NCBI RefSeq assembly: GCF_013408335.1
Contig: NZ_JACBZR010000001.1
Coordinates: 62,001 to 126,000, forward strand
Length of the DNA stretch: 64,000 nucleotides
Source of the DNA: Nocardioides panzhihuensis
GTDB taxonomy: Bacteria; Actinomycetota; Actinomycetes; Propionibacteriales; Nocardioidaceae
Reading direction: 5' to 3'
A model generated the notes under the pieces. The model saw nothing but the letters and a program-made list of their open reading frames with translations, was not told the origin of the DNA and did no database searches. The translations under genes and the position numbers were made by a program. Below are positions 1 through 64,000 of this stretch, in pieces (position 1 is the stretch's first letter; each line of letters opens with the position of its first letter).

Positions 1-1
1 G

Positions 2-295
2 GGCGTCTCCAACCTGCTTCGGATCTACTCCGCGCTGACCGGGACCGACATCGAGACCCTGGTCGGCAAGTACGCCGGCAAGGGCTACGGCGACCTGAAG
101 AAGGATCTCGCCGAGGTCGTCGTCGACTACGTCACGCCGTTCCGGGAGAAGACGCATCAGATCCTCGAGGACCGGGCCTATCTCGACGGCATCCTGGCGC
201 AGGGTGCGGAGAAGGCAGGCGTGGTCGCCCGCAGGACTCTGGCCGACGTCTACGAGCGGGTTGGTCTTGTGGCCCCCGCGACGCCGCTCGGCTAG
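2..295 (+). CDS. trpS: Tryptophanyl-tRNA synthetase, C-terminal part (truncated by window edge)
   Basis: The last 97 codons of an open frame that enters from the left edge and stops at TAG 293-295. The residues match the C-terminal helical domain of bacterial tryptophanyl-tRNA synthetase: a [12 protein letters not shown] segment, then [14 protein letters not shown] and a DYVTPFREK stretch, as in the anticodon-binding end of TrpS. The enzyme charges tRNA-Trp in the cytoplasm. The catalytic Rossmann domain with HIGH and KMSKS lies outside the window, so function is inferred from this end only. The next gene's probable promoter hexamer begins one base after the stop codon. Confidence 0.9.
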
Positions 296-307
296 TAAGG
301 TCGGCGC

Positions 308-832
308 ATGCGCACCATCGGTGTTGCCATCGCTATCCCGGAGCCATGGGCAAGCCAGCTCCAGGACTACCGGACGTCTCTCGGGGACGCGACGGCAACC
401 ATGATCCCGACGCACATCACGCTTGTGCCGCCGACGGAGATCCACGACGATCTCCTGCTGGACGTCGAGAGCCACCTCGAGTCCGCCGCTGCGAGAGTCG
501 CGCCGTTCGGCGTGCACCTGCGCGGCACCGGCACCTTCCGGCCGGTCTCGCCGGTGGTGTTCGTCGCCGTGGTGCAGGGCATCTCGGGCTGTGAGCAGCT
601 GGCCAACACCGTCCGGCAGGGGCCGCTCGATCAGAAGCTCACGTTTCCCTATCACCCGCATGTCACGATCGCTCACGACCTTCCCGACGCTAGCCTCGAC
701 AAGGCTTTCGGTGAGCTGGCCGACTTCGAGTGCGAGTGGACGGTCGAGGAGTTCCACCTCTACGTGCACGACGACGCGGACGGCTGGCGCCCGACTCGGG
801 AGTTCGCACTGAGAGCAGCACTTACCGGCTGA
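308..832 (+). CDS. 2'-5' RNA ligase family protein (2H phosphoesterase)
   Basis: A 174-residue protein with the two HxT-type motifs of the 2H phosphoesterase superfamily: HITLVPP near residue 36 and HVTIAHDLP near residue 118. These histidines form the active site in LigT/ThpR-like enzymes, which hydrolyse 2',3'-cyclic or 2',5'-linked phosphodiesters; the natural substrate is not evident here. Length is typical of the family. A TAAGGT hexamer at 296-301 lies 6 nt before the ATG, which suggests a leaderless transcript and supports this start. It follows trpS directly, an order also seen in other actinomycetes. Confidence 0.85.
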   Translation: MRTIGVAIAIPEPWASQLQDYRTSLGDATATMIPTHITLVPPTEIHDDLLLDVESHLESAAARVAPFGVHLRGTGTFRPVSPVVFVAVVQGISGCEQLANTVRQGPLDQKLTFPYHPHVTIAHDLPDASLDKAFGELADFECEWTVEEFHLYVHDDADGWRPTREFALRAALTG

Positions 833-883
833 GGCGGGCTCGCTTCCCGCCCACGATCAACGGATGGGACCTCGGGGGTACTC

Positions 884-1786
884 ATGGAGAAGATCAAGGC
901 GAAGATCGCCGAGCTACGCGAGCGCTTTCCGGCACTGGACCGGGTGCTGCGTACGCAGGAGCACTACGGTGAGGTCGGAGCGGCCCAGCAGGCCGGGGCC
1001 ATGACCTACTTCGGCTTCTTGTCGACCTTCCCGATCCTGGCGCTCGCGTTCTTCGCCGTGGGACAGATCGCCAAGGTGTACGCCGGTGCCGAGAGCGATC
1101 TGGTCGAGGCGATCGACCAAGTCCTGCCTGGGCTCGTCGGCGACGGTGCCGGGCAGCTGAAGATCGCCGACATCGAGAGCGCCGCCGGCACCGTCGGGAT
1201 CATCGGTGTCTTCGGTCTGCTCTACGCCGGGCTCGGCTTCGTCGACGGCCTCCGCAAAGCGCTGGAGGCGGTCTTCATGGTGCCGGACGAGGAGCAGCCG
1301 GGCTTCCTGGCGGCGAAGGCACGTGACCTGGTCGCGCTGGTCGTGCTCGGCCTGATCCTGCTGGTCGCGGTCGCGGCCACCGGCCTCATCCGGACCTTCT
1401 CGGTCAACGTCTTGGAGTGGATCGGCCTCGACGAAGGCTTCGGCTGGCTGATCGTGCTGCTCACCCTGGTGCTCGGCCTGGCCGCCAACACCCTGCTCTT
1501 CTTCTCGATGTTCCACCTCGCGCCCCAGAAGGACACCCCGAAGCGAGCCCTGTGGGCAGGTGCGCTGCTCGGCGCGATCGGCTTCGAGATCCTCAAGCAG
1601 GCCTCGACCCTCCTGCTGAACGCGACCCAGGGGCAGCCGGCCTTCCAGGCCTTCGGCATCGCCCTCATCCTCGTGGTCTGGATCCACTACACCTCGATGG
1701 TGATCCTCTACGCCGCCTGCTTCGCCCATGTCGGGGCGACTCCCGCCGACGTGAGAGAGTCGGATCATGAAGCTCGAGAAGACTGA
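884..1786 (+). CDS. YihY/BrkB family membrane protein
   Basis: A 300-residue integral membrane protein of the YihY (formerly 'ribonuclease BN') family. After a charged N-terminal helix there is the family-typical QAGAMTYFGFLSTFPILAL segment near residue 37. About six hydrophobic helices follow, including LVALVVLGLILLVAVAATGLI and WLIVLLTLVLGLAANTLLFF. Family members are inner-membrane proteins of unknown molecular activity, and the old RNase assignment was withdrawn. A G-rich ribosome binding site (GGGGG) precedes the ATG. Its 3' end overlaps the next small gene by 20 nt, so the two are probably co-translated. Confidence 0.85.
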   Translation: MEKIKAKIAELRERFPALDRVLRTQEHYGEVGAAQQAGAMTYFGFLSTFPILALAFFAVGQIAKVYAGAESDLVEAIDQVLPGLVGDGAGQLKIADIESAAGTVGIIGVFGLLYAGLGFVDGLRKALEAVFMVPDEEQPGFLAAKARDLVALVVLGLILLVAVAATGLIRTFSVNVLEWIGLDEGFGWLIVLLTLVLGLAANTLLFFSMFHLAPQKDTPKRALWAGALLGAIGFEILKQASTLLLNATQGQPAFQAFGIALILVVWIHYTSMVILYAACFAHVGATPADVRESDHEARED

Positions 1787-1991
1787 CGGCGCGCTCCTCC
1801 TGGTGATCGGGATCTGGACGATCGCGATCTGGACCAACTTCGGCCGCAACCTCGTCAAGACCGCCAAGGACCCGGAGCAGACCCGTCCCAAGCCCTACTA
1901 CATCGCCCACGCGGTGCTCGTGGTGGTCGACGTCCTCCTCGGTGGCCTGCTGATCAAGCTGGGCGTGCAGCGGCTGCTGACCAGGGGATAG
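1767..1991 (+). CDS. Small two-helix membrane protein, SCO4848-like
   Basis: A 74-residue protein with two hydrophobic segments, ALLLVIGIWTIAIWT (residues about 9-23) and AVLVVVDVLLGGLLI (about 49-63), separated by a basic loop. It resembles the small SCO4848-type membrane protein that sits beside the YihY gene in streptomycetes. Function is unknown. It overlaps the YihY gene by 20 nt and must be transcribed with it. The stop codon lies in a 14-bp perfect palindrome (1986-1999) in the 8-bp gap to the convergent ohrR gene. Confidence 0.75.
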   Translation: MKLEKTDGALLLVIGIWTIAIWTNFGRNLVKTAKDPEQTRPKPYYIAHAVLVVVDVLLGGLLIKLGVQRLLTRG

Positions 1992-1999
1992 ATCTATCC

Positions 2000-2461
2000 T
2001 CAGGCGGACTCGGCCGTGTCGAGGTGGTCGACCAGCTCGGTGAGCTGGTCGCGCAGCGCGAGCGCCTCGTCACGGGTGATCCCCATCGATGCGCCGAGCT
2101 GCTGAGGGACGCCGGAGACCTGCTCCTCCAGAGCCCGGCCGTCCTCGGTCAGGCTGACCAGCACACGACGCTCGTCGCCGGGGTCGCGTTCGCGTCGCAC
2201 CTGACCGGCGGCCTCGAGGCGCTTGAGCAGCGGCGTCAGGGTGCCGGAGTCGAGCCGCAGGCGCTGGCCGAGGGAGGTGACCGAGAGCGGCTCCTCGCCA
2301 TCCCAGAGCACCAGCATCACCAGATACTGCGGATAGGTGAGCCCCGTCCCCTCGAGCAGCGTCGCGTAGCGCTTCGTGACGGCTCGGGTCGCTGCGTACA
2401 GGGGAAAGCAGAGCTGCAGGTCGAGTGCGAGCTGCGGATAGGTACGTCCGGACACATTCAT
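2000..2461 (-). CDS. ohrR: MarR-family peroxide-sensing regulator (OhrR-like)
   Basis: A 153-residue winged-helix regulator. An early cysteine in [12 protein letters not shown] (Cys18) matches the reactive cysteine of OhrR proteins, which are oxidised by organic hydroperoxides and then release DNA. The wing and recognition helix region includes [33 protein letters not shown] and [14 protein letters not shown], all MarR hallmarks. The ATG is preceded by AAGGGGG seven bases upstream, so this gene has a normal ribosome binding site. It is divergent from ohr, and two TTGTGCACA boxes lie between the genes. By analogy with known OhrR systems it should repress ohr and itself. Confidence 0.88.
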
Positions 2462-2473
2462 GAGTCTACCCCC

Positions 2474-2510
2474 TTGCGCTATTAAGTTGTGCACAATATG
2501 GTTGTGCACA
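2474..2510 (+). promoter_or_regulatory. ohr promoter overlapped by two OhrR-type operators
   Basis: TTGTGCACAA (2487-2496) is a perfect 10-bp palindrome, and TTGTGCACA is repeated at 2502-2510, 15 bp on. A TTGCGC hexamer (2474-2479) and TATGGT (2497-2502) are spaced 17 bp apart, giving a -35/-10 pair. The predicted transcription start falls on or just before ATG 2510, so the ohr mRNA would be leaderless. Both palindromes overlap the promoter, which is consistent with repression by OhrR. Operator identity is inferred from position and symmetry. Confidence 0.65.
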
Positions 2511-2926
2511 TGACACCGATCTACACCGCTTCCGCAGTCAGCACCGGCGACGCCCGCAACGGCCATGTCCAGTCCACCGACGGCCTCATCGACGCCGACG
2601 TCCGCATCCCCAAGGAGATGGGTGGCGCCGGCGGCGCCACCAACCCCGAGCAGCTCTTCGCCGCTGGGTACGCCGCCTGCTTCCACTCCGCCCTCAAGCT
2701 GGTCGCCGGCAAGGCCAAGGTCGACATGACCGACTCCGAGGTCGTCGCCGACGTGAGCATCGGCGACAACGGCCAGGGCGGCTTCGGCCTCGCTGTCCAG
2801 CTCGAGGTGACCATCCCCGGCACCGATGCCGAGACCGCTCAGCAGCTCGCCGAGCAGGCCCACCAGGTCTGCCCCTACTCCAACGCCACCCGCGGCAACA
2901 TCGAGGTCGAGCTCACCGTCGCCTGA
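2510..2926 (+). CDS. ohr: Organic hydroperoxide resistance protein Ohr (OsmC/Ohr family)
   Basis: A 138-residue OsmC-fold peroxidase that reduces organic hydroperoxides in the cytoplasm using a cysteine pair. Both catalytic cysteines are visible: Cys57 in AACFHSAL (peroxidatic) and Cys121 in VCPYSNATRGN (resolving). The N-terminus MTPIYTASAVSTGD is typical of Ohr. Two earlier in-frame starts (GTG 2489, ATG 2498) exist. ATG 2510 is preferred from family length and because the TATGGT hexamer ends 7 nt before it. The gene is divergent from the OhrR-like regulator, which makes the assignment firm. Confidence 0.93.
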   Translation: MTPIYTASAVSTGDARNGHVQSTDGLIDADVRIPKEMGGAGGATNPEQLFAAGYAACFHSALKLVAGKAKVDMTDSEVVADVSIGDNGQGGFGLAVQLEVTIPGTDAETAQQLAEQAHQVCPYSNATRGNIEVELTVA

Positions 2927-2940
2927 AGTCCTGCCGAGGC

Positions 2941-3000
2941 GTCACTTACGTCGGCCGAGATGGCACGGCTGTGACGTCTCGGCCGACGGGCGTGACGTCT
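2941..3000. repeat. Intergenic GTCGGCCGAGA inverted repeat
   Basis: GTCGGCCGAGA at 2950-2960 is followed by its inverse TCTCGGCCGAC at 2977-2987, with a partial third copy (GTGACGTCTCGGC) at about 2992-3004. The same unit recurs in the gaps on both sides of the erm gene (45991-46022 and 47045-47103). It could form a hairpin at the end of ohr. Its role is unknown. Confidence 0.7.
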
Positions 3001-3011
3001 CGGCATGGCAG

Positions 3012-3043
3012 AAGGGCCGCTCTCCCGTGGGAGAGCGGCCCTT
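3012..3043. terminator. Bidirectional terminator between ohr and sdhB
   Basis: A perfect 15-bp inverted repeat (3012-3026 with 3029-3043) has a two-base centre and AAGGG/CCCTT outer ends. It lies between convergent ohr and sdhB. No long U-tract follows on either side, which is common for terminators in GC-rich actinobacteria. Confidence 0.85.
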
Positions 3044-3065
3044 CCGCTATCTGGGGACCAGACGG

Positions 3066-3806
3066 TCAGCCGAGGATCATCGAGTTGCGCAGATCCTTGT
3101 TGAGCTGCGAGATCACGTCGAGCGGGATCTCCTTGGGGCAGGCGGAGGCGCACTCACCGATGTTGGTGCAGCCACCGAAGCCCTCGGCGTCGTGCTGGGC
3201 CAGCATGGTCTGCACGCGGGAGTAGCGCTCCGGCTGGCCCTGCGGCAGCTCACCGAGGTGGGTGATCTTCGCGCCGAGGAACAGCGAGGCGGAGCCGTTG
3301 GGGCAGGCGGCGACGCACGCGCCGCAGCCGATGCAGGTGGCCGTGTTGAACGCCCGCATGGCCTTGTCGCGCGGTGCCGGCACCGAGTTGGCCTCGGGGG
3401 CCGAGCCGGTGTTGGCCGAGATGTAGCCGCCGTTCTGGATGATCCGGTCGAACGCGGAGCGGTCGACGATCAGGTCCCTGACGATCGGGAACGACGAGGC
3501 GCGCCACGGCTCGATGGTGATCGTGTCGCCGTCCTTGAACGAGCGCATGTGCAGCTGGCAGGTCGTGGTGACCTCCGGGCCGTGCGCCTCGCCGTTGATC
3601 ATCAGCGAGCACGTGCCGCAGATGCCCTCGCGACAGTCGGAGTCGAACGCGACCGGCTCCTCGTCGTTGTGCAGGAGCTGCTCGTTGAGCAGGTCGAGCA
3701 TCTCGAGGAAGGACATGTCCTGCGAGACGCCGTCCAGCTCGTACGTCTTGATCGCACCCTTGTCGGACGCGTTGGCCTGCCGCCAGATCTTGAGCGTCAG
3801 CTTCAT
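3066..3806 (-). CDS. sdhB: Succinate dehydrogenase iron-sulfur subunit
   Basis: A 246-residue electron-transfer subunit of complex II. Ligands for all three clusters are visible. CREGICGTC near residues 57-65 (with a further downstream Cys) belongs to the [2Fe-2S] domain. CIGCGACVAACPNG and CTNIGECASACPKEIP supply the [4Fe-4S] and [3Fe-4S] cysteines. The start at [10 protein letters not shown] is preferred over longer in-frame extensions because the ATG shares its A with the TAA stop of sdhA (TAATG), indicating translational coupling. It passes electrons from SdhA to the membrane quinone site in SdhC. It is the last gene of sdhCAB. Confidence 0.95.
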   Translation of the reverse strand: MKLTLKIWRQANASDKGAIKTYELDGVSQDMSFLEMLDLLNEQLLHNDEEPVAFDSDCREGICGTCSLMINGEAHGPEVTTTCQLHMRSFKDGDTITIEPWRASSFPIVRDLIVDRSAFDRIIQNGGYISANTGSAPEANSVPAPRDKAMRAFNTATCIGCGACVAACPNGSASLFLGAKITHLGELPQGQPERYSRVQTMLAQHDAEGFGGCTNIGECASACPKEIPLDVISQLNKDLRNSMILG

Positions 3807-5860
3807 TACTTGTACGACCTCTGCTTCATCTCGATGGCGGTGTAGATCAGGTCTTCCTTGTGGAGGATCGGGGCGCCGTCCTCGCCACCGAACTCCCAGG
3901 CCGCGACGTAGGCGAACTCGTCGTCGTGACGCATGGCCTCGCCCTCGTCCGTCTGGGACTCGCCGCGGAAGTGGCCGCCGCAGGACTCGCGGCGGTTGAG
4001 CGCGTCGATGCACATGAGCTCACCGAGCTCGATGAAGTCCGCGACGCGGTTGGCCTTCTCGAGGTCCTGGTTGAGCGACTCGGCGGAGCCGAGGACCTTG
4101 ACGTTGGTCCAGAACTCCTTCTTGAGCTCTCGGATCAGGCCGATGGCCGTCTTCAGGCCCTCCTCGCGGCGGTCCATCCCGCAGTATTCCCACATGATCT
4201 GACCGAGCTCCTTGTGGATGGACTCCACGGAGCGCTCACCGTTGATGCTCATCAGCTTCTCGACCCGGGACGTGACCCCGTCGAGAGCCTCCACCACAGC
4301 CGGGTGGGACTCGTCGATCTTGTCGAACGGCCCGTCGGCGAGGTAGTCGGTGATGGTGTTCGGCAGCACGAAGTAGCCGTCGGCGAGACCCTGCATCAGC
4401 GCCGAGGCACCGAGGCGGTTCGCGCCGTGGTCGGAGAAGTTCGCCTCGCCGGTGCAGAACAGGCCGGTGACGCTGGTCTGGAGCTCGTAGTCGACCCAGA
4501 GGCCACCCATGACGTAGTGCACGGCGGGGTAGATCCGCATCGGCACCTCGTAGGGGTTCTCGCCGGTGATCCGCTCGTACATGTCGAGGAGGTTGTCGTA
4601 CTTCTCCTCGATCTTGTCCTTGCCGAGGCGCTCGATCGCGGCACCGAGATCGAGGTAGACGCCGCGGCGGAACTTCTTCACGGAGCCGTCGGGCTGGGTC
4701 TCCTCGACCTCCGGGCCGACGCCGCGGCCCTCGTCGCACATGTACTTCGCGGCACGCGAGGCGATGTCGCGGGGGACCAGGTTGCCGAACGCCGGGTAGA
4801 TCCGCTCCAGGAAGTAGTCGCGGTCGGCCTCGGGGATGTTGCGCGGGTCCTTGGTGCAGTCCTCGGCGTTCTTCGGGACCCAGATGCGGCCGTCGTTACG
4901 CAGCGACTCCGACATCAGGGTCAGCTTCGACTGGTGCGCGCCGGTGACCGGGATGCAGGTCGGGTGGATCTGCGTGTAGCAGGGGTTGGCCATGTAGGCG
5001 CCCTTGCGGTGCGCACGCCATGCGGCCATGACGTTCGACCCCATCGCGTTGGTCGAGAGGTAGAAGACGTTGCCGTAGCCGCCGGTGGCCAGCACGACCG
5101 CGTCGGCCAGGTGGGTCTCGATCTCGCCGGTGACCATGTTGCGGGCCACGATGCCGCGGGCACGGTCGTCGACGATGATCACGTCGAGCATCTCGTGGCG
5201 GGTGAACTGCTCGACGGTGCCGGCAGCGACCTGGCGCTCCATGGCCTGGTAGGCGCCGAGCAGCAGCTGCTGGCCGGTCTGACCGCGTGCATAGAAGGTA
5301 CGCGAGACCTGGACGCCACCGAAGGAGCGGTTGTCCAGCAGGCCGCCGTACTCGCGGGCGAAGGGGACGCCCTGCGCCACGCACTGGTCGATGATGTTGG
5401 TCGAGACCTCGGCGAGGCGGTAGACGTTCGACTCGCGCGAGCGGTAGTCGCCGCCCTTGACCGTGTCGTAGAAGAGCCGGTAGTCGGAGTCGCCGTCGGA
5501 CTTGTAGTTCTTCGAGGCGTTGATACCGCCCTGCGCGGCGATCGAGTGAGCACGACGCGGGGAGTCTTGGTAGCAGAAGGACTTCACGTTGTAGCCGGCT
5601 TCGCCGAGCGTGGCGGCAGCGGCGCCGCCCGCGAGTCCGGTGCCGACGATGATGACGTCGAGCTTGCGCCGGTTGGCCGGGTTGACGAGCCGGTTCTCGA
5701 ACTTGCGGGTCGTCCAACGGTCCGCGATCGGCCCGGTGGGCGTCTTCGGGTCGACGAGCTTCTCGCCGAGCACGTAGTAGCCCGCGGCGTCGTCGGATTT
5801 CTGGACCGGTGCCTCGTTGGTCGGGGTGAGGCCGGGCAGGTAGTGGGTTCCAGCAGCCAT
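3806..5860 (-). CDS. sdhA: Succinate dehydrogenase/fumarate reductase flavoprotein subunit
   Basis: A 684-residue catalytic subunit that oxidises succinate to fumarate at the inner face of the membrane. The dinucleotide-binding motif [18 protein letters not shown] lies near residues 71-88. The [11 protein letters not shown] segment contains the histidine (about residue 105) that covalently binds FAD in this family. [14 protein letters not shown] near residue 475 is the conserved active-site region. The length (longer than the roughly 590 residues of E. coli SdhA) fits the menaquinone-type enzymes of actinobacteria and Bacillus. The stop codon overlaps the sdhB start by one base; sdhC lies 13 bp upstream. 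Confidence 0.95.
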
Positions 5861-5873
5861 GTGTCAGATGTCC

Positions 5874-6602
5874 TTACGAGATGACGCCGAAGACGGTGAA
5901 CAGGGGGACCAGCGAGAAGCCGCCGGCGACCACGATCGCGACGACCCAGCCGGCGACGCGGGCCCTGGCACGCGACTCAGCGGTGTTGGTGAACCCGAGC
6001 GTCTGGATGGCGCTGAAGGTGCCGTGGTGCAGGTGGAAGGCGAGCGCGAGCATCGCGAACATGTAGATGAGGACCATCCACCACTGCTCGGGCTGGAACG
6101 CCGCGGTCAGCAGTCGGTACGGGTTCTCCGTGACGTCCGCAGCCTGTCCGCCCTCGCCCACGTTGATCTTCACGATGGTGAACTGGAGCAGGTGCCAGAC
6201 GACGAAGAGGAGCAGGGCCACGCCGCCCCAGCGCATGGTGCGCGAGGAGAGCGACGAAGCCTTGTTCTTCTTCACCGCGTACTTCACCGGCCGCTGCGCG
6301 TGGGCACGCATCGAGAGCGCTACCGCCGCACCGACGTGAGCCACCAGCGACGCCAGCAGCACCACTCGCAGGATCCAGAGGAGGCCGCCGTAAGGCAGCA
6401 TCGGCTCCCCGAACGTACGCAGGTGCTCGGCATACTCGTTGTAGGCCAGCTCGCCACTGAAGGCTTTGAGGTTGCCGTACATGTGTAGGAGCACAAACAG
6501 GATGAAGACGATGCCGCTGGCCGCCATAAGGAGCTTCAGGGCGATCGTCGAGCGCGTCGACCGCGCGCCTTTGATCAGAGTCGTGGTTGCCACGGCACGC
6601 AC
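5874..6602 (-). CDS. sdhC: Succinate dehydrogenase cytochrome b558 subunit
   Basis: A 242-residue membrane anchor with about five transmembrane helices: IALKLLMAASGIVFILFVLLH, the segment around residue 85, VALLLFVVWHLLQFT, MVLIYMFAMLALAFHLHHGTF and WVVAIVVAGGFSLVPLFTVF. Histidines in LHMYGN, VAHVG, WHLLQF and HLHHG are positioned to ligate two haems, as in the single-anchor di-haem b558 family; there is no separate sdhD. The GTG start has GGGAG seven bases upstream. A second in-frame GTG nine bases later is a weaker alternative. It heads the sdhCAB operon. Confidence 0.92.
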   Translation of the reverse strand: MRAVATTTLIKGARSTRSTIALKLLMAASGIVFILFVLLHMYGNLKAFSGELAYNEYAEHLRTFGEPMLPYGGLLWILRVVLLASLVAHVGAAVALSMRAHAQRPVKYAVKKNKASSLSSRTMRWGGVALLLFVVWHLLQFTIVKINVGEGGQAADVTENPYRLLTAAFQPEQWWMVLIYMFAMLALAFHLHHGTFSAIQTLGFTNTAESRARARVAGWVVAIVVAGGFSLVPLFTVFGVIS

Positions 6603-6700
6603 GCTACTACTCCCGCTACCCGAACTTGTACGCAGGGAGTATGTGACATTTCAGTCTCTGCCGGGGCGGGGGAGGTTACTGGCGAGTATCGCCGTGCTGA

Positions 6701-6716
6701 GTTAGGCAAGCCTAAC
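6701..6716 (-). promoter_or_regulatory. Candidate iron box (DtxR/IdeR-type) upstream of sdhCAB
   Basis: GTTAGGCAAGCCTAAC has perfect 7-bp arms around a 2-bp centre. It matches the left 15 positions of the 19-bp DtxR/IdeR consensus except at two central bases. It lies about 100 bp upstream of the sdhC start and overlaps the stop codon of the neighbouring glycosyltransferase gene. Iron control of a complex rich in haem and iron-sulfur clusters is plausible, but the site is inferred from sequence only. Confidence 0.5.
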
Positions 6717-7805
6717 AGGCGGCCGGGCATTCTTCGCCGCTGTGGCGTGAGGTCGTGAGGAGCGGGCCGCATCGAGCGAGACAAGCCGGGTCCGCAACTC
6801 GTCGACGGCGTCGCTCCAGGGGCGCGTCGCGACCAGCTCGCGACCACGGTCGCCGAGCAGACGTCGACGCGGGTCGGAGACCACCGAGGCGACCGCGTCG
6901 GCGAGCTCGCGGCTGCGCGCCGGGTCGTAGAGCACTCCGGTCTCCATGTGCTGGACGATCTCGGCGGCCGCGCCGGCGCGCGGAGCGATCACCGGGATGG
7001 CGCTAGCCGCGGCCTCTCGCAGGATGTGACCGCAACCCTCCTCCTCGCCCGGGTGGACGAGTACGTCGAGCGAGGCGAGCGCGACGGCCATGTCACCGGT
7101 GCCCAGAGGTCCGGTCAGCTTCGCCTGCGGGATGCGCTGCTTGAGCCATCCGCGCTGCGGTCCGTCCCCGATGATCACCAGGCGGATTCCGGGCACGGTG
7201 GTCAGCTCGGCGAGGCGGCGTACGCCGTGGCTCCTGGCCAGGTTGCCGGCGTAGCCGACCACGACCAGCGGGGTGGGGCGGGACTTCGCCTTGGACCACC
7301 GGCGGTGCAGCCAGTCGTCGCGCAGGCTGGGGGAGAAGGCGGCCGTGTCGACCCCGGGCTCCCAGATCTCGGCACGGACGTCGATCGCGGCGAGCACGCG
7401 GCGCAGCCACTCGCTTGTGACAAAGATCTCGTCGGCGTACGCGGCGATGGAGGTGTTCCAGGTGAGCGCCGCCTTGGGGGAGACGGGGGACTGCTGGACG
7501 ACCAGCGTGGTCGCAGCGGCCGCGCTCGGGGACGAGAGTGCCTTGCGGCCCAGGCGCCCCGGATCGAAGCTGACCACGACGTCCGGCTCGAAGGACTCCA
7601 GTGCGTCGCGTACCTGACGGCCCGTCTTGGCGATCGGCGAGACCCGGACGACACGGCTGTTGCGGTAGACCGGCAGGCCTGGGCCGGGCGCGATGAATCG
7701 CACCTCGTGGCCCGACTCGATCATGTGGTCGGCGATGGCCTTCACCGTGGTCGTGACACCATCGATGGTGGGAAAGAAGCTCTCGGTGACCAGTGCCATC
7801 TTCAT
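6702..7805 (-). CDS. Glycosyltransferase family 4 protein, mannosyltransferase-like
   Basis: A 367-residue GT-B fold glycosyltransferase. The N-terminal domain begins MALVTESFFPTIDGVTTTV, the usual start of GDP-mannose-dependent alpha-mannosyltransferases of the MgtA/PimB group. The C-terminal domain carries GYAGNLARSHG and the donor-binding HPGEEEGCGHILREAAASA segment (E-x7-E type) near residues 255-273. Actinobacterial homologues build phosphatidylinositol mannosides, lipomannan or other cell-envelope glycans at the cytoplasmic membrane face. The specific donor and acceptor cannot be read from the sequence. The stop codon lies inside the iron-box-like palindrome. Confidence 0.82.
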   Translation of the reverse strand: MKMALVTESFFPTIDGVTTTVKAIADHMIESGHEVRFIAPGPGLPVYRNSRVVRVSPIAKTGRQVRDALESFEPDVVVSFDPGRLGRKALSSPSAAAATTLVVQQSPVSPKAALTWNTSIAAYADEIFVTSEWLRRVLAAIDVRAEIWEPGVDTAAFSPSLRDDWLHRRWSKAKSRPTPLVVVGYAGNLARSHGVRRLAELTTVPGIRLVIIGDGPQRGWLKQRIPQAKLTGPLGTGDMAVALASLDVLVHPGEEEGCGHILREAAASAIPVIAPRAGAAAEIVQHMETGVLYDPARSRELADAVASVVSDPRRRLLGDRGRELVATRPWSDAVDELRTRLVSLDAARSSRPHATAAKNARPPVRLA

Positions 7806-7940
7806 GCCACCAGCGTCCTGCTCCGGGGTGGCGAGAGCGCGACACGTGCGTTGATCTGGGATGAACCATCGGCATAGTGGCAGGCTTTACGGGTGGCCGG
7901 TCGGGCCCAGCGACGACGACCAGGGTGATGAGGACTATCA

Positions 7941-9530
7941 GTGGCGGTATCCAGACGGATCCGGACATTCTCGGCTGCGCTCGCGGTTGCCGGGCTCGTG
8001 GGGATCACGGGCTGCGGTGAGGCGCCGACGCAGAAGCCGTCCGCCGAGCGTGTCGCTGGGCAGGCCTCGACCAAGACCCCGGCCTTCGAGATGCCGGTCG
8101 AGAAGCCCAACCTGCTGATGATCACGGTCGACGACCTCTCCTCCATCGACATGGACTACCTGCCGAGCGTGCAGCGGCTGGTCGGCGAGAGCGGGGTGAC
8201 CTTCACCGACGCGGTCGCGCCGACGCCCATCTGCGTGCCGGCCCGAGCCTCGCTGCTCTCGGGGCAGTACGCCCACAACCACGGCGCCCACACCATCCAC
8301 GGTCCCGACGGCGGCTACCCGTCCTTCGACGACTCCGAGACCCTGGCCACCTCGCTGCAGGATGCGGGCTACACCACGCTGTTCACCGGGAAGTACCTCA
8401 ACGAGTACGGCCAGGACGGGACCCGGCGCGACGTACCCCCGGGGTGGGACGAGTGGCGTGCGACCGTCGACCCGTCGACCTACAACTACCTGGGCACGAA
8501 GTTCAACGTCAACGGACGCCTGGTCAAGCCGAAGGGTTACTCGACCACCGTCATCACCCAGCAGGCTCAAGCCGCGCTGAAGGACGCCAAGAAGAGAGAT
8601 GCCCGAGCAGGGGTCGACCCGGAGGGCCAGGTGAAGCCGTGGTTCCAGTGGGTCAACTATGTCGCGCCGCACATCGGTGGTCCGACGGAGAAGGGCGACC
8701 CCAAGCAGCGCTTCCCGGGCACCAAGGGCTCGGTCGGTGTTCCCGTCCCGGACGAGCAGGACCGAGACGTGTACGCCGACAAGCCGATCCCGCCGCAGCC
8801 CAACCTGTTTCCGGAGGACCGTCGGGAGTTCCCCAAGGGCTCGCCGTCGCGGAAGCGACCGACCCAGATCGAGAAGGACGCCTACCGGATCTCCTATCAG
8901 CGGCGGATCGAGGCGGCGCGCAGCCTGGACCGCAACATCGCCTCTCTCCTCGAGGGTTTGAAGACGAGCGATGAGCTGGCGCGGACGCTGGTCGTCTTCA
9001 CCTCCGACAACGGGTTCTCGAGCGGCTACCACAACTTCAACGGCAAGCTCTGGTACTACCAGGAGACCCTCGGGATCCCGGTGCTGATGAGGGGGCCGGG
9101 GGTGCCCAAGGGGCGTGAGGTGGGGACGCCGCTCACGAATCCCGACATCGCCACGACGCTGCTCGCGGCGGCCGGTGCCGACGACCCGCACGAGCCCGAC
9201 GGCATCGACATCCTCCCGTGGCTGAGTGCGCCCGAGCAGACCCGCGTCATCCCGATCGAGGCATGGCCGACCTCCGACGGGACCTCGCGGCTCTGGTCCG
9301 GCGTGCGCGTGGGCCGGTGGACCTACGTCGAGCTCAACAGCGGCGGCATCGAGCTCTATGACCGGGTGGCCGACCCCTATGAGATGAACAACCTCGCCGA
9401 TGATCCGGCCCACGCCAAGACACTCTCGCGCCTCGCGGGCCTGGCCGACAAGTATCGCGACTGCTCCGGGGACGGCTGCCCCAAGAAGATGTACGCGGCC
9501 GACCGCCCGCTCGATCTCGCCGGTCTGTAG
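7941..9530 (+). CDS. Sulfatase, lipoprotein, formylglycine-dependent (paralogue 1)
   Basis: A 529-residue type I sulfatase. The N-terminal signal ends in a lipobox-like VGITGC (Cys25), predicting an exported lipoprotein. Asp64 and Asp65 in ITVDD are metal ligands. Cys98-x-Pro-x-Arg in CVPARASLLSG is the site converted to formylglycine, and TSDNGFSSGYHN near residue 353 supplies further ligands. The closest family resemblance is to N-acetylglucosamine-6-sulfatase/arylsulfatase proteins, so it probably hydrolyses sulfate esters outside the membrane; the substrate is unknown. The GTG start has GAGGA six bases upstream. A second sulfatase with very similar blocks lies at 14322-15866. Confidence 0.9.
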   Translation: MAVSRRIRTFSAALAVAGLVGITGCGEAPTQKPSAERVAGQASTKTPAFEMPVEKPNLLMITVDDLSSIDMDYLPSVQRLVGESGVTFTDAVAPTPICVPARASLLSGQYAHNHGAHTIHGPDGGYPSFDDSETLATSLQDAGYTTLFTGKYLNEYGQDGTRRDVPPGWDEWRATVDPSTYNYLGTKFNVNGRLVKPKGYSTTVITQQAQAALKDAKKRDARAGVDPEGQVKPWFQWVNYVAPHIGGPTEKGDPKQRFPGTKGSVGVPVPDEQDRDVYADKPIPPQPNLFPEDRREFPKGSPSRKRPTQIEKDAYRISYQRRIEAARSLDRNIASLLEGLKTSDELARTLVVFTSDNGFSSGYHNFNGKLWYYQETLGIPVLMRGPGVPKGREVGTPLTNPDIATTLLAAAGADDPHEPDGIDILPWLSAPEQTRVIPIEAWPTSDGTSRLWSGVRVGRWTYVELNSGGIELYDRVADPYEMNNLADDPAHAKTLSRLAGLADKYRDCSGDGCPKKMYAADRPLDLAGL

Positions 9531-9728
9531 GCGCCGCGCCCCCGAGCCGCGTCCGAAGGCCTCCGATGTGGCAACCATGGCGGTTTGCCGCATCGCGTCA
9601 CGGATATTTCACCTGCCGGCCGCAGATTCAGGCTCCAGTCGGACAGCCGTACGCCACCTCGCTCCGATGGACTTGTCCAGACAAGTGCCCGGTGCCCGAC
9701 CGGGGCTCAGTCCGAGACGAGGAGAACG

Positions 9729-12128
9729 ATGATTCCCATCAGACGATCGTGGGGTGCGCGGCTTGTCGCCGGCGCCCTCGCGACTGTTGCGATCGCGGGT
9801 GGCAGCACCGTCGTCGCCCAGGAACGAGCCGAGGCAGACGGTCCGGCCTTCACGCTGCTCGCCGAACAGGTGCGGTTGCAGGACGCCGTGAGACCCAAGG
9901 CGGCGGTCGGCGAGAGCTTCCGCATCCCCGAGCCGGTGCCGACCCAGGAGAGCAGCTCGTTCCGTACCGGTGACTACGCCGTGTCGGTAGCCTCGCCGGA
10001 CGGCGTGACTGCCGAGATCTCTCCGACCGGCAGCAAGAGCGCACCGGTCTACGAGTTCACTCCTCAGATCGCCGGCGACTACAAGATCAACTACTCGGCC
10101 GTCGGTGACGACGGCACCGTCGACTTCGAGGAGTTCGAGGTCGTGGCCGGCGACGACGCCGAGGTCGAGAAGGCCCGCGCCGCCGCTGCGCGACGCGCCG
10201 CCAACGACAACCAGCCGCAGGTGACCTTCGGCTCCCTCGGCGACATCCACAACGAGTGGCGCGACCTGGACAAGGCCTTCGACCTCTACCACGAGCAGGA
10301 CCTCGACGCGTCGCTGTTCGTCGGCGACCTGACGAACAACGCCACCGCGGGTGAGTACGCCGGTCTGAAGGAGGTGCTGGACCGCCGTCTCGACGAGAAC
10401 GGTGACGGCAAGGACGACATCTCCCTCGTGGCGGCGCTGGGCAACCACGACATCGGCTCGGGTATGACTGGCTACGACCTGTTCACCCAGGCGACCGGTG
10501 GTCAGCGGCCCAACGCCGACTACGTGATCAACGGCTACCACTTCATCACGGTCTCACCCGGCTCCGGCGAGCTCGACGAGGAGACCGGACGGCCGACCCA
10601 GCGCAGCACCGGCGACTATGCCTACGCACGCGACTGGCTGCACACCCGTCTGGCCGCCAACACCGCCGAGCACCCCGACCGTCCGGTGTTCGTGCTCGTG
10701 CACCACCCCCTCAAGTGCACGCACTACGTCTCGAACGAGTGGTACGGAGCGGGGCTGTCGGAGGGCTGCGGCGACACCTTCGAGTCGGTCTTCGACGACT
10801 TCCCCCAGGCCGTCGTCTGGGGCGGACACATCCACACGCCCAACAACATCTCCACCTCGATCTGGCAGGACGGGGGCTTCACGACGGTGAACGCGCCACC
10901 GTTGGCCTACTTCGAGATGGAGAGCGGCGTCGACAACGACACCACGCCGAACGACGCGGGCAACAACGCGCAGACCTCGGTCGTCGAGGTCGCCGGAAGC
11001 GTCGTCACCGTCAAGAACTACGACCTGCAGGCCGGCCGATGGATCGACCAGACCTGGAAGTGGGACGTCGAGGAAGCGATCAAGAACCCGCAGCGCAACT
11101 TCCCCTACACCGACCGCCGCGCCGCTGAGACCGCCGGCCCGAAGTGGCCCGCGGGCGCTGCCGTGACCGTCTCCGACGTCAAGGAGGACACCGCCCAGGT
11201 GTCCTTCCCGCAGGCGAAGCCGGCGGCCAACGACGTACAGGACATCGTCCATCTCTACCGCTATCAGGTGACCGAGAAGGCCACCGGCGCGACCGTCGCC
11301 GACTTCAAGCAGTGGTCCGGCTTCTACATCCTCCCGCTGCCGGCAACCCGCGGCCACGCCGTCCGGGACCTGAAGGGCAACACGGAGTACGAGGTGCGCG
11401 TCACCCCGTACAACACCTGGGGCAAGCCGGGGGCGGCGATCTCGAGCACCTTCAAGACAGCTCCGCCGCCGCCTCCGGTCGACCCTGCCGACTACCTCGT
11501 CTACCAGGACTTCGAGTCGGTGGCCTCGCAGCTGCAGCCGGGCGTCGAGCACAACATGCCGGCTAACGCGAACGTCCTCGGTTGGACCAAGACCACGCCC
11601 GCGGGCTGGACGATCACCAACTCCCCGGACATGCCGACCGGCACCAGGGAGATGAACGGCTGGTCGCTGATGACCAAGGCGTTCTGGCAGAACGGTGACG
11701 ACCAGGACCGCAGCGGCTTCACCCTGGGCCGCAACGTCGTGGCGGTGGCCGACCCCGACGAGTGGGACGACGTGAACGACCCGGAGAGCCGTGGCCGCTT
11801 CGACTCGACGCTCACCACGCCCAGCGCGCCGATCCCGGCCGGGACCTCGCGCGTCTACCTCGCCTGGGACAACCACTACCGCGAGGAGGAGCCGCAGGAG
11901 GCCGAGGTCACCGTCGAGTTCGACACCGGTCAGAGGGTGCGGCTGGTCCACTGGACGGCGGCCAACACGCCCGATCTCAGTCAGGGGAACAAGACCGTCA
12001 ACCTGCCCGTCGACGTGCCGGCCGGAGCGACCTCGATGAAGGTCGACTTCCGGCTCTTCAACGCCATGAACGACTGGTACTGGGCCATCGACCACGTTCG
12101 ACTCGACACCGAGCCGATCCTCAACTGA
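9729..12128 (+). CDS. Secreted metallophosphoesterase with FN3-like and C-terminal adhesin-like domains
   Basis: A 799-residue exported protein. A signal peptide (basic start, hydrophobic LVAGALATVAIAGG, cut near AEA) is followed by a beta-rich N-domain. A calcineurin-like phosphoesterase domain covers residues about 165-430, with GDIHNEW, GDLTNN, GNHDIGSG, HHPLKCTHY and GGHIHTPNN as metal-binding blocks. A fibronectin-III-like region (residues about 475-585) ends in a proline stretch. A C-terminal jelly-roll region resembles cleaved-adhesin domains. It likely acts on phosphoesters at or outside the cell wall. ATG 9729 is preferred over an upstream in-frame start because GAGGAG precedes it and the signal peptide begins there. 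Confidence 0.85.
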   Translation: MIPIRRSWGARLVAGALATVAIAGGSTVVAQERAEADGPAFTLLAEQVRLQDAVRPKAAVGESFRIPEPVPTQESSSFRTGDYAVSVASPDGVTAEISPTGSKSAPVYEFTPQIAGDYKINYSAVGDDGTVDFEEFEVVAGDDAEVEKARAAAARRAANDNQPQVTFGSLGDIHNEWRDLDKAFDLYHEQDLDASLFVGDLTNNATAGEYAGLKEVLDRRLDENGDGKDDISLVAALGNHDIGSGMTGYDLFTQATGGQRPNADYVINGYHFITVSPGSGELDEETGRPTQRSTGDYAYARDWLHTRLAANTAEHPDRPVFVLVHHPLKCTHYVSNEWYGAGLSEGCGDTFESVFDDFPQAVVWGGHIHTPNNISTSIWQDGGFTTVNAPPLAYFEMESGVDNDTTPNDAGNNAQTSVVEVAGSVVTVKNYDLQAGRWIDQTWKWDVEEAIKNPQRNFPYTDRRAAETAGPKWPAGAAVTVSDVKEDTAQVSFPQAKPAANDVQDIVHLYRYQVTEKATGATVADFKQWSGFYILPLPATRGHAVRDLKGNTEYEVRVTPYNTWGKPGAAISSTFKTAPPPPPVDPADYLVYQDFESVASQLQPGVEHNMPANANVLGWTKTTPAGWTITNSPDMPTGTREMNGWSLMTKAFWQNGDDQDRSGFTLGRNVVAVADPDEWDDVNDPESRGRFDSTLTTPSAPIPAGTSRVYLAWDNHYREEEPQEAEVTVEFDTGQRVRLVHWTAANTPDLSQGNKTVNLPVDVPAGATSMKVDFRLFNAMNDWYWAIDHVRLDTEPILN

Positions 12129-12134
12129 CCCGCG

Positions 12135-12170
12135 GGAGGCTCGCCCGGCGCTCGCCGGGTGAGCCTCCTT
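12135..12170 (+). terminator. Hairpin terminator after the metallophosphoesterase gene
   Basis: A 15-bp stem (12135-12149 with 12154-12168, one G-U pair) with a 4-base loop, followed by TT and a C-run. It starts seven bases after the stop codon. Confidence 0.8.
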
Positions 12171-12195
12171 CCCCCGCTCGTGATCGAGGATCCTC

Positions 12196-13518
12196 ATGAT
12201 TGCTCCTCCCTGCGTACGTCTTCTCGCCGCGGCCGTGCTCGCGACGCTCGCGCCGTTCCTGCTCGTGCTCCCGGCTTCCGCGCACGGCTTCACCTCGACG
12301 GTCTACGCCGAGCTGACCCAGCCCACCGATGGCGTTCTCAGCACCGAGCTCGAGATGGAGTACGTCCTCCTCGTCAGGTCGGTGGCGAAGGCGGAGGGCG
12401 ACCCGGAGCTGGAGAGCCAGGCCAAGGCCGCCTTCCCGACCTCCGGAGCTGACATCGGGCTGATCGGGGAGCACCGGGACGCCGTCCTGGGATACCTTGG
12501 CGACCGCTTCCGCATCTCTGTCGACGGTCAGGCCTGCACGCCGACCGTGGGTGACGAGCTCCGGGCCACCGAGCGCGACGGTGTGCCCCACATCGTCGTC
12601 ACGCTCGACCACGCGTGCCCCCAGGTGTCGAGCGACGCGGTGTACGAGATCGCCAGCGAGCTGTTCCCGGAGTCGGAAGGCTTCGTGGGGAGCACTGAGA
12701 CGATCCTCGACTACTCGCTGCCGGAGGCCGCAGGCAACACGGTCCTCACCGTCGAGGACCCGAGCTTCTCCACCGACGAGGCGACGCCGACCCGGCTGCT
12801 CGACTTCTTCGTCCTCGGTGCCGAGCACCTGCTCTTCGGCATCGACCACATCCTGTTCCTCGTCGCGCTGATCGTCGGCTCCCGCCGTCCGCGCGACATC
12901 CTGCTGACCGCAACCGCCTTCACGGCGGCTCACTCGGTGACCTTCATCCTGGCGAGCCTCAGCCTGGTGACGATCCCGGCCTCGATCGTCGAACCCGTGA
13001 TCGCGCTGTCGATCGCGGCGGTGGCGGCCTGGCATGTGTGGCGCTCGTGGCGCGACAACGGCGATGACGTCGCCGGGTCTCGCGACCGACCCGCGGACAA
13101 CGGCGACGTGCCCGTCGTCTCGACCGGCCCGGTCGGGGGTGCCACGACCGTGGTGGCGCCCACGCGGCTCTCGACGGAGGTCGAGCCGAGGTCGCCTGGT
13201 CTGCTGAGATCGTTGGACTCGGGGGAGAGGGTCAGGCTCGCCGTGGTCTTCGGTTTCGGCCTGATCCACGGCTTGGGCTTCGCTGGCGCCTTCGGGATCG
13301 ACGAGCCGTTCTCGTGGGGGCTGTTGGGCTCGCTGCTCGTCTTCAACCTCGGCATCGAGGTCGTGCAGCTCGTGATCATCGCGCTGGTCTTCCCGGTGCT
13401 CCTGGTCCTGCGGCATCGGCAGCCGGCGGTCGGACGGTGGCTCGGCATCGTCGCCGCCGCAGGTGTCGCCCTCGTCGGTCTGTTCTGGTTCGTCCAACGA
13501 CTCCTCGGATTCGGGTGA
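12196..13518 (+). CDS. HupE/UreJ-family membrane protein
   Basis: A 440-residue protein with a signal peptide ending near SAHG and an extracytoplasmic N-domain of about 170 residues. A membrane domain follows, carrying the HupE/UreJ_2 hallmarks: GAEHLLFGIDHILFL near residue 205, TAAHSVTF near 240 and GLIHGLGFAG near 355. The histidines in these blocks suggest metal binding; family members are linked to nickel or other metal handling. No hydrogenase or urease gene is nearby, so the ligand is unknown. A charged loop of about 65 residues splits the helices. GAGGA five bases before the ATG supports the start. It is five bases from the GntR gene. Confidence 0.8.
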   Translation: MIAPPCVRLLAAAVLATLAPFLLVLPASAHGFTSTVYAELTQPTDGVLSTELEMEYVLLVRSVAKAEGDPELESQAKAAFPTSGADIGLIGEHRDAVLGYLGDRFRISVDGQACTPTVGDELRATERDGVPHIVVTLDHACPQVSSDAVYEIASELFPESEGFVGSTETILDYSLPEAAGNTVLTVEDPSFSTDEATPTRLLDFFVLGAEHLLFGIDHILFLVALIVGSRRPRDILLTATAFTAAHSVTFILASLSLVTIPASIVEPVIALSIAAVAAWHVWRSWRDNGDDVAGSRDRPADNGDVPVVSTGPVGGATTVVAPTRLSTEVEPRSPGLLRSLDSGERVRLAVVFGFGLIHGLGFAGAFGIDEPFSWGLLGSLLVFNLGIEVVQLVIIALVFPVLLVLRHRQPAVGRWLGIVAAAGVALVGLFWFVQRLLGFG

Positions 13519-13522
13519 CCTG

Positions 13523-14281
13523 ATGGGCGAGACGGGCCTGGTACGACAGCGGTCCGCCAGCGCGGTGGTGGGCCCTTCGTGTCGCTACCACGCGGTCGCC
13601 GCCACGCTGGAGGAGCGAATCCGCGCCGGTGAATACCCGCCCGGCAAGCCGCTTCCGACGGTGTCCTGCCTGGCACGGGAGTTCGGGGTCGCGCGCGGCA
13701 CCGTGGAACGCGCGCTCACGCGCCTGGAGAGCGACAGCCATCTGGTCTCACACCATGGCCAGCGCTGGCATGCGCACGCGGTCACGCGTCTGCAGAGCCT
13801 CGGAGTGCGTTCGTTCGCCCAGTGGGCCGTGGCGTCCGGGCTGAGACCGGGAGGCCGATTCGTAGACGTGGCACGGGGTCGTGCCACGTCCTTGGAGGCG
13901 CGTGAGCTCGGCGAACGGCCGGGCAGCCCGGTGCTGCGGGTCGTACGTGTGCGTTCCCTCGACGGGTCGCCCGCCATGGTCGAGCACACCGTGTTTCCAG
14001 GGTGGCTCACCGCGACCATCGAGTCCTTGTCCGCCGATGCTCCCTCGATCGCCGATGTCGTCGAGGGTCGGCTCGGTGTCTGTCTCGGGCACGCCGAGCA
14101 CCGGATCGAGGCCTTCGCGGCAACGGCCATGGACGGTCGGCTGCTCGGCGTATCGCGGGGGAGTCCGCTGCTGCGAGTCGTCCGCACCGCGCGATTCGCC
14201 GACGGTCGCTCCTTCGAGTACAGCGACGATCGTTACCTTCCCGATGTCGTGTCCCTGTCGCTGGTGACGTCCTCGGGTTAA
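13523..14281 (+). CDS. GntR/HutC-family transcriptional regulator (UTRA domain)
   Basis: A 252-residue regulator. An N-terminal winged helix of the GntR family (residues about 20-95) includes RIRAGEYPPGKPLPTVSCLA and FGVARGTVERALTRLE. A C-terminal UTRA-type ligand-binding domain includes PAMVEHTVFPGW and GSPLLRVVRTARFADGRSFEYSDDRYLPD. HutC-type regulators bind sugars, amino sugars or related small molecules. The ATG chosen lies five bases after the hupE-like stop; a longer in-frame start would sit inside that gene. The downstream sulfatase gene, 40 bp away, is the obvious candidate target. Confidence 0.88.
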   Translation: MGETGLVRQRSASAVVGPSCRYHAVAATLEERIRAGEYPPGKPLPTVSCLAREFGVARGTVERALTRLESDSHLVSHHGQRWHAHAVTRLQSLGVRSFAQWAVASGLRPGGRFVDVARGRATSLEARELGERPGSPVLRVVRVRSLDGSPAMVEHTVFPGWLTATIESLSADAPSIADVVEGRLGVCLGHAEHRIEAFAATAMDGRLLGVSRGSPLLRVVRTARFADGRSFEYSDDRYLPDVVSLSLVTSSG

Positions 14282-14308
14282 AGTAGACTAAATAACTCAT
14301 ATTACTTT
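14280..14308 (+). promoter_or_regulatory. AT-rich inverted repeat before the second sulfatase gene
   Basis: AAAGTA (14280-14285) and TACTTT (14303-14308) form an inverted repeat in a block that is strikingly AT-rich for this genome. It lies exactly between the GntR gene and the sulfatase gene. It is a candidate operator or promoter for the sulfatase; binding by the adjacent regulator is inference. Confidence 0.45.
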
Positions 14309-14321
14309 GGAGTGTTTGGTC

Positions 14322-15866
14322 ATGCCGGTCGGCAACCTGTTCACCCGCCGCAGGCGGGCCGCTGTGGCGACGGCCGCGATGAGCGCCCTCGCGGTGACCG
14401 GCCTGGTGCACGAGCCGGCCGCCGTGGCGGCCGCCCCGACGCGTACGCCTGGTCTCGAGCGGCCCGTGGAGAAGCCGAACCTGCTGATGGTCACGGTCGA
14501 CGACCTCTCCTATCTGGACATGGACCACCTGCCGCAGGTGCGGAAGCTGGTCGAGCGGACCGGAGTCTCCTTCTCCGAGGGGATCGCGCCGACGCCGATC
14601 TGCGTGCCGGCGCGGGCGTCGCTGCTGACCGGGCAGTACGCCCACAACCACGGTGCGCGCACGATCGAGGGGCCGCACGGGGGATATCGAGCCTTCGACG
14701 ACTCCCGGACGGTGGCCACCTCGCTGCAGGAGGCGGGCTACTCGACGATCCTGGCGGGGAAGTACCTCAACGGCTACGGCGAGGGTGAGACCCGCGGCGA
14801 CCTACCGCCCGGATGGGACCAGTGGCGCGCGACCGTGGACCCGTCGACCTACAACTTCCGCTCGCCGAAGTTCAACGTCAACGGCGAGATCATCAAATCG
14901 AAGGGCTACTCCTCGACCGTCATCACCGAGCACGCGAAAGCCGGGATCGCGGCCGGGCGCGCGAGCCGAAAGCCCTGGTTCGCGTGGGTGAACTACGTCG
15001 CGCCGCACCATGGGGCACCCAGCGGTCCCGACGATCCGAAGCAGGTCTACCCCGGCACCGATGCCGCGCTCTCTGTGACTGTGCCCGACCAGCAGGATCG
15101 TGGTGTCTACGACAACGTGCCGATCCCGTCGCGGCCCAACCTGTTTCCCGACGACACCTCCGGATATGCGAAGGGCTCGCCGGCGCGCGGGCGGTTCGAC
15201 CAGCAGAAGAAGGACGCGCTCCGGATCGCCTACCAGCGACGCCTCGAGGCCATCCGCAGCCTGGACCGCAACATCGCCTCGCTGATCGGATCGCTCCGGA
15301 AGAGCGGCGAGCTGAAGCGAACGCTGGTCGTCTTCACCTCCGACAACGGCTTCTCCAACGGCTACCACAACCTCAACGGCAAGCTCTGGCACTACGACGA
15401 GTCGCTGCGGATCCCGGTGCTGATGAGCGGCCCCGGGGTGCCTCGCGGCCGGACGGTGCGGACCCCGGTCACCAATCCGGATCTCGCCGCGACCCTGCTG
15501 GCGGCGGCCGGGGCTCGGCCGCCTCGGGCGCCGGATGGGATCGACATCATGCCGTGGCTGCGCGCGCCCGAGCAGGTGCGCGCGGTCCCGGTCGGCGGCT
15601 GGCGGGTGACCGACGGCAGCCGCAGGCTCTGGTCCGGGATCCGGGTCGGCTCCTGGACCTACGCCCGCCTGCACACCGGTCAGGTCGAGGTCTACGACCG
15701 CTCCTCGGACCCCTATGAGCAGCACAACCTCGCCTCGGACCCGGCATCCGGGGCGACCGTGAAGGCCCTCGCGAAGCTGGCCGACCGCTACCAGGCCTGC
15801 GCCGGGTCGACCTGCCCGAAGGACCTGTACGCCGCCGGGCGGGCGCTCGACCTGGAGCGGCTGTGA
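14322..15866 (+). CDS. Sulfatase, exported, formylglycine-dependent (paralogue 2)
   Basis: A 514-residue type I sulfatase with a cleavable N-terminal signal (cut near AVAAAP), without the lipobox of paralogue 1. Asp60/Asp61 in VTVDD, Cys94-x-Pro-x-Arg in CVPARASLL and TSDNGFSNGYHN repeat the metal and formylglycine motifs. It shares long near-identical blocks with the sulfatase at 7941-9530, including DQWRATVDPSTYN, KFNVNG and SLDRNIASL, so the pair arose by duplication. ATG 14322 has TTGGAG about nine bases upstream; a TTG fifteen bases earlier is an unlikely start. Its stop overlaps the next start codon by one base. Confidence 0.9.
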   Translation: MPVGNLFTRRRRAAVATAAMSALAVTGLVHEPAAVAAAPTRTPGLERPVEKPNLLMVTVDDLSYLDMDHLPQVRKLVERTGVSFSEGIAPTPICVPARASLLTGQYAHNHGARTIEGPHGGYRAFDDSRTVATSLQEAGYSTILAGKYLNGYGEGETRGDLPPGWDQWRATVDPSTYNFRSPKFNVNGEIIKSKGYSSTVITEHAKAGIAAGRASRKPWFAWVNYVAPHHGAPSGPDDPKQVYPGTDAALSVTVPDQQDRGVYDNVPIPSRPNLFPDDTSGYAKGSPARGRFDQQKKDALRIAYQRRLEAIRSLDRNIASLIGSLRKSGELKRTLVVFTSDNGFSNGYHNLNGKLWHYDESLRIPVLMSGPGVPRGRTVRTPVTNPDLAATLLAAAGARPPRAPDGIDIMPWLRAPEQVRAVPVGGWRVTDGSRRLWSGIRVGSWTYARLHTGQVEVYDRSSDPYEQHNLASDPASGATVKALAKLADRYQACAGSTCPKDLYAAGRALDLERL

Positions 15867-16201
15867 TGCGGGTCGGTGATCTGGAGCGGGAGGCCGCCCG
15901 GGTGCGGCTCGTGGAGGCGTACGCCGCCGGGCGGCTCGATGCGCCCGAGCTGGAGTCGCGGGCTGCGGCGGTGTGGGGTGCGGTCCGGGCCGGTGAGCTC
16001 GCCGCGGTGGTGGACGATCTGGGCGAGGGTCCGGCTCCGCCTGGTCGGGAGGCGCTCCGCGCCGTACGCGATCTGCTGGTGTTTCTGGTCAGCGGCGCGA
16101 TCGCCGTCGTGGTCTGGCACCTCACCGGCCGAGGGTTCTTCTGGCCCCTGTGGGTGTTGGTCTACACGGGTCTGCCGCTGCTGCGCCCCTGGCGGGACTA
16201 G
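15866..16201 (+). CDS. DUF1707-domain small membrane protein
   Basis: A 111-residue protein. The N-terminal 55 residues (MRVGDLERE, LVEAYAAGRLDAPELESR, AVWGAVRAGELAAVVDDL) form the DUF1707 helical domain common in actinobacteria. Two hydrophobic segments follow (LLVFLVSGAIAVVVWHL and FWPLWVLVYTGLPLL). Function is unknown. The ATG overlaps the sulfatase stop (TGATG), so translation is coupled. Its 3' end overlaps the convergent next gene by four bases. Confidence 0.75.
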   Translation: MRVGDLEREAARVRLVEAYAAGRLDAPELESRAAAVWGAVRAGELAAVVDDLGEGPAPPGREALRAVRDLLVFLVSGAIAVVVWHLTGRGFFWPLWVLVYTGLPLLRPWRD

Positions 16202-16626
16202 GACTGCCTGGCGAGAGTGTCCGCGGGGACGCTGCCCGACTCGATCTCCCGCGCCAGCTCCTTGATGCGTACGCCGCTGGCGGTCCAGCTGCCGGCGCTC
16301 TCCTCGTGGATCGGGGTGAAGCCGCGGCGCACCTCGATGGTCCAGTGGCGGCCGAAGACCACCCGGGCGCCGATGGCGAAGGGGAGGACGGCGAGCAGGA
16401 GGAGGAGCTCGATGCCGGTCAGGAGCATTACAATGACGGCAACGACGAGGAGCGGCAGCGCGATGACGAGCCAGAGCACCATGAGGATCGCGCTGATCGG
16501 ATCGTCGCCTGAGGGCGGGCTGGGGACGTCGAATCCGTCGAGACTCAGTTGGCGTGACTTCCGCTGCCATGGGACCCAGCGTCGGGTGACTCGGTAGACC
16601 TGTCCGCCAGGAGTGCGTACCTTCAC
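16198..16626 (-). CDS. Conserved membrane protein of unknown function
   Basis: About 142 residues. A basic N-terminus (YRVTRRWVPWQRKSR) precedes one long double-helix hydrophobic stretch (ILMVLWLVIALPLLVVAVIV and GIELLLLLAVLPFAIGA, residues about 47-88). A soluble C-terminal region follows (WTIEVRRGFTPIHE, IKELAREIESG) that looks like the end of a PH-like or DUF domain. No family is recognised with confidence. GTG 16626 is taken as the start; a TTG three codons upstream is possible, and neither has a clear ribosome binding site. Confidence 0.6.
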   Translation of the reverse strand: MKVRTPGGQVYRVTRRWVPWQRKSRQLSLDGFDVPSPPSGDDPISAILMVLWLVIALPLLVVAVIVMLLTGIELLLLLAVLPFAIGARVVFGRHWTIEVRRGFTPIHEESAGSWTASGVRIKELAREIESGSVPADTLARQS

Positions 16627-16715
16627 GGCGGTCAAACTAGTGCCGCGTCTCAGTTAGCGGTTGTAAACCTCACACTTTGTGGTCACCGCCACTCCGTCGG
16701 CCTAAGGTTCGATCC

Positions 16716-18515
16716 ATGAACGACGCCGTTCGCGACGACTCGTTGCGCCTCGCCCAGCCGGCAGACGCCCATTCCCAGGAAGAGTGGGAGGCGGCGACCG
16801 CTGCTGTCCTCCGCAAGAGCGGTCGGCTGACGTCCGACGACGCCGACTCCCTCGTCTGGGACAAGCTGACCCGCACCTCGCTCGACGGACTCCGGATCGC
16901 CCCGCTCGGGCTGCCGGACACGTCCTTCGCCGACGTGGCCCGTCCCGCACGCTCCGGCCCCTGGGACATCCGCTCCCTCGTCTCCGGGCTCTCTGGGCTC
17001 TCCGGGGTCGACGCGAAGTCGGCCAACGAGGCCGCCCTGGTCGACCTGGACGGTGGGGTCTCCTCACTGTGGGTCGCCGCCGACGAGACCACCGACCTCG
17101 CCGTGCTCCTCGACAAGGTGCTCCTCGACCTGGCGCCGATCGTGCTCGACGCGCCGATCGGCGCGGTCAAGGTCGCACAGGGCCTGCTCGCCCTGATCGC
17201 CGAGCGTGGCACCGGCCTGCACGCCGCGACCAACCTGGGTGCTGACCCGATGGGTGCGCTGCTGCGCGACCTGCCGCTGGCGCCCGACGAGGCCTTTGCC
17301 GAGCTGGTCGACCTCGCTCGGCTGGCCCAGGGGATCGGGGTGCGCGCGATCGTGGTCGACGCCACCGCCGCCCATGACATCGGCGCCTCCGACGTCCAGG
17401 AGCTCGGCTGGTCGATCGCGGTGGGCGTCGCGTATCTGCGCGCGCTGACCGAGGCGGGATTCTCGCCCGCCGTGGCGGCTGCGCTGATCGAGTTCCGCTA
17501 CGCCGCGACCGACGAGCAGTTCCCCACGATCGCCAAGCTTCGAGCCGCCCGCCAGCTCTGGTCCCGCGTGCTCGAGCTCTCCGGGTGCGAGGGCGTGGAG
17601 ATGCGTGTCCACGCGGTGAGCTCGCGGCCGATGCTGTCGAAGTACGACCCCTACGTGAACATGCTGCGCGGCACCGTCGCCGCCTTCGCCGCCGGTGTCG
17701 GCGGGGCCGACGCGGTGACCGTGCTGCCCTTCGACTCCGCCAACGGCGTACCGGACGGGTTCGGGCGCCGGATCGCCCGCAACGTGTCCCACCTGCTGAT
17801 CGACGAGTCCCACGTCGCGGCCGTCGCGGACCCGGCCGGTGGCTCCTTCGCCGTCGAGAAGCTGACCGCCGACATGGCCGCCGCGGGCTGGGAGGCGTTC
17901 ATCCAGCTCGAGGAGGAGTGGACCGGGGCCAACGCCGTCGGCGGCCACGACTTCTCGCCCTTCCGCGACCGTGTCGCCGCGGTCGCGGCCGAGCGGGAGA
18001 AGGCGATCGCGCGGCGCAAGCGGCCGATCACCGGGCTCACGGAGTTCCCCAACCTCGCCGAGACGCTCCCCGAGCGGCCCGCTGACCCGCTGAACGACCG
18101 GGCCGTGCGCTACGGCGCCTCCTTCGAGGCTCTGCGCGACGCCCCGGCCACCGGCAAGGTCTTCCTCGCCACCATCGGCACGGTCGCCCAGCACACCGCC
18201 CGGGCGACCTTCGCGACCAACCTGCTCGCCGCCGGCGGCATCGGCGTCGAGGTCGCCGGCGCGACCAGCGACGCCGAGGAGCTCACCGGGAAGTACCGCT
18301 CGGCCGGCGCACCGCCGGTCGTCTGCCTGGCCGGGTCGGACAAGACGTACGCCGCATGGGGTGCAGACGCGATCGCAGCCCTCCGTGAGGCGGGTGCCAC
18401 GCACGTGATCATCGCCGGGAAGCCCGACGCCGTCGACGCCGAGGTGGACGACGCCGCCTCGATGGGCGTCGACGCGCTCGCCTTCCTGACCGCTACGAGG
18501 GAGAAGCTCTCATGA
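16716..18515 (+). CDS. mutA: Methylmalonyl-CoA mutase small (beta) subunit
   Basis: A 599-residue subunit of adenosylcobalamin-dependent methylmalonyl-CoA mutase, which interconverts methylmalonyl-CoA and succinyl-CoA. It has the TIM-barrel domain of the family ([40 protein letters not shown] blocks) followed by a degenerate cobalamin-binding domain. That C-terminal domain lacks the DxHxxG histidine, as expected for the non-catalytic subunit. A TAAGGT hexamer ends seven bases before the ATG, suggesting a leaderless transcript. It overlaps mutB by four bases (ATGA). Confidence 0.93.
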
Positions 18516-20698
18516 CGATTCCCAGCTCCTTCAAGGGCATCCCCCTTCTGGGCGACTCCGCGCCCGAGGAGGTCTCGACAGGCTCGACCTCCGGTGGGAC
18601 GCCGTGGCTGAGCCCCGAGGGCATCGAGATCCAGCCGGCGTACGGACCTGCGGATCTCGACGGGCTCGACGCGCTCGACACCTTCCCGGGGCTGAGCCCG
18701 TTCCTGCGCGGGCCCTATCCGACGATGTACACGACGCAGCCGTGGACGATCCGGCAATACGCCGGGTTCTCGACCGCTGAGGAGTCCAACGCGTTCTACC
18801 GCCGCAACCTGGCCGCCGGCCAGAAGGGCCTCTCGGTCGCCTTCGACCTCGCCACCCACCGCGGCTACGACTCCGACCACCCGCGGGTGCGCGGCGACGT
18901 CGGCATGGCGGGCGTGGCGATCGACTCGATCTACGACACGCGCACGCTCTTCGACGGCATCCCGCTCGACGAGATGTCCGTCTCGATGACGATGAACGGT
19001 GCGGTGCTGCCGGTGCTGGCGCTCTACATCGCCGCCGCCGAGGAGCAGGGGGTGAAGCCGGAGCAGCTGGCCGGGACCATCCAGAACGACATCCTCAAGG
19101 AGTTCATGGTCCGCAACACCTACATCTACCCGCCGGCGGCGTCGATGCGGATCATCGGCGACATCTTCTCCTACACCGCCGCCAAGATGCCCCGGTTCAA
19201 CTCGATCTCGATCTCCGGCTACCACATGCAGGAGGCCGGTGCGACGGCCGACCTCGAGCTCGCCTACACGCTGGCCGACGGGGTCGAATACCTGCGGACC
19301 GGTCTCGCCGCCGGGCTCGACGTCGACGCCTTCGCGCCTCGGCTGAGCTTCTTCTGGGCGATCGGGATGAACTTCTTCATGGAGGTCGCCAAGATGCGCG
19401 CGGCCCGCGCGCTGTGGTCCCGTCTGGTCTCGCAGTTCGACCCGTCCAACCCGAAGTCGCTATCGCTGCGGACCCACTCGCAGACCTCCGGATGGTCGCT
19501 GACCGCCCAGGACGTCTTCAACAACGTCGGCCGCACCGCGATCGAGGCGATGGCCGCGACCCAGGGGCACACCCAGTCGCTGCACACGAACGCGCTGGAC
19601 GAGGCGATCGCGCTGCCGACCGACTTCTCCGCCCGCATCGCCCGCAACACCCAGCTGCTGCTGCAGCAGGAGTCCGGCACCACCGAGATCATCGACCCGT
19701 GGGGCGGCTCCTACTACGTCGAGAAGCTCACCCACGACCTCGCCGAGCGGGCCTGGGCCCACATCCAGGAGGCCGAGGCGGCCGGTGGGATGGCCAAGGC
19801 GATCGAGCAGGGCATCCCGAAGATGCGCATCGAGGAGGCCGCGGCTCGCACCCAGGCGCGTCTCGACTCCGGTGCCCAGAAGCTGATCGGCGTCAACACC
19901 TTCCGGCTCGCCTCCGAGGACCGGCTCGACGTGCTCAAGGTCGACAACGACCAGGTCTACAAGCAGCAGCTCGCCAAGCTCGAGCGTCTCCGTGCGGAGC
20001 GCAACGACGAGGACGTACGCCGCAGCCTGGAGGCCATCACGAACGCGGCCGGTGCGACGAGCGAGCCCAGCGGCACCGGCAACCTGGACGGCAACCTGCT
20101 CAAGCTGGCCGTCGACGCGGCTCGGGCCAAGGCGACCGTCGGCGAGATCTCCGACGCGATGGAGAAGGCGTGGGGACGGCACCAAGCCGTCATCCGTACC
20201 ATCTCCGGTGTGTATCGGGACGAGGCGACGACGTCGGGTGACTCGAAGGTCACCGAGGTGCTGGAGGCGACCAAGGACTTCGAGGAGGCCGAGGGTCGCC
20301 GTCCGCGGATCCTGGTCGCGAAGATGGGCCAGGACGGCCACGACCGTGGCCAGAAGGTCGTGGTCACGGCCTTTGCCGACCTCGGCTTCGACGTCGATGT
20401 GGGCCCGCTGTTCTCCACGCCCGAGGAGGTCGCGCAGCAGGCGGTCGACGCCGACGTACACATCGTCGGGGTCTCGTCGCTGGCTGCCGGTCACCTCGCG
20501 CTGCTCCCTGCGCTGAAGGCGGCGCTGGAGGAGCAGGGTCGCCCGGACATCATGATCGTCATCGGCGGGGTCATCCCGCCCGACGACGTGGCCACGCTCG
20601 AGCAGATGGGCGCGGCCGCGGTCTTCCTCCCGGGCACGGTGATCGCCGACTCCGCCATCGACCTGCTCGGACGCCTGCGCGAGCAGCTCGATCACTGA
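18512..20698 (+). CDS. mutB: Methylmalonyl-CoA mutase large (alpha) subunit
   Basis: A 728-residue catalytic subunit. The TIM barrel includes the substrate-binding [15 protein letters not shown] block ([20 protein letters not shown] near residue 73) and [16 protein letters not shown]. The C-terminal cobalamin domain has GQDGHDRG with Asp608, His610 and Gly613 of the DxHxxG motif; His610 is the lower cobalt ligand. Translation is coupled to mutA by a 4-base overlap. The N-terminus carries an extra [11 protein letters not shown] stretch. Its DNA (18571-18589, GGTCTCGACAGGCTCGACC) resembles the dispersed intergenic repeat found at 20704 and 35128, so a repeat may have been captured in the reading frame. 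Confidence 0.95.
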
Positions 20699-20703
20699 CG
20701 GCC

Positions 20704-20755
20704 TCGAGACCAACACGGTCCCATCGAGCGCGACAGCGGGCTGTGTTGGTCTCGA
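20704..20755. repeat. Dispersed inverted repeat, copy 1 (mutB-kinase gap)
   Basis: TCGAGACCAACAC (20704-20716) pairs perfectly with GTGTTGGTCTCGA (20743-20755) and is followed by GGCTCGACCAGCG at about 20778. The copy at 35128-35185 has the same arms, the same GTG/CCA flanks and similar outer parts. It may also act as a terminator for mutB. Confidence 0.8.
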
Positions 20756-20840
20756 CACGCTCGCTGACGCTCGCGGCTCGACCAGCGGGTACCCGAATAT
20801 GTCCACGCCAGGGGCGTCGGGCTCGTCTAGCCTCAAAGGT

Positions 20841-22538
20841 GTGACGGACCTACGCCCCGGGTGGGCATACGGGGACGGGCTGATGAGGGTCGGGGCCTAC
20901 GAGATCCTCAGCAAGCTCGGTGAGGGCGGCATGGGCGTCGTCCATCTGGCTCGCCACGAGGAGACCGGCGAGCGGGTGGCGCTGAAGGTGCTGCGTACGC
21001 ATGTCGTCGGAGACGAGGAGACTCGCGCCCGGCTGGAGCGCGAGGTCCGGTCGCTGGGGCAGGTGCACAGCCCCTGGGTCGCGGAGATCCTCGACGCCGA
21101 CCCCTATGGGGACCATCCCTACGTCGCCACCCGCTACGTGCCGGGGCCGACCCTCCACGACCGGATCAAGGACGACGGTCCGATCCGCGGTGAGGACCGG
21201 TTCTGGCTGGCGCGCTGCCTGGCCGCCGGGGTCGCGGCCTGCCACGACGCCGACGTGCTGCACCGTGACGTAAAGCCTTCCAACGTCGTGATGGAGGGGC
21301 GTACGCCGGTGCTCATCGACTTCGGGCTGGCCCGGGTCGCCGACGATCCCAAGATCACGCTGACCGGCTGGCTGGTCGGCACGCCGGGATATCTGGCGCC
21401 GGAGATCCTGGAAGGGGTGCCGGCGACGGCTGCCAGCGATGTGCACTCGTGGGCGGCCACCACGGCCTATGCGCTGCTAGGCAGACCCCCGTTCGGCACC
21501 GGTCCCTCGATGGCGGTCCTGGATCGCGTACGCCGCGGCCAGCACGATCTCGACGGAGTCGAGGGGTCGATGCGCGAGGTCCTGGCGGCGGCGCTGGCGA
21601 CCGATCCCGCGGACCGACCCGGCCTCGAGGAGCTGCGCGAGTGGCTGATGGAGCCTGAGGTGGCGTGGTCCGGAGGTGGCGACGCCGCGGCGGTCACCAA
21701 GGTCCTGCCGGTGACGATGCCGCTGGCCGCCGCGCCGGTGGACGCCGTGCAGCCGAAGGCGACGCTGGTCGACCCGGCCGCCGCCGGTGATGCCCTGACC
21801 GAGGTGGAGGAGGTGCCGCCGACCGCGGTGACCGCCACGGATGCGCCGGCCGAGCCCGTCGTCGTGCGCCGGTTCGATCCGCAGTCGCCGCCACCGGCGC
21901 CGCAGCCCGAGTCGGGGTGGAGCCCGCCCAGCAAGCACAAGAACCTCAGACGCTGGCCGGGTCCGAGGCACTTCCTGGTCCTCGTCGCGCTCGCCGCGAT
22001 CCTCGCCGGGGTCGTGGCTGCGTACCCGTTCTTGGGTGTGGCCCTGCTCTGCGCCGGGGTCTGGCTGGTGCGAGCCGTGTCGCTGGCCGCCGACCAGCTG
22101 TCGAAGCGCCGCGAGGCGCGTGGGCGCAAGTGGTACGACGGGATGTGGGCCCTCGTCCGCTCACCGTGGGACCTGGTGCGTGCCATCCCGGGAACCGTGG
22201 TGCTGACTGCGTTGACGGGGGTGATCGCGGCTGCCGTCGGGTTGGGCTGCTACGTCCTCGGGCTGCCGCCGACGGCCGCGCTCTACGCCGCCGCGATGAC
22301 CTTCATGTCCGCGGCCTGGCTCGCCTCGCAACGGGTCCGTGACACCGTCGGCCCGATCGTCCGCGTCGCGTCCTCGCCACCCCAGCGTTGGATCGTCGCC
22401 GTCATCGCCCTGGCGATCCTCGCCGCGGCCGCCGCCTGGTTCGCGCTGCAGGTGGGCGTCTCGTGGATGCCCCTCGACGACGGGCGGGCGGACCAGCTGC
22501 CCGGTGCCGTCCGCGACGTCCTGCGAGACGCTCGCTGA
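20841..22538 (+). CDS. Membrane Ser/Thr protein kinase (PknB-like)
   Basis: A 565-residue kinase. The catalytic domain (residues about 20-275) has the glycine loop LGEGGMG, catalytic Lys49 in VALKVL, HRDVKPSN with Asp143, DFG at Asp160 and APE in YLAPEIL. A proline/alanine-rich linker follows. The C-terminal 190 residues hold about five hydrophobic helices and no extracellular sensor domain, unlike PASTA-type PknB. The GTG start is preferred over longer and shorter in-frame starts because TAGCCT ends seven bases upstream (leaderless signature). It sits between mutB and meaB. Confidence 0.88.
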   Translation: MTDLRPGWAYGDGLMRVGAYEILSKLGEGGMGVVHLARHEETGERVALKVLRTHVVGDEETRARLEREVRSLGQVHSPWVAEILDADPYGDHPYVATRYVPGPTLHDRIKDDGPIRGEDRFWLARCLAAGVAACHDADVLHRDVKPSNVVMEGRTPVLIDFGLARVADDPKITLTGWLVGTPGYLAPEILEGVPATAASDVHSWAATTAYALLGRPPFGTGPSMAVLDRVRRGQHDLDGVEGSMREVLAAALATDPADRPGLEELREWLMEPEVAWSGGGDAAAVTKVLPVTMPLAAAPVDAVQPKATLVDPAAAGDALTEVEEVPPTAVTATDAPAEPVVVRRFDPQSPPPAPQPESGWSPPSKHKNLRRWPGPRHFLVLVALAAILAGVVAAYPFLGVALLCAGVWLVRAVSLAADQLSKRREARGRKWYDGMWALVRSPWDLVRAIPGTVVLTALTGVIAAAVGLGCYVLGLPPTAALYAAAMTFMSAAWLASQRVRDTVGPIVRVASSPPQRWIVAVIALAILAAAAAWFALQVGVSWMPLDDGRADQLPGAVRDVLRDAR

Positions 22539-22560
22539 CCGATTGGCTAGGGTGCTGGCC

Positions 22561-23541
22561 ATGCCAGGGCCCGACGTACAAGACCTTCTCGACGGCATCA
22601 GCGACGGCAAGCGGGCGGCGGTGTCACGAGCGATCACCTTGGTGGAGTCGACCAAGCCGCAGCACCGCGACATCGCCCGCGAGCTGCTCACCAAGCTCCC
22701 GGCGGGCGACACCGTGCGGGTCGGGATCTCGGGGGTGCCGGGGGTCGGCAAGTCGACCTTCATCGAGGCGCTCGGCAGCCGGCTGACCGCCAACGGCCTC
22801 AAGGTCGGGGTGCTGGCGGTCGACCCGTCCTCGGTACGCACCGGCGGCTCCGTCCTGGGCGACAAGACGCGTATGCAGCGACTCTCGGTGGACCCCAACG
22901 CCTTCATCCGGCCCTCGCCGTCCGCCGGGACGCTCGGCGGCGTCGCCCGGGCGACCGTGCAGGCGATGGCGGTGCTGGAGGCTGCCGGGTACGACGTGGT
23001 GCTGGTCGAGACGGTCGGCGTCGGTCAGTCCGAGGTGACGGTCGCGGGGATGGTGGACACGTTCCTGTTCCTCACCATCGCGCGCACCGGCGACCAGCTG
23101 CAGGGCATCAAGAAGGGCATCCTGGAGATCGCCGACGTGATCGCGGTCAACAAGGCGGACCCCGATGACCCCAACCGTGCCCAGGAGGCGCGTGCGGCCG
23201 CGCGCGAGCTCGCCGGCGCGCTCCGGCTGGTGCGCTCGCGCGAGGAGTGGGCGCCTCCGGTGGTCACCGCCTCGGCGCTGCACGACGCGGGGGTCGACTC
23301 GGTCTGGGAGCAGGTGATGGCCCATCGCGAGCACCTCGGCGAGGACGGCCTGCACACCAAGCGCGCCGAGCAGCAGCTCGACTTCACCTGGGCGCTCGTC
23401 CGCGACGAGCTCGACCAGCGGCTCAAGCACTCCGAAGGCGTCAAGGCGATCCGCGACCAGGTGCGTGCCGAGGTGCTCTCCGGGGAGCTTCCGGCGACCG
23501 TCGCCGCGGACCGGATCCTCGCCGCCTACGACAGGGATTAG
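22561..23541 (+). CDS. meaB: Methylmalonyl-CoA mutase-associated GTPase
   Basis: A 326-residue G3E-family GTPase that gates cofactor loading and protects methylmalonyl-CoA mutase. Walker A is GVPGVGKST (residues 58-66). Downstream lie VDPSS, the switch-like VETVGVGQSE and the base-recognition NKAD near residue 199. Length and motifs fit MeaB/ArgK. A TAGGGT hexamer ends seven bases before the ATG, so the gene probably has its own leaderless promoter despite lying only 22 bp after the kinase. It belongs functionally to mutAB. Confidence 0.93.
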   Translation: MPGPDVQDLLDGISDGKRAAVSRAITLVESTKPQHRDIARELLTKLPAGDTVRVGISGVPGVGKSTFIEALGSRLTANGLKVGVLAVDPSSVRTGGSVLGDKTRMQRLSVDPNAFIRPSPSAGTLGGVARATVQAMAVLEAAGYDVVLVETVGVGQSEVTVAGMVDTFLFLTIARTGDQLQGIKKGILEIADVIAVNKADPDDPNRAQEARAAARELAGALRLVRSREEWAPPVVTASALHDAGVDSVWEQVMAHREHLGEDGLHTKRAEQQLDFTWALVRDELDQRLKHSEGVKAIRDQVRAEVLSGELPATVAADRILAAYDRD

Positions 23542-23553
23542 TCTGACAGGACC

Positions 23554-24750
23554 ATGCTGGAGCCTGCTGCCTTCCTCGCCGAGCGAGTCGATGCCTACGA
23601 CGCCGAGCTGATCGACCTGCGCCGCGACATCCACGCGCACCCGGAGCTCTCCTGGCAGGAGCATCGCACCACCGAGCTGATCGTCGAGCGGCTGGAGAAG
23701 GCCGGTTGGCAGGTCGACCGGCCGTCCACGACCGGGCTGATCGCCGACCTGGGCGGGGACGGGACGGACTCGAAGGTCGTCGCGCTGCGCGGCGACATGG
23801 ACGCCCTGCCCGTCGACGACGTCACCACCGACGTCTGGACGAGCACCGTCCCCGGGGTCGCCCACGCCTGCGGCCACGACGTGCACACCACAGCCCTGCT
23901 CGGCGCCGGTCTGGCGCTGGCCGACCTGCACCGGGAGTCACCGTTGCCCGGGGGCGTACGCCTGCTGTTCCAGCCCGCCGAGGAGGTCATGCCCGGCGGT
24001 GCGCTTCACCTGATGAGCCTGGGTGCGCTCGACGACGTGGAGCGGATCTTCGCGCTGCACTGCGACCCGACCGTGGACGTCGGGCGCGTCGGGCTCCGTT
24101 CCGGGTCGCTGACCAGCGCGTCCGACGTGATCGATGTGCATCTCAGCGGCACCGGCGGTCACACCTCGCGTCCGCACCTGACCGGTGACCTGGTCTTCGC
24201 GCTCGCCAAGGTGACCACCGAGCTACCTGTGATCCTGAGCCGGCGGATGGACCCCCGAGCCGGCATCAGCGTGGTGTGGGGCAAGGTCTCGGCCGGCCTG
24301 GCCCACAACGTGATCCCCGCCCACGGCTCTGTCGGAGGAACGGTGCGGATCCTCGACAGCGACGCCTGGAGCGAGGTCGAGCACGTGGTGCGCGAGGTCG
24401 TCGCGGAGATCATCGCCCCCTACGGCGTGACGGCTGCGGTCGACTACACACGAGGCGTCCCGCCGGTGAGCAACGACGAGGAGTCCCACCAGATCCTCGT
24501 CGACACGGTCAGCGACCTCCTCGGCGAGCGGGGCGCGGTCGTCTCCGCGCAGAGCCTCGGTGGCGAGGACTTCGGCTGGTATCAGGAGCAGGTCCCGGGG
24601 TCGATGTTCCGCCTCGGCGTACGCACTCCCGGCGGCCCCACCTACGACCTCCACCAGGGCGACCTGCGGATCGACGAGCGCGCGGTCGGTGTCGGCGCCA
24701 AGGTCCTGGCCGCCGCCGCCCATCGCGCCCTCGCCCCGCCGAATCGGTAG
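23554..24750 (+). CDS. M20-family amidohydrolase (hippurate hydrolase/aminoacylase-like)
   Basis: A 398-residue metallopeptidase-fold enzyme. Metal-binding and catalytic blocks are visible: DIHAHPELSWQEHRT near residue 26, LRGDMDALPV near 90, ACGHDVHTTALLG near 108, FQPAEEVMPGGA near 139, and a late GGEDFGWY near 335. Relatives hydrolyse N-acyl amino acids, hippurate or indole-acetyl conjugates in the cytoplasm; the substrate is unknown. It starts 12 bp after meaB. TAGTCT lies nine bases before the ATG and AGGA four bases before it, so the initiation mode is unclear. Confidence 0.88.
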   Translation: MLEPAAFLAERVDAYDAELIDLRRDIHAHPELSWQEHRTTELIVERLEKAGWQVDRPSTTGLIADLGGDGTDSKVVALRGDMDALPVDDVTTDVWTSTVPGVAHACGHDVHTTALLGAGLALADLHRESPLPGGVRLLFQPAEEVMPGGALHLMSLGALDDVERIFALHCDPTVDVGRVGLRSGSLTSASDVIDVHLSGTGGHTSRPHLTGDLVFALAKVTTELPVILSRRMDPRAGISVVWGKVSAGLAHNVIPAHGSVGGTVRILDSDAWSEVEHVVREVVAEIIAPYGVTAAVDYTRGVPPVSNDEESHQILVDTVSDLLGERGAVVSAQSLGGEDFGWYQEQVPGSMFRLGVRTPGGPTYDLHQGDLRIDERAVGVGAKVLAAAAHRALAPPNR

Positions 24751-24826
24751 GAACGGCGAGCCGAGAAATCACCTGTGGGCGACGAAACGGGAGTTTTCGT
24801 CGCCCACACGTGCAGTATTCGGCGGG
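24735..24826. terminator. Nested inverted-repeat terminator between convergent genes
   Basis: An inner perfect 14-bp stem (24774-24787 with 24795-24808, 7-base loop) lies inside an outer perfect 10-bp stem (24735-24744 with 24817-24826). The left outer arm lies in the last codons of the amidohydrolase gene, and the right outer arm abuts the stop codon of the permease gene. It probably terminates transcription from both sides. Confidence 0.8.
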
Positions 24827-26110
24827 TCAGCCTTTTCGATATGGCACGCCGTCGGCGGCAGGTGCACGTGAGTGCCCGACCAGGCCGGCGACGGCGAAGA
24901 TCGTCACCACGTACGGCAGCATCAGCATGAACTGCGACGGCACCGGCGAGCCGATGACCGAGAGCACCGACTCGACGTTGGACGCGAAGCCGAAGAGCAG
25001 CGCCGCCAGGGTGGCCTTGATCGGGTCCCACTTGCCGAAGATGACCGCAGCCAAGGCGATATAGCCCGCACCGCCGGTCATCTCGCGACCGAAGGACGGC
25101 ACCGAGACGAGCGTGTACGTCGCCCCGCCGATGCCCACGATCGCGCCGGCCAGCAGCACCGTCCGATAGCGAGTGGCGATCACGTCGATGCCGACGGTGT
25201 CGGCGGCCTTCGGGTGCTCGCCGACCGCACGGACGCGCAGGCCCCACTTGGAGCGGTAGAGCGCCCAGGCGACCAGGAAGACCGCGGCGTACATCACGTA
25301 GACCAGCACGGTCTGGCGGAAGAAGATCGGGCCGAGGACCGGGATGCCGGACAGCAGCGGGATCTCCAGGCGCGGGAAGTGCGGAGGGTTGTTGAGCGCG
25401 CCGGCGTTCCCGGAGAGGACCTGGGAGAACATGAAGCTGGTGAACCCGATCACCAGCACGTTGAGGACGACGCCCACGATGACCTGCTCCACCCAGTAGG
25501 TGATCGCGAAGAGACCGAGCAGCAGCGCGACGAGCATGCCGGCGACCATCGCCGCGACCAGTCCCGCCCACGGCGACCCGGTGATCGAGGCGGTGATCGC
25601 CGCGCCGAAGGCGCCGAAGAGCAGCTGCCCGTCGATGGCGATGTTGACCACGCCCGCGCGCTCACCGACTACGCCGCCCAGCGCACCGAACACCAGAGGC
25701 ACCGCCAGCGCGAGCGCGCCGGCGAGCAGACCGACCACGGGAAGGGTCTTGCCCGCGACCGCCCAGGCCAGGAAGCCGCTCACCGCGAACACCGCGAAGG
25801 CAGCGATCACGACCAGGGGAGTCTTGAGCCTGGAGTAGGACCGCCAGGCGGCGAACGCCGTGCAGAGCAGGCACAACAGCACAGCGGCCCAGACGATGCC
25901 GTTGGCGGGGAGCGAGACGTCCGGGATGGCGAACCAGTCGCCTTCGCGGCTCCACCGGAAGGTGGAGTCACCCTCGCGAGGGCTCACCAGGACGAGGAGC
26001 GCCACCAGGATCGTGAACACGCTCATGACGATCGGCGGCTTCCACAGGCCGGGGATGCGTTCGGCGACGCCCTTGGCGTCGGCCTGGACCGGAAGATCGA
26101 CAGCAGACAC
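24827..26110 (-). CDS. Nucleoside-type ABC transporter permease (NupQ/BmpG-like)
   Basis: A 427-residue polytopic permease of the branched-chain/simple-sugar ABC class. The C-terminal half has the family blocks GALGGVVGERAGVVNIAIDGQ (in part), KWGLRVRAVGEHPKAADTVGI and GGAGYIALAAVIFGKWDP. An N-terminal extension of about 110 residues carries two to three extra helices. With the adjacent permease, ATPase and BMP lipoprotein it forms a complete importer of the purine/pyrimidine nucleoside type. It starts five bases after the stop of the upstream permease gene, indicating one operon. Confidence 0.88.
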   Translation of the reverse strand: MSAVDLPVQADAKGVAERIPGLWKPPIVMSVFTILVALLVLVSPREGDSTFRWSREGDWFAIPDVSLPANGIVWAAVLLCLLCTAFAAWRSYSRLKTPLVVIAAFAVFAVSGFLAWAVAGKTLPVVGLLAGALALAVPLVFGALGGVVGERAGVVNIAIDGQLLFGAFGAAITASITGSPWAGLVAAMVAGMLVALLLGLFAITYWVEQVIVGVVLNVLVIGFTSFMFSQVLSGNAGALNNPPHFPRLEIPLLSGIPVLGPIFFRQTVLVYVMYAAVFLVAWALYRSKWGLRVRAVGEHPKAADTVGIDVIATRYRTVLLAGAIVGIGGATYTLVSVPSFGREMTGGAGYIALAAVIFGKWDPIKATLAALLFGFASNVESVLSVIGSPVPSQFMLMLPYVVTIFAVAGLVGHSRAPAADGVPYRKG

Positions 26111-26115
26111 AGTGC

Positions 26116-27402
26116 TCAGGCCTCCTTCGTGGGGAGTCGGAAGATCGCCTTCACCAGTGGTGGCGCGGCGAGGAACAGCACGATCAGCGACTGCACCACC
26201 AAGACGATGTCGACCGGGATGCCTTCGGAGGCCTGCATGAAGAAGCCGCCCGACTTGAACGCGCCGAAGAGGACTCCGGCGGCCAGGATGCCGAACGGAC
26301 GAGACCGTCCCAGCAGCGCGACGGTGATCGCGTCGAAGCCGATCGCGGCGTCGAGGCCGCTGGTCGCTCCGTCGGTCACCGAGCCGAGCACCTGGTTGAC
26401 ACCGGCCAGGCCGACCAGAGCGCCCGAGATCATGAAAGCGCTGGCGTAGGCGACGCCGACGTTGATGCCGGCCGCCTTCGCCGCCGCGGGGTTCTCACCC
26501 ACGGCGCGGAACCGGTATCCGAGCGAGGAACGGTTGAGGATCCACCAGACCAGGAACGTCGCCAGGACCGCGAGCAGGAACCCTGCGTGCAGGTTGAACT
26601 GGGGCCCGAGCAGGTCCGGCAGGACCGCCGACTCCGGCATCGGTGCGGACTTCGGGTTGGCCGAGCCAGGCGCCTGAAGCAGCGACTCGCGGGTCAGCGC
26701 ATAGAAGACCAGGTAGTAGCCGACGTAGTTGAGCATGATCGTGACGATCACCTCGTGGGCCCCGGTGAGAGCCTTCAGGATGCCGGCGATACCGCCCCAC
26801 AGAGCGGCGACCAGCGCACCGACGAGGATCGCCAGCGGCAGGTGCACGATCATCGGCAGGTCGAGCTTGACCGCCACGAACGCAGCCGCGGCGCCGCCGA
26901 GCAGCATCTGTCCGCGGCCACCGATGTTGAAGAGCCCGGCGCGGAAGGTCAGGCCGATGCCGAGCCCGGCCAGGGTCAGCGGCGCAGCGAACTTCAGCGT
27001 CTCGGTGATCGGCTTGATCTGCTGGACGAACGTGCCGCCCAGGTCGTTGAAGACCGCACCCCGCCACAGCGAGACGTACGCCCCGGAGATGGCCTCCCAC
27101 GCGTAGAAGAACGTGTCGGAGGGGCGGGCGAAGAAGTAGGAGAGACCGTAGCGGACGTCCTCGTCGGTGAAGAGGATCATCAGCGACCCGAAGAACATCG
27201 CCAGCAGCACCGAGAGCACCGCGACGAGCGCGTTGCCGGTGGTGATCTCTCGCAGCGCCAGGTGCCAACGGCTCGCCTCGGGCACCCGGTCGGCGTCGGA
27301 GGCCGAGTCCTGGGTGCCCTCACCGACGCGATCGTCGGTGGACACATGCGTCGACTCAGCAGGCTCGTCGGCCGGCTGGTGCTCCGGCCCCTTTTCACTC
27401 AT
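26116..27402 (-). CDS. Nucleoside-type ABC transporter permease (NupP/BmpF-like)
   Basis: A 428-residue permease. A hydrophilic, acidic N-terminus of about 55 residues precedes the first helix (ALVAVLSVLLAMFFGSLMI). The core includes GLTFRAGLFNIGGRGQMLLG, TGAHEVIVTIMLNYV and RFRAVGENPAAAKAAGINV, typical of nucleoside/simple-sugar importers. ATG 27402 is preferred over an in-frame TTG at 27489 because GGAGG lies seven bases upstream. It pairs with the following permease as a heterodimer in the membrane. Confidence 0.88.
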   Translation of the reverse strand: MSEKGPEHQPADEPAESTHVSTDDRVGEGTQDSASDADRVPEASRWHLALREITTGNALVAVLSVLLAMFFGSLMILFTDEDVRYGLSYFFARPSDTFFYAWEAISGAYVSLWRGAVFNDLGGTFVQQIKPITETLKFAAPLTLAGLGIGLTFRAGLFNIGGRGQMLLGGAAAAFVAVKLDLPMIVHLPLAILVGALVAALWGGIAGILKALTGAHEVIVTIMLNYVGYYLVFYALTRESLLQAPGSANPKSAPMPESAVLPDLLGPQFNLHAGFLLAVLATFLVWWILNRSSLGYRFRAVGENPAAAKAAGINVGVAYASAFMISGALVGLAGVNQVLGSVTDGATSGLDAAIGFDAITVALLGRSRPFGILAAGVLFGAFKSGGFFMQASEGIPVDIVLVVQSLIVLFLAAPPLVKAIFRLPTKEA

Positions 27403-27478
27403 GCCGCCGCCTCCGTTGGGCAGATCGAAGAATACGGAAGCGACGGCCTGACGCTTGTTGTCGCTCGCTGGCGCTCGC

Positions 27479-28993
27479 TCATGACTCAATCCCTTCAGGA
27501 GTCTCGCCGGCCATCATCAGGCCAAGGTTGTCGCGGGAGGTGTCGGCGGGGACGATGCCGACGATCCGCCCGCGGTAGAGGACCATGATCCGGTCGGCGA
27601 GAGCGGAGATCTCGTCGAGCTCGGAGGAGACGACGAGCACGGGGACACCCGAGTCCCGTGCCGCCACGATCTGCTTGTGGATGAACTCGATCGACCCGAC
27701 GTCGACGCCGCGAGTCGGCTGGGAGGCGACGAGAAGCCGCAGGTCCCGGGAGAGCTCCCGAGCGACGACTACCTTCTGCTGGTTGCCACCGGAGAGCTGC
27801 CCGGCCAGGGTCGAGACCCCGGGGGCGCGTACGTCGTACTCCGCCAGCTTCTCCTTGGCGAAGGTGTCGAGCTTCTTGAGGTTCAGCGAGCCGCGGGAGA
27901 CGAAGGGCTTGTCATAGCTGCGGTTGAGCATGAGGTTCTCGGCGATGGTGAAGTTGCTGACCAGGCCGTCGACCTGGCGGTCCTCGGGGATGAACCCGAT
28001 GCCCGCCTCGAGGGCCTTGCGCACCGAGCGGCCCACGATCTCACGGCCGTCGAGGTTGATCGAGCCCTCGACGTGAGGAGCCAGGCCGACGATCGCCTCG
28101 GTGAGCTCGGTCTGGCCGTTGCCCTGGACGCCGGCCACCGCAAGGATCTCGCCGGCGTCGATGTGGAAGCTGATGCCGTCGACGTGGACGTGGCCGTCCT
28201 CGTCGGCGACCACGAGGTCGGAGACGACCAGCGCGCGCTCGCCCGGCTCGGCCGGCTCCTTGTGCACCTTGAGCTCGACCGGGCGGCCGACCATCAGGGC
28301 CGCGAGCTCGGCGTTGGAGGCCTCGGGGGAGGCCTCGCCGACCACCGTGCCACGCCGGATGACCGTGATCCGGTCGGCCACCTCCCGCACCTCGCGGAGC
28401 TTGTGGGTGATGAACACGATGCCGGTGCCGGACTCCTTGAGCTGGCGCATGATCGCCATCAGCTCGTCGGTCTCCTGCGGCGTCAGCACGGCGGTCGGCT
28501 CGTCGAAGACGAGCACCTCGGCGTCGCGGGAGAGGGCCTTGATGATCTCGACGCGCTGCTGCACGCCCACGGGGAGGTCCTCGACGAGCGCGTCGGGGTC
28601 CACCTCGAACCCGAAGCGCTCGGAGATGTCCCGGACCAGCTTGCGGGCGGCGTCGAGGTCGAGCTTGCCGGCGAAACCGGTCGCCTCGTGGCCGAGCATG
28701 ACGTTCTCGGCGACGGTGAAGACCGGGATGAGCATGAAGTGCTGGTGCACCATGCCGATGCCGGCGGCCATCGCGTCGCCGGGGCCCTTGAAACGCTGCG
28801 GCTCGTCGTCGATGAGGATCTCGCCCTCGTCGGCCTGGTAGAGGCCGTAGAGCACGTTCATCAGCGTGGACTTGCCCGCGCCGTTCTCGCCGAGGAGGCA
28901 GTGGATCTCACCTGGCTCGACGGTCAGAGAGATGTGGTCGTTGGCGACCAGGGAGCCGAAGCGCTTGGTGATGTCGCGAAGCGCGAGTCTCAT
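27479..28993 (-). CDS. ABC transporter ATPase with two nucleotide-binding domains (NupO/BmpE-like)
   Basis: A 504-residue cytoplasmic ATPase with tandem ABC domains, as in nucleoside and simple-sugar importers. Domain 1 has Walker A GENGAGKST (near residue 34), the VHQHFMLIPVFTVAEN Q-loop region, LPVGVQQRVEIIKAL in place of a strict LSGGQ, and Walker B VLVFDEPTA. Domain 2 has a degenerate P-loop GVQGNGQTEL, then LSGGNQQKVVVAREL and LLVASQPTRG. Only site 1 has a canonical Lys-containing P-loop, which is normal for the class. The start is set by homology; an ATG four codons upstream is possible. Confidence 0.9.
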   Translation of the reverse strand: MRLALRDITKRFGSLVANDHISLTVEPGEIHCLLGENGAGKSTLMNVLYGLYQADEGEILIDDEPQRFKGPGDAMAAGIGMVHQHFMLIPVFTVAENVMLGHEATGFAGKLDLDAARKLVRDISERFGFEVDPDALVEDLPVGVQQRVEIIKALSRDAEVLVFDEPTAVLTPQETDELMAIMRQLKESGTGIVFITHKLREVREVADRITVIRRGTVVGEASPEASNAELAALMVGRPVELKVHKEPAEPGERALVVSDLVVADEDGHVHVDGISFHIDAGEILAVAGVQGNGQTELTEAIVGLAPHVEGSINLDGREIVGRSVRKALEAGIGFIPEDRQVDGLVSNFTIAENLMLNRSYDKPFVSRGSLNLKKLDTFAKEKLAEYDVRAPGVSTLAGQLSGGNQQKVVVARELSRDLRLLVASQPTRGVDVGSIEFIHKQIVAARDSGVPVLVVSSELDEISALADRIMVLYRGRIVGIVPADTSRDNLGLMMAGETPEGIES

Positions 28994-29042
28994 GGCACGG
29001 ATCATTCCTTGCAGGGATGGAGAGATTCCAGAGGTACGTGGT

Positions 29043-29069
29043 GAGGGGGCCGGGTTCGCCGGCCCCCTC
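29043..29069 (-). terminator. Hairpin between the BMP lipoprotein and ATPase genes
   Basis: A perfect 11-bp GC-rich stem (29043-29053 with 29059-29069) with a 5-base loop and no U-tract. In this position it could let the binding-protein gene be expressed at a higher level than the downstream transporter genes, by partial termination or by mRNA 3'-end protection. Confidence 0.7.
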
Positions 29070-29123
29070 GCCGTGGTGGACCCCGACGAGCGGGGGCCAC
29101 TTCGTTTCAGACCCCGGAGGGGG

Positions 29124-30212
29124 TTACTTCGCCAGGTAGGAGTTGACCTTGATCGAGCCGTCCTTGATCCCGGCGGTGACTTCCTCGATCTCGGCCGGAA
29201 GGGTGTCGGAGACCTTCGACTCGAAGTTGTGGAACGGCGCCAGGCCGACCCCGTCGTTCTCGAGGGTGCCGACGTACGGCGTCGCGTCGAACTCGTCCTC
29301 ACCGGCGGCCTTGACGACGTCCGTGGTGGAGGTCTTCATGTTCTTCAGGATCGAGGTGAGCACGACGTCCTGGGTCTTCGGGTCGGTCTCGTAGAAGTCG
29401 GCGTCGACACCGATCAGGGCGACCTCCTTGCCGGAGTCCTCGATCGCGGTGAGCGCGCCCTGGTAGATCGGGCCGCCGACCGGCAGGATCACGTCGGCGT
29501 CCTGCTGAATGATCTGGCGGGCGGTGTTGGTGGCCTTCTCGTTGGCGACGAACTCACCGGTGAACGAACCCTTCTCGCCACCCTCGTAGCCGACGACCTT
29601 GACGTCCTTCTTCTTCGTCTTCGCGTAGTACTCCACGCCCTGCTTGAAGCCGTCCATGAAGATCGTCACGGTCGGGAAGGGCTGGCCGCCGTAGGTGCCA
29701 ACGACGCCGGTCTTGGTGTAGTCGGCGGCGACGTAGCCGGCCAGGAACGCGGCCTGCGCGGTGTCGTAGAGGATCGGCTTGATGTTCTCGGCGTCGGTCT
29801 TGCCGTCGAAGTCGGCGTCGGCCGCGTCGTCGATCAGGACGTACTCGGTCTCGGGGTTGGCCTTGGCGGACTCGATGGTCGCGGCGGACAGCGCGAAACC
29901 GACGGTCACGATGGTGTCGCAGCCCTGCCCGACCAGGCTCTCCAGGTTGGAGGTGTAGTCGTTGGGGCTGTTGGACTCGACAGGCTTCGGCTTCGTGCCC
30001 AGCTCGTCGGCCGCCGCCTTGATGCCCTCGTAGCTGAGCTGGTTGAACGACTTGTCGTCGAAGCCGCCCTCGTCGGAGACGATGCAGGGAAGGTAGTCGC
30101 TCTTCCCCTCCCCGGCGCGCTCGGCCGGCGCCTCTCCACACGCGGCGAGCGCGGCTGTGGTCAGGACCGCGACGAAACCGCCGGCGGCGGCCTTCTTGAT
30201 GTTGTTCTTCAC
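29124..30212 (-). CDS. BMP-family nucleoside-binding lipoprotein
   Basis: A 362-residue substrate-binding lipoprotein. The signal peptide ends in LAAC (Cys25). The mature part has the BMP/Med hallmarks DEGGFDDKSFNQLSYEG, CDTIVTVGFALSAAT, QAAFLAGYVAA, VGTYGGQPFPTVTIFMDGF and DADVILPVGGPIYQGAL. Bacterial homologues bind purine and pyrimidine nucleosides. GTG 30212 has GGAGG five bases upstream; longer in-frame starts lack a signal peptide at the N-terminus. It is divergent from cdd across a 180-bp gap and heads the transporter operon. Confidence 0.92.
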   Translation of the reverse strand: MKNNIKKAAAGGFVAVLTTAALAACGEAPAERAGEGKSDYLPCIVSDEGGFDDKSFNQLSYEGIKAAADELGTKPKPVESNSPNDYTSNLESLVGQGCDTIVTVGFALSAATIESAKANPETEYVLIDDAADADFDGKTDAENIKPILYDTAQAAFLAGYVAADYTKTGVVGTYGGQPFPTVTIFMDGFKQGVEYYAKTKKKDVKVVGYEGGEKGSFTGEFVANEKATNTARQIIQQDADVILPVGGPIYQGALTAIEDSGKEVALIGVDADFYETDPKTQDVVLTSILKNMKTSTTDVVKAAGEDEFDATPYVGTLENDGVGLAPFHNFESKVSDTLPAEIEEVTAGIKDGSIKVNSYLAK

Positions 30213-30392
30213 TGGTGCCTCCAGGTCGTTGCTCCGCGAAATGCGGCGCAAAGGACGTTCATGGTCCGAACGCTCTCCCCTATGACCGAGCAATTCCAGG
30301 GATTACGTGAACGGTTACCAACTTTTGATCTCGGCGAAGCCTAAGCCTCCTACGTTGCATTCGGTTATCTGGACAGCCTCTAAGGTCGGACC

Positions 30393-30806
30393 ATGACCGA
30401 GAAACAGACGTACGCCGCAGACGGCTTTGACTGGGAAGGACTGCGTGCGCACGCCGTCGACGCCGCAAAACATGCGTACGCGCCCTACTCCAACTATCCC
30501 GTCGGAGTCGCCGGCTATGCAGACGACGGGCGTCTGCTGCAAGGGTGCAACGTGGAGAACGCGGGCTACGGCGTGACGCTGTGTGCGGAGTGTGGACTGG
30601 TCTCCTCTTTGCACATGACCGGAGGCGGCTCGCTCACCCACGTCGTCTGCGTCAACGGGTCCGGCGAGGTCATCATGCCGTGCGGCCGCTGCCGCCAGCT
30701 GCTGTGGGAGAACGGCGGACCGGAGCTGCTGCTGATGACCGTCTCGGGTGTGAAGCCGATGTCCGAGGTCCTCCCCGACGCCTTCGGTCCCGAGGACCTC
30801 GCCTAA
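30393..30806 (+). CDS. cdd: Cytidine deaminase
   Basis: A 137-residue homotetrameric-type cytidine deaminase, which converts cytidine and deoxycytidine to uridine and deoxyuridine. The zinc site is visible as Cys64-Ala-Glu66 (catalytic proton shuttle) and Pro96-Cys97-Gly-Arg-Cys100. The N-terminal YAPYSNYPVGVAG and GCNVENAGYGVTLCAE blocks are diagnostic. A TAAGGT hexamer ends six bases before the ATG (leaderless signature). It faces the nucleoside importer across a divergent promoter region. Confidence 0.95.
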   Translation: MTEKQTYAADGFDWEGLRAHAVDAAKHAYAPYSNYPVGVAGYADDGRLLQGCNVENAGYGVTLCAECGLVSSLHMTGGGSLTHVVCVNGSGEVIMPCGRCRQLLWENGGPELLLMTVSGVKPMSEVLPDAFGPEDLA

Positions 30807-30869
30807 TCAACCCCTAGCGTCACCAAACCGTGCGGCCCAGGTTCGGGCAGCCACACATCGGAGATCACG

Positions 30870-31505
30870 ATGACGTACGCAGCGCCCGCCCCTCCGCCGC
30901 CTGCGCCGCAGCGGTCGTCCGGACCGGGGCGGTGGGCCTGGTTCGCGGTCGGGATCACCGGCGGCCTGGTCCTCGGCGTGATCGGGGCCGGGATCTTCGT
31001 GATCGTGGGCGCGGCCGGCAGTGACGACGAGCGGCCGAACGTCGCGGCGCTGGCCGGCGAGAACTACTGCTACCGGATCGCCGAGAGGCTCGGCATGGAC
31101 TACGTCGGTGACGATCTCTCCGGGGACACCTTCGGTCTGGACTACGGGGGCAGCTGCACCCTCACCGAGGCGAACCCCGACTCCGACGAGTACGGACACA
31201 GCCGTGAGGCGAGCTTCGAGATCGAGCTGCGCAACCTCAATCCCCTCATCGACTGGGTACGGGACTGCCATGACGGTCAGCGGGCGGGTGGCGTGGTGAC
31301 GCTGCCGGGCGAGCAGCTACCGGGTGGTGGCGTCATGGACGAGCGCACCTGCGTCTCGGTGAAGCCCGGGAGCGGCACCGCTTGGGCCGGGCGGATGCTC
31401 GCGGACTCGCTCAGCATCACGGTGGATCCCGACCGGAGCGAGCATCCCCGTCTCGACGTACGCCTGGTCGAGATCCTCGACGCGGCGGAGAGCGAGCTGT
31501 CATGA
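30870..31505 (+). CDS. Membrane-anchored protein of unknown function
   Basis: A 211-residue protein: a short Pro/Ala-rich cytoplasmic tail, one transmembrane helix (residues about 23-48, WFAVGITGGLVLGVIGAGIF) and an acidic extracytoplasmic domain. Four cysteines (NYCYR, GGSCTL, RDCHDG, ERTCVS) could form two disulfides outside the cell. No family is recognised. CGGAG upstream of the ATG is a plausible ribosome binding site. It overlaps the next gene by four bases; both have the same topology and cysteine-containing exported domains, so they may work together. Confidence 0.6.
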   Translation: MTYAAPAPPPPAPQRSSGPGRWAWFAVGITGGLVLGVIGAGIFVIVGAAGSDDERPNVAALAGENYCYRIAERLGMDYVGDDLSGDTFGLDYGGSCTLTEANPDSDEYGHSREASFEIELRNLNPLIDWVRDCHDGQRAGGVVTLPGEQLPGGGVMDERTCVSVKPGSGTAWAGRMLADSLSITVDPDRSEHPRLDVRLVEILDAAESELS

Positions 31506-32140
31506 CATCCAGGGGTTCGGCAATGTCACGGGTGGTGCTTCCGTTGCTCGGCGGGACCGCGGTCGCACTGGCTGTGGTCGCGGGGGTGGTCGGTGGCGCG
31601 ATCGCGCTGCTCGGGACGGACGAGAACGACGCGGGAGCCGTTCCCGCCGACATCTGCTCGAACGTGTCCGGCGTGATTCCGCCGGAGCTCAGCCAGGTCG
31701 GTGACGTTCGACGTACGGACTCGGCGGACAGCACTTCGATGTGCTCGTTCCGAGGCACCACCTCGACCGGGGAGACCTCGGTCCTCATCAGTCTCATCAC
31801 GATCGGTGGAACCGGGCCTGCCGAACGGATGGAGGAGGACCCGGAGCGCTTCGTCTCAATGCGTTGCGGTGGGCTCAAGATGTTCACCACGGTTCCGCAG
31901 GCCCCTGGCATCCCTGAGGGAAGCTACGACGAGGTTCCTGACAAGTGGTGTGCCGCCACCGAGGTTCGCAGCGGTGAGGACGACAGCGTCGAAGCTGCGG
32001 CGGGTGCGGGCACGGTTCACAACCGGGTGGAGCACGTCGGGGGCAGCGCGTACCTGCAGGTGACGATCCTCCGAGCCGGTGTCGATGTCGACGGGCTCGA
32101 GGAGCTCGGGGTCGAGGTCGTCGACGCGTTGCGACCGTGA
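31502..32140 (+). CDS. Membrane-anchored or exported protein of unknown function
   Basis: A 212-residue protein starting at an ATG that overlaps the previous stop (ATGA). One N-terminal hydrophobic helix (VVLPLLGGTAVALAVVAGVV) acts as anchor or signal. The outer domain has cysteines in ADICSNV, TSMCSFRG, MRCGGLKM and DKWCAATE. The pattern of about 180 exported residues with DUF3558-like spacing suggests a small cell-surface domain, but no function can be assigned. It lies inside the nucleoside salvage cluster without an obvious link to it. Confidence 0.6.
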   Translation: MTSRGSAMSRVVLPLLGGTAVALAVVAGVVGGAIALLGTDENDAGAVPADICSNVSGVIPPELSQVGDVRRTDSADSTSMCSFRGTTSTGETSVLISLITIGGTGPAERMEEDPERFVSMRCGGLKMFTTVPQAPGIPEGSYDEVPDKWCAATEVRSGEDDSVEAAAGAGTVHNRVEHVGGSAYLQVTILRAGVDVDGLEELGVEVVDALRP

Positions 32141-32153
32141 ACCGCCGATGATC

Positions 32154-32210
32154 GAAGTGGTCACTTCGGGCCGTCGGGAGTGGTGGTGACGGCCCCGGAA
32201 TGACCACTTC
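32154..32210 (+). terminator. Long imperfect hairpin before deoA
   Basis: GAAGTGGTCA (32154-32163) pairs with TGACCACTTC (32201-32210) and the stem continues through GGGCCGTC/GACGGCCCC with a small bulge. It lies 14 bp after the upstream stop codon and about 70 bp before deoA, so it is a likely terminator. Confidence 0.65.
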
Positions 32211-32279
32211 TCCGGCCGGTCTTGGGCCAGGGGGGTCGTCCGGTGGGAACCTGCGGGTCCCTCGCCTTACGCTGTCCGC

Positions 32280-33563
32280 ATGGCGGAACATGATGCGGTC
32301 GAGGTGATCCTCGCCAAGCGCGACGGTGGCGAGCTGAGCGACTCGCAGATCGACTGGATGATCAAGGCCTACACGGCCGGCGACGTGGCCGAGGAGCAGA
32401 TGTCGGCCCTCAACATGGCCATCCTGCTCAACGGGATGTCGCGGCGCGAGATCGCGCGGTGGACGGCCGCGATGATCGCCTCGGGGGAGCGGATGTCGTT
32501 CTCCTCCCTGGACCGGCCGACCGCCGACAAGCACTCCACCGGCGGCGTGGGCGACAAGATCACGCTGCCGCTCGCGCCGCTGGTCGCCGCGTGCGGCGTC
32601 GCGGTCCCGCAGCTGTCCGGTCGCGGGCTCGGCCACACCGGTGGCACGCTCGACAAGCTCGAGTCGATCCCCGGTTGGCGGGCCTCGCTGTCCAACGAGG
32701 AGATGATGGCCCAGCTCGGGTCGGTCGGCGCGGTGATCTGCGCGGCCGGTGAAGGGCTCGCTCCGGCCGACCGCAAGCTCTACGCGCTGCGCGACGTCAC
32801 CGGCACCGTCGAGGCGATCCCGCTGATCGCCTCCTCGATCATGTCCAAGAAGATCGCCGAGGGCACCGGTGCGCTGGTGCTCGACGTCAAGGTCGGGGCC
32901 GGGGCGTTCATGAAGACGCTGCCGTCCGCGCAGGAGCTGGCGCGCACCATGGTCGACCTCGGCACCGATGCAGGCGTCAACACGGTCGCGCTCGTGACCG
33001 ACATGGCCACGCCGCTCGGCCTGACCGCGGGCAACGCGATCGAGGTCGCGGAGTCCGTCGAGGTCCTCGCCGGCGGCGGCCCTGCCGACATCGTCGAGCT
33101 CACCGTCGCGCTGGCCCGGGAGATGCTCGCCGCAGCCGGTGTCTCCGGCCCGGACCCGGCCGACCTGCTCGCCTCCGGCAAGGCCATGGACGCCTGGCGG
33201 GCGATGATCTCCGCCCAGGGCGGCGACCCGTCGGCACCGCTGCCGGTCGCGCGAGAAACCCACGTGGTCACCGCACCGACCGCCGGTGTGCTGACCCGGC
33301 TCGACGCGATGGCCGTCGGGCTCGCAGCGTGGCGGCTCGGCGCGGGGCGGGCGCGCAAGGAGGACCGGGTCCAGGCCGGGGCCGGGGTCACCTGGCACGC
33401 TCGCCCTGGCGACGAGGTGACCGCAGGCGCGCCACTGTTCACGCTCCACACCGACACGCCGGAGCGGTTCGACCGGGCGCTCGCGGCGCTCGAGGGTGGC
33501 TACGAGATCGGGGACGGGGCGGCGTACGAGGCGACGCCGCTGATCCTCGACCGGATCGGCTGA
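32280..33563 (+). CDS. deoA: Thymidine phosphorylase
   Basis: A 427-residue pyrimidine nucleoside phosphorylase that converts thymidine (and often deoxyuridine) plus phosphate to base and deoxyribose-1-phosphate. Diagnostic blocks are DKHSTGGVGDKITLPLAPLV near residue 83 (phosphate loop), GRGLGHTGGTLDKLESIPG near 115 and SSIMSKKIAEG near 184, followed by the C-terminal domain. A TACGCT hexamer ends six bases before the ATG. It sits downstream of cdd as in mycobacteria. Confidence 0.94.
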   Translation: MAEHDAVEVILAKRDGGELSDSQIDWMIKAYTAGDVAEEQMSALNMAILLNGMSRREIARWTAAMIASGERMSFSSLDRPTADKHSTGGVGDKITLPLAPLVAACGVAVPQLSGRGLGHTGGTLDKLESIPGWRASLSNEEMMAQLGSVGAVICAAGEGLAPADRKLYALRDVTGTVEAIPLIASSIMSKKIAEGTGALVLDVKVGAGAFMKTLPSAQELARTMVDLGTDAGVNTVALVTDMATPLGLTAGNAIEVAESVEVLAGGGPADIVELTVALAREMLAAAGVSGPDPADLLASGKAMDAWRAMISAQGGDPSAPLPVARETHVVTAPTAGVLTRLDAMAVGLAAWRLGAGRARKEDRVQAGAGVTWHARPGDEVTAGAPLFTLHTDTPERFDRALAALEGGYEIGDGAAYEATPLILDRIG

Positions 33564-33591
33564 CGGAGCTTTCTTGCTGTCGGGGAGGTGG

Positions 33592-33976
33592 CACTTCCCC
33601 GCCGTGGCGGGGAAGTGTTCTGCGGGGTGTAGGCGGTGACACTTCCCGCTTGGGCGGGGAGTTGCTCTGTGGGTGCTGCTGGAACGGTGGCACCTTTCCG
33701 CCTGGGCGGGGGAGTGCTCTGCCGGTTATGCCGGAGCGACCGAGCACTTTCCCACTCGGGTGGGGAAGTGCTCGGCAGCGTGAGTCGGGGTGGCTGCAGT
33801 TTCGCGCCGCGGCGGGAAACTGTTCCGCCGGGTGGTGTCGGTAGCACCTCTCCGCTTGGGCAGGCAACTGCTCCGCGTCCTGCCGGAACGCGGCGACACC
33901 TCCCCCACCTAGGTGGGAAAGTGCTCCGCGAGTCGCGCAGACGCGGCCGCACTTCCCCACCTAGGTAGGAAAGTGC
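33592..33976. repeat. Array of eight imperfect palindromes, about 51-bp period
   Basis: This fills most of the 479-bp gap between deoA and the S66 peptidase gene; I see no gene in it. Eight palindromic cores have centres near 33604, 33652, 33703, 33757, 33809, 33857, 33910 and 33962 (spacing 48-54, mean about 51). Unit 1 has perfect 12-bp arms, CACTTCCCCGCC and GGCGGGGAAGTG. Unit 4 has 14-bp arms with one mismatch; units 7 and 8 are centred on ACCTAGGT. Arms change together (GCC/GGC in unit 1, CAC/GTG in unit 4, ACCT/AGGT in unit 8). Most cores are followed by a (C/T)TCYGC-like tail, which gives the repeat a direction. Confidence 0.85.
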
Positions 33977-34042
33977 TGCCCGCCCCAGCAGCGGGTGGAT
34001 AACCATTCGCATCGCAGGCCCGCGCGCAGCCAGACTTCGGCC

Positions 34043-35086
34043 ATGAAGATCGTCAAGCCACCCAAGGCCGTCGCGGGCGACAAGGTCGCCGTGCTGTCAC
34101 CCTCGTTCGCTGCGCCCGGGGTGGCGCCGGCGATCCACGAGCAGGCGATGGCGCGGCTGGCCGAGGTGACCGGGTTGGTGCCCGTGGAGTATCCGACGAC
34201 CCGAAAGCTGGGCGCGACGGCGCAGGAGCGCGCGGCGGACGTGAACGCGGCGTTCGCCGACCCGGAGATCCGGGCGGTGCTGGCGACCATCGGGGGCGAG
34301 GACCAGATCACCGTGATCTCGCATCTCGACGCCGACCTCCTGAGAGCCGACCCGAAGCCCTTCCTCGGCTACAGCGACAACACCAACCTGCTCAACTGGC
34401 TGTGGACCAACGGCGTCGCCGCGTTCCACGGCGGCTCGACCCAGGTCCACCTCGGACCGGGGCCGGGGCTCGACCCGATCCACGAGGCCTCGCTCAAGGC
34501 CGCCCTCCTCACCGGCGGCAGCCTGGAGATCACCGAGCCGGGCGAGTCCGAGGACATCGGGCACGACTGGCAGGACCCGCGTGCGCTGACCGAATACGGT
34601 GAGCGTGAGGCGACCGAGCCCTGGACCTGGGCGGGCCCCGAACGGAAGATCACCGGCCGCACCTGGGGCGGCTGCATCGAGATCCTCCAGTGGGTGCTGA
34701 CCGCCGGACGCTTCCCGACCGACCCGGAGGTGCTGGCGGGCGGCGTACTCCTCTTGGAGACCTCCGAGGAGCTCATTCCGGCTCACGAGTTCGGGTGGAT
34801 CGCACGCGCGCTAGGTGAGCGCGGGCTGCTCGAGGCGGTCGACGCGGTCGTCGTCGGGCGCCCGCCGACCTCTGACTTCGAACGCCGTCCCAGCGCGGAG
34901 GAGCGCGCCGCGAAGCGGGCCGAGCAGCGCGACGCGGCGATCGAGACCGTCGCCCGCTACAACCCCGACGCGATGGTCGTCGTGGGCCCGCCGTTCGGGC
35001 ACACCCGGCCGCAGTGGATCGTGCCGTACGGCGGCGAGATGACCGTCGACGGCACGACCCAGCGACTGTGGGCCGACTACTCCTGA
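34043..35086 (+). CDS. S66-family peptidase (LD-carboxypeptidase/MccF-like)
   Basis: A 347-residue serine peptidase-fold protein. The order VAVLSPSFAAPG, ATIGGEDQITVI near residue 93 and FLGYSDNTNLLNWLW near 114 is the nucleophile-elbow region of S66 enzymes. Later blocks are GGVLLLETSEE and PPFGHTRPQWIVPYGG with a catalytic His. Family members cleave LD-peptide bonds in murein recycling or inactivate microcin C-like aminoacyl-nucleotides. The MccF-like length and C-terminus make either role possible. ATG 34043 is chosen from the domain start; a GTG 48 bases upstream would add a non-conserved tail. Confidence 0.85.
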   Translation: MKIVKPPKAVAGDKVAVLSPSFAAPGVAPAIHEQAMARLAEVTGLVPVEYPTTRKLGATAQERAADVNAAFADPEIRAVLATIGGEDQITVISHLDADLLRADPKPFLGYSDNTNLLNWLWTNGVAAFHGGSTQVHLGPGPGLDPIHEASLKAALLTGGSLEITEPGESEDIGHDWQDPRALTEYGEREATEPWTWAGPERKITGRTWGGCIEILQWVLTAGRFPTDPEVLAGGVLLLETSEELIPAHEFGWIARALGERGLLEAVDAVVVGRPPTSDFERRPSAEERAAKRAEQRDAAIETVARYNPDAMVVVGPPFGHTRPQWIVPYGGEMTVDGTTQRLWADYS

Positions 35087-35127
35087 GCCGGCCGTTGGTC
35101 GAGCCGGGAGGCCGCCTGCGGCCGAGC

Positions 35128-35185
35128 GTGTCGAGACCAACACGGTGCCAGCGGCGCTCGAATACGACTGTGTTGGTCTCGACAC
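35128..35185. repeat. Dispersed inverted repeat, copy 2
   Basis: GTGTCGAGACCAACAC (35128-35143) pairs perfectly with GTGTTGGTCTCGACAC (35170-35185), a 16-bp stem. The centre (GGTGCCAGCGGCGCTCGA...) resembles that of the copy at 20704-20755, and GTCGAGCC / CGACCAGCG sequences flank both. It lies between the convergent S66 peptidase and MaoC genes and may also terminate transcription. Confidence 0.8.
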
Positions 35186-35235
35186 GCCTCCGCCTAGTGG
35201 CTCCGAGGTCTGAACGAAGTGGCCTTCGACCAGCG

Positions 35236-35691
35236 TTAGGACTCGAGGAGGAGGACGACGGACTCCGCGACGCACGCGGGCTTCTCGGCGCCCTCGATCT
35301 CGACGGTGGTCTTGACGACGAGCTGGAGACCGGTGGGGAGCTCGGTGACCTCACCGAAGGCGACGGCCGCGCGGACGCGGGAGCCGACCAGGACCGGGGT
35401 GGGGAACCGGACCTTGTTGAGGCCGTAGTTGAGCTTCGCGCCGGGCGTCTCCAGCGAGTAGACGCTCACACCGAGGTAGGGGAGCAGGGACAGCGTGAGG
35501 TAGCCGTGGGCGATGGTGCCCCCGAACGGACCCTCCTTGGCCCGTGACTCGTCCACGTGGATCCACTGGTGGTCACCGGTGGCGTCGGCGAACGCGTTGA
35601 CGCGGTCCTGGTCGACCTGGAGCCATTCTCCGGTGCCGATCTCGGAACCGGCGGCGGCGGAGACTTCTTCGAGAGAGGTGAATGTGCGCAC
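35236..35691 (-). CDS. MaoC-family dehydratase (hotdog fold)
   Basis: A 151-residue single-hotdog protein. The hydratase-2 motif region [17 protein letters not shown] (Asp and His catalytic pair near residues 36-41) and the [17 protein letters not shown] helix are typical of (R)-specific enoyl-CoA hydratases and MaoC/NodN-like proteins. It probably hydrates a short enoyl-CoA in the cytoplasm; the substrate is unknown. GTG 35691 is preceded by TAGATT seven bases upstream (leaderless signature). Longer in-frame starts would run into the divergent add promoter. Confidence 0.88.
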
Positions 35692-35698
35692 AGCCCGG

Positions 35699-35708
35699 AA
35701 TCTAGCCT
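35699..35708. promoter_or_regulatory. Overlapping divergent -10 hexamers (maoC / add)
   Basis: The ten bases AATCTAGCCT contain TAGATT on the minus strand (35699-35704, for the MaoC gene) and TAGCCT on the plus strand (35703-35708, for add). The two hexamers share the central TA, so the two promoters cannot be occupied at the same time. Confidence 0.6.
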
Positions 35709-35727
35709 GATGCGGAACAATGGGCCC

Positions 35728-36807
35728 ATGAAACCGTCCGACATGCAGATCAAGGCCGCCCCGAAGGTGCTGCTCCACGACCACCTCGACGGCGGTCTAC
35801 GCCCCTCCACGATCGTCGAGCTCGCCGCCGAGGTGGGTCACCAGCTCCCGGAGGGCACTCAGGACGACCCGGTCGCGCTGGAAGAATGGTTCGTCACCAG
35901 CGCCGACTCCGGGTCGCTGGAGCGCTACCTCGACACCTTCGCGCACACGCTGGCGGTGCTGCAGACGCTGCCCGCACTGACCCGGGTGGCCCGCGAGTGT
36001 GTCGAGGACCTGGCCGAGGACGGGGTCGTCTATGCCGAGGTCCGCTGGGCGCCGGAGCTCCACGTGGCCAACGGCCACGAGCTGGACGAGGTCGTCTCGG
36101 CCGTCCAGGCCGGGTTCGACGAGGGTATGGCGGCGGTCGCGACCACGGGCCGGAAGATCGTCGTACGCCAGCTCCTCACCGCCATGCGCCAGGCCGCTCG
36201 CGCCGCCGAGATCGCCGAGCTCGCAGTGACCTGGCGCGACCGCGGGGTGGCCGGGTTCGACATCGCCGGGCCGGAGAAGGGCTTCCCGCCGAGCCGGTTC
36301 CTGGCAGCGTTCGAGCAGCTCGCCGCCGACAACATGCGCTTCACCATCCACGCCGGCGAAGGCTTCGGGCTGCCGTCGATCTGGGAGGCCGTGCACCCGT
36401 GCGGGTGCGACCGGCTCGGTCACGGCGTACGCATCGTCGATGACATCACCGTCGAGGAGGGCGAGGCGCCGAGGCTCGGCAGGCTCGCTGCGTACGTTCG
36501 GGACCGGCGGATCCCGCTCGAGCTCTGCCCGCGCTCCAACGTGCAGACCGGGGCTGCGAAGTCGATCGCCGAGCACCCGATCGGCCTGCTCTACGACCTC
36601 GGGTTCCGGGTCACCATCAACACCGACAACCGGCTGATGTCACGCACCTCGATGACATCGGAGATGACCGGCATCGTCGAGGCCTTCGACTGGGGCCTTC
36701 CCGAGCTCCAGCGGCTGACGACCAACGCGATGAAGTCCGCGTTCATCCCCTACGACGAGCGGGTCGACCTGATCCACGAGATCAAGGACGCGTACGCAGC
36801 GCTGTGA
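35728..36807 (+). CDS. add: Adenosine deaminase
   Basis: A 359-residue metal-dependent deaminase that converts adenosine and deoxyadenosine to inosine forms. Zinc ligands and catalytic residues are visible: [12 protein letters not shown] near residue 13 (HxH), [13 protein letters not shown] near 205 (His and Glu), [10 protein letters not shown] near 230 (His) and [12 protein letters not shown] near 292 (Asp pair). This is the actinobacterial add type (M. tuberculosis Rv3313c-like). ATG 35728 is used; ATG 35710 and ATG 35743 are in frame and less likely. The 3' end overlaps the convergent kinase gene by 26 bases. Confidence 0.94.
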
Positions 36808-37408
36808 GCCGCCGGATCGCGACGTAGCCGTGCTTCGGATAGACCGCGGTGCAGCCCTTGGCGACCGCGTCCGCGACCACCTGCGGCTGCGCGCGCATCA
36901 GCGCCAGGCCCCGCTTGACCAGCACGAACGGGGGTTTGCGGTGTTCGCGGAGATCGCGGGTGAGGCGGCGCCAGAAGGTCACCGTCGGCGACTGGGTGAC
37001 GCAGTACGCGGCGGCCAGCAGCCCCGCGGTGCGGCAGTCGGCCACGATGTCCTGGGCGAAGATGCCCTCGGCGACGAAGAACGGTTCGTCGCCGAGGGTC
37101 AGGGTCTGCCAGCCGGTGCGGCCGTCGTGGGCGATGTCGTAGACCGGCACGTCCGCGGTGCCGGTCTCGCAGAGCTCGGCGAGCGTCTTCACCGCGTCAT
37201 CTGGAAGCCAGGAGTCGGGGTGGTCCCAGTCGACCAGGCCCGCGTTGGGGCCCTCGGTGATCCGCGGGAGCGAGGGGTCGGAGCCGTCCTTGTAGAAGTC
37301 GTCCAACCGGAGGACCGGCAGGCCCAGCCGCTCGGCTAGGCGGGACTTCCCGGCGCCCGAGGGGCCGGCGAGGACGATGACCTGAGCACGCACCGGGGCA
37401 TTCTCCAC
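36782..37408 (-). CDS. Uridine kinase-like P-loop protein
   Basis: A 208-residue P-loop kinase. Walker A is AGPSGAGKS near residue 14. [10 protein letters not shown] and [11 protein letters not shown] are the acceptor-binding blocks of the uridine/phosphoribulokinase family. A lid region with [14 protein letters not shown] follows. It may phosphorylate uridine or cytidine, but it is shorter and more divergent than Udk, so another nucleoside or sugar is possible. It lies 15 bp downstream of deoC on the same strand, in the nucleoside salvage cluster. Confidence 0.78.
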
Positions 37409-37423
37409 TGTCCCGGGCCGAAG

Positions 37424-38095
37424 TCAGTAGCCGGCGGCCGACCCCGGCGCCCCGGCGAGCAGCGCGCGCGAGCCCGAGACCCCGAGCCTGGACGCTCCGG
37501 CGGCGATCATCTGCTCGGCCTGCTCCATGGTGCGTACGCCGCCCGAGGCCTTGACCCCGACGTCGGGACCGACGGTCTTGCGCATCAGCTCGACGGCGTG
37601 GACGCTGGCACCGCCGGCGGGGTGGAAGCCGGTGGACGTCTTCACGAAGTCGGCCTCGGCGCGCACGGCGGCCTGGCACACGCCCGCGATCTCGTCGTCC
37701 TCGAGCGCCGCGGATTCGATGATCACCTTGAGCACGGTGGGGGCGGGGACGGCCGCGCGGACCGCGGCGATGTCGGCCTCGACATCGGTGTAGCGCTTCT
37801 CCTTCGCAGCCCCGACATCGATGACCATGTCGACCTCGTCGGCGCCGGCCTCGACCGCGGCAGCGGCCTCGGCGGCCTTGACCGAGGAGATGTGCTTGCC
37901 GCTGGGGAAGCCGCACACGACGGCGACCTTGAGCTCGGCCGGCGCGTTGACCGGAAGCATCGACGGCGAGACGCACACCGAGTAGGTGCCGAGCTCGGCG
38001 GCCTCCAGGATCAGCGCCTCGACGTCGGCGCGGGTCGCCTCGGGCTTGAGGAGGGTGTGGTCGATCAGCTTCGCGATGTCAGAGGCGTTAGGCAC
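37424..38095 (-). CDS. deoC: Deoxyribose-phosphate aldolase
   Basis: A 223-residue class I aldolase that splits 2-deoxyribose-5-phosphate into glyceraldehyde-3-phosphate and acetaldehyde, the last step of deoxynucleoside breakdown. The Schiff-base Lys152 lies in DFVKTSTGF and the assisting Lys182 in [20 protein letters not shown] and VVCGFPSG are also diagnostic. The GTG start has TATGCT six bases upstream on the minus strand (leaderless signature). It is divergent from the PH-like membrane protein gene with only 32 bp between start codons. Confidence 0.94.
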
Positions 38096-38101
38096 TGGTT
38101 C

Positions 38102-38120
38102 AGCATACGAGGGCTAAGGT
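38102..38120. promoter_or_regulatory. Compact divergent promoters (deoC / PH-like gene)
   Basis: TATGCT on the minus strand (38102-38107) ends six bases before the deoC GTG. TAAGGT on the plus strand (38115-38120) ends seven bases before the GTG of the next gene. The whole gap between the start codons is 32 bp, so each -35 region would fall in the opposite gene's first codons. Confidence 0.65.
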
Positions 38121-38127
38121 GTGCGCC

Positions 38128-38694
38128 GTGAATGACGATCAGCCCGAGGAGTGGTTCCGCAACTCCAGCAGCACCGTATGGGGTCTCCTCTCGATGGGGG
38201 CCGCGCTCGCGGTGATCGTGATCGACGCGGTCACCGGCTGGCACCCCGAGACGACGGCTGCCGGGCTGCTCTTCGCGCTGGTGGCGTACGCCGCGTTCAT
38301 CCGCACGAGGGTCGGGGTGAGCAAGGGCGACTTCGTCCTGCACCACCTCTTCTCGACCGTGCGTTTCCCGATGGCCGCGCTGGAGAGCGTCTCGGTCGGC
38401 CGCACCCTCGGCGCCTACGCGGGCGGCCGCACCTACGTCAGTGGTGCGGTCGGCCGTCCGCTGCGCGAGGCGGTCAAGAAGAAGCGGGACCACAAGCCGC
38501 TGAGCAACCACGCCGACTTCATCGAGGAGCGGCTCAACTCGCTGGCCCAGGACGCGCGCGACCGGCGCCGGATCAAGAAGGACTCCGACGAGCAGTTCGC
38601 CCTCGCCGAGGACGTACGCCGCAGCTGGGACTGGCCACTGATCGCGGCCACCGCCGCGGTGGCCGTCACCTTCGTGGTCCTGCTCGTGCTTTGA
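38128..38694 (+). CDS. PH-like domain membrane protein
   Basis: A 188-residue protein. Two N-terminal hydrophobic helices (VWGLLSMGAALAVIVIDAV and AAGLLFALVAYAAFI) precede a beta-rich segment (TRVGVSKGDFVLHHLFSTVRFPMAAL) that looks like a bacterial PH/bPH2-type domain. A charged helical region and a final transmembrane helix (WPLIAATAAVAVTFVVLLVL) follow. Function is unknown. The GTG start is supported by TAAGGT seven bases upstream; a GTG nine bases earlier is less likely. It has no apparent link to deoC. Confidence 0.7.
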   Translation: MNDDQPEEWFRNSSSTVWGLLSMGAALAVIVIDAVTGWHPETTAAGLLFALVAYAAFIRTRVGVSKGDFVLHHLFSTVRFPMAALESVSVGRTLGAYAGGRTYVSGAVGRPLREAVKKKRDHKPLSNHADFIEERLNSLAQDARDRRRIKKDSDEQFALAEDVRRSWDWPLIAATAAVAVTFVVLLVL

Positions 38695-38701
38695 GCGATC
38701 G

Positions 38702-38766
38702 GGGTAGTCCAGGGAGTTTCCGTCGGTCTACTCAGGAGTAACCGACGGAAACTCCCTGGACTACCC
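38702..38766. terminator. 26-bp perfect inverted repeat between convergent genes
   Basis: Arms 38702-38727 and 38741-38766 are perfect 26-bp complements. The 13-base centre itself contains TACTC/GAGTA (38729-38733 with 38736-38740), extending the stem. It starts eight bases after one stop codon and ends 37 bases before the other, so it would terminate both strands. It is unusually long for a terminator. Confidence 0.8.
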
Positions 38767-38803
38767 GGCCAGACCGCCCGGCCCGTTGCGAGTAGGCAGG
38801 GTG

Positions 38804-40456
38804 CTAGAGACCGAGGGCGGCGCGGATGTCGACCTTGAGCGCTCCGAGCGCGATCTCGGCGCCGGCCCGCGCCTGTCCCAGCGCGGAGGCATCGACGACC
38901 GGCTGCACGACCTCGAGGTAGCACTTGATCTTGGGCTCGGTGCCGCTGGGTCGCACGATCACACGTGACCCACCGGCCAGCTGGTAGCGGATCCCGTCGG
39001 TCGGCGGCAGCCCGCCCTCGCCGAGAGCAAGATCGTCGATCTGCAGTACTGCGGACCCGGCGAGCGCGGTGACGGGGCGGTCGCGGAGTCGCTGCATCCC
39101 GGCGACGATCTGAGCCGGGTCCTCGAGCCGGATGGAGAGCTGTGAGGTCGCGTGCAGGCCGTGCGTGACCGAGAGCTCGTCGAGCAGGTCGGCCAGGTCG
39201 CGCCCCTCCGCCTTCAGCGACGCCGCCAGCTCGCACAGGAGCAGCAGCGCCGAGATGCCGTCCTTGTCGCGGACATGCTCGGGATCGACGCAGTAGCCCA
39301 ACGCCTCCTCGTAGCCGAAGGCGAGGCCGGGCGCGCGCGAGATCCACTTGAAGCCGGTGAGCGTCTCGGCGTACGGCTGCCCGGCGGCCGCAGCGATCTT
39401 CCCGAGCAGGGACGAGGAGACGATCGAGGCGGCGTACGTCCCGGTGACGCCCTTGCGGATCAGATGGGTCGCCAGCAGCGCGCCGACCTCGTCACCGGTC
39501 AGCATCCGCCACTTCTTGCCGGCCACCGGGATCGCGGCTGCGCAGCGGTCGGCGTCCGGGTCGTTGGCGATGACCAGGTCGACGCCCTTCTTGCTCGCCA
39601 GCGCGATCGCCCGGTCCATCGCGCCGGGCTCCTCGGGGTTGGGGAAGGCGACGGTCGGGAACTCGGGGTCGGGCCGCTCCTGCTCCTTGACGACGTGGGG
39701 CGTGGGGAAGCCGGCGAACTTCATCGCCAGCTGCACCAGGTCGCCGCCGACACCGTGCAGCGGCGTGTAGACGGTCGTGAGGTCGCGAGCACCGCCTTCG
39801 TCGAGCAGCCCGACGACCGTGTCGAGATAGCTGTCGACCAGGTCCTCGCTGATCGTGCGCCCAGGGGCGCCTCGGGTGACCGAGGTGACCTTGTCGACGG
39901 CCGCGATCCGCTTGGCGATCTCGGCATCTGCCGGCGGCACGATCTGCGCGCCGTCGCCGAGGTAGACCTTGTAGCCGTTGTCCTGCGGCGGGTTGTGGCT
40001 GGCCGTCACCATCACCCCGGCGCTCGCGTCGAGGGCCTTGACGGCGTACGCCAGGACCGGCGTCGGCAGCGAACGCGGCATCACCAGCGCGTGGAGACCC
40101 GCTCCGGTCATCACCTCGGCGGTGTCGAGGGCGAAGACGTCGGAGTTGTGCCGGGCGTCGTAGCCGATCACCACCGGCCCCTGCGCGCCGGTGGCGAGCA
40201 GGTAACGGGCCAGTCCCGCGGCGGCCTTGATGACGACCACCCGGTTCATCCGGTTGGGCCCGGCCCCGAGCGCTCCTCGAAGTCCGGCGGTGCCGAACTG
40301 GAGCGTGCCCGAGAACCTGTCGGCCAGCTCGGCGACAGCACCCGGGTCGGTGGAGGTCAGCAGGCTCTCGAGCTCGGCTCGGGTCTGCTCGTCGGGGTCG
40401 CCGGCGAGCCATTCCCGTGCCTTGACCACGAGCGCGGACTGGTCGGTGGGGATCAT
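38804..40456 (-). CDS. Phosphohexomutase/phosphopentomutase family protein (PMM/PGM2-like)
   Basis: A 550-residue alpha-D-phosphohexomutase-superfamily enzyme. The serine-phosphate loop is TASHNPPQDNGYK (Ser near residue 151). The metal loop is DPDADRCA, the sugar-binding loop is GYEEALGY, and the phosphate-binding loop is RPSGTEPKIK. Length and the FGTAGLRGALGAGPNRMN start place it with PGM2-type enzymes that act on ribose/deoxyribose-1-phosphate or glucose-1-phosphate. In this cluster, conversion of nucleoside-derived pentose-1-phosphates is the likely role (inference). It resembles M. tuberculosis PmmB (Rv3308) by position. TAGGGT ends seven bases before the ATG. Confidence 0.9.
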   Translation of the reverse strand: MIPTDQSALVVKAREWLAGDPDEQTRAELESLLTSTDPGAVAELADRFSGTLQFGTAGLRGALGAGPNRMNRVVVIKAAAGLARYLLATGAQGPVVIGYDARHNSDVFALDTAEVMTGAGLHALVMPRSLPTPVLAYAVKALDASAGVMVTASHNPPQDNGYKVYLGDGAQIVPPADAEIAKRIAAVDKVTSVTRGAPGRTISEDLVDSYLDTVVGLLDEGGARDLTTVYTPLHGVGGDLVQLAMKFAGFPTPHVVKEQERPDPEFPTVAFPNPEEPGAMDRAIALASKKGVDLVIANDPDADRCAAAIPVAGKKWRMLTGDEVGALLATHLIRKGVTGTYAASIVSSSLLGKIAAAAGQPYAETLTGFKWISRAPGLAFGYEEALGYCVDPEHVRDKDGISALLLLCELAASLKAEGRDLADLLDELSVTHGLHATSQLSIRLEDPAQIVAGMQRLRDRPVTALAGSAVLQIDDLALGEGGLPPTDGIRYQLAGGSRVIVRPSGTEPKIKCYLEVVQPVVDASALGQARAGAEIALGALKVDIRAALGL

Positions 40457-40490
40457 GGATCCGACCCTAGGTCATCATCCGCCCGGAGGC

Positions 40491-41288
40491 TCAGATCTTG
40501 GGCACCAGGTCGCTGAGAAGCGCGCCCATCCGGGTGGCGGCGTTGCGGCCGGCCTCGAGGACCTCGGCGTGGTTCAGCGGCTGGTCGGAGATGCCGGCGG
40601 CCAGGTTGGTGACCAGCGAGATCCCGAGGATCTCCATCCCGGCCTCGCGAGCCGCGATCGCCTCGAGCGTGGTCGACATGCCGACCAGGTCGCCGCCGAG
40701 GATTCCGGCCATCTTCACCTCGGCGGGGGTCTCGTAGTGGGGGCCGGTGAACTGGACGTACACGCCCTCGTCCAGGGAGGAGTCGACCTGCTTGGCCAAG
40801 TCACGCAGACGCGCCGAGTAGAGGTCGGTGAGGTCGACGAAGTTCGCGCCCACCAGCGGCGAGGACGCGGTGAGGTTGATGTGGTCCTTGATCAGGACCG
40901 GAGTGCCGGGGGACCAGGACGGGTTGAGGCCGCCGCAGCCGTTGGTGAGCACCATGGTCGAGCAGCCCGCTGCCGCGGCGGTGCGGACCGGGTGCACGAC
41001 CGCGGCGACACCCTTGCCCTCGTAGAAGTGGGTGCGGCTGAGGAAGAGGAGCAGGTTGCGGCCGTTGGCCGCCCGGATGGAGCGGATCTTGCCGCTGTGA
41101 CCGGCGACCGCGGCGGCGCTGAAGCCGGGCAGGTCGGTGGTCGAGATCTCGGTGTAGTCCTCCCCGAGCGCGTCGGCGGCGGGCAGCCAGCCCGAGCCCA
41201 GCACCAGCGCGATGTCGTGCTTCTCGACGCCGGTCTTCTCAGCGAGCGCGGCGGCGGCTTCCTTGGCGAGTTCGTAAGGGGTGGTCAC
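40491..41288 (-). CDS. punA: Purine nucleoside phosphorylase
   Basis: A 265-residue trimeric-type purine nucleoside phosphorylase that releases purine base and (deoxy)ribose-1-phosphate. Diagnostic blocks are LVLGSGWLP (phosphate site), LLFLSRTHFYEG, VLTNGCGGLNPSW, QFTGPHYETPAEVKM and GMSTTLEAIAAREAG. The C-terminal part, NHAEVLEAG, carries the purine-contacting region. TAAACT ends six bases before the GTG start. The phosphomutase gene lies 34 bp downstream, so base release and sugar-phosphate processing are linked. Confidence 0.94.
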   Translation of the reverse strand: MTTPYELAKEAAAALAEKTGVEKHDIALVLGSGWLPAADALGEDYTEISTTDLPGFSAAAVAGHSGKIRSIRAANGRNLLLFLSRTHFYEGKGVAAVVHPVRTAAAAGCSTMVLTNGCGGLNPSWSPGTPVLIKDHINLTASSPLVGANFVDLTDLYSARLRDLAKQVDSSLDEGVYVQFTGPHYETPAEVKMAGILGGDLVGMSTTLEAIAAREAGMEILGISLVTNLAAGISDQPLNHAEVLEAGRNAATRMGALLSDLVPKI

Positions 41289-41336
41289 TCGCTGAGTTTA
41301 GACCTGGTCCCGACGAGCTCGACCGCCGGAGGAGCC

Positions 41337-41789
41337 TCAGTCGTTGGACCGGCAGGGCCTCGTACGCAGCGCGTGCACGTAGTCGTCCGGCGCCCCGGCC
41401 GCCTCGGCGGCATCGGCCAGCGCGCCCAGGTAGCGGGCATCCGGGATCCCACCCTCGTACGTGTCGAGCACATAGGCCTCGCAGAGCAGGTCCTCGGCGA
41501 GGGCGGAGATCCGCACCTTGGCCTTGAAGTAGAGGCCGATGTCGGCCAGCTCCCACTTCTCCAGCGCCTCCATGTCCTGGTCCACGACGTCGTAGACGGC
41601 GACGAAGACCTGCTCGAACGGATCCTGGACGATGGTGACCATCGGCCCCTCGCCCATGGCGTTGTCCTCGCCGCCGAAGGTGAGCCGCCATCCGCTGAGC
41701 CAGCCGGTGGTCCGCAGCGGTGAATGGGGGCAGCGCTCGCTCATCAGCGCAGGGTCGAGGTTGACGCCATAGGCCGCATAGAGAGTCAC
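41337..41789 (-). CDS. Gamma-glutamylcyclotransferase-like (AIG2-type) protein
   Basis: A 150-residue small beta-barrel protein with the family start [21 protein letters not shown] and the GWRLTFGG block. EALEKWEL carries the conserved acidic residue of gamma-glutamylcyclotransferase folds. It may release 5-oxoproline from gamma-glutamyl amines, but many members are uncharacterised. The neighbouring order (punA, this gene, Lpd-like flavoproteins) parallels Rv3304 in mycobacteria. TAACCT lies eight bases before the GTG start. Confidence 0.8.
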
Positions 41790-41862
41790 GGAACACGAGG
41801 TTACCGCTCAGTCGCTGGCCCGACTGGGATCTGTGTGTTATCCGCGGTCTACCCTTGGATGC

Positions 41863-43263
<1,401 letters not shown>

Positions 43264-43271
43264 CCTCAGGC

Positions 43272-43315
43272 AAGAGGCCCGGAGCCCGCGTACGTCGCGT
43301 GGCTCCGGGCCTCTT
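43272..43315. terminator. Bidirectional terminator between lpdA and a tetR gene
   Basis: A perfect 15-bp stem (43272-43286 with 43301-43315, AAGAGGCCCGGAGCC and its complement) has a 14-base loop. It starts nine bases after the lpdA stop and lies before the convergent regulator's stop. Confidence 0.85.
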
Positions 43316-43345
43316 CGCATGTCCGGGGCAGTCAGTGTCGATCAG

Positions 43346-43879
43346 CTAGCGACCGGGCGTGACCGGGCCGATCTCGATCCCGAGCAGGGCCCAGGCCCGG
43401 CGGGCGGCGGCCTCGCGGGCCTCCGGGGTGGGCCCGTGCACCCCGCCGGAGACCATCGCGAGGGCGAGCATGATGTCGTCGGTGGTGCGGCTCCCGTTCG
43501 GGAGCCCGTCGATGACGGTGCGTACCCGGTCGGCCAGGCCCTGCGAGATCTCCTCGCCGCTGAGGCGCACGATGCCGACGAAGGCGGTCGAGTGGATCAT
43601 CTGCCAGGTGACGACACCGAGCACGTCGGCCAGCGTCGCGTCGGGGCGGGTCGCGACCTGCTCGATGTCGCGCACGTTCTCCTCCAGCACGGCCGTCGCC
43701 AGGGTGAGCCGGTCGGGGAAGTGGCGGTAGAGGGTGCCCTGGCCGACGCCGGCGCGCTTGGCGACGGCAGACATCGGAGCGTCGAGACCCTGCTCGGCGA
43801 GGATCTCGCGCGCAGCGGCGACCAGGAGGTCCCGGTTGCGGACCGCGTCGCTTCGGGTCGGGTTGGCGGGGCTCGTCAT
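43346..43879 (-). CDS. TetR-family transcriptional regulator
   Basis: A 177-residue regulator. The N-terminal helix-turn-helix includes LLVAAAREILAEQGLDAPM and VAKRAGVGQGTLYRHFPDR (residues about 18-60). The C-terminal ligand domain is short and unassigned. TAACCT ends six bases before the ATG. It is divergent from the DinB-like gene across about 120 bp, which is the most likely target; the other neighbour, lpdA, is separated by a strong terminator. Confidence 0.9.
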   Translation of the reverse strand: MTSPANPTRSDAVRNRDLLVAAAREILAEQGLDAPMSAVAKRAGVGQGTLYRHFPDRLTLATAVLEENVRDIEQVATRPDATLADVLGVVTWQMIHSTAFVGIVRLSGEEISQGLADRVRTVIDGLPNGSRTTDDIMLALAMVSGGVHGPTPEAREAAARRAWALLGIEIGPVTPGR

Positions 43880-43999
43880 GCGTGCAGGTTAATCGCTGGG
43901 GATCTTCTGCCGGATCCTGGCCAATGAGGACAGTTTCTGACCTGAATGCCGCATAGCGTTGCTGGTGTCAGCGAGAAACACCACCAAGGAGTCCGAATC

Positions 44000-44545
44000 A
44001 TGACCGCAACCGCCGCGACCGCCACCGAGACCGTCACCGAGACCGCCACGCTGAGCCGGGAGCGGGCCGACCTGCTCGAGACGCTGGCCAACCACCGTCG
44101 CTTCCTGCGCTACACCGTCCGCGACCTCACCGACGAGCAGGCCCGGCTCGCCCCGACCGCGTCCGTGCTCACCCTCGGCGGGCTGATCAAGCATGTCGCT
44201 GCCGTCGAGCGAGGCTGGGCCGACTTCATCGTGCGTGGGACGGTTGCGCAGGAGATCACCCCCGAGAAGTACGCGGAGTTCGCCGCCGACTTCGTGCTCG
44301 CCGAGGACGAGACGCTGGCGGGTGTCCTCGATGCGTACGAGGAGATCGCTGCTGCCACCGACGAGCTGGTGCGGACCGCCGACCTGGACGCGGACCACCC
44401 GCTTCCCGAGGCCCCGTGGTTCGAGGCCGGCGAGCGCTGGTCCAACCGTCGCGCCCTCACCCACATCCTGGCCGAGACCACCCAGCACGCCGGCCACGCC
44501 GACATCATCCGGGAGACCATCGACGGTCAGAAGACGATGGGCTGA
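44000..44545 (+). CDS. DinB-family putative metal-dependent protein
   Basis: A 181-residue four-helix-bundle protein of the DinB/DUF664 group. The three metal-binding histidines are placed as expected: LGGLIKHVAAVERGW (near residue 56) and the TTQHAGHADIIRE pair (near residues 160-165). Relatives include mycothiol- or bacillithiol-dependent transferases, so a thiol-linked detoxification role is possible but unproven. AAGGAG lies about eight bases before the ATG. A Thr/Ala-rich N-terminus of about 18 residues precedes the fold. It is divergent from a TetR regulator. Confidence 0.82.
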   Translation: MTATAATATETVTETATLSRERADLLETLANHRRFLRYTVRDLTDEQARLAPTASVLTLGGLIKHVAAVERGWADFIVRGTVAQEITPEKYAEFAADFVLAEDETLAGVLDAYEEIAAATDELVRTADLDADHPLPEAPWFEAGERWSNRRALTHILAETTQHAGHADIIRETIDGQKTMG

Positions 44546-44581
44546 CTCTGCCGCTCCAGGGGGCGTGGAAGAATGCGGCCC

Positions 44582-45982
44582 ATGGCGCGGGTGACGATCA
44601 TTGGTGGGGGTCCAGGCGGATACGAGGCGGCGCTGGTCGCGCAGCAGCTCGGCGCGGAGGTGACGGTCGTCGACCGTGACGGCCTCGGCGGCAGTTCGGT
44701 GCTCACCGACTGCGTGCCCAGCAAGACCCTGATCGCCACCGCCGAGCTGATGTCGGACATGACGCTCGCCCGCGACCTGGGCATCCACTTCCGCGATCAC
44801 CAGGGCGACCCGGCCACCGAGCTCTACGCCGACCTCGAGCTGGTCAACAAGCGCGTCAAGGCCCTCGCGCTCGCGCAGTCGAGCGACATCGAGAGCCGGC
44901 TGAGCCGTCGTGGGATCCGGATCGTCAAGGGCACCGGGCGCATCGACGCCGACAAGCGGCAGGTGGTCGCGACCCGGGTCGAGGACGGCGGCGAGGAGGC
45001 CATCGAGAACGACGCGGTCCTGATCGCCACCGGCGCCCGGCCGCGGGTGCTGCCCACCGCGCAGCCCGACGGCGAGCGGATCCTGACCTGGGAGCAGGTC
45101 TACGATCTCGACGATCTGCCCTCCCACATGATCGTCGTGGGCTCGGGTGTCACGGGTGTCGAGTTCGCCGGCGCCTACCTCAACCTCGGCTCGCAGGTCA
45201 CCCTGGTCTCCTCGCGCGATCGGGTCCTCCCAGGCGAGGACGCGGATGCGGCGACCGTCCTCCAGGACGTACTCGAGCGTCAGGGCATGAACATCCTCAG
45301 CAAGTCGCGGATGGAGTCGGTGACCCGCTCCGGCGACGTCGTCACCGTGAAGCTGACCGACGGTCGCGAGGTCACCGGCAGCCACTGCATCCTCGCGCTC
45401 GGCTCGATCCCCAACACCGAGGGCCTCGGCCTGGAGGAGGCCGGCATCGAGCTCGACGAGGGCGGCTTCATCCGCACCGACAAGGTGTCGCGCACCTCCG
45501 CCTACGGCGTGTACGCCGCCGGTGACTGCACCGGCGGCTTCATGCTCGCCTCGACGGCCGCCATGGCCGGCCGGATCGCGATGCGCCACTTCCTCGGTGA
45601 CGCCGTCATTCCGATGGACCTCAAGGAGGTCGCGGCCAACGTCTTCACCTCGCCCGAGATCGCCACGGTCGGGTATTCGCAGGCCCAGGTCGACTCCGGC
45701 GAGGTCGTCGCCGAGACCCTGCGCCTCGACCTCAAGGGCAACCCGCGGGCCAAGATGCAGGGCATCTCCGACGGTTTCGTCAAGCTCATCTCCCGCCCCG
45801 GCACCGGCGTCGTCATCGGCGGAGTCGTCGTCGGCCCCCGCGCCTCCGAGCTCATCCACCCGATCGCGCTCGCCGTCTCGACCGGGCTGACCGTTGACCA
45901 GATCGCCAACACCTTTACCGTCTACCCGTCGATCTCCGGCTCCACCGCCGAGGTCGCCCGCCGCCTCCACCACGTCGAGTAG
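44582..45982 (+). CDS. Lpd-like NAD(P)H:quinone reductase (Rv3303c LpdA type)
   Basis: A 466-residue flavoprotein of the disulfide reductase family without the redox-active disulfide. In GLGGSSVLTDCVPSK the first cysteine of CxxxxC is replaced by Ser39 and only Cys44 remains. The FAD motif GGGPGGYEAA, NAD motif GSGVTGVEFAG and AAGDCTGGFMLAS are intact. In place of the usual C-terminal His-Glu pair it ends VYPSISGSTAEVARRL. These features match M. tuberculosis Rv3303c, reported as a quinone reductase rather than a lipoamide dehydrogenase, and its synteny with add/deoA/punA agrees. ATG 44582 is chosen from the FAD motif; ATG 44573 is in frame. Confidence 0.88.
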   Translation: MARVTIIGGGPGGYEAALVAQQLGAEVTVVDRDGLGGSSVLTDCVPSKTLIATAELMSDMTLARDLGIHFRDHQGDPATELYADLELVNKRVKALALAQSSDIESRLSRRGIRIVKGTGRIDADKRQVVATRVEDGGEEAIENDAVLIATGARPRVLPTAQPDGERILTWEQVYDLDDLPSHMIVVGSGVTGVEFAGAYLNLGSQVTLVSSRDRVLPGEDADAATVLQDVLERQGMNILSKSRMESVTRSGDVVTVKLTDGREVTGSHCILALGSIPNTEGLGLEEAGIELDEGGFIRTDKVSRTSAYGVYAAGDCTGGFMLASTAAMAGRIAMRHFLGDAVIPMDLKEVAANVFTSPEIATVGYSQAQVDSGEVVAETLRLDLKGNPRAKMQGISDGFVKLISRPGTGVVIGGVVVGPRASELIHPIALAVSTGLTVDQIANTFTVYPSISGSTAEVARRLHHVE

Positions 45983-45990
45983 TCACGTAC

Positions 45991-46022
45991 GTCGGCCGAG
46001 ACGTCACTCACGTCGGCCGAGA
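45991..46022. repeat. GTCGGCCGAGA direct repeats upstream of the erm leader
   Basis: Two direct copies of GTCGGCCGAGA (45991-46001 and 46012-46022), 21 bp apart, are separated by CGTCACTCAC. The same family flanks the erm gene on its other side (47045-47103) and occurs at 2950-2987. Confidence 0.75.
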
Positions 46023-46076
46023 TGGCACTCGAAAACGGCGTGCGAGCAGCGCAGCGGCTTCGCTAGCGTGAGCGCC

Positions 46077-46124
46077 ATGGGTAACTGCTGCATGACGATG
46101 ATCGTTCGGATCCGCCGCCGCTGA
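46077..46124 (+). CDS. Erm leader peptide (15 residues, MGNCCMTMIVRIRRR)
   Basis: A 16-codon open frame 116 bp upstream of the erm start encodes MGNCCMTMIVRIRRR. The RIRRR end contains overlapping Arg-x-Arg (+x+) motifs, the class known to stall macrolide-bound ribosomes in erm leader peptides such as RLR types. TAGCGT (46064-46069) ends seven bases before the ATG, so the mRNA probably begins at this codon and the peptide is translated without a ribosome binding site. Alternative hairpins follow immediately. That it is translated and that it stalls are inferences. Confidence 0.7.
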   Translation: MGNCCMTMIVRIRRR

Positions 46125-46142
46125 CGGCGCGGATCCCACCGA

Positions 46143-46236
46143 AGCACTCGTCGCATTCGCGCCGCCACCTGGCAACCCTGCCGGGCGGCTCCGAGTGCTA
46201 CCCGCATGCCGCCCGGCTCCTTCTGTCACGAGGAGC
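46143..46236 (+). promoter_or_regulatory. Erm attenuator: mutually exclusive hairpins, one hiding the ribosome binding site
   Basis: Stem A pairs AGCACTCG (46143-46150) with CGAGTGCT (46192-46199). Inside it, stem C pairs GCCGCC (46161-46166) with GGCGGC (46184-46189). Stem B pairs GCCGGGCGGC (46180-46189) with GCCGCCCGGC (46208-46217) and excludes stem C. Stem D pairs GCTCCT (46216-46221) with AGGAGC (46231-46236), covering the ribosome binding site of erm. This layout fits induction by ribosome stalling on the leader, by translational or transcriptional attenuation. Confidence 0.65.
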
Positions 46237-46240
46237 ATCC

Positions 46241-47002
46241 ATGTCCGACGTACGCCCTGGCCGGCACGAGCTCGGCCAGAACTTTCTCACCGACCGGTCG
46301 GTACTCGACCGGATCGTTTATCTCGTCTCGCAGCGGCAGGGTCCGCTGGTGGAGTGGGGCACCGGCAACGGTGCGGTCACACTGGCTCTGGCGGACCTGG
46401 GACGGCCGCTGGTGGGGGTCGAGATCGACTCCCGTCGAGCGGCCGACCTGCGCCGCCGGATCGGGACGCACGTGTGCATCTCCGAAGGCGACATCCTGCG
46501 CCATGCGCCACCGCAGGACGCCGTCGTCGTCTCCAACGTCCCGTTCCACCTGACCACGCCGATCCTGCGTCACCTGCTCGCGTCGGCGACCTGGCGCCAC
46601 GCCGTGCTCCTCACCCAGTGGGAGGTCGCCCGCAAGCGCGCGGGCGTCGGCGGCACCACCCAGCTCACCGCGCAGTGGTGGCCGTGGTTCACCTTCACCC
46701 TCGACCGCCAGGTCCCGTCGACCGCGTTCCGCCCGCGGCCCAACGTCGACGGCGGACTGCTGCTCATCGACCGTCGCCGGGAGCCGTTGCTGCCCGACTC
46801 GGACCTCCGCGACTTCCAGTCGTGGGTGGCCACGGTCTTCAGCAGCCGGGGCCGCGGAGTCGCCGAGATCCTGCGCCGCAACGGCGTCCCCGTTGCGCTT
46901 GCCGGCGAGATCGCGCGGCGGCGCCGACGCACCCAGGCCCCGGTGCTGCCGCGAGACCTGCGTGCGGAGGACTGGGTCGAGGCGTACGCGGCCCGGGCCT
47001 AG
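46241..47002 (+). CDS. erm: 23S rRNA adenine N6-methyltransferase, Erm family
   Basis: A 253-residue SAM-dependent methyltransferase of the Erm/KsgA superfamily. The start is HELGQNFLTDR (residues 9-19). The SAM loop is EWGTGNG (38-44), with Glu61 and Asp84 contacting SAM. The catalytic motif is SNVPFHLTTPIL (Asn99-Val-Pro-Phe102). GVGGTTQLTAQWWPWFTF and a short C-terminal domain are typical of Erm, not of the longer KsgA. Erm enzymes methylate A2058 of 23S rRNA and give resistance to macrolides, lincosamides and streptogramin B; actual resistance here is inferred. AGGAG precedes the ATG. GTCGGCCGAGA repeats bracket the gene and its leader. Confidence 0.9.
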   Translation: MSDVRPGRHELGQNFLTDRSVLDRIVYLVSQRQGPLVEWGTGNGAVTLALADLGRPLVGVEIDSRRAADLRRRIGTHVCISEGDILRHAPPQDAVVVSNVPFHLTTPILRHLLASATWRHAVLLTQWEVARKRAGVGGTTQLTAQWWPWFTFTLDRQVPSTAFRPRPNVDGGLLLIDRRREPLLPDSDLRDFQSWVATVFSSRGRGVAEILRRNGVPVALAGEIARRRRRTQAPVLPRDLRAEDWVEAYAARA

Positions 47003-47035
47003 CCTCGCCGAGACGTCACATACGCAGGTCGAGAC

Positions 47036-47103
47036 GTCACTCGCGTCGGCCGAGACGGCATATCGCTGCCATCTCGGCCGACCGAAGTGACGTCTCGGCC
47101 GAC
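47036..47103. repeat. Long GTCGGCCGAGA-family hairpin between erm and pyc
   Basis: Two 25-base arms (47036-47060 and 47067-47091) pair at 21 of 25 positions around a 6-base loop. They contain GTCGGCCGAGA and its inverse, and a further inverse copy lies at 47093-47103. Placed between convergent erm and pyc, it could serve as a bidirectional terminator. Confidence 0.75.
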
Positions 47104-47120
47104 GGGGCTGACGTCTCGGC

Positions 47121-50100
47121 TCAGTCGAGCACGAGGACCAGGTCGCCGCCGTCGACGGACTGGGTGCCGGAGAAGGCGAGGCGGGAGACGGTGCCGTCGA
47201 CAGGTGCGGTGATGGCGGCCTCCATCTTCATCGCCTCGATGGTGGCGACAGTGTCGCCGGCCTTGACCGACTCGCCGGTCTCGACCGCGATGGTGACGAC
47301 GCCTTGGAACGGTGCCGCGACCTGGCCGGGAACAGCCGGGTCGGCCTTCTCCGCGGCGGCGACCTCGGCGGCGACCGAGCGGTCACGGACCTCGATCGGG
47401 CGCAGGTGGCCGTTGATCGTCGCCATGACGGTGCGGATGCCGCGCTCGTCGGGCTCGGAGACGGCGGTGAGCCCGAAGATCACCGTCTTGCCCTCGGAGA
47501 GCTCGACGATGTGCTCCTCGCCCTCGCGCATGCCGTAGAGGTAGTCGAGGGTCGAGATCACCGACACGTCGCCCCACTTCGAGCGGGCCTCGGTGAACTC
47601 CTTCGTCGGTCCCGGGAAGAGCAGCCGGTTGAGCGTCCCGCGCCGGTCGGAGGCCAGCCCGGCGGCGTCCTCGGCCGACAGGGTCGGCGACGACTCCTTC
47701 CATGTGCGTCCCGCGATCGCCTTGCCCCGGAACGGCTCGGGCCAGCCTCCCGGCGGGTCGCCGAGCTCCCCGTTGAGGAAGCCGATGACCGAGGCCGGGA
47801 TGTCGTACGACGCCGGGTCGGCCTCGAACGCGGCCGGATCCGCCCCGGCCGCCACGAGCGAGAGCGCCAGGTCGCCGATGACCTTCGAGGACGGGGTGAC
47901 CTTGGGGACGCGGCCGAGGATCTGGTTGGCCGCGGCGTACATGTCCTCGATCTGCTCGAACTTCTCGCCCAGCCCGAGCGCGATCGCCTGCTGGCGCAGG
48001 TTGGAGAGCTGGCCGCCCGGGATCTCGTGGCGGTAGACCCGGCCGGTCGGCGCGGGCAGCCCGGACTCGAAGGGCGCGTAGACGCGGCGTACGGCCTCCC
48101 AGTAGGGCTCCAGCGAGTTGACCGCCGCCAGCGACAGACCCGTGGCGCGCGGCGTGTGGTCGGTCGCCGCCACCAAGGAGGAGAGCGGGGGCTGCGAGGT
48201 GGTCCCGGCCATGGACGCACAGGCCGCGTCGACGGCGTCGACCCCGGCCTCGATCGCGGCCGTCAGCGTGGCCAGCTGCCCACCGGCGGTGTCGTGGGTG
48301 TGCAGGTGCACCGGCACGTCGAACCGCGAGCGGAGCGCGGTCACCAGGGTGCGAGCGGCGGGCGCCCGCAGCAGCCCGGCCATGTCCTTGATCGCGAGCA
48401 CGTGTGCCCCGGCTGAGACGATCTCCTCGGCCAGCCGCAGGTAGTAGTCGAGCGTGTAGAGCTTCTCGTCGGGCGAGGAGAGGTCGCCGGTGTAGCAGAG
48501 CGCCACCTCCGCGATGGACGTCCCGGTCGCGCGCACCGCGTCGATCGCCGGTCGCATCTGGGAGACGTCGTTGAGCGCGTCGAAGATCCGGAAGACGTCG
48601 ATCCCGGTCTCGGCGGCCTCGGAGACGAACGCGTCGGTGACCTCGGTCGGGTAGGGCGTGTAGCCCACCGTGTTGCGACCGCGCAGCAGCATCTGCAGGT
48701 TGACGTTCGGGATCGCCTCACGCAGCTGCGCGAGCCGCTCCCACGGGTCCTCGGAGAGGAAACGGAGAGCCACGTCGTACGTCGCCCCACCCCATGCCTC
48801 CAGCGACCACAGCTGCGGCGTCAGCCGGGCGACATGGCCGGCGACACCGAGCAGGTCGGTGGTGCGGACCCGGGTTGCCAGCAGCGACTGGTGGGCGTCG
48901 CGGAAGGTGGTGTCGGTGACCGCGACCGGCTCCTGGGCTCGCAGTGCGGCGGCGAAGCCCTCGGGCCCGAGCTCGCGCAGAAGGTCGCGAGATCCGGTCG
49001 GCGGAGCCTCGGAGAGGTCCAGCTTCGGCAGCTTCTCGACCGGGTGGAGCGAGACCGGCGCGGCGCCGTGCGGCTGGTTGACGGTGACGTCGGCGAGATA
49101 GGTGAGCAGCTTGGTGCCTCGGTCGCCGGAGGCCCGCGCGGTCAGCAGCTGCGGATGGGTCTCGATGAACGAGGTCGTGATCGACCCGGCGATGAAGTCC
49201 TGGTCGTCGAGCAGCGCCTGCAGGAACGGGATGTTGGTCGCGACCCCGCGGATCCGGAACTCCGCCACCGCCCGGCGCGCCCGGGTCACGGCGTCCTCGA
49301 ACGTACGCCCACGGCAGGTCAGCTTGGCGAGCATCGAGTCGAAGTGGGGCGAGACCTCGGCCCCGGCATAGATCGTGCCACCGTCGACGCGGATGCCGGC
49401 GCCGCCGGGGGAGCGGTAGGTGGTGATCATGCCCGTGTCGGGGCGGAAGTTGTTGGCGGGGTCCTCGGTGGTGATCCGGCACTGCATCGCCGCGCCGCGC
49501 AGCTGCACGGCGTCCTGGGTGAGCCCCAGGTCGGCCAGGGTCTCGCCGGCGGCGATCCGCATCTGGGAGCGGACCAGGTCGACGTCGGTGACCTCCTCGG
49601 TCACGGTGTGCTCGACCTGGATACGCGGGTTCATCTCGATGAACACGTAGTTGCCGTGCTGGTCGAGCAGGAACTCCACGGTGCCGGCGCAGGAGTAGCC
49701 GATCTCCTTGGCGAAGCGCACGGCGTCCGCGCACATGCGTTCGCGCAGCTCAGGGTCGAGATTCGGCGCAGGAGCGATCTCGACGACCTTCTGGTGGCGG
49801 CGCTGCACCGAGCAGTCGCGTTCGAAGAGGTGGATCACGTTGCCCTCGCCGTCGGCGAGGATCTGCACCTCGATGTGCCGTGGCTCGACCACGGCCTGCT
49901 CGATGAAGACGGTGGGGTCGCCGAAGGCGGCCTCGCCCTCACGCATACAGGTCTCGACCGCCTCGCGGAGCTTGTCGGGCGAGTCGACCCGCCGCATGCC
50001 GCGACCGCCGCCGCCGGCGACCGCCTTGACGAAGAGCGGGTAGGGCAGGGCGGAAGCGGCGGAGACGAGTGCGTCTACGTCGGTGGACGGCTCGACCGAC

Positions 50101-50498
50101 TGCAGAGTCGGTACGCCGGCAGCCTTCGCCGCCGCGATGGCGGTGGCCTTGTTGCCGGTGAGCGTGAGGACCTCCGCCGACGGCCCGACGAAGGTGATCC
50201 CCGCCCGGGCGCAGGCCTCGGCCAACGCCGGGTTCTCGGAGAGGAACCCGTAGCCCGGGTAGATGGCGTCCGCGCCGCTCTGCTTGGCGACCTCGACGAT
50301 CGCGTCGGGATCGAGATAGGCCCGGATCGGATGACCGAGCTCTCCGATCTGGTAGGCCTCGTCGGCCTTCAGCCGGTGCTCTGAGCCCCGGTCCTCGTAG
50401 GGAAAGACGGCGACCGTCTTGGCCCCGAGCTCATAGCCTGCGCGGAAAGCTCGGATCGCGATCTCGCCGCGGTTGGCAACCAACACCTTCGTGAACAT
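47121..50498 (-). CDS. pyc: Pyruvate carboxylase
   Basis: A 1125-residue biotin enzyme that carboxylates pyruvate to oxaloacetate. Domains in order: biotin carboxylase (residues 1-about 450; VLVANRGEIAIRAFRAG, GGGGRGMRRV, RDCSVQRRHQKVVEIAP), carboxyltransferase (about 530-800; DTTFRDAHQSLLATRVRT, and the metal-site HTHDTAGG), the tetramerisation region, and a biotinyl domain with EAMKMEAA (Lys1091). Length matches the single-chain enzyme. ATG 50498 is chosen over a much longer in-frame extension because TAGCGT ends seven bases upstream and the start matches homologues. Confidence 0.95.
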   Translation of the reverse strand: MFTKVLVANRGEIAIRAFRAGYELGAKTVAVFPYEDRGSEHRLKADEAYQIGELGHPIRAYLDPDAIVEVAKQSGADAIYPGYGFLSENPALAEACARAGITFVGPSAEVLTLTGNKATAIAAAKAAGVPTLQSVEPSTDVDALVSAASALPYPLFVKAVAGGGGRGMRRVDSPDKLREAVETCMREGEAAFGDPTVFIEQAVVEPRHIEVQILADGEGNVIHLFERDCSVQRRHQKVVEIAPAPNLDPELRERMCADAVRFAKEIGYSCAGTVEFLLDQHGNYVFIEMNPRIQVEHTVTEEVTDVDLVRSQMRIAAGETLADLGLTQDAVQLRGAAMQCRITTEDPANNFRPDTGMITTYRSPGGAGIRVDGGTIYAGAEVSPHFDSMLAKLTCRGRTFEDAVTRARRAVAEFRIRGVATNIPFLQALLDDQDFIAGSITTSFIETHPQLLTARASGDRGTKLLTYLADVTVNQPHGAAPVSLHPVEKLPKLDLSEAPPTGSRDLLRELGPEGFAAALRAQEPVAVTDTTFRDAHQSLLATRVRTTDLLGVAGHVARLTPQLWSLEAWGGATYDVALRFLSEDPWERLAQLREAIPNVNLQMLLRGRNTVGYTPYPTEVTDAFVSEAAETGIDVFRIFDALNDVSQMRPAIDAVRATGTSIAEVALCYTGDLSSPDEKLYTLDYYLRLAEEIVSAGAHVLAIKDMAGLLRAPAARTLVTALRSRFDVPVHLHTHDTAGGQLATLTAAIEAGVDAVDAACASMAGTTSQPPLSSLVAATDHTPRATGLSLAAVNSLEPYWEAVRRVYAPFESGLPAPTGRVYRHEIPGGQLSNLRQQAIALGLGEKFEQIEDMYAAANQILGRVPKVTPSSKVIGDLALSLVAAGADPAAFEADPASYDIPASVIGFLNGELGDPPGGWPEPFRGKAIAGRTWKESSPTLSAEDAAGLASDRRGTLNRLLFPGPTKEFTEARSKWGDVSVISTLDYLYGMREGEEHIVELSEGKTVIFGLTAVSEPDERGIRTVMATINGHLRPIEVRDRSVAAEVAAAEKADPAVPGQVAAPFQGVVTIAVETGESVKAGDTVATIEAMKMEAAITAPVDGTVSRLAFSGTQSVDGGDLVLVLD

Positions 50499-50634
50499 GG
50501 CGGCCACGCTACCCATCCGAGGAGGGTCGTCCAGGTTATGGGACGTTACCGCCCAGTTGATGGACGCCTGAGTGCCGAGAACTGTGCGGATTCGTTGGGA
50601 CCGCCGACGGCTCGCGGACCATACCCTCAGTGGC

Positions 50635-51504
50635 ATGAAGCTCATGACTCGACAGCGTCGTTCAGCCCTGGTCGCCATCGCAGGCACGGCCCTGCTGGCC
50701 GGATCGCTCACCGCGATCGGGGCGGCGGGCTCGCCGGCCGCCGCGGCCGGGACCGTGAACTGCACCGGCTCGATCAACGGCAAGGCCGGCGGCTACATCC
50801 GCAAGCGCGGCATCAAGAACAGCACGGTGACCAGCAACTACCGCAGCGCCGCCACCGTCGCCTGGTCGCCACGGGCGTGGATCGAGATCGGCGGGTCGGG
50901 CGATCAGACCAGCTGGAGGACCAGCTACATCGTGCCCAGCACCGACGGCACCGGCCGCACCGTGACCATCGGCGGGACCAACGGGCAGTCCGTGCTGAGC
51001 GAGACGAAGGCCGCGCCGCTCTACCGCACCAACGGCACCACGGTGACCGGCTGGAGCCCCAAGAAGGTCGTCAGCGGCCCGACGAGAGAGGTCTACAGCG
51101 TCACGACCTCCGGTGTCGTGCAGCAGACCAAGCTGTCCTTCACCACCGCGGGCACTCGCCTCGGCACGGTCACGAACCTGCCGGTCACGTTGCCGAGCAC
51201 GACGACCGTCGCGGGCGTCTGGACGACCCACAACGGTGTGAAGTACGACCTGCTCTACTCGATCAACCCGAGCACCAGCAAGCTCGAGCAGATCGTCGTG
51301 CCCTCGGACCGTCCGGCGGGCGCGAAGAAGTACGTCGTCCGCAGCCTCGGGGCGGGCTGGCGCTACATGTCGGTGCACAACTGCTTCGACGCCGACGGCA
51401 TGGTCGCGGCCAAGGACATCGTGCTGGTCAACCCGACCACCGAAAGGCGGTGCGCATGCGCCAGAGCAACGGCGTCGGGCACAGTACCACCTTCTCGTCC
51501 GTGA
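50635..51504 (+). CDS. Secreted protein of unknown function, probably frameshifted near its end
   Basis: A 289-residue reading frame with a clear signal peptide (SALVAIAGTALLAGSLTAIGA, cut near AAAAG). The exported domain is rich in Thr/Ser/Gly with beta-type patterns such as WIEIGGSGDQTSW, DLLYSINPSTSKLEQIV and WRYMSVHNCFDADGM. No family is recognised. TACCCT ends seven bases before the ATG. After about 51440 the frame reads ERRCACARATASG, unlike the rest, whereas the frame shifted by one continues VRMRQSNGVGHS to GSWKWSGISS and a TAG at 51554. One missing base near 51441-51446 would explain this. Confidence 0.72.
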   Translation: MKLMTRQRRSALVAIAGTALLAGSLTAIGAAGSPAAAAGTVNCTGSINGKAGGYIRKRGIKNSTVTSNYRSAATVAWSPRAWIEIGGSGDQTSWRTSYIVPSTDGTGRTVTIGGTNGQSVLSETKAAPLYRTNGTTVTGWSPKKVVSGPTREVYSVTTSGVVQQTKLSFTTAGTRLGTVTNLPVTLPSTTTVAGVWTTHNGVKYDLLYSINPSTSKLEQIVVPSDRPAGAKKYVVRSLGAGWRYMSVHNCFDADGMVAAKDIVLVNPTTERRCACARATASGTVPPSRP

Positions 51505-51572
51505 CCCGCGTCGGCACCGACGGCAGCTGGAAGTGGAGCGGGATCAGCAGCTAGTCAGGACGCCACCAGGTC

Positions 51573-52238
51573 TCACCCTGGCCAGAGGTCGAGCAGGTCC
51601 CCCGGGCGCAGCCCGAGGGCATGCTCGATGTCACCCGGCGAGGTCTCGCGCAGATACTCCGAGACCAGCTGCGCCAGCTCCATCCAGTAGCCGCGCAAGG
51701 TCGACTCGGACAGATACATCGACCGGCTCATCTCGGCGTACGTCAGGCCGCGGGCGCGATGGGCGAGCACCTCGCGTTGCCGCGGGGTGAGGACGGTGAT
51801 GCTGCGGCGGCGTACGAGGACCTCGATGAGACCGGTGATGCCCGGGGGGATCACCGGCTCTCCGGCGGCGACGGCGCGGAACGCCGCCTCCGCCTCGGCC
51901 AGCGAGGCCGCCTTCGAGACGACTCCGGTCGCCCCAGCGGCCAGACAGGCGGCGAGCACGAAGCGGCGCTCCTCCTGGGAGTAGATGCAGACCCGGTAGC
52001 CGGCCTCGACGATCCGCCGGATCGCGGTGGTGCCCTGGGAGGCGTCGGGCTGGCCGGTGTTGGCGAGGTGGAGATCGAGGATCACCACGTCGGCCTCCGG
52101 CCGCGCGGTCAGCAGGTCCTCGACGCTCTCGTGGCTGGACACGAACCTCAGCTCGGGCAGGAGCAGGCTCAGCGAGGCTCGCATCGCGGTCGCGTCGTCC
52201 ACATGGCTGAAGCGTGGCCCGGAGGTCACGGCGGTCAT
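51573..52238 (-). CDS. NarL/FixJ-type response regulator
   Basis: A 221-residue response regulator. The receiver domain has the acidic pair in HVDDATAMRASL near residue 13 and the phospho-acceptor Asp in DVVILDLHL near residue 54, with the Lys in GVVSKAASL near 105. The LuxR-type helix-turn-helix includes LTPRQREVLAHRARGLTYAE and MSRSMYLSESTLRGYWMEL. The ATG at 52238 overlaps the histidine kinase stop by one base (TGATG), so the pair is translationally coupled. Target genes are unknown. Confidence 0.9.
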   Translation of the reverse strand: MTAVTSGPRFSHVDDATAMRASLSLLLPELRFVSSHESVEDLLTARPEADVVILDLHLANTGQPDASQGTTAIRRIVEAGYRVCIYSQEERRFVLAACLAAGATGVVSKAASLAEAEAAFRAVAAGEPVIPPGITGLIEVLVRRRSITVLTPRQREVLAHRARGLTYAEMSRSMYLSESTLRGYWMELAQLVSEYLRETSPGDIEHALGLRPGDLLDLWPG

Positions 52239-53404
52239 CACGACACCTCCATGGCGGCAGCCTGGGCGAGGGTGACGGTCGTGCCCAGGTCGGGGATGCT
52301 GCTGATCTCGACGTCGACGCCTGAGCGCGCGAGCTGTGCGACGACCACCTCCCGAAGGCCGACCCCGTACGCCGTCACCGAGGGGTCGAAGCCGATCCCG
52401 TCGTCGTGGAGGGTGACCTCCCAGCCGGCGCCGGCTTCGTCCTCGGCGGCGTGCAGGACGACCCGGTTCGCCCGAGCGTGCTGACGTACGTTGAGGAGCA
52501 GGCTGCGCAGTGCGGCCGCAAGGTCGTCGGCGAGGGTTCGCGGGAGAGCGACGTCTTGGGCGAGGTCGGCGACGACCGTGATCGGGAGGTCGTCGAACTC
52601 CGCGCCGAGGGCGGTGACCACCGCGGCGAGGTTGGTCGCCTCGCTCGCCGGCGGCGGGGTCTGGCCGCTCAGATAGGCACGCATCCGGTTGAGCTCGACC
52701 TCGGCCTGTGAGCGCAGCGCGCCGTGGCCGTCGGCGGCGTCGGTCTCCACCAGCAGTCGCATCATCGCGGTGCCGTTGTGGATCGCGAGCCGGGCACGGC
52801 GCTCCTCCTCGGCCTTGGCCGCTGCAGCGGCGAAGCGCCGCGCCTCATCGGCCTCGGTCCCGATCCGCACGATCGTCTGGCAGCCGAACCAGGCCAGCGG
52901 GCCGAGGACGAGCAGGGTCAGGCACGTGCTCACCGCGCCGGTGAGGTCGGCCAGATCGTCCACGGTCGGCGCGATGTAGACCGCCTCGGCGGCCGCCAGC
53001 GAGACGAGCAGGAACATCCACAGCCACCGCGAGCGTACGGCCGGCAGCGAGCAGGACACGCACAGCGCGTAGCCCAGCTGGAACCCCACCCAGGTGCCCG
53101 TACGCAGCTCCACCGGGACCGTCCACAGGCCGACGACCAGCAGCGTCACGGCCACCGCGACGTCCAGCACGGCGTACGCCACTCCCGGCGGCCGCTGCGT
53201 CACCACCGTCACCGCGGCTATGACGACGAGCATGACGGTCGCGAAAATCCAGGTCACCCCGGTCAGCCAGGGGCGGTCCACCTGGGACAGCGCGGGCATC
53301 GCCGCCAGCAGGGACGGCGCCATCTGTGCGAGGGTCGCCAGTCGCATCCCGGCAACGAAGAGGGCCACCAGACGGACAGCGGCGGCCCGGGTCGAATGTG
53401 GCAC
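52238..53404 (-). CDS. Sensor histidine kinase, HisKA_3-like with an atypical H-box
   Basis: A 388-residue membrane kinase. Six or so hydrophobic helices fill residues about 10-170 (ATVMLVVIAAVTVV, VLDVAVAVTLLVVGLWTV, CLTLLVLGPLAWFG among them). The dimerisation segment reads RRARLAIHNGTAMMRLL: the phospho-accepting His is present, but the usual acidic residue after it is Asn. The ATPase domain has the N-box LLLNVRQHA, DDGIGFDP and GVGLREVV. It probably senses a membrane or small-molecule signal and passes phosphate to the coupled response regulator. The start is GTG; no ribosome binding site is obvious. Confidence 0.87.
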   Translation of the reverse strand: MPHSTRAAAVRLVALFVAGMRLATLAQMAPSLLAAMPALSQVDRPWLTGVTWIFATVMLVVIAAVTVVTQRPPGVAYAVLDVAVAVTLLVVGLWTVPVELRTGTWVGFQLGYALCVSCSLPAVRSRWLWMFLLVSLAAAEAVYIAPTVDDLADLTGAVSTCLTLLVLGPLAWFGCQTIVRIGTEADEARRFAAAAAKAEEERRARLAIHNGTAMMRLLVETDAADGHGALRSQAEVELNRMRAYLSGQTPPPASEATNLAAVVTALGAEFDDLPITVVADLAQDVALPRTLADDLAAALRSLLLNVRQHARANRVVLHAAEDEAGAGWEVTLHDDGIGFDPSVTAYGVGLREVVVAQLARSGVDVEISSIPDLGTTVTLAQAAAMEVS

Positions 53405-53513
53405 CCGCGAATTGTCGCTGATGGTCGGGGTGGCTGCGGAGCATGGGTCCAGGATCCAGGCACGCTACGCGCCGCCGACACCAACGAATCCGCGAACCAG
53501 GGGAGGTGCGGCG

Positions 53514-54422
53514 TCACCGGCCGTACATGGCGTCCTGCTGTTCGGTCATCTGCTGCCGCAGGCCGCCCACGACGGCGGCCACGGCCGGCCGGCGCCATGA
53601 CTCAGGATGCACGACCGCCCAGTACGGCAGCCGCTGGTGGATCTCCGCACGGAGCAGCCGGACGAGGTCGGGATGACGGTCGGCCATGAAGCAGGGCAGC
53701 AGCCCCAGACCGGCTCCGGCCCGGGTCGCCTCGACGTGCACGAAGACGTTCGTCGAGGTGACCGCGTCGCGGATGCCGGGCAGGAGCCGTCGGGGGACGT
53801 CGAGCTCGTCGACCTGGAGCATCGAGTCGACGAAGTAGACGAGGCGGTGGCGTACGGCTTCCTCGATCGTGGCTGGGATGCTGTGACGCTCCAGATAGTC
53901 GGGGGAGGCGTAGAGGCCGAGCTCGTACCCGCCCAGGTGCAGCGCACGGCCGCGGTTGACCGCCGGTTCGCCGACGACGACCTCGATGTCGACGCCGGAG
54001 CGGTGCTGGGCGGCCTGCCGGGTCACGGTGACGATCTCGACGGCGAGCTCGGGATGGTCCTGTCGCAGCGCGGCGACGGCCGGCGAGGCGACGTACGCAG
54101 CGAACCCGTCGGTCGTCGACATCCTGACCACCCCGGCCACCGGGTCGGCGGGCTCGTCGGCAGCGAGCCGGGCCAGCGACTCGGCGACCCCCTCGGCGGC
54201 CCGCGCTGCGCGCTCGCCCAGAGCGGTCAGCGCCCATCCGTCGGAGCCGCGCACCAGGATCCGGCCGCCGAGGGCGCGCTCGAGGGCGGAGATGTTGCGG
54301 CTGACCGTCGTGTGGGTCAGGCCCAGCGAACGGGCAGCGGTGGTGAAGCGGCCGCTGCGCGCCACCTCGAGGAGCACCAAGAGCTGGTCGGCGGAGGGGG
54401 CCGAGGACGAGGAGGTGGGCAT
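53514..54422 (-). CDS. LysR-family transcriptional regulator
   Basis: A 302-residue LysR-type regulator. The N-terminal helix-turn-helix (QLLVLLEVARSGRFTTAARS, LGLTHTTVSRNISALERALG, residues about 12-55) precedes an effector domain (VSPAVAALRQDHPELAVEIV-like start). ATG 54422 is preferred over one nine codons upstream because TACGCT ends six bases before it. It is divergent from the transporter/3-hydroxybutyrate dehydrogenase genes, and a LysR-box-like inverted repeat lies between them, so it is the likely activator of that pair. Confidence 0.9.
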   Translation of the reverse strand: MPTSSSSAPSADQLLVLLEVARSGRFTTAARSLGLTHTTVSRNISALERALGGRILVRGSDGWALTALGERAARAAEGVAESLARLAADEPADPVAGVVRMSTTDGFAAYVASPAVAALRQDHPELAVEIVTVTRQAAQHRSGVDIEVVVGEPAVNRGRALHLGGYELGLYASPDYLERHSIPATIEEAVRHRLVYFVDSMLQVDELDVPRRLLPGIRDAVTSTNVFVHVEATRAGAGLGLLPCFMADRHPDLVRLLRAEIHQRLPYWAVVHPESWRRPAVAAVVGGLRQQMTEQQDAMYGR

Positions 54423-54463
54423 CGGCGCAGCGTATCGCTCAGTGTGCATTTTCGTTCACACCG

Positions 54464-54490
54464 TGTGCCAACATGCGCGTTGCAAGCACA
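54464..54490. promoter_or_regulatory. LysR-box-like inverted repeat
   Basis: CAAC (54469-54472) and GTTG (54479-54482) are symmetric around ATGCGC, with TGTGC (54464-54468) and GCACA (54486-54490) as outer arms offset by three bases. It includes the T-N11-A pattern of LysR sites and lies between the lysR start and the transporter start. Confidence 0.5.
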
Positions 54491-54516
54491 TTATGAGCGC
54501 TGTCACACTCCCAGCC

Positions 54517-55905
54517 ATGTCCATGAAGCAGCCGGGCGCGACCGCCCCCACCGACCCGCCAGCCGGAGATTCCTCAGAAGAAGGGCAGAGCCTGCTCCGC
54601 AGGACCGTGGCCGCCTCCATGGCCGGCACGGTCGTGGAGTGGTACGACTTCTTCCTCTACGCCACCGCCTCGGCGCTCGTCTTCGCCAAGGTGATCATGC
54701 CGGCGACCGGCAACGCCTACGACGCGATCATCGCCGCGTTCGTCACCTACGCCATCGGGTTCGTCGCCAGGCCGCTGGGCGGGATCGTCTTCGGCCACAT
54801 CGGCGACCGACTCGGCCGCAAGTACACGCTGCAGGTGACGATCATGATGATCGGTGTCGCCACCGTGCTGATGGGCTGCCTGCCGACGTACGACCAGATC
54901 GGGCTCGCCGCGCCGATCGCCCTGGTGGTGCTGCGGTTCGTGCAGGGGCTCGCTCTGGGCGGTGAGTGGGGCGGTGCCGTCCTGCTGGTCGCCGAGCACG
55001 CACCGGACGACCGCCGGGCGACCTGGGCGGCGTGGCCGCAGGCCGCGGTGCCGGTGGGCAACCTGCTCGCCACGCTGGTGCTGACCGTGATGACGCTTGC
55101 GCTCTCCGACGCGGCGTTCCTGGCGTGGGGCTGGCGGGTCGCGTTCTGGCTCTCCGCCGTCGTGGTCGTCGTCGGCTACTACATCCGCCGCTCGGTCACC
55201 GACTCGCCGATCTTCGAGGAGGCGAAGGCCGAGCAGGGCGAGGTCGCCTCGGCCGGCTACGGCGTCTTCGAGGTGATCCGCCGCTACCCGCTGGGTGTGG
55301 CCAAGGGGATGGGCCTGCGGTTCGCGGAGAACATCATGTACTACCTGGTGGTGTCGTTCTCGATCGTCTACCTGGTCGAGGACCAGAAGATGGACCAGGG
55401 CGCGCTGCTCGGCCTGATCGCGGTCGCGCACGCCTGCCACTTCTTCTTCATCCTCGCGGTCGGGCGGCTCGCCGACAGCGTGGGCCGCAAGCCGGTCTAC
55501 CTCGTCGGTGCGGTGCTCGGCGCGACCTGGGGCTTCTGGGCGTTCCCGATGCTCGACACGAAGAACAACGCTGCGATCCTGGCGGCGCTGATCGCCGGTC
55601 TGGCGATCCACGCCCTGATGTACTCCACCCAGCCCGCGATCATGGCCGAGATGTTCCCGACCCGGATGCGCTACTCCGGCATCTCGATCTCCTACCAGGT
55701 GACCTCGATCTTCGCCGGCTCGCTCGCGCCGCTGCTGGCCATCGCCTGGCTCAAGGACACCGGCACCTGGACCAACACCGCGATCTACCTCGCCGTGGCC
55801 GGCATCATCACCGGGCTCGTCGTGCTCACGCTCAAGGAGACCCGGGGCACCTCGCTGCGGGCGCTGGACCGCGCCGACGCCGAGCGAGAGGTGAGCCCGG
55901 CGTGA
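54517..55905 (+). CDS. MFS transporter, metabolite:H+ symporter family
   Basis: A 462-residue, 12-helix transporter of the MHS branch. Signature blocks are GTVVEWYDFFLYATASAL near residue 35, RPLGGIVFGHIGDRLGRK near 88 and VLRFVQGLALGGEWGGA near 140. Relatives import small carboxylates or betaines. Its stop codon overlaps the start of the 3-hydroxybutyrate dehydrogenase gene (GTGA), suggesting uptake of 3-hydroxybutyrate or a related acid. Several in-frame starts exist; ATG 54517 is used, with ATG 54493 and 54523 as alternatives. Confidence 0.88.
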   Translation: MSMKQPGATAPTDPPAGDSSEEGQSLLRRTVAASMAGTVVEWYDFFLYATASALVFAKVIMPATGNAYDAIIAAFVTYAIGFVARPLGGIVFGHIGDRLGRKYTLQVTIMMIGVATVLMGCLPTYDQIGLAAPIALVVLRFVQGLALGGEWGGAVLLVAEHAPDDRRATWAAWPQAAVPVGNLLATLVLTVMTLALSDAAFLAWGWRVAFWLSAVVVVVGYYIRRSVTDSPIFEEAKAEQGEVASAGYGVFEVIRRYPLGVAKGMGLRFAENIMYYLVVSFSIVYLVEDQKMDQGALLGLIAVAHACHFFFILAVGRLADSVGRKPVYLVGAVLGATWGFWAFPMLDTKNNAAILAALIAGLAIHALMYSTQPAIMAEMFPTRMRYSGISISYQVTSIFAGSLAPLLAIAWLKDTGTWTNTAIYLAVAGIITGLVVLTLKETRGTSLRALDRADAEREVSPA

Positions 55906-56690
55906 CGTCGGCGACGACGGCCCCGGCTTCGGTGGATGCCTCCGGACGTACGCTGCGGGGCCGACGTGCGCTGGTGACCGGAGGAGCGTCGGGGATCGGC
56001 GCGGCGGTGGCCCGTGAGCTCGCCGCCCGTGGCGCGCGGGTCGTCGTCGCCGACCTGGCCGGCGACGCCGCCCATGCCCTGGCCGAGGAGATCGGCGGCG
56101 AGGTATGGGTGGTCGACCTGGCCGCCACCCAGGAGCTCGACGACCTCGCTCTGGAGGTCGACGTCCTGGTCAACAACGCCGGGATCCAGCGGGTCAGCCC
56201 GATCGAGGAGTTCGACCCCGACGACTTCCGCCGGATCCACTCGATCATGCTCGTCGCGCCGTTCCTGCTGGTCAGAGCCGCCTTGCCGCACATGTACGCC
56301 AACGGCTGGGGTCGCATCGTCAACATCTCGTCCGTGCACGGACTGGTCGGCTCGCCCTTCAAGAGCGCCTACGTATCGGCCAAGCACGGTCTGGAGGGAC
56401 TCTCCAAGGTGACCGCCCTGGAGGGCGGCCCGCACGGAGTGACCAGCGTCTGCATCAACCCCGGCTACGTGCGTACGCCGCTGGTGGAGAAGCAGATCGC
56501 CGACCAGGCCAAGGTGCACGATGTCCCGGCTGCCGAGGTCGTCGAGCGGGTGCTGTTGCAGGACGTGGCGGTGAAGCGGCTGGTCGAGCCGGAGGAGGTC
56601 GGCTCGCTGGTCGGCTGGCTCACCGGACCCGACGCCTCGATGGTCTCCGGTGCCTCGTGGGCCATGGACGGTGGTTGGAGCGCCCGATAG
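55902..56690 (+). CDS. 3-Hydroxybutyrate dehydrogenase (SDR family)
   Basis: A 262-residue short-chain dehydrogenase. The NAD site is TGGASGIGAAVA, then NNAGIQ. The catalytic Ser lies in NISSVHGLVGS, followed by Tyr-x3-Lys in AYVSAKHGLEG. GVTSVCINPGYVRTPLVEKQI is characteristic of D-3-hydroxybutyrate dehydrogenases, which produce acetoacetate. The GTG start overlaps the transporter stop by four bases. The two genes look like a scavenging module for 3-hydroxybutyrate, possibly from PHB turnover. The specificity is inferred from motif similarity. Confidence 0.83.
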   Translation: MTSATTAPASVDASGRTLRGRRALVTGGASGIGAAVARELAARGARVVVADLAGDAAHALAEEIGGEVWVVDLAATQELDDLALEVDVLVNNAGIQRVSPIEEFDPDDFRRIHSIMLVAPFLLVRAALPHMYANGWGRIVNISSVHGLVGSPFKSAYVSAKHGLEGLSKVTALEGGPHGVTSVCINPGYVRTPLVEKQIADQAKVHDVPAAEVVERVLLQDVAVKRLVEPEEVGSLVGWLTGPDASMVSGASWAMDGGWSAR

Positions 56691-56700
56691 CTCCAACCAC
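56671..56700. terminator. Terminator hairpin between the SDR and epimerase genes
   Basis: A perfect 11-bp stem (56671-56681 with 56690-56700, GTGGTTGGAGC and its complement) has an 8-base loop. It overlaps the SDR stop codon and ends two bases before the convergent gene's stop. Confidence 0.75.
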
Positions 56701-56702
56701 CC

Positions 56703-57632
56703 TCAGGCCTGTGTACGCCACCAGTCCACCGTCGCCTTGGCTCCGGTCTCGATCGGAGTGGGGGACAGGCCGAGCAGGGCCTCGCTGGCCGAGGAGTCCA
56801 TGACGAACGGCTTGTCGAACTGGAAGACCATCTCGGCCAGCTCTCGGGTCCCGGCGTGCACCGCGCCGATCGACTTGAGCGCCCAGGTGGGAATGCGGCC
56901 GACCCGGGGTGCCGGGACCCCGGCGACCTCGGCGTAGAGCTGGACCAGGGCGCGCTGGGAGATCGCGGGCGCTGTGGGGGCGTGCAGGAACGAACCCCAC
57001 AGCTTCTTCTCGTCGGCGGCCTCGATCATCGCGGCGCCCAGGTCGGGGACGTACGTCCACGAGTGCGGGGCATCCGGGTCGCCGAGGACGCGCATGGTGC
57101 GGCCGGCGAGGACCGTCGGGACCATGCGCTCGCCGGCGTGGGAGGTGCGCACCAGCGGACCGTAGAAGTCCGATGCCGCGACGCTGACAGTCGGGGTCGG
57201 GGAGGCGTCGCGAGCACGGAGCAGCTCGACGCGCACGGCGGGCTTGCCGAAGTCGGCCGTGCGCGGTGTCTGCTCGGTCATCGTCCCGGTGACGCGACCG
57301 TAGGCGTAGAGGCTCTCGGGAAAGACGACCACGGCGCCAACGCGACCGGCGGCCTCGAGCACGACCTTCTCCGCCCGCGGGAGCTCGGCGCGCCAGGCAG
57401 CGGCGGCGTAGGCGCTGCCGTGCATGCAGTGGAAGACGGCGCGTACGCCCGCGGCGGCCTGGGTGATGGTGTCGAGATCCGTGGCGTCGCCGCGAAGACG
57501 CTCGATGCTCGCGTGCACCGGGCCGCTGCCGGAGCGGGTGAGGAGGCGCACGCGATCCCCGCGGTCGGCGAGCTGCTGGGCGATGGTCGCGCCGACTGGG
57601 CCGGCGCCGATGACGAGGTAGGTGCTGTTCAT
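56703..57632 (-). CDS. NAD-dependent epimerase/dehydratase-like oxidoreductase
   Basis: A 309-residue extended-SDR protein. The NAD(P) motif is VIGAGPVGATIAQQLADRG at the N-terminus, followed by LRGDATD near residue 47. The usual catalytic Tyr-x3-Lys is not clear: the region reads FPESLYAYGRVTG, so activity may be atypical (a sugar-nucleotide epimerase role is not assured). TFVPD-like SWTYVPDLGAAMI is typical of the family. A GA-rich leader (GAAAGAGAAG) precedes the ATG. It is divergent from a TetR gene across a region with two identical palindromes, and is probably its target. Confidence 0.8.
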   Translation of the reverse strand: MNSTYLVIGAGPVGATIAQQLADRGDRVRLLTRSGSGPVHASIERLRGDATDLDTITQAAAGVRAVFHCMHGSAYAAAAWRAELPRAEKVVLEAAGRVGAVVVFPESLYAYGRVTGTMTEQTPRTADFGKPAVRVELLRARDASPTPTVSVAASDFYGPLVRTSHAGERMVPTVLAGRTMRVLGDPDAPHSWTYVPDLGAAMIEAADEKKLWGSFLHAPTAPAISQRALVQLYAEVAGVPAPRVGRIPTWALKSIGAVHAGTRELAEMVFQFDKPFVMDSSASEALLGLSPTPIETGAKATVDWWRTQA

Positions 57633-57675
57633 GGCTTCTCTTTCTTCGGTGGGCGAGCCTGTCGACCCGGGAATG

Positions 57676-57690
57676 GAGAGCAGTGCTCTC
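57676..57690. promoter_or_regulatory. TetR operator candidate 1 (GAGAGCA-G-TGCTCTC)
   Basis: A perfect 15-bp palindrome with one central base. Its GAGCAGTGCTC core recurs at 57726-57736, with centres 48 bp apart, in the gap between the epimerase and tetR genes. Confidence 0.65.
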
Positions 57691-57725
57691 GGAATGAGTG
57701 TGCACTGGTCGCGATGACAAAGCAA

Positions 57726-57736
57726 GAGCAGTGCTC
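57726..57736. promoter_or_regulatory. TetR operator candidate 2 and tetR promoter
   Basis: GAGCAGTGCTC is repeated here. Directly downstream is TTGACA (57744-57749), then CACGAT (57768-57773) after 18 bp and ATG 57780 six bases further. The palindrome thus lies just upstream of the tetR -35 element and could give autoregulation. Confidence 0.6.
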
Positions 57737-57779
57737 ACTTTTGTTGACATCGCTCTCTTCGGCGGGACACGATGGCGCC

Positions 57780-58487
57780 ATGACAGGGACTCCACGTGAA
57801 CGCGCACGGGCGCAGACCATGGGCGAGATCGTCCGGATCGGCCGCGAGCACCTGGCGGTCCACGGCGCAGCCGCGCTCTCGTTGCGGGCGGTGGCCCGCG
57901 ACCTCGGGGTGGTCTCCTCAGCCGTCTACCGCTACGTGAAGAACCGCGACGAGCTGCTCACGCTGCTCCTCGTCTCGGGGTACGACGAGATCGGCGACGC
58001 CGTCGACGCCGCCGTCGCCGCTGCCCCCGAGGACGACCCCCGGGCCCAGTTCCTGGCGCTCGGCCGCGCGGTCAGGACCTGGGCGCTCGCCGAGCCGGCG
58101 ACGTACGCCCTGCTCTTCGGGTCGCCCGTCCCCGGCTACGCCGCGCCGGACGAGCGCACCAGCGTTCCCGGCACCCGCGTCCCGACCGCGATGTTGCGGC
58201 TGTGCGCCGGCGCGCTCGCGGCGGGGCGGCTGACTCTGCCTGATAAGTCGGAGGAGATCTCGCCTGCGCTCGCGGAGGGCCTACAGGGCATCCGCGACCA
58301 GCTCGGCATCGACCTGCCCGACGAGGCCCTCACCCGCGGCGTACTCGTCTGGACGAGCCTCTTCGGCCGCGTCAGCTTCGAGGTCTTCGGACAGTTCGGC
58401 CCAGACGCCTTCGGCGACCCCGCCGCCCTCTTCGAGCTCCACCTGGCCGCGCTGGCCGACGAGCTCGGGTTGGACGAGCGGTCGTGA
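57780..58487 (+). CDS. TetR-family transcriptional regulator with WHG-type C-terminal domain
   Basis: A 235-residue regulator. The helix-turn-helix includes GAAALSLRAVARDLGVVSSAV and YRYVKNRDELLTLLL (residues about 30-65). The C-terminal domain (RTWALAEPATYALLFGSPVPGY) is the WHG type found in actinobacterial TetR proteins. The start is supported by the TTGACA promoter ending six bases upstream. It is divergent from the epimerase gene and probably controls it and itself through the GAGCAGTGCTC sites. Confidence 0.9.
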   Translation: MTGTPRERARAQTMGEIVRIGREHLAVHGAAALSLRAVARDLGVVSSAVYRYVKNRDELLTLLLVSGYDEIGDAVDAAVAAAPEDDPRAQFLALGRAVRTWALAEPATYALLFGSPVPGYAAPDERTSVPGTRVPTAMLRLCAGALAAGRLTLPDKSEEISPALAEGLQGIRDQLGIDLPDEALTRGVLVWTSLFGRVSFEVFGQFGPDAFGDPAALFELHLAALADELGLDERS

Positions 58488-58500
58488 ACCGGTACGTGCT

Positions 58501-58833
58501 CTAGGCGTCGACCTTGTCGCGCAACCTTCGGACGGCAGCGAGCAGCGGACCCAAGTCGGTCTTGACTGTCTCGGCGATGATGTCGGTCGAGCTCAGGAAG
58601 TAACGATGCGCGAGATGATCACGCATGCGGGCGATCTGCTTCCACGGGATGTCGGGCTCGGTCGCGAGGACGGAGTCGTCCAGACACGTAACCGCCTCGC
58701 CGATCTCGAGGAGTCGCATTCTGACGGCATCGACAACGACATCGTTCTCGAGGGTGCCCTTCGTCAGATGGCTTCTGATCGCAGTGACGGCATCGACGAT
58801 GTCGTCGAGACGCTCTTGGCCTGAGCGGGTCAC
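58501..58833 (-). CDS. HepT-like toxin (DUF86)
   Basis: A 110-residue helical protein of the HepT/HEPN toxin family. The catalytic Rx4HxY motif is intact: Arg71, His76 and Tyr78 in RDHLAHRY. HepT proteins are RNases, neutralised when the partner MntA adds AMP to the tyrosine. The GTG start overlaps the mntA-like stop by four bases (GTGA), as expected for a type VII toxin-antitoxin operon. It is the second gene of the pair and lies convergent with the tetR gene, 13 bp away. Confidence 0.88.
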   Translation of the reverse strand: MTRSGQERLDDIVDAVTAIRSHLTKGTLENDVVVDAVRMRLLEIGEAVTCLDDSVLATEPDIPWKQIARMRDHLAHRYFLSSTDIIAETVKTDLGPLLAAVRRLRDKVDA

Positions 58834-59159
58834 AGCGCGATCAGGTCGCGTTCGACGCGGGCGCGGATTCGAGCCTGCAAGCCTGAGTCAGGGACGAGGT
58901 CAACGCTGGCGCCGAGGATCTCCTCGAGCTCATCCTGCATGCGAAGGATGGTGAAGAGGCTGGTGTGGGGCGGGAAGTCGACAAGCAGGTCGACGTCGCT
59001 GTCAGGACGGTCGTCACCGCGGGCAACGCTGCCGAAGCCGCGTACGTTGCTGACACCATGTCGGCTCAGCACATCCAACAGATCGTCGCGCTTCGACACG
59101 ACGACGCGACCCACTGGGCCGTGGAGCGCTGCCTCTCGGTGTGCTGCGGGTTGTGTCAC
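58830..59159 (-). CDS. MntA-like minimal nucleotidyltransferase antitoxin
   Basis: A 109-residue nucleotidyltransferase. The motif GSx10DxD is intact: Gly43-Ser44, Asp55 and Asp57 in GSVARGDDRPDSDVDLLVD. MntA proteins AMPylate and inactivate HepT. TAAAAT lies six bases before the GTG start, one of the best -10 matches in the window, so the antitoxin mRNA is probably leaderless. This supports the longer N-terminus over later in-frame starts. Confidence 0.87.
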   Translation of the reverse strand: MTQPAAHREAALHGPVGRVVVSKRDDLLDVLSRHGVSNVRGFGSVARGDDRPDSDVDLLVDFPPHTSLFTILRMQDELEEILGASVDLVPDSGLQARIRARVERDLIAL

Positions 59160-59187
59160 GCCACAATTTTAGCCGCTGGTGAGGCCT

Positions 59188-59302
59188 CGCCGAATAGTCA
59201 GTTCCTGGCATCGAGAGGTCGAAATTGACGGCGTGAGGTCACTTCTGTGACCTCACGCCGTCCAGAGTCGACAACTCGGAGTCAGAAACTGACTTCTCGG
59301 CG
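59188..59302. terminator. Nested inverted repeat after the acyl-CoA carboxylase gene
   Basis: An inner perfect 16-bp stem (59227-59242 with 59247-59262, loop TTCT) lies inside an outer 16-bp stem (59188-59203 with 59287-59302, 14 of 16 paired). The outer arm ends three bases before the stop codon. The inner hairpin is the probable terminator of the carboxylase gene. Confidence 0.75.
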
Positions 59303-59304
59303 AG

Positions 59305-61077
59305 CTACTTGATCTCGGCGATGACTGCGCCGTTGGCGACGGTCTCGCCCACGGTGGCGGTCAGGCCGGTGATGGTGCCGGCTTTGTGGGCTTTGAGGGG
59401 TTGTTCCATCTTCATGGCCTCGATGACCACGACGACGTCACCCTCGGCGACCTCCTGGCCTTCTTCGACGGCGATCTTGACGATGGTGCCTTGCATCGGG
59501 GAGGCGACGGAGTCGCCGGAGGCGGCAGCGCCGGTCTTCTTCGCAGCGCGCTTGGGCTTCTTCGCGGCACCGGCGCCACCGCCGGCCGCGAGCCCGCCGA
59601 GTCCGGCGGGCAGGGAGACCGAGAGGCGTTTGCCGCCGACTTCGACCACGACGGTCTGCCGCTGCCCGGCGGTGCCGTCTTCGTCGTGCTCACCGGCGGT
59701 GCCGGTGTAGGGGGTGATCTGGTTGTCGAAGTCGGTCTCGATCCAGGTGGTGTAGACCTCGAAGGAGCCGTTGGCGGCGGTGTAGGCGGGGTCGTTGACG
59801 ACGGCCTGGTGGAACGCGATGGCGGTGGGCATGCCGTCGACCTTGAACTCCTCCAGCGCGCGGCGTGAGCGTTCGAGTGCTTGGGTGCGGTCGCGGCCGG
59901 TGATGATCAGCTTGGCGATGAGCGAGTCGAACGCGCCCGGGATGGTCTCGCCCTTCTCATAACCGCCGTCCAGGCGTACGCCGGGGCCGGCCGGAGGCGC
60001 CCACTCGGTCAGGGTGCCCGGGGCGGGCATGAAGTTGTTGCCGCCGTCCTCGGCGTTGATGCGGTATTCGATGGAGTGGCCGCGGATCTCGGGGTCGTCG
60101 TAGCCCAGCTCCTCACCGGCGGCGATGCGGAACATCTCGCGGACCAGGTCGATGCCGGTGACCTCCTCGGAGACGCAGTGCTCGACCTGGAGGCGGGTGT
60201 TGACCTCGAGGAAGGAGATGGTGCCGTCGGCGGCGACGAGGAACTCACACGTGCCGGCGCCGACGTAGCCGGCCTCGCGCAGGATCGCCTTGGAGGACTC
60301 ATAGAGGCGCTTGTTCTGCTCCTCGGTCAGGAACGGCGCGGGGGCCTCCTCGACCAGCTTTTGGTGGCGGCGCTGCAGCGAGCAGTCGCGGGTGGAGATG
60401 ACGACCACGTTGCCGTGGGTGTCGGCCAGGCACTGGGTCTCGACGTGGCGTGGTTTGTCGAGGAACTTCTCGACCAGGCACTCGCCACGTCCGAAGGCGC
60501 TGATCGCTTCGCGGACCGCGGACTCGTAGAGCTCGGGGATCTCCTCGAGGGTGCGGGCGACCTTCAGGCCGCGACCGCCGCCACCGAAGACGGCCTTGAT
60601 GGCGACCGGGAGGCCGTGCTCGGTGGCGAAGGAGACGATCTCGGAGGCGTCCTTGACCGGGTCCTTGAGGCCCGGGGCCAGCGGCGCACCGGCCTTGAGC
60701 GCGATCTGCTTGGCCTTGGCCTTGTCACCGAGCGCGTCGATGGCCTCGGGGGAGGGGCCGATCCAGGTCAGACCGGCCTCGATCACGGCCGTGGCGAAGT
60801 CGGCGTTCTCGGCCAGGAAGCCGTAGCCGGGGTGGACCGAGTCCGCGCCGGACTGGCGGGCGACATCGAGGATCTTCTCGATGGAGAGGTAGGACTCCGC
60901 AGGCGTCGCGCCGCCGAGCGAGTAGGACTCATCGGCCAGACGCACGAAGAGCGCGTCACGGTCGGGGTCCGCGTAGATCGCTACAGAGCCGATCCCGGCG
61001 TCCTTGCACGCGCGGATCACTCGAACGGCGATCTCACCGCGGTTGGCGATCAGGACCTTTGTCAGTGGCTTGCTCAA
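59305..61077 (-). CDS. Acyl-CoA carboxylase alpha subunit (biotin carboxylase + BCCP)
   Basis: A 590-residue biotin enzyme subunit. The biotin carboxylase domain (residues 1-about 450) has [45 protein letters not shown] and [16 protein letters not shown] Pro/Ala/Lys linker joins it to a C-terminal biotinyl domain with EAMKMEQP (Lys556). It carboxylates biotin for acetyl- or propionyl-CoA carboxylation with a separate beta subunit not in the window (AccA3-like). TTG 61077 is preferred because GGAGGAG lies six bases upstream; the ATG at 61092 would have that site inside its own codons. Confidence 0.92.
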
Positions 61078-61159
61078 CGAGAACTCCTCCATCGTGAATG
61101 CAAGGACATGCTAGGGGAGGCCATCCGGCCCTGGCTCCAGGCGTACGTAGTAACGATTG

Positions 61160-62122
61160 TCACACCTCGGTGAGCTGAGCGAGCGAGGAGGTTACTCGAC
61201 GGTACACGTCGTCGTCGACGAGCACCCCGGCATGCCGGAGCGCCAGCACCGCCGCCCCAGCGAGGCCATCGTCGGCGACGACGGCCCCGGGGGCGACCCG
61301 GGCGGCGAAGTCCGGTTGCCGGGCCAGGACGCTTCCGGCTGCGACCAGCGGGCCGACGACATCAGGCGTACGCACCGCCGCCAGCGTCTCCGCCAGCCCG
61401 GCTGCCGCCCGGTCGAGGATCTCCGCCGCGAACTCGTCGCCGGCGTCCGCCGCGGTGAACACGAGCGCGGCGAAGTCGGCCAGGCGCAGCGGCGGCATCG
61501 CATAGAGAGCGGCTGTGGCCGCGACGAGCGTCCCGGTCCGGCCGCCTTCGCGATGAGTGACCGGCGGGGTCCCGAGCCGGTCCAGCAACAGGCCGGTCAG
61601 CAGGGTCGTGGCACCGCGCCCGTCGAGCGGGGCCAACCCGGCGCGTACGGCCTCGCGGCCCAGCCAGAAGCCCGAGCCGACATCCCCGAGCAGCCAGCCC
61701 AGCCCGTCCGAGATCGCCGCCAGCTTGCCGTTCTCGACCCGCACCGCCGACGCCCCTGTGCCGGAGAGCAGCACATATCCGTCCGGGGCCGCCGTCCCCG
61801 AGAAGTACGCAGCCAGCACGTCGAAGTCGAAGACAGGCTCGTGCGCGACCAGGTCGGAGAGCGTGGCCGCGATGGTGGCCCGGTGGCCGGCGCCGCCTGC
61901 TCCGGCCACCGCGAGCGCCGCACCAGAGACCTGATCGACCCCCGCGGAGGCCATGGCCTGTGTGACCGCGGCCCTGATCGCCGAGGTGGCAGCGTCGATT
62001 CCGGCGGAGGTCGGGTTGCCGCTGCCGGCCTTCCCGATGCCTCCGCATCGTCCGTCAGAGGAGACGACGACGGCGCGAGTGCTGGTGCCTCCCGCGTCGA
62101 GTCCCAGATAGTTATGAGTCAT
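61160..62122 (-). CDS. N-acetylglucosamine kinase-like protein (BadF/BadG ATPase family)
   Basis: A 320-residue ASKHA-fold kinase. The N-terminal phosphate-binding loop is LGLDAGGTSTRAVVV. GDVGSGFWLGREA near residue 140 and LLSGTGASAV near 115 are typical of BadF-type N-acetylglucosamine kinases. It would phosphorylate imported amino sugar in the cytoplasm. ATG 62122 is chosen because the nucleotide-binding fold begins at once. It is divergent from the SIS-domain/ngcE genes, which suggests a common amino-sugar pathway. Confidence 0.85.
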   Translation of the reverse strand: MTHNYLGLDAGGTSTRAVVVSSDGRCGGIGKAGSGNPTSAGIDAATSAIRAAVTQAMASAGVDQVSGAALAVAGAGGAGHRATIAATLSDLVAHEPVFDFDVLAAYFSGTAAPDGYVLLSGTGASAVRVENGKLAAISDGLGWLLGDVGSGFWLGREAVRAGLAPLDGRGATTLLTGLLLDRLGTPPVTHREGGRTGTLVAATAALYAMPPLRLADFAALVFTAADAGDEFAAEILDRAAAGLAETLAAVRTPDVVGPLVAAGSVLARQPDFAARVAPGAVVADDGLAGAAVLALRHAGVLVDDDVYRRVTSSLAQLTEV

Positions 62123-62130
62123 TGACACCG

Positions 62131-62177
62131 TTTCGTAACAGAAAACCATTGCCAGGCGTACTCTCTCCAAATAGTTT
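62131..62177 (+). promoter_or_regulatory. Divergent control region of the amino-sugar genes
   Basis: TTTC-GTAACA-GAAA (62131-62144) is an inverted repeat placed just before the kinase start. TTGCCA (62149-62154) and TAGTTT (62172-62177), 17 bp apart, form a -35/-10 pair for the SIS/ngcE operon. No copy of the known DasR site was seen, so a different repressor may act here. Confidence 0.55.
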
Positions 62178-62234
62178 TCGTGCGCAGGGCTCGTCATACG
62201 GTCGCGGCCCGAGTTTGCAAAGTGGGTGGACTAA

Positions 62235-63029
62235 TTGATCACTGACGTGTTCGGATCCTTCGACGAGCAGGTTCGCACACGCCTGTCCGAGCTGCAGGCC
62301 ATTGCGCAGTCCGGTGGCTTCGACGAAGCGGTCGAGCTGATGGTCAGCAGCATCCGCAACGGCGGGGTGCTGCAGGCGTTCGGCACCGGCCACTCGCAGG
62401 CGTTCGCGATGGAGATCGCCGGACGGGCCGGTGGCCTGATTCCGACCCACGCCATCGCGCTGCGGGACACGGTCCTCATGGGCGAGCGTCCGGCCAGCGA
62501 CCTGGCGGGCGGTCTCCTCGAGCGTGACAGCAACATCGCGAACGAGCTCTGGGAGCTCCACGAGTTCCACTCCGAGGACGTCTTCCTGATCGCGTCCAAC
62601 TCAGGTGTCAACGGTTCGATCGTCGGCATCGCGCTGCGCGCGAAGGAGGAGGGCCACAAGGTGATCGCGGTGACCAGCCTGGAGCACACCAACGCGGTCA
62701 CCCCCAAGCACCCCAGCGGCAAGCGCCTGGCCGAGATCGCCGACGTGGTGATCGACAACCTGGCTCCCTTCGGTGACGCGACGGTGCCCATGGGCGCCTC
62801 CGGCGCCGAAGGTCTCGATGACCCCGACGGCCAGGGAGTGATGGGCGGTGCGGTCTCCTCCATCACGGCGGCGTACATCGCTCAGCTCCTGACGATCGGC
62901 ACCGCGGCCACGCTTCAGGCCGCCGGTGAGACCCCACCCCTGTATCTCTCCGCCAACATCCCGGGTGGCGATGAGCACAACGATGCGCTGAAGGCTCGCT
63001 ACGGCGAGCGCATCGGAAGCATGGCCTGA
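62235..63029 (+). CDS. SIS-domain protein (amino-sugar isomerase/etherase-like)
   Basis: A 264-residue single-SIS-domain protein. The sugar-phosphate-binding region includes GVLQAFGTGHSQAFAMEIAGRAGG near residue 38, IASNSGVNGSIVGIAL near 117 and VIAVTSLEHTNAV near 143. It resembles small 'sugar isomerase domain' proteins next to GlcNAc or chitobiose transporter genes. It may act on N-acetylglucosamine-6-phosphate or another amino sugar. The TTG start has GGTGGA four bases upstream; GTG 62247 is in frame but lacks a site at good spacing. ngcE follows after 51 bp. Confidence 0.8.
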   Translation: MITDVFGSFDEQVRTRLSELQAIAQSGGFDEAVELMVSSIRNGGVLQAFGTGHSQAFAMEIAGRAGGLIPTHAIALRDTVLMGERPASDLAGGLLERDSNIANELWELHEFHSEDVFLIASNSGVNGSIVGIALRAKEEGHKVIAVTSLEHTNAVTPKHPSGKRLAEIADVVIDNLAPFGDATVPMGASGAEGLDDPDGQGVMGGAVSSITAAYIAQLLTIGTAATLQAAGETPPLYLSANIPGGDEHNDALKARYGERIGSMA

Positions 63030-63080
63030 ACACCCGTAAGAAGAAGTAAAGAGGAATCCCACCCGAAAGAAGGCAGCACG

Positions 63081-64000
63081 ATGTCCCAGCAGCTTCACGG
63101 CCGGCTCGATCGCCGGACCCTCCTGCGCGGCAGCCTCGCCGGCGCGGCGCTCCTGTCGTTCTCCGGTGCGCTCGCCGCCTGTGGCGCGCCCGGTAGCGAC
63201 TCTGACAACACCGGTGGCGGCACCAAGTCCGACTCCAACCCGTTCGGCATGGCGGAGGACTCCACCGTCGACGTGGTGATCTTCGACGGTGGCTACGGCT
63301 ACGACTACGTCGAGTTCGCCGCAGGCATGGCCGGCAAGGAGTTCGCCGACGCCAACATCAAGGTCAGCGCGACCACCAAGATCGCCACCGAGCTCCAGCC
63401 GCGCTTCGTCGGCGGCACGCCGCCGGACCTGATCGACAACTCCGGCGCCGACCTGATCGGCTTCAACACCATCGCCACCCAGCTGGAGGAGCTCGACGAC
63501 GTCTTCGAGGCCGACAACTACGAGGGCGTCAAGATCGCCGACACCCTCTACCCCAACGTCAAGGCCCCCGGCACCTACAGCGACCGGTTCGTGGCGATCA
63601 ACTACGTCATGACCCTGTACGGCGTGTGGTACTCGGCCTCGCTCTTCGCCGAGAACGGCTGGACCGCGCCGAAGACCTGGGACGAGGCGCTCGACCTCGG
63701 TGCCAAGGCCAAGGCCAAGAAGAAGTACCTCTGGGTCTGGGGCAAGGAGGCGGCGACCTACTACCGCACCCTGGTGATCGACTCGGCGGCGAAGGAGGGC
63801 GGCGACGAGGTGCGCCTCGCGCTGGAGAACCTCGAGAAGGGCGCCTGGTCCCACCCGGTCGTCCAGGGCATCCTCGAGAAGCTCGGCGAGATGGTGAAGC
63901 AGGACATGTTCGTCCCCGGCGGAGCCGGCACCCAGTTCACCGCCGCTCAGGCCAAGTGGTCCAACGACCAGCAGGCTCTCCTCTACCCGAGCGGTGGCTG
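63081..64000 (+). CDS. ngcE: N-acetylglucosamine/diacetylchitobiose-binding lipoprotein (partial)
   Basis: The first 306 codons of an ABC-transporter solute-binding protein cut by the window edge. A twin-arginine-type lipoprotein signal (Arg11-Arg12, LLRGSLAGAALL, then LAAC with Cys34) precedes the mature domain. DVVIFDGGYGYDYVEF and FVGGTPPDLIDNSGAD, with YGVWYSASLFAENGW further on, match NgcE-type chitin-sugar binding proteins. It should deliver N-acetylglucosamine or chitobiose to permeases that presumably follow outside the window. AAGG lies seven bases before the ATG. Confidence 0.9.
   Translation, partial: MSQQLHGRLDRRTLLRGSLAGAALLSFSGALAACGAPGSDSDNTGGGTKSDSNPFGMAEDSTVDVVIFDGGYGYDYVEFAAGMAGKEFADANIKVSATTKIATELQPRFVGGTPPDLIDNSGADLIGFNTIATQLEELDDVFEADNYEGVKIADTLYPNVKAPGTYSDRFVAINYVMTLYGVWYSASLFAENGWTAPKTWDEALDLGAKAKAKKKYLWVWGKEAATYYRTLVIDSAAKEGGDEVRLALENLEKGAWSHPVVQGILEKLGEMVKQDMFVPGGAGTQFTAAQAKWSNDQQALLYPSGG

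Follow-up and report, generated by a model that had tools for sequence, protein, structure and literature searches.

Why should the gap between two genes of Nocardioides panzhihuensis be filled by a row of similar palindromes? The question arose in a contig stretch of 64,000 nucleotides (hereafter the window), for which a preliminary description, made from the sequence alone, had reported hairpin-capable units at regular intervals behind deoA. Three possible identities were offered for them: an operator with several sites, an array of structured RNA, or an element that has degenerated. Here we examine the units themselves, their relatives elsewhere in the genus and the positions that these relatives occupy.

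Layout of the array

The gap between deoA and the S66 family gene measures 479 bases and is occupied by eight palindromic units (about 33591–33987), the first of which starts 27 bp 3' of the deoA stop codon (Table 1; the ATG start of the S66 gene was chosen from conservation in relatives). As originally described, the units are imperfect palindromes in a regular array that fills the gap, with starts 47, 52, 54, 52, 48, 53 and 52 bp apart (mean 51.1 bp). They are separated by spacers of 19–26 bp that are mostly unlike, and units 2–8 share 62–79% identity with unit 1. Tandem Repeats Finder returned only the last 2.2 units; this result and the divergence of the units do not support a satellite of identical units, in agreement with the preliminary description. 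Open reading frames span the array mechanically, but several distances between units are not divisible by three, and a coding role was set aside. When the 479-base gap was used as a query against plasmid and phage collections, no match was obtained, and a phage or plasmid origin was rejected on this ground. A further symmetric stretch, CGAAGTGGTCACTTCGGGCC...GGAATGACCACTTCTCCGG, lies upstream of deoA at 32153–32215.

Table 1 Genes and palindromic units around the deoA–S66 gap (positions within the window)
Feature	Positions	Strand	Remarks
deoA, thymidine/pyrimidine-nucleoside phosphorylase	32280..33563	+	NCBIfam NF004490 and Pfam matches
Palindrome unit 1	33591..33618	+	
Palindrome unit 2	33638..33665	+	1 base shorter
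Palindrome unit 3	33690..33717	+	
Palindrome unit 4	33744..33771	+	
Palindrome unit 5	33796..33823	+	following spacer similar to spacer after unit 1 (s1–s5, z 3.9)
Palindrome unit 6	33844..33871	+	following spacer similar to spacer after unit 2 (s2–s6, z 4.5)
Palindrome unit 7	33896..33924	+	1 base longer
Palindrome unit 8	33949..33976	+	
S66 (LD-carboxypeptidase) family gene	34043..35086	+	Pfam PF02016 and PF17676

A dispersed family in the Nocardioides luteus group

A covariance model built from the eight array units (R1) matched additional copies in the genome of the window (G000) and in its relatives. The palindrome unit is about 28 bp long, with the consensus GCANTTTCCCGCCATGGCGGGAAANTGC. 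Its exact core, TTCCCGCCNNGGCGGGAA, is present in 8 of 215 Nocardioides genomes: G000 itself, six of the seven genomes with the closest deoA (G061, G146, G217, G011, G218 and G001) and G068, in which the copy has no partner. G015, also close by its deoA, carries inexact copies only. A single-palindrome model (R2), made from 31 dispersed and four array units and carrying no distance information, matched 8 of the 10 genomes tested, the exceptions being G068 and G014. The eight matching genomes had 7–45 matches each, both strands counted. Judged by these matches, the array palindrome is a member of a dispersed family centred on the N. luteus group. We found no description of this palindrome family in open-licence PMC papers.

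Two observations were made alongside. Locus L055 of the window genome (G000:C1:4853100-4855345) contains several degenerate family units between genes over about 2.3 kb. The genome G033 has a repeated palindrome of its own, TTTCACCGCTTAGGCGGTGAAA, beside a second hairpin (loci L034, L044, L051 and L053).

Doublets at a fixed distance

The dispersed copies are typically organized in doublets. Among the R2 matches listed outside G000 (63 palindromes), 20 of the 22 neighbours less than 60 bp apart are at exactly 52 bp, one at 51 and one at 53. Partners were also sought around 63 anchors, among them the array units, over distances of 22–124 bp; with the proviso that one pair may count twice, this gave 32 partners at 52 bp, 4 at 53, 7 at 62 and 2 each at 47, 50 and 51, with about 0.1 per distance outside 45–64 bp.

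A scan of the genus required exact cores and allowed 34–64 bp, and thus recovered clean doublets only; 7 of 209 genomes matched. G011, G217 and G218 together yielded 11 doublets, nine at 52 bp and the others at 51 and 53, and G000 yielded one pair at 64 bp. In G062, G081 and G099 all five doublets were at 62 bp, one helical turn longer. Two 62-bp neighbours were also found in G068 (G068:C1:1758414 and 3146831). Some of the 62-bp pairs recorded in other Nocardioides (L336, L337, L338, L343 and L347, and those of G068), whose palindromes are similar, have an extra hairpin in the spacer. N. luteus JCM 3358 (L158) has a four-unit array at 62 bp, which shows that longer arrays exist outside the window. 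A scan of genome contigs gave at least 117 stretches, a mixture of unrelated taxa and many spacings, and was used solely for its Nocardioides records.

The spacers of the doublets are mostly dissimilar. Aligned in register, they carry more information than shuffles (5.2 versus 3.5 ± 0.3), in a profile of 17 pairs of which some are orthologous, de-duplication having removed several others and two array pairs. Additionally, three sites have a GCCGCCGGATCCG-like motif in common (at least 11 of 13 letters; expected by chance at about 0.003 per spacer). Together, the in-register information and this recurring motif make a common descent as entire doublets probable for part of the family.

Pairing, covariation and apparent decay

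In the array, 88.3% of the arm cells are paired, compared with 41–57% after a shift of 1–3 positions in the partner column. The folding of the gap beats that of 100 of 100 dinucleotide shuffles on both strands (z −7.66 and −6.95). The minimum-energy fold does not consist of eight separate hairpins; distant units pair together.

The preliminary description took arms that change together as a sign of selection for pairing or symmetric protein binding. Within the array, five cells are double-changed versus 3.7 ± 1.5 in shuffles, a count reached in 163 of 500 shuffles; 52 of the 500 came up to the covariation score and 41 to the percentage of paired cells. Since double changes are not significantly in excess over shuffles, the array does not carry the claim of covarying arms. 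Of the examples given, an exchange of G-C for A-T is genuine at one pair (five G-C, three A-T), and the ACCT/AGGT case turned out to be two adjacent units with identical letters.

In the related genomes, compensatory change above chance, whose absence the preliminary description had named as a refuting outcome, is present and counts in favour of that description. All 62 dispersed copies together have 42 double-change cells versus 25.9 ± 4.6 in shuffles (reached by 0 of 500), and the four outer pairs, the arm positions on which the core search made no selection, have 33 versus 20.9 ± 4.0 (1 of 500); these shuffle counts are not probabilities, as the copies are related and some are orthologous. 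Nine copies with at least three core mismatches showed no covariation excess (6 versus 5.6). A 35-row alignment (A2), consisting of 31 of the 62 dispersed copies, hand-thinned with some poorly paired copies omitted, and four array units, gave 34 double-change cells versus 14.6 ± 2.8 and overstates the signal. As far as these alignments reach, the dispersed family lends support to selection for symmetry, but the array alone does not.

The mismatches within the array arms are of transition type in 20 of 23 cases, which looks like decay. On the deoA strand of the array, G-T pairs (11) are not in excess over A-C pairs (9), and selection on a sense RNA was rejected for the array because this wobble bias is absent. 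The dispersed copies have 18 G-T and 9 A-C pairs (P 0.06).

Position behind genes

Genes were called with a home-made codon-usage script, and 46 clusters of palindromes were placed. The window array aside, 37 of 45 are intergenic. The set used for placement comprised 35 intergenic clusters, after exclusion of the window array, eight clusters inside called genes and two duplicates; loci L025 and L334 yielded no cluster. Of these 35, several of which are orthologous and therefore not independent events, 30 lie within 35 bp 3' of a called stop codon (median 12 bp). Both neighbouring genes were called for 34 clusters: 10 are flanked by convergent and 24 by co-directional genes, and none by divergent ones. 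The adjoining genes include gatB, hisF, hutH and a dihydroorotase gene. Inside larC, a family palindrome or doublet is carried in frame at five N. luteus-group loci (L052, L121, L081, L145 and L323). At L323, the NCBIfam matches place the element between LarC1 (to residue 89) and LarC2 (from residue 129), that is, in the linker.

Exchange at the same gene ends and origin of the array

The lack of a conserved location had also been named as a refuting outcome, and on this point the evidence goes against the preliminary description: the array is missing 3' of deoA in all seven closest relatives. Five of them have a TGTAACACG...CGTGTTACA element there instead, the other two a palindrome of the GGTCGAG type. 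At the 3' end of gatB, only G000 has a family doublet; a CCGAGTCGGC-type hairpin takes its place in five relatives and a GTGTTGGTCTCGACACG-type element in two. Downstream of hisF there are doublets in G217 and G001, single units in G011, G146 and G061, a degenerate trio in G000 and no unit in G218 and G015. The L090 site holds doublets in G217, G218 and G061 and none in five relatives. The presence of family elements thus varies among relatives at the same gene ends, and these filled and empty sites suggest that palindromic elements come and go over short evolutionary distances. In a comparison of filled and empty sites by eye, no target duplication was evident.

How the eight units arose can be approached through their tails and spacers. 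The (C/T)TCYGC tail that was said to make the repeat directional holds in part, being exact in five of the eight units; the tails have one common direction and resemble one another (similarity 0.69 among array units versus 0.45 to dispersed copies, reached by 0 of 5000 draws). In 36 comparisons of spacers and flanks, the two highest z-scores joined s2 to s6 and s1 to s5 (Table 1), both four units apart, which suggests an old duplication of a four-unit block; s3–s7 similarity, also predicted by such a duplication, was not elevated. Because of the shared unit tails and the two related spacer pairs, the array looks locally amplified.

Comparison with REP elements and other systems

REP elements are thought to be mobilised by RAYT transposases. 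A search for RAYT (Y1 transposase, PF01797) gave no match in 13 genomes; 5 of 14 control genomes, E. coli included, were positive. The REP tag was sought in 124 flanks of the Nocardioides palindromes: GTAG occurs 0 times (2.0 expected from shuffles), CTAC 2 (1.8), CGTC 5 (6.4) and GACG 9 (6.7). REP elements proper were rejected on the transposase and the GTAG/CGTC tag.

Passages in PMC3733652 and PMC3116915 describe REP dimers and REPINs as adjoining gene 3' ends, at convergent or co-directional over divergent genes, with some intragenic copies and larger clusters known. The Nocardioides family shares with them an imperfect palindrome in the 20–40 bp range, a mainly extragenic position near gene 3' ends that avoids divergent genes and an organization in doublets. 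Occasional arrays and intragenic copies are further REP-like traits (compare the passages above and in PMC2817692). The family differs from REPs and REPINs in its single rigid 52-bp distance. It also stays below the more than 100 copies per genome usual for REPs, although copy number is a weak test because REPs with few copies are also listed in part of PMC2817692. Since tag and transposase fail and copy number is low, the family is REP-like, not REP. The earlier statement that the array is not a known REP type therefore stands for tag and transposase, but architecture and placement are REP-like.

Similar to BIME-2, as portrayed in passages of PMC2817692, the array consists of regularly spaced palindromic units in an intergenic gap. 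In the BIMEs described there, REPs alternate in orientation and modules are conserved, whereas the array units share one tail direction and most spacers are unlike. Hairpin clusters 3' of stop codons that lack a U run have been reported as terminators, within 80 bases of the stop and with hairpins less than 15 bases apart (excerpts of PMC8355165). The Nocardioides clusters are likewise hairpin-capable and lie shortly behind a stop codon, but about 24 bp separate one palindrome from the next, and the palindromes all come from a single repeat family that keeps a fixed distance. The larC copies resemble Rickettsia palindromic elements (RPEs), in which a protein gene contains a palindrome that is read in frame, a likeness taken from the description in PMC3733652; unlike RPEs, most Nocardioides clusters are intergenic.

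Proposed history of the array and rival explanations

On balance, we lean towards the view that a dispersed REP-like doublet element of the N. luteus group, probably acting through hairpins at the 3' end, was amplified locally to give the array. In its usual form the element is a pair of palindromes, each about 28 bp long, set at a distance of 52 bp and lying a few bases 3' of a stop codon. Such an element would have been gained at the 3' end of deoA in the window genome and multiplied there, probably including the duplication of a four-unit block, and the multiplied array would then have decayed, chiefly through transitions. Copied into a deoA–S66 transcript, it would form a GC-rich cluster of hairpins, which would most likely cut read-through into S66 or shield the 3' end of the deoA mRNA. 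We hold a 3'-end effect most likely because of the position and because hairpin clusters without a U run have been reported to terminate transcription. Several points count against a simple terminator: no canonical intrinsic terminator (GC-rich stem with T run) was found in 32100–36000, the array has no wobble bias, and termination would be indifferent to a fixed distance.

Of the three identities first proposed, the degenerate element fits best, given the degenerate units, their dispersed relatives and the absence of the array behind deoA in seven relatives. An operator of deoA or S66 was rejected, as no promoter-like site was found in 32100–36000 and the array is absent in those relatives. 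A wider form of the protein-binding idea, in which the units are paired symmetric sites for a putative dimeric protein, is unlikely in our judgement. A distance of 52 bp, about five turns, would place both sites on the same helix face, and the array would be a cluster of sites. The symmetric core is conserved, the distance is fixed although the spacers are mostly unlike, and the clean doublets at 62 bp in three other Nocardioides are longer by one turn, all of which this reading would accommodate. The sites nevertheless follow stop codons instead of marking promoters, and no cluster stands between divergent genes; the spacings in the array differ by as much as 7 bp, which is the greater part of a turn; and the deoA site is not conserved in relatives. 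We also entertain, as a tentative idea with a low chance of being right, a RAYT-independent class of paired palindromes in Nocardioides. An unrecognised DNA-binding or DNA-rearranging protein would set the whole-turn distance (52 bp for the N. luteus group and 62 bp for other species), install or maintain the doublets behind stop codons and be able to extend them to arrays.

Decay may also be the whole story. The degenerate units, their mainly transition mismatches and the lineage-specific presence would suit a mobile repeat of which a neutral remnant is decaying here, with no function today. We think this quite improbable, as the covariation of the outer arms in the family and the sharp 52-bp distance in diverged copies suggest upkeep, an argument with little bearing on the window array itself. 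Strong folding on both strands is what recommends a structured RNA array, in which each unit would be a hairpin of one functional RNA selected on the transcript of the locus. Against it stand the lack of a covariation excess within the array, wobble pairs without strand bias and the lack of an orthologue at the deoA site in relatives. Rfam gave no match at the gathering score in the window, and a known RNA family was rejected on this basis; nine sub-threshold matches were mostly to animal microRNA families, the best at 32 bits versus a cut-off of 268. Overall, we consider such an RNA very improbable. Regular repeats with differing spacers are also a trait of CRISPR-like arrays, here with 28-bp repeats and short spacers. 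The repeats are too far from identical, however, some of the spacers are mutually related, and doublets are dispersed behind genes, so that we share the preliminary view that this is no CRISPR and give the reading almost no credence.

The favoured reading, an amplified REP-like doublet, leaves a question of wider interest. A doublet family placed like REP elements keeps a rigid distance without a Y1 transposase in the genomes searched; is another enzyme responsible, or selection at 3' ends? Natural comparisons are at hand, as at one and the same gene end close relatives variously carry a doublet, one unit alone, a larger number of units, a different palindrome family or no element. Several other palindromic families swap at the same gene ends among close relatives (gatB, L085 and L093 sites; L244–L293). 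In the window, a GGTCGAG...GTGTCGAGACCAACAC-type palindromic element lies 3' of the S66 gene at 35094–35234, and similar elements follow deoA or gatB in relatives.
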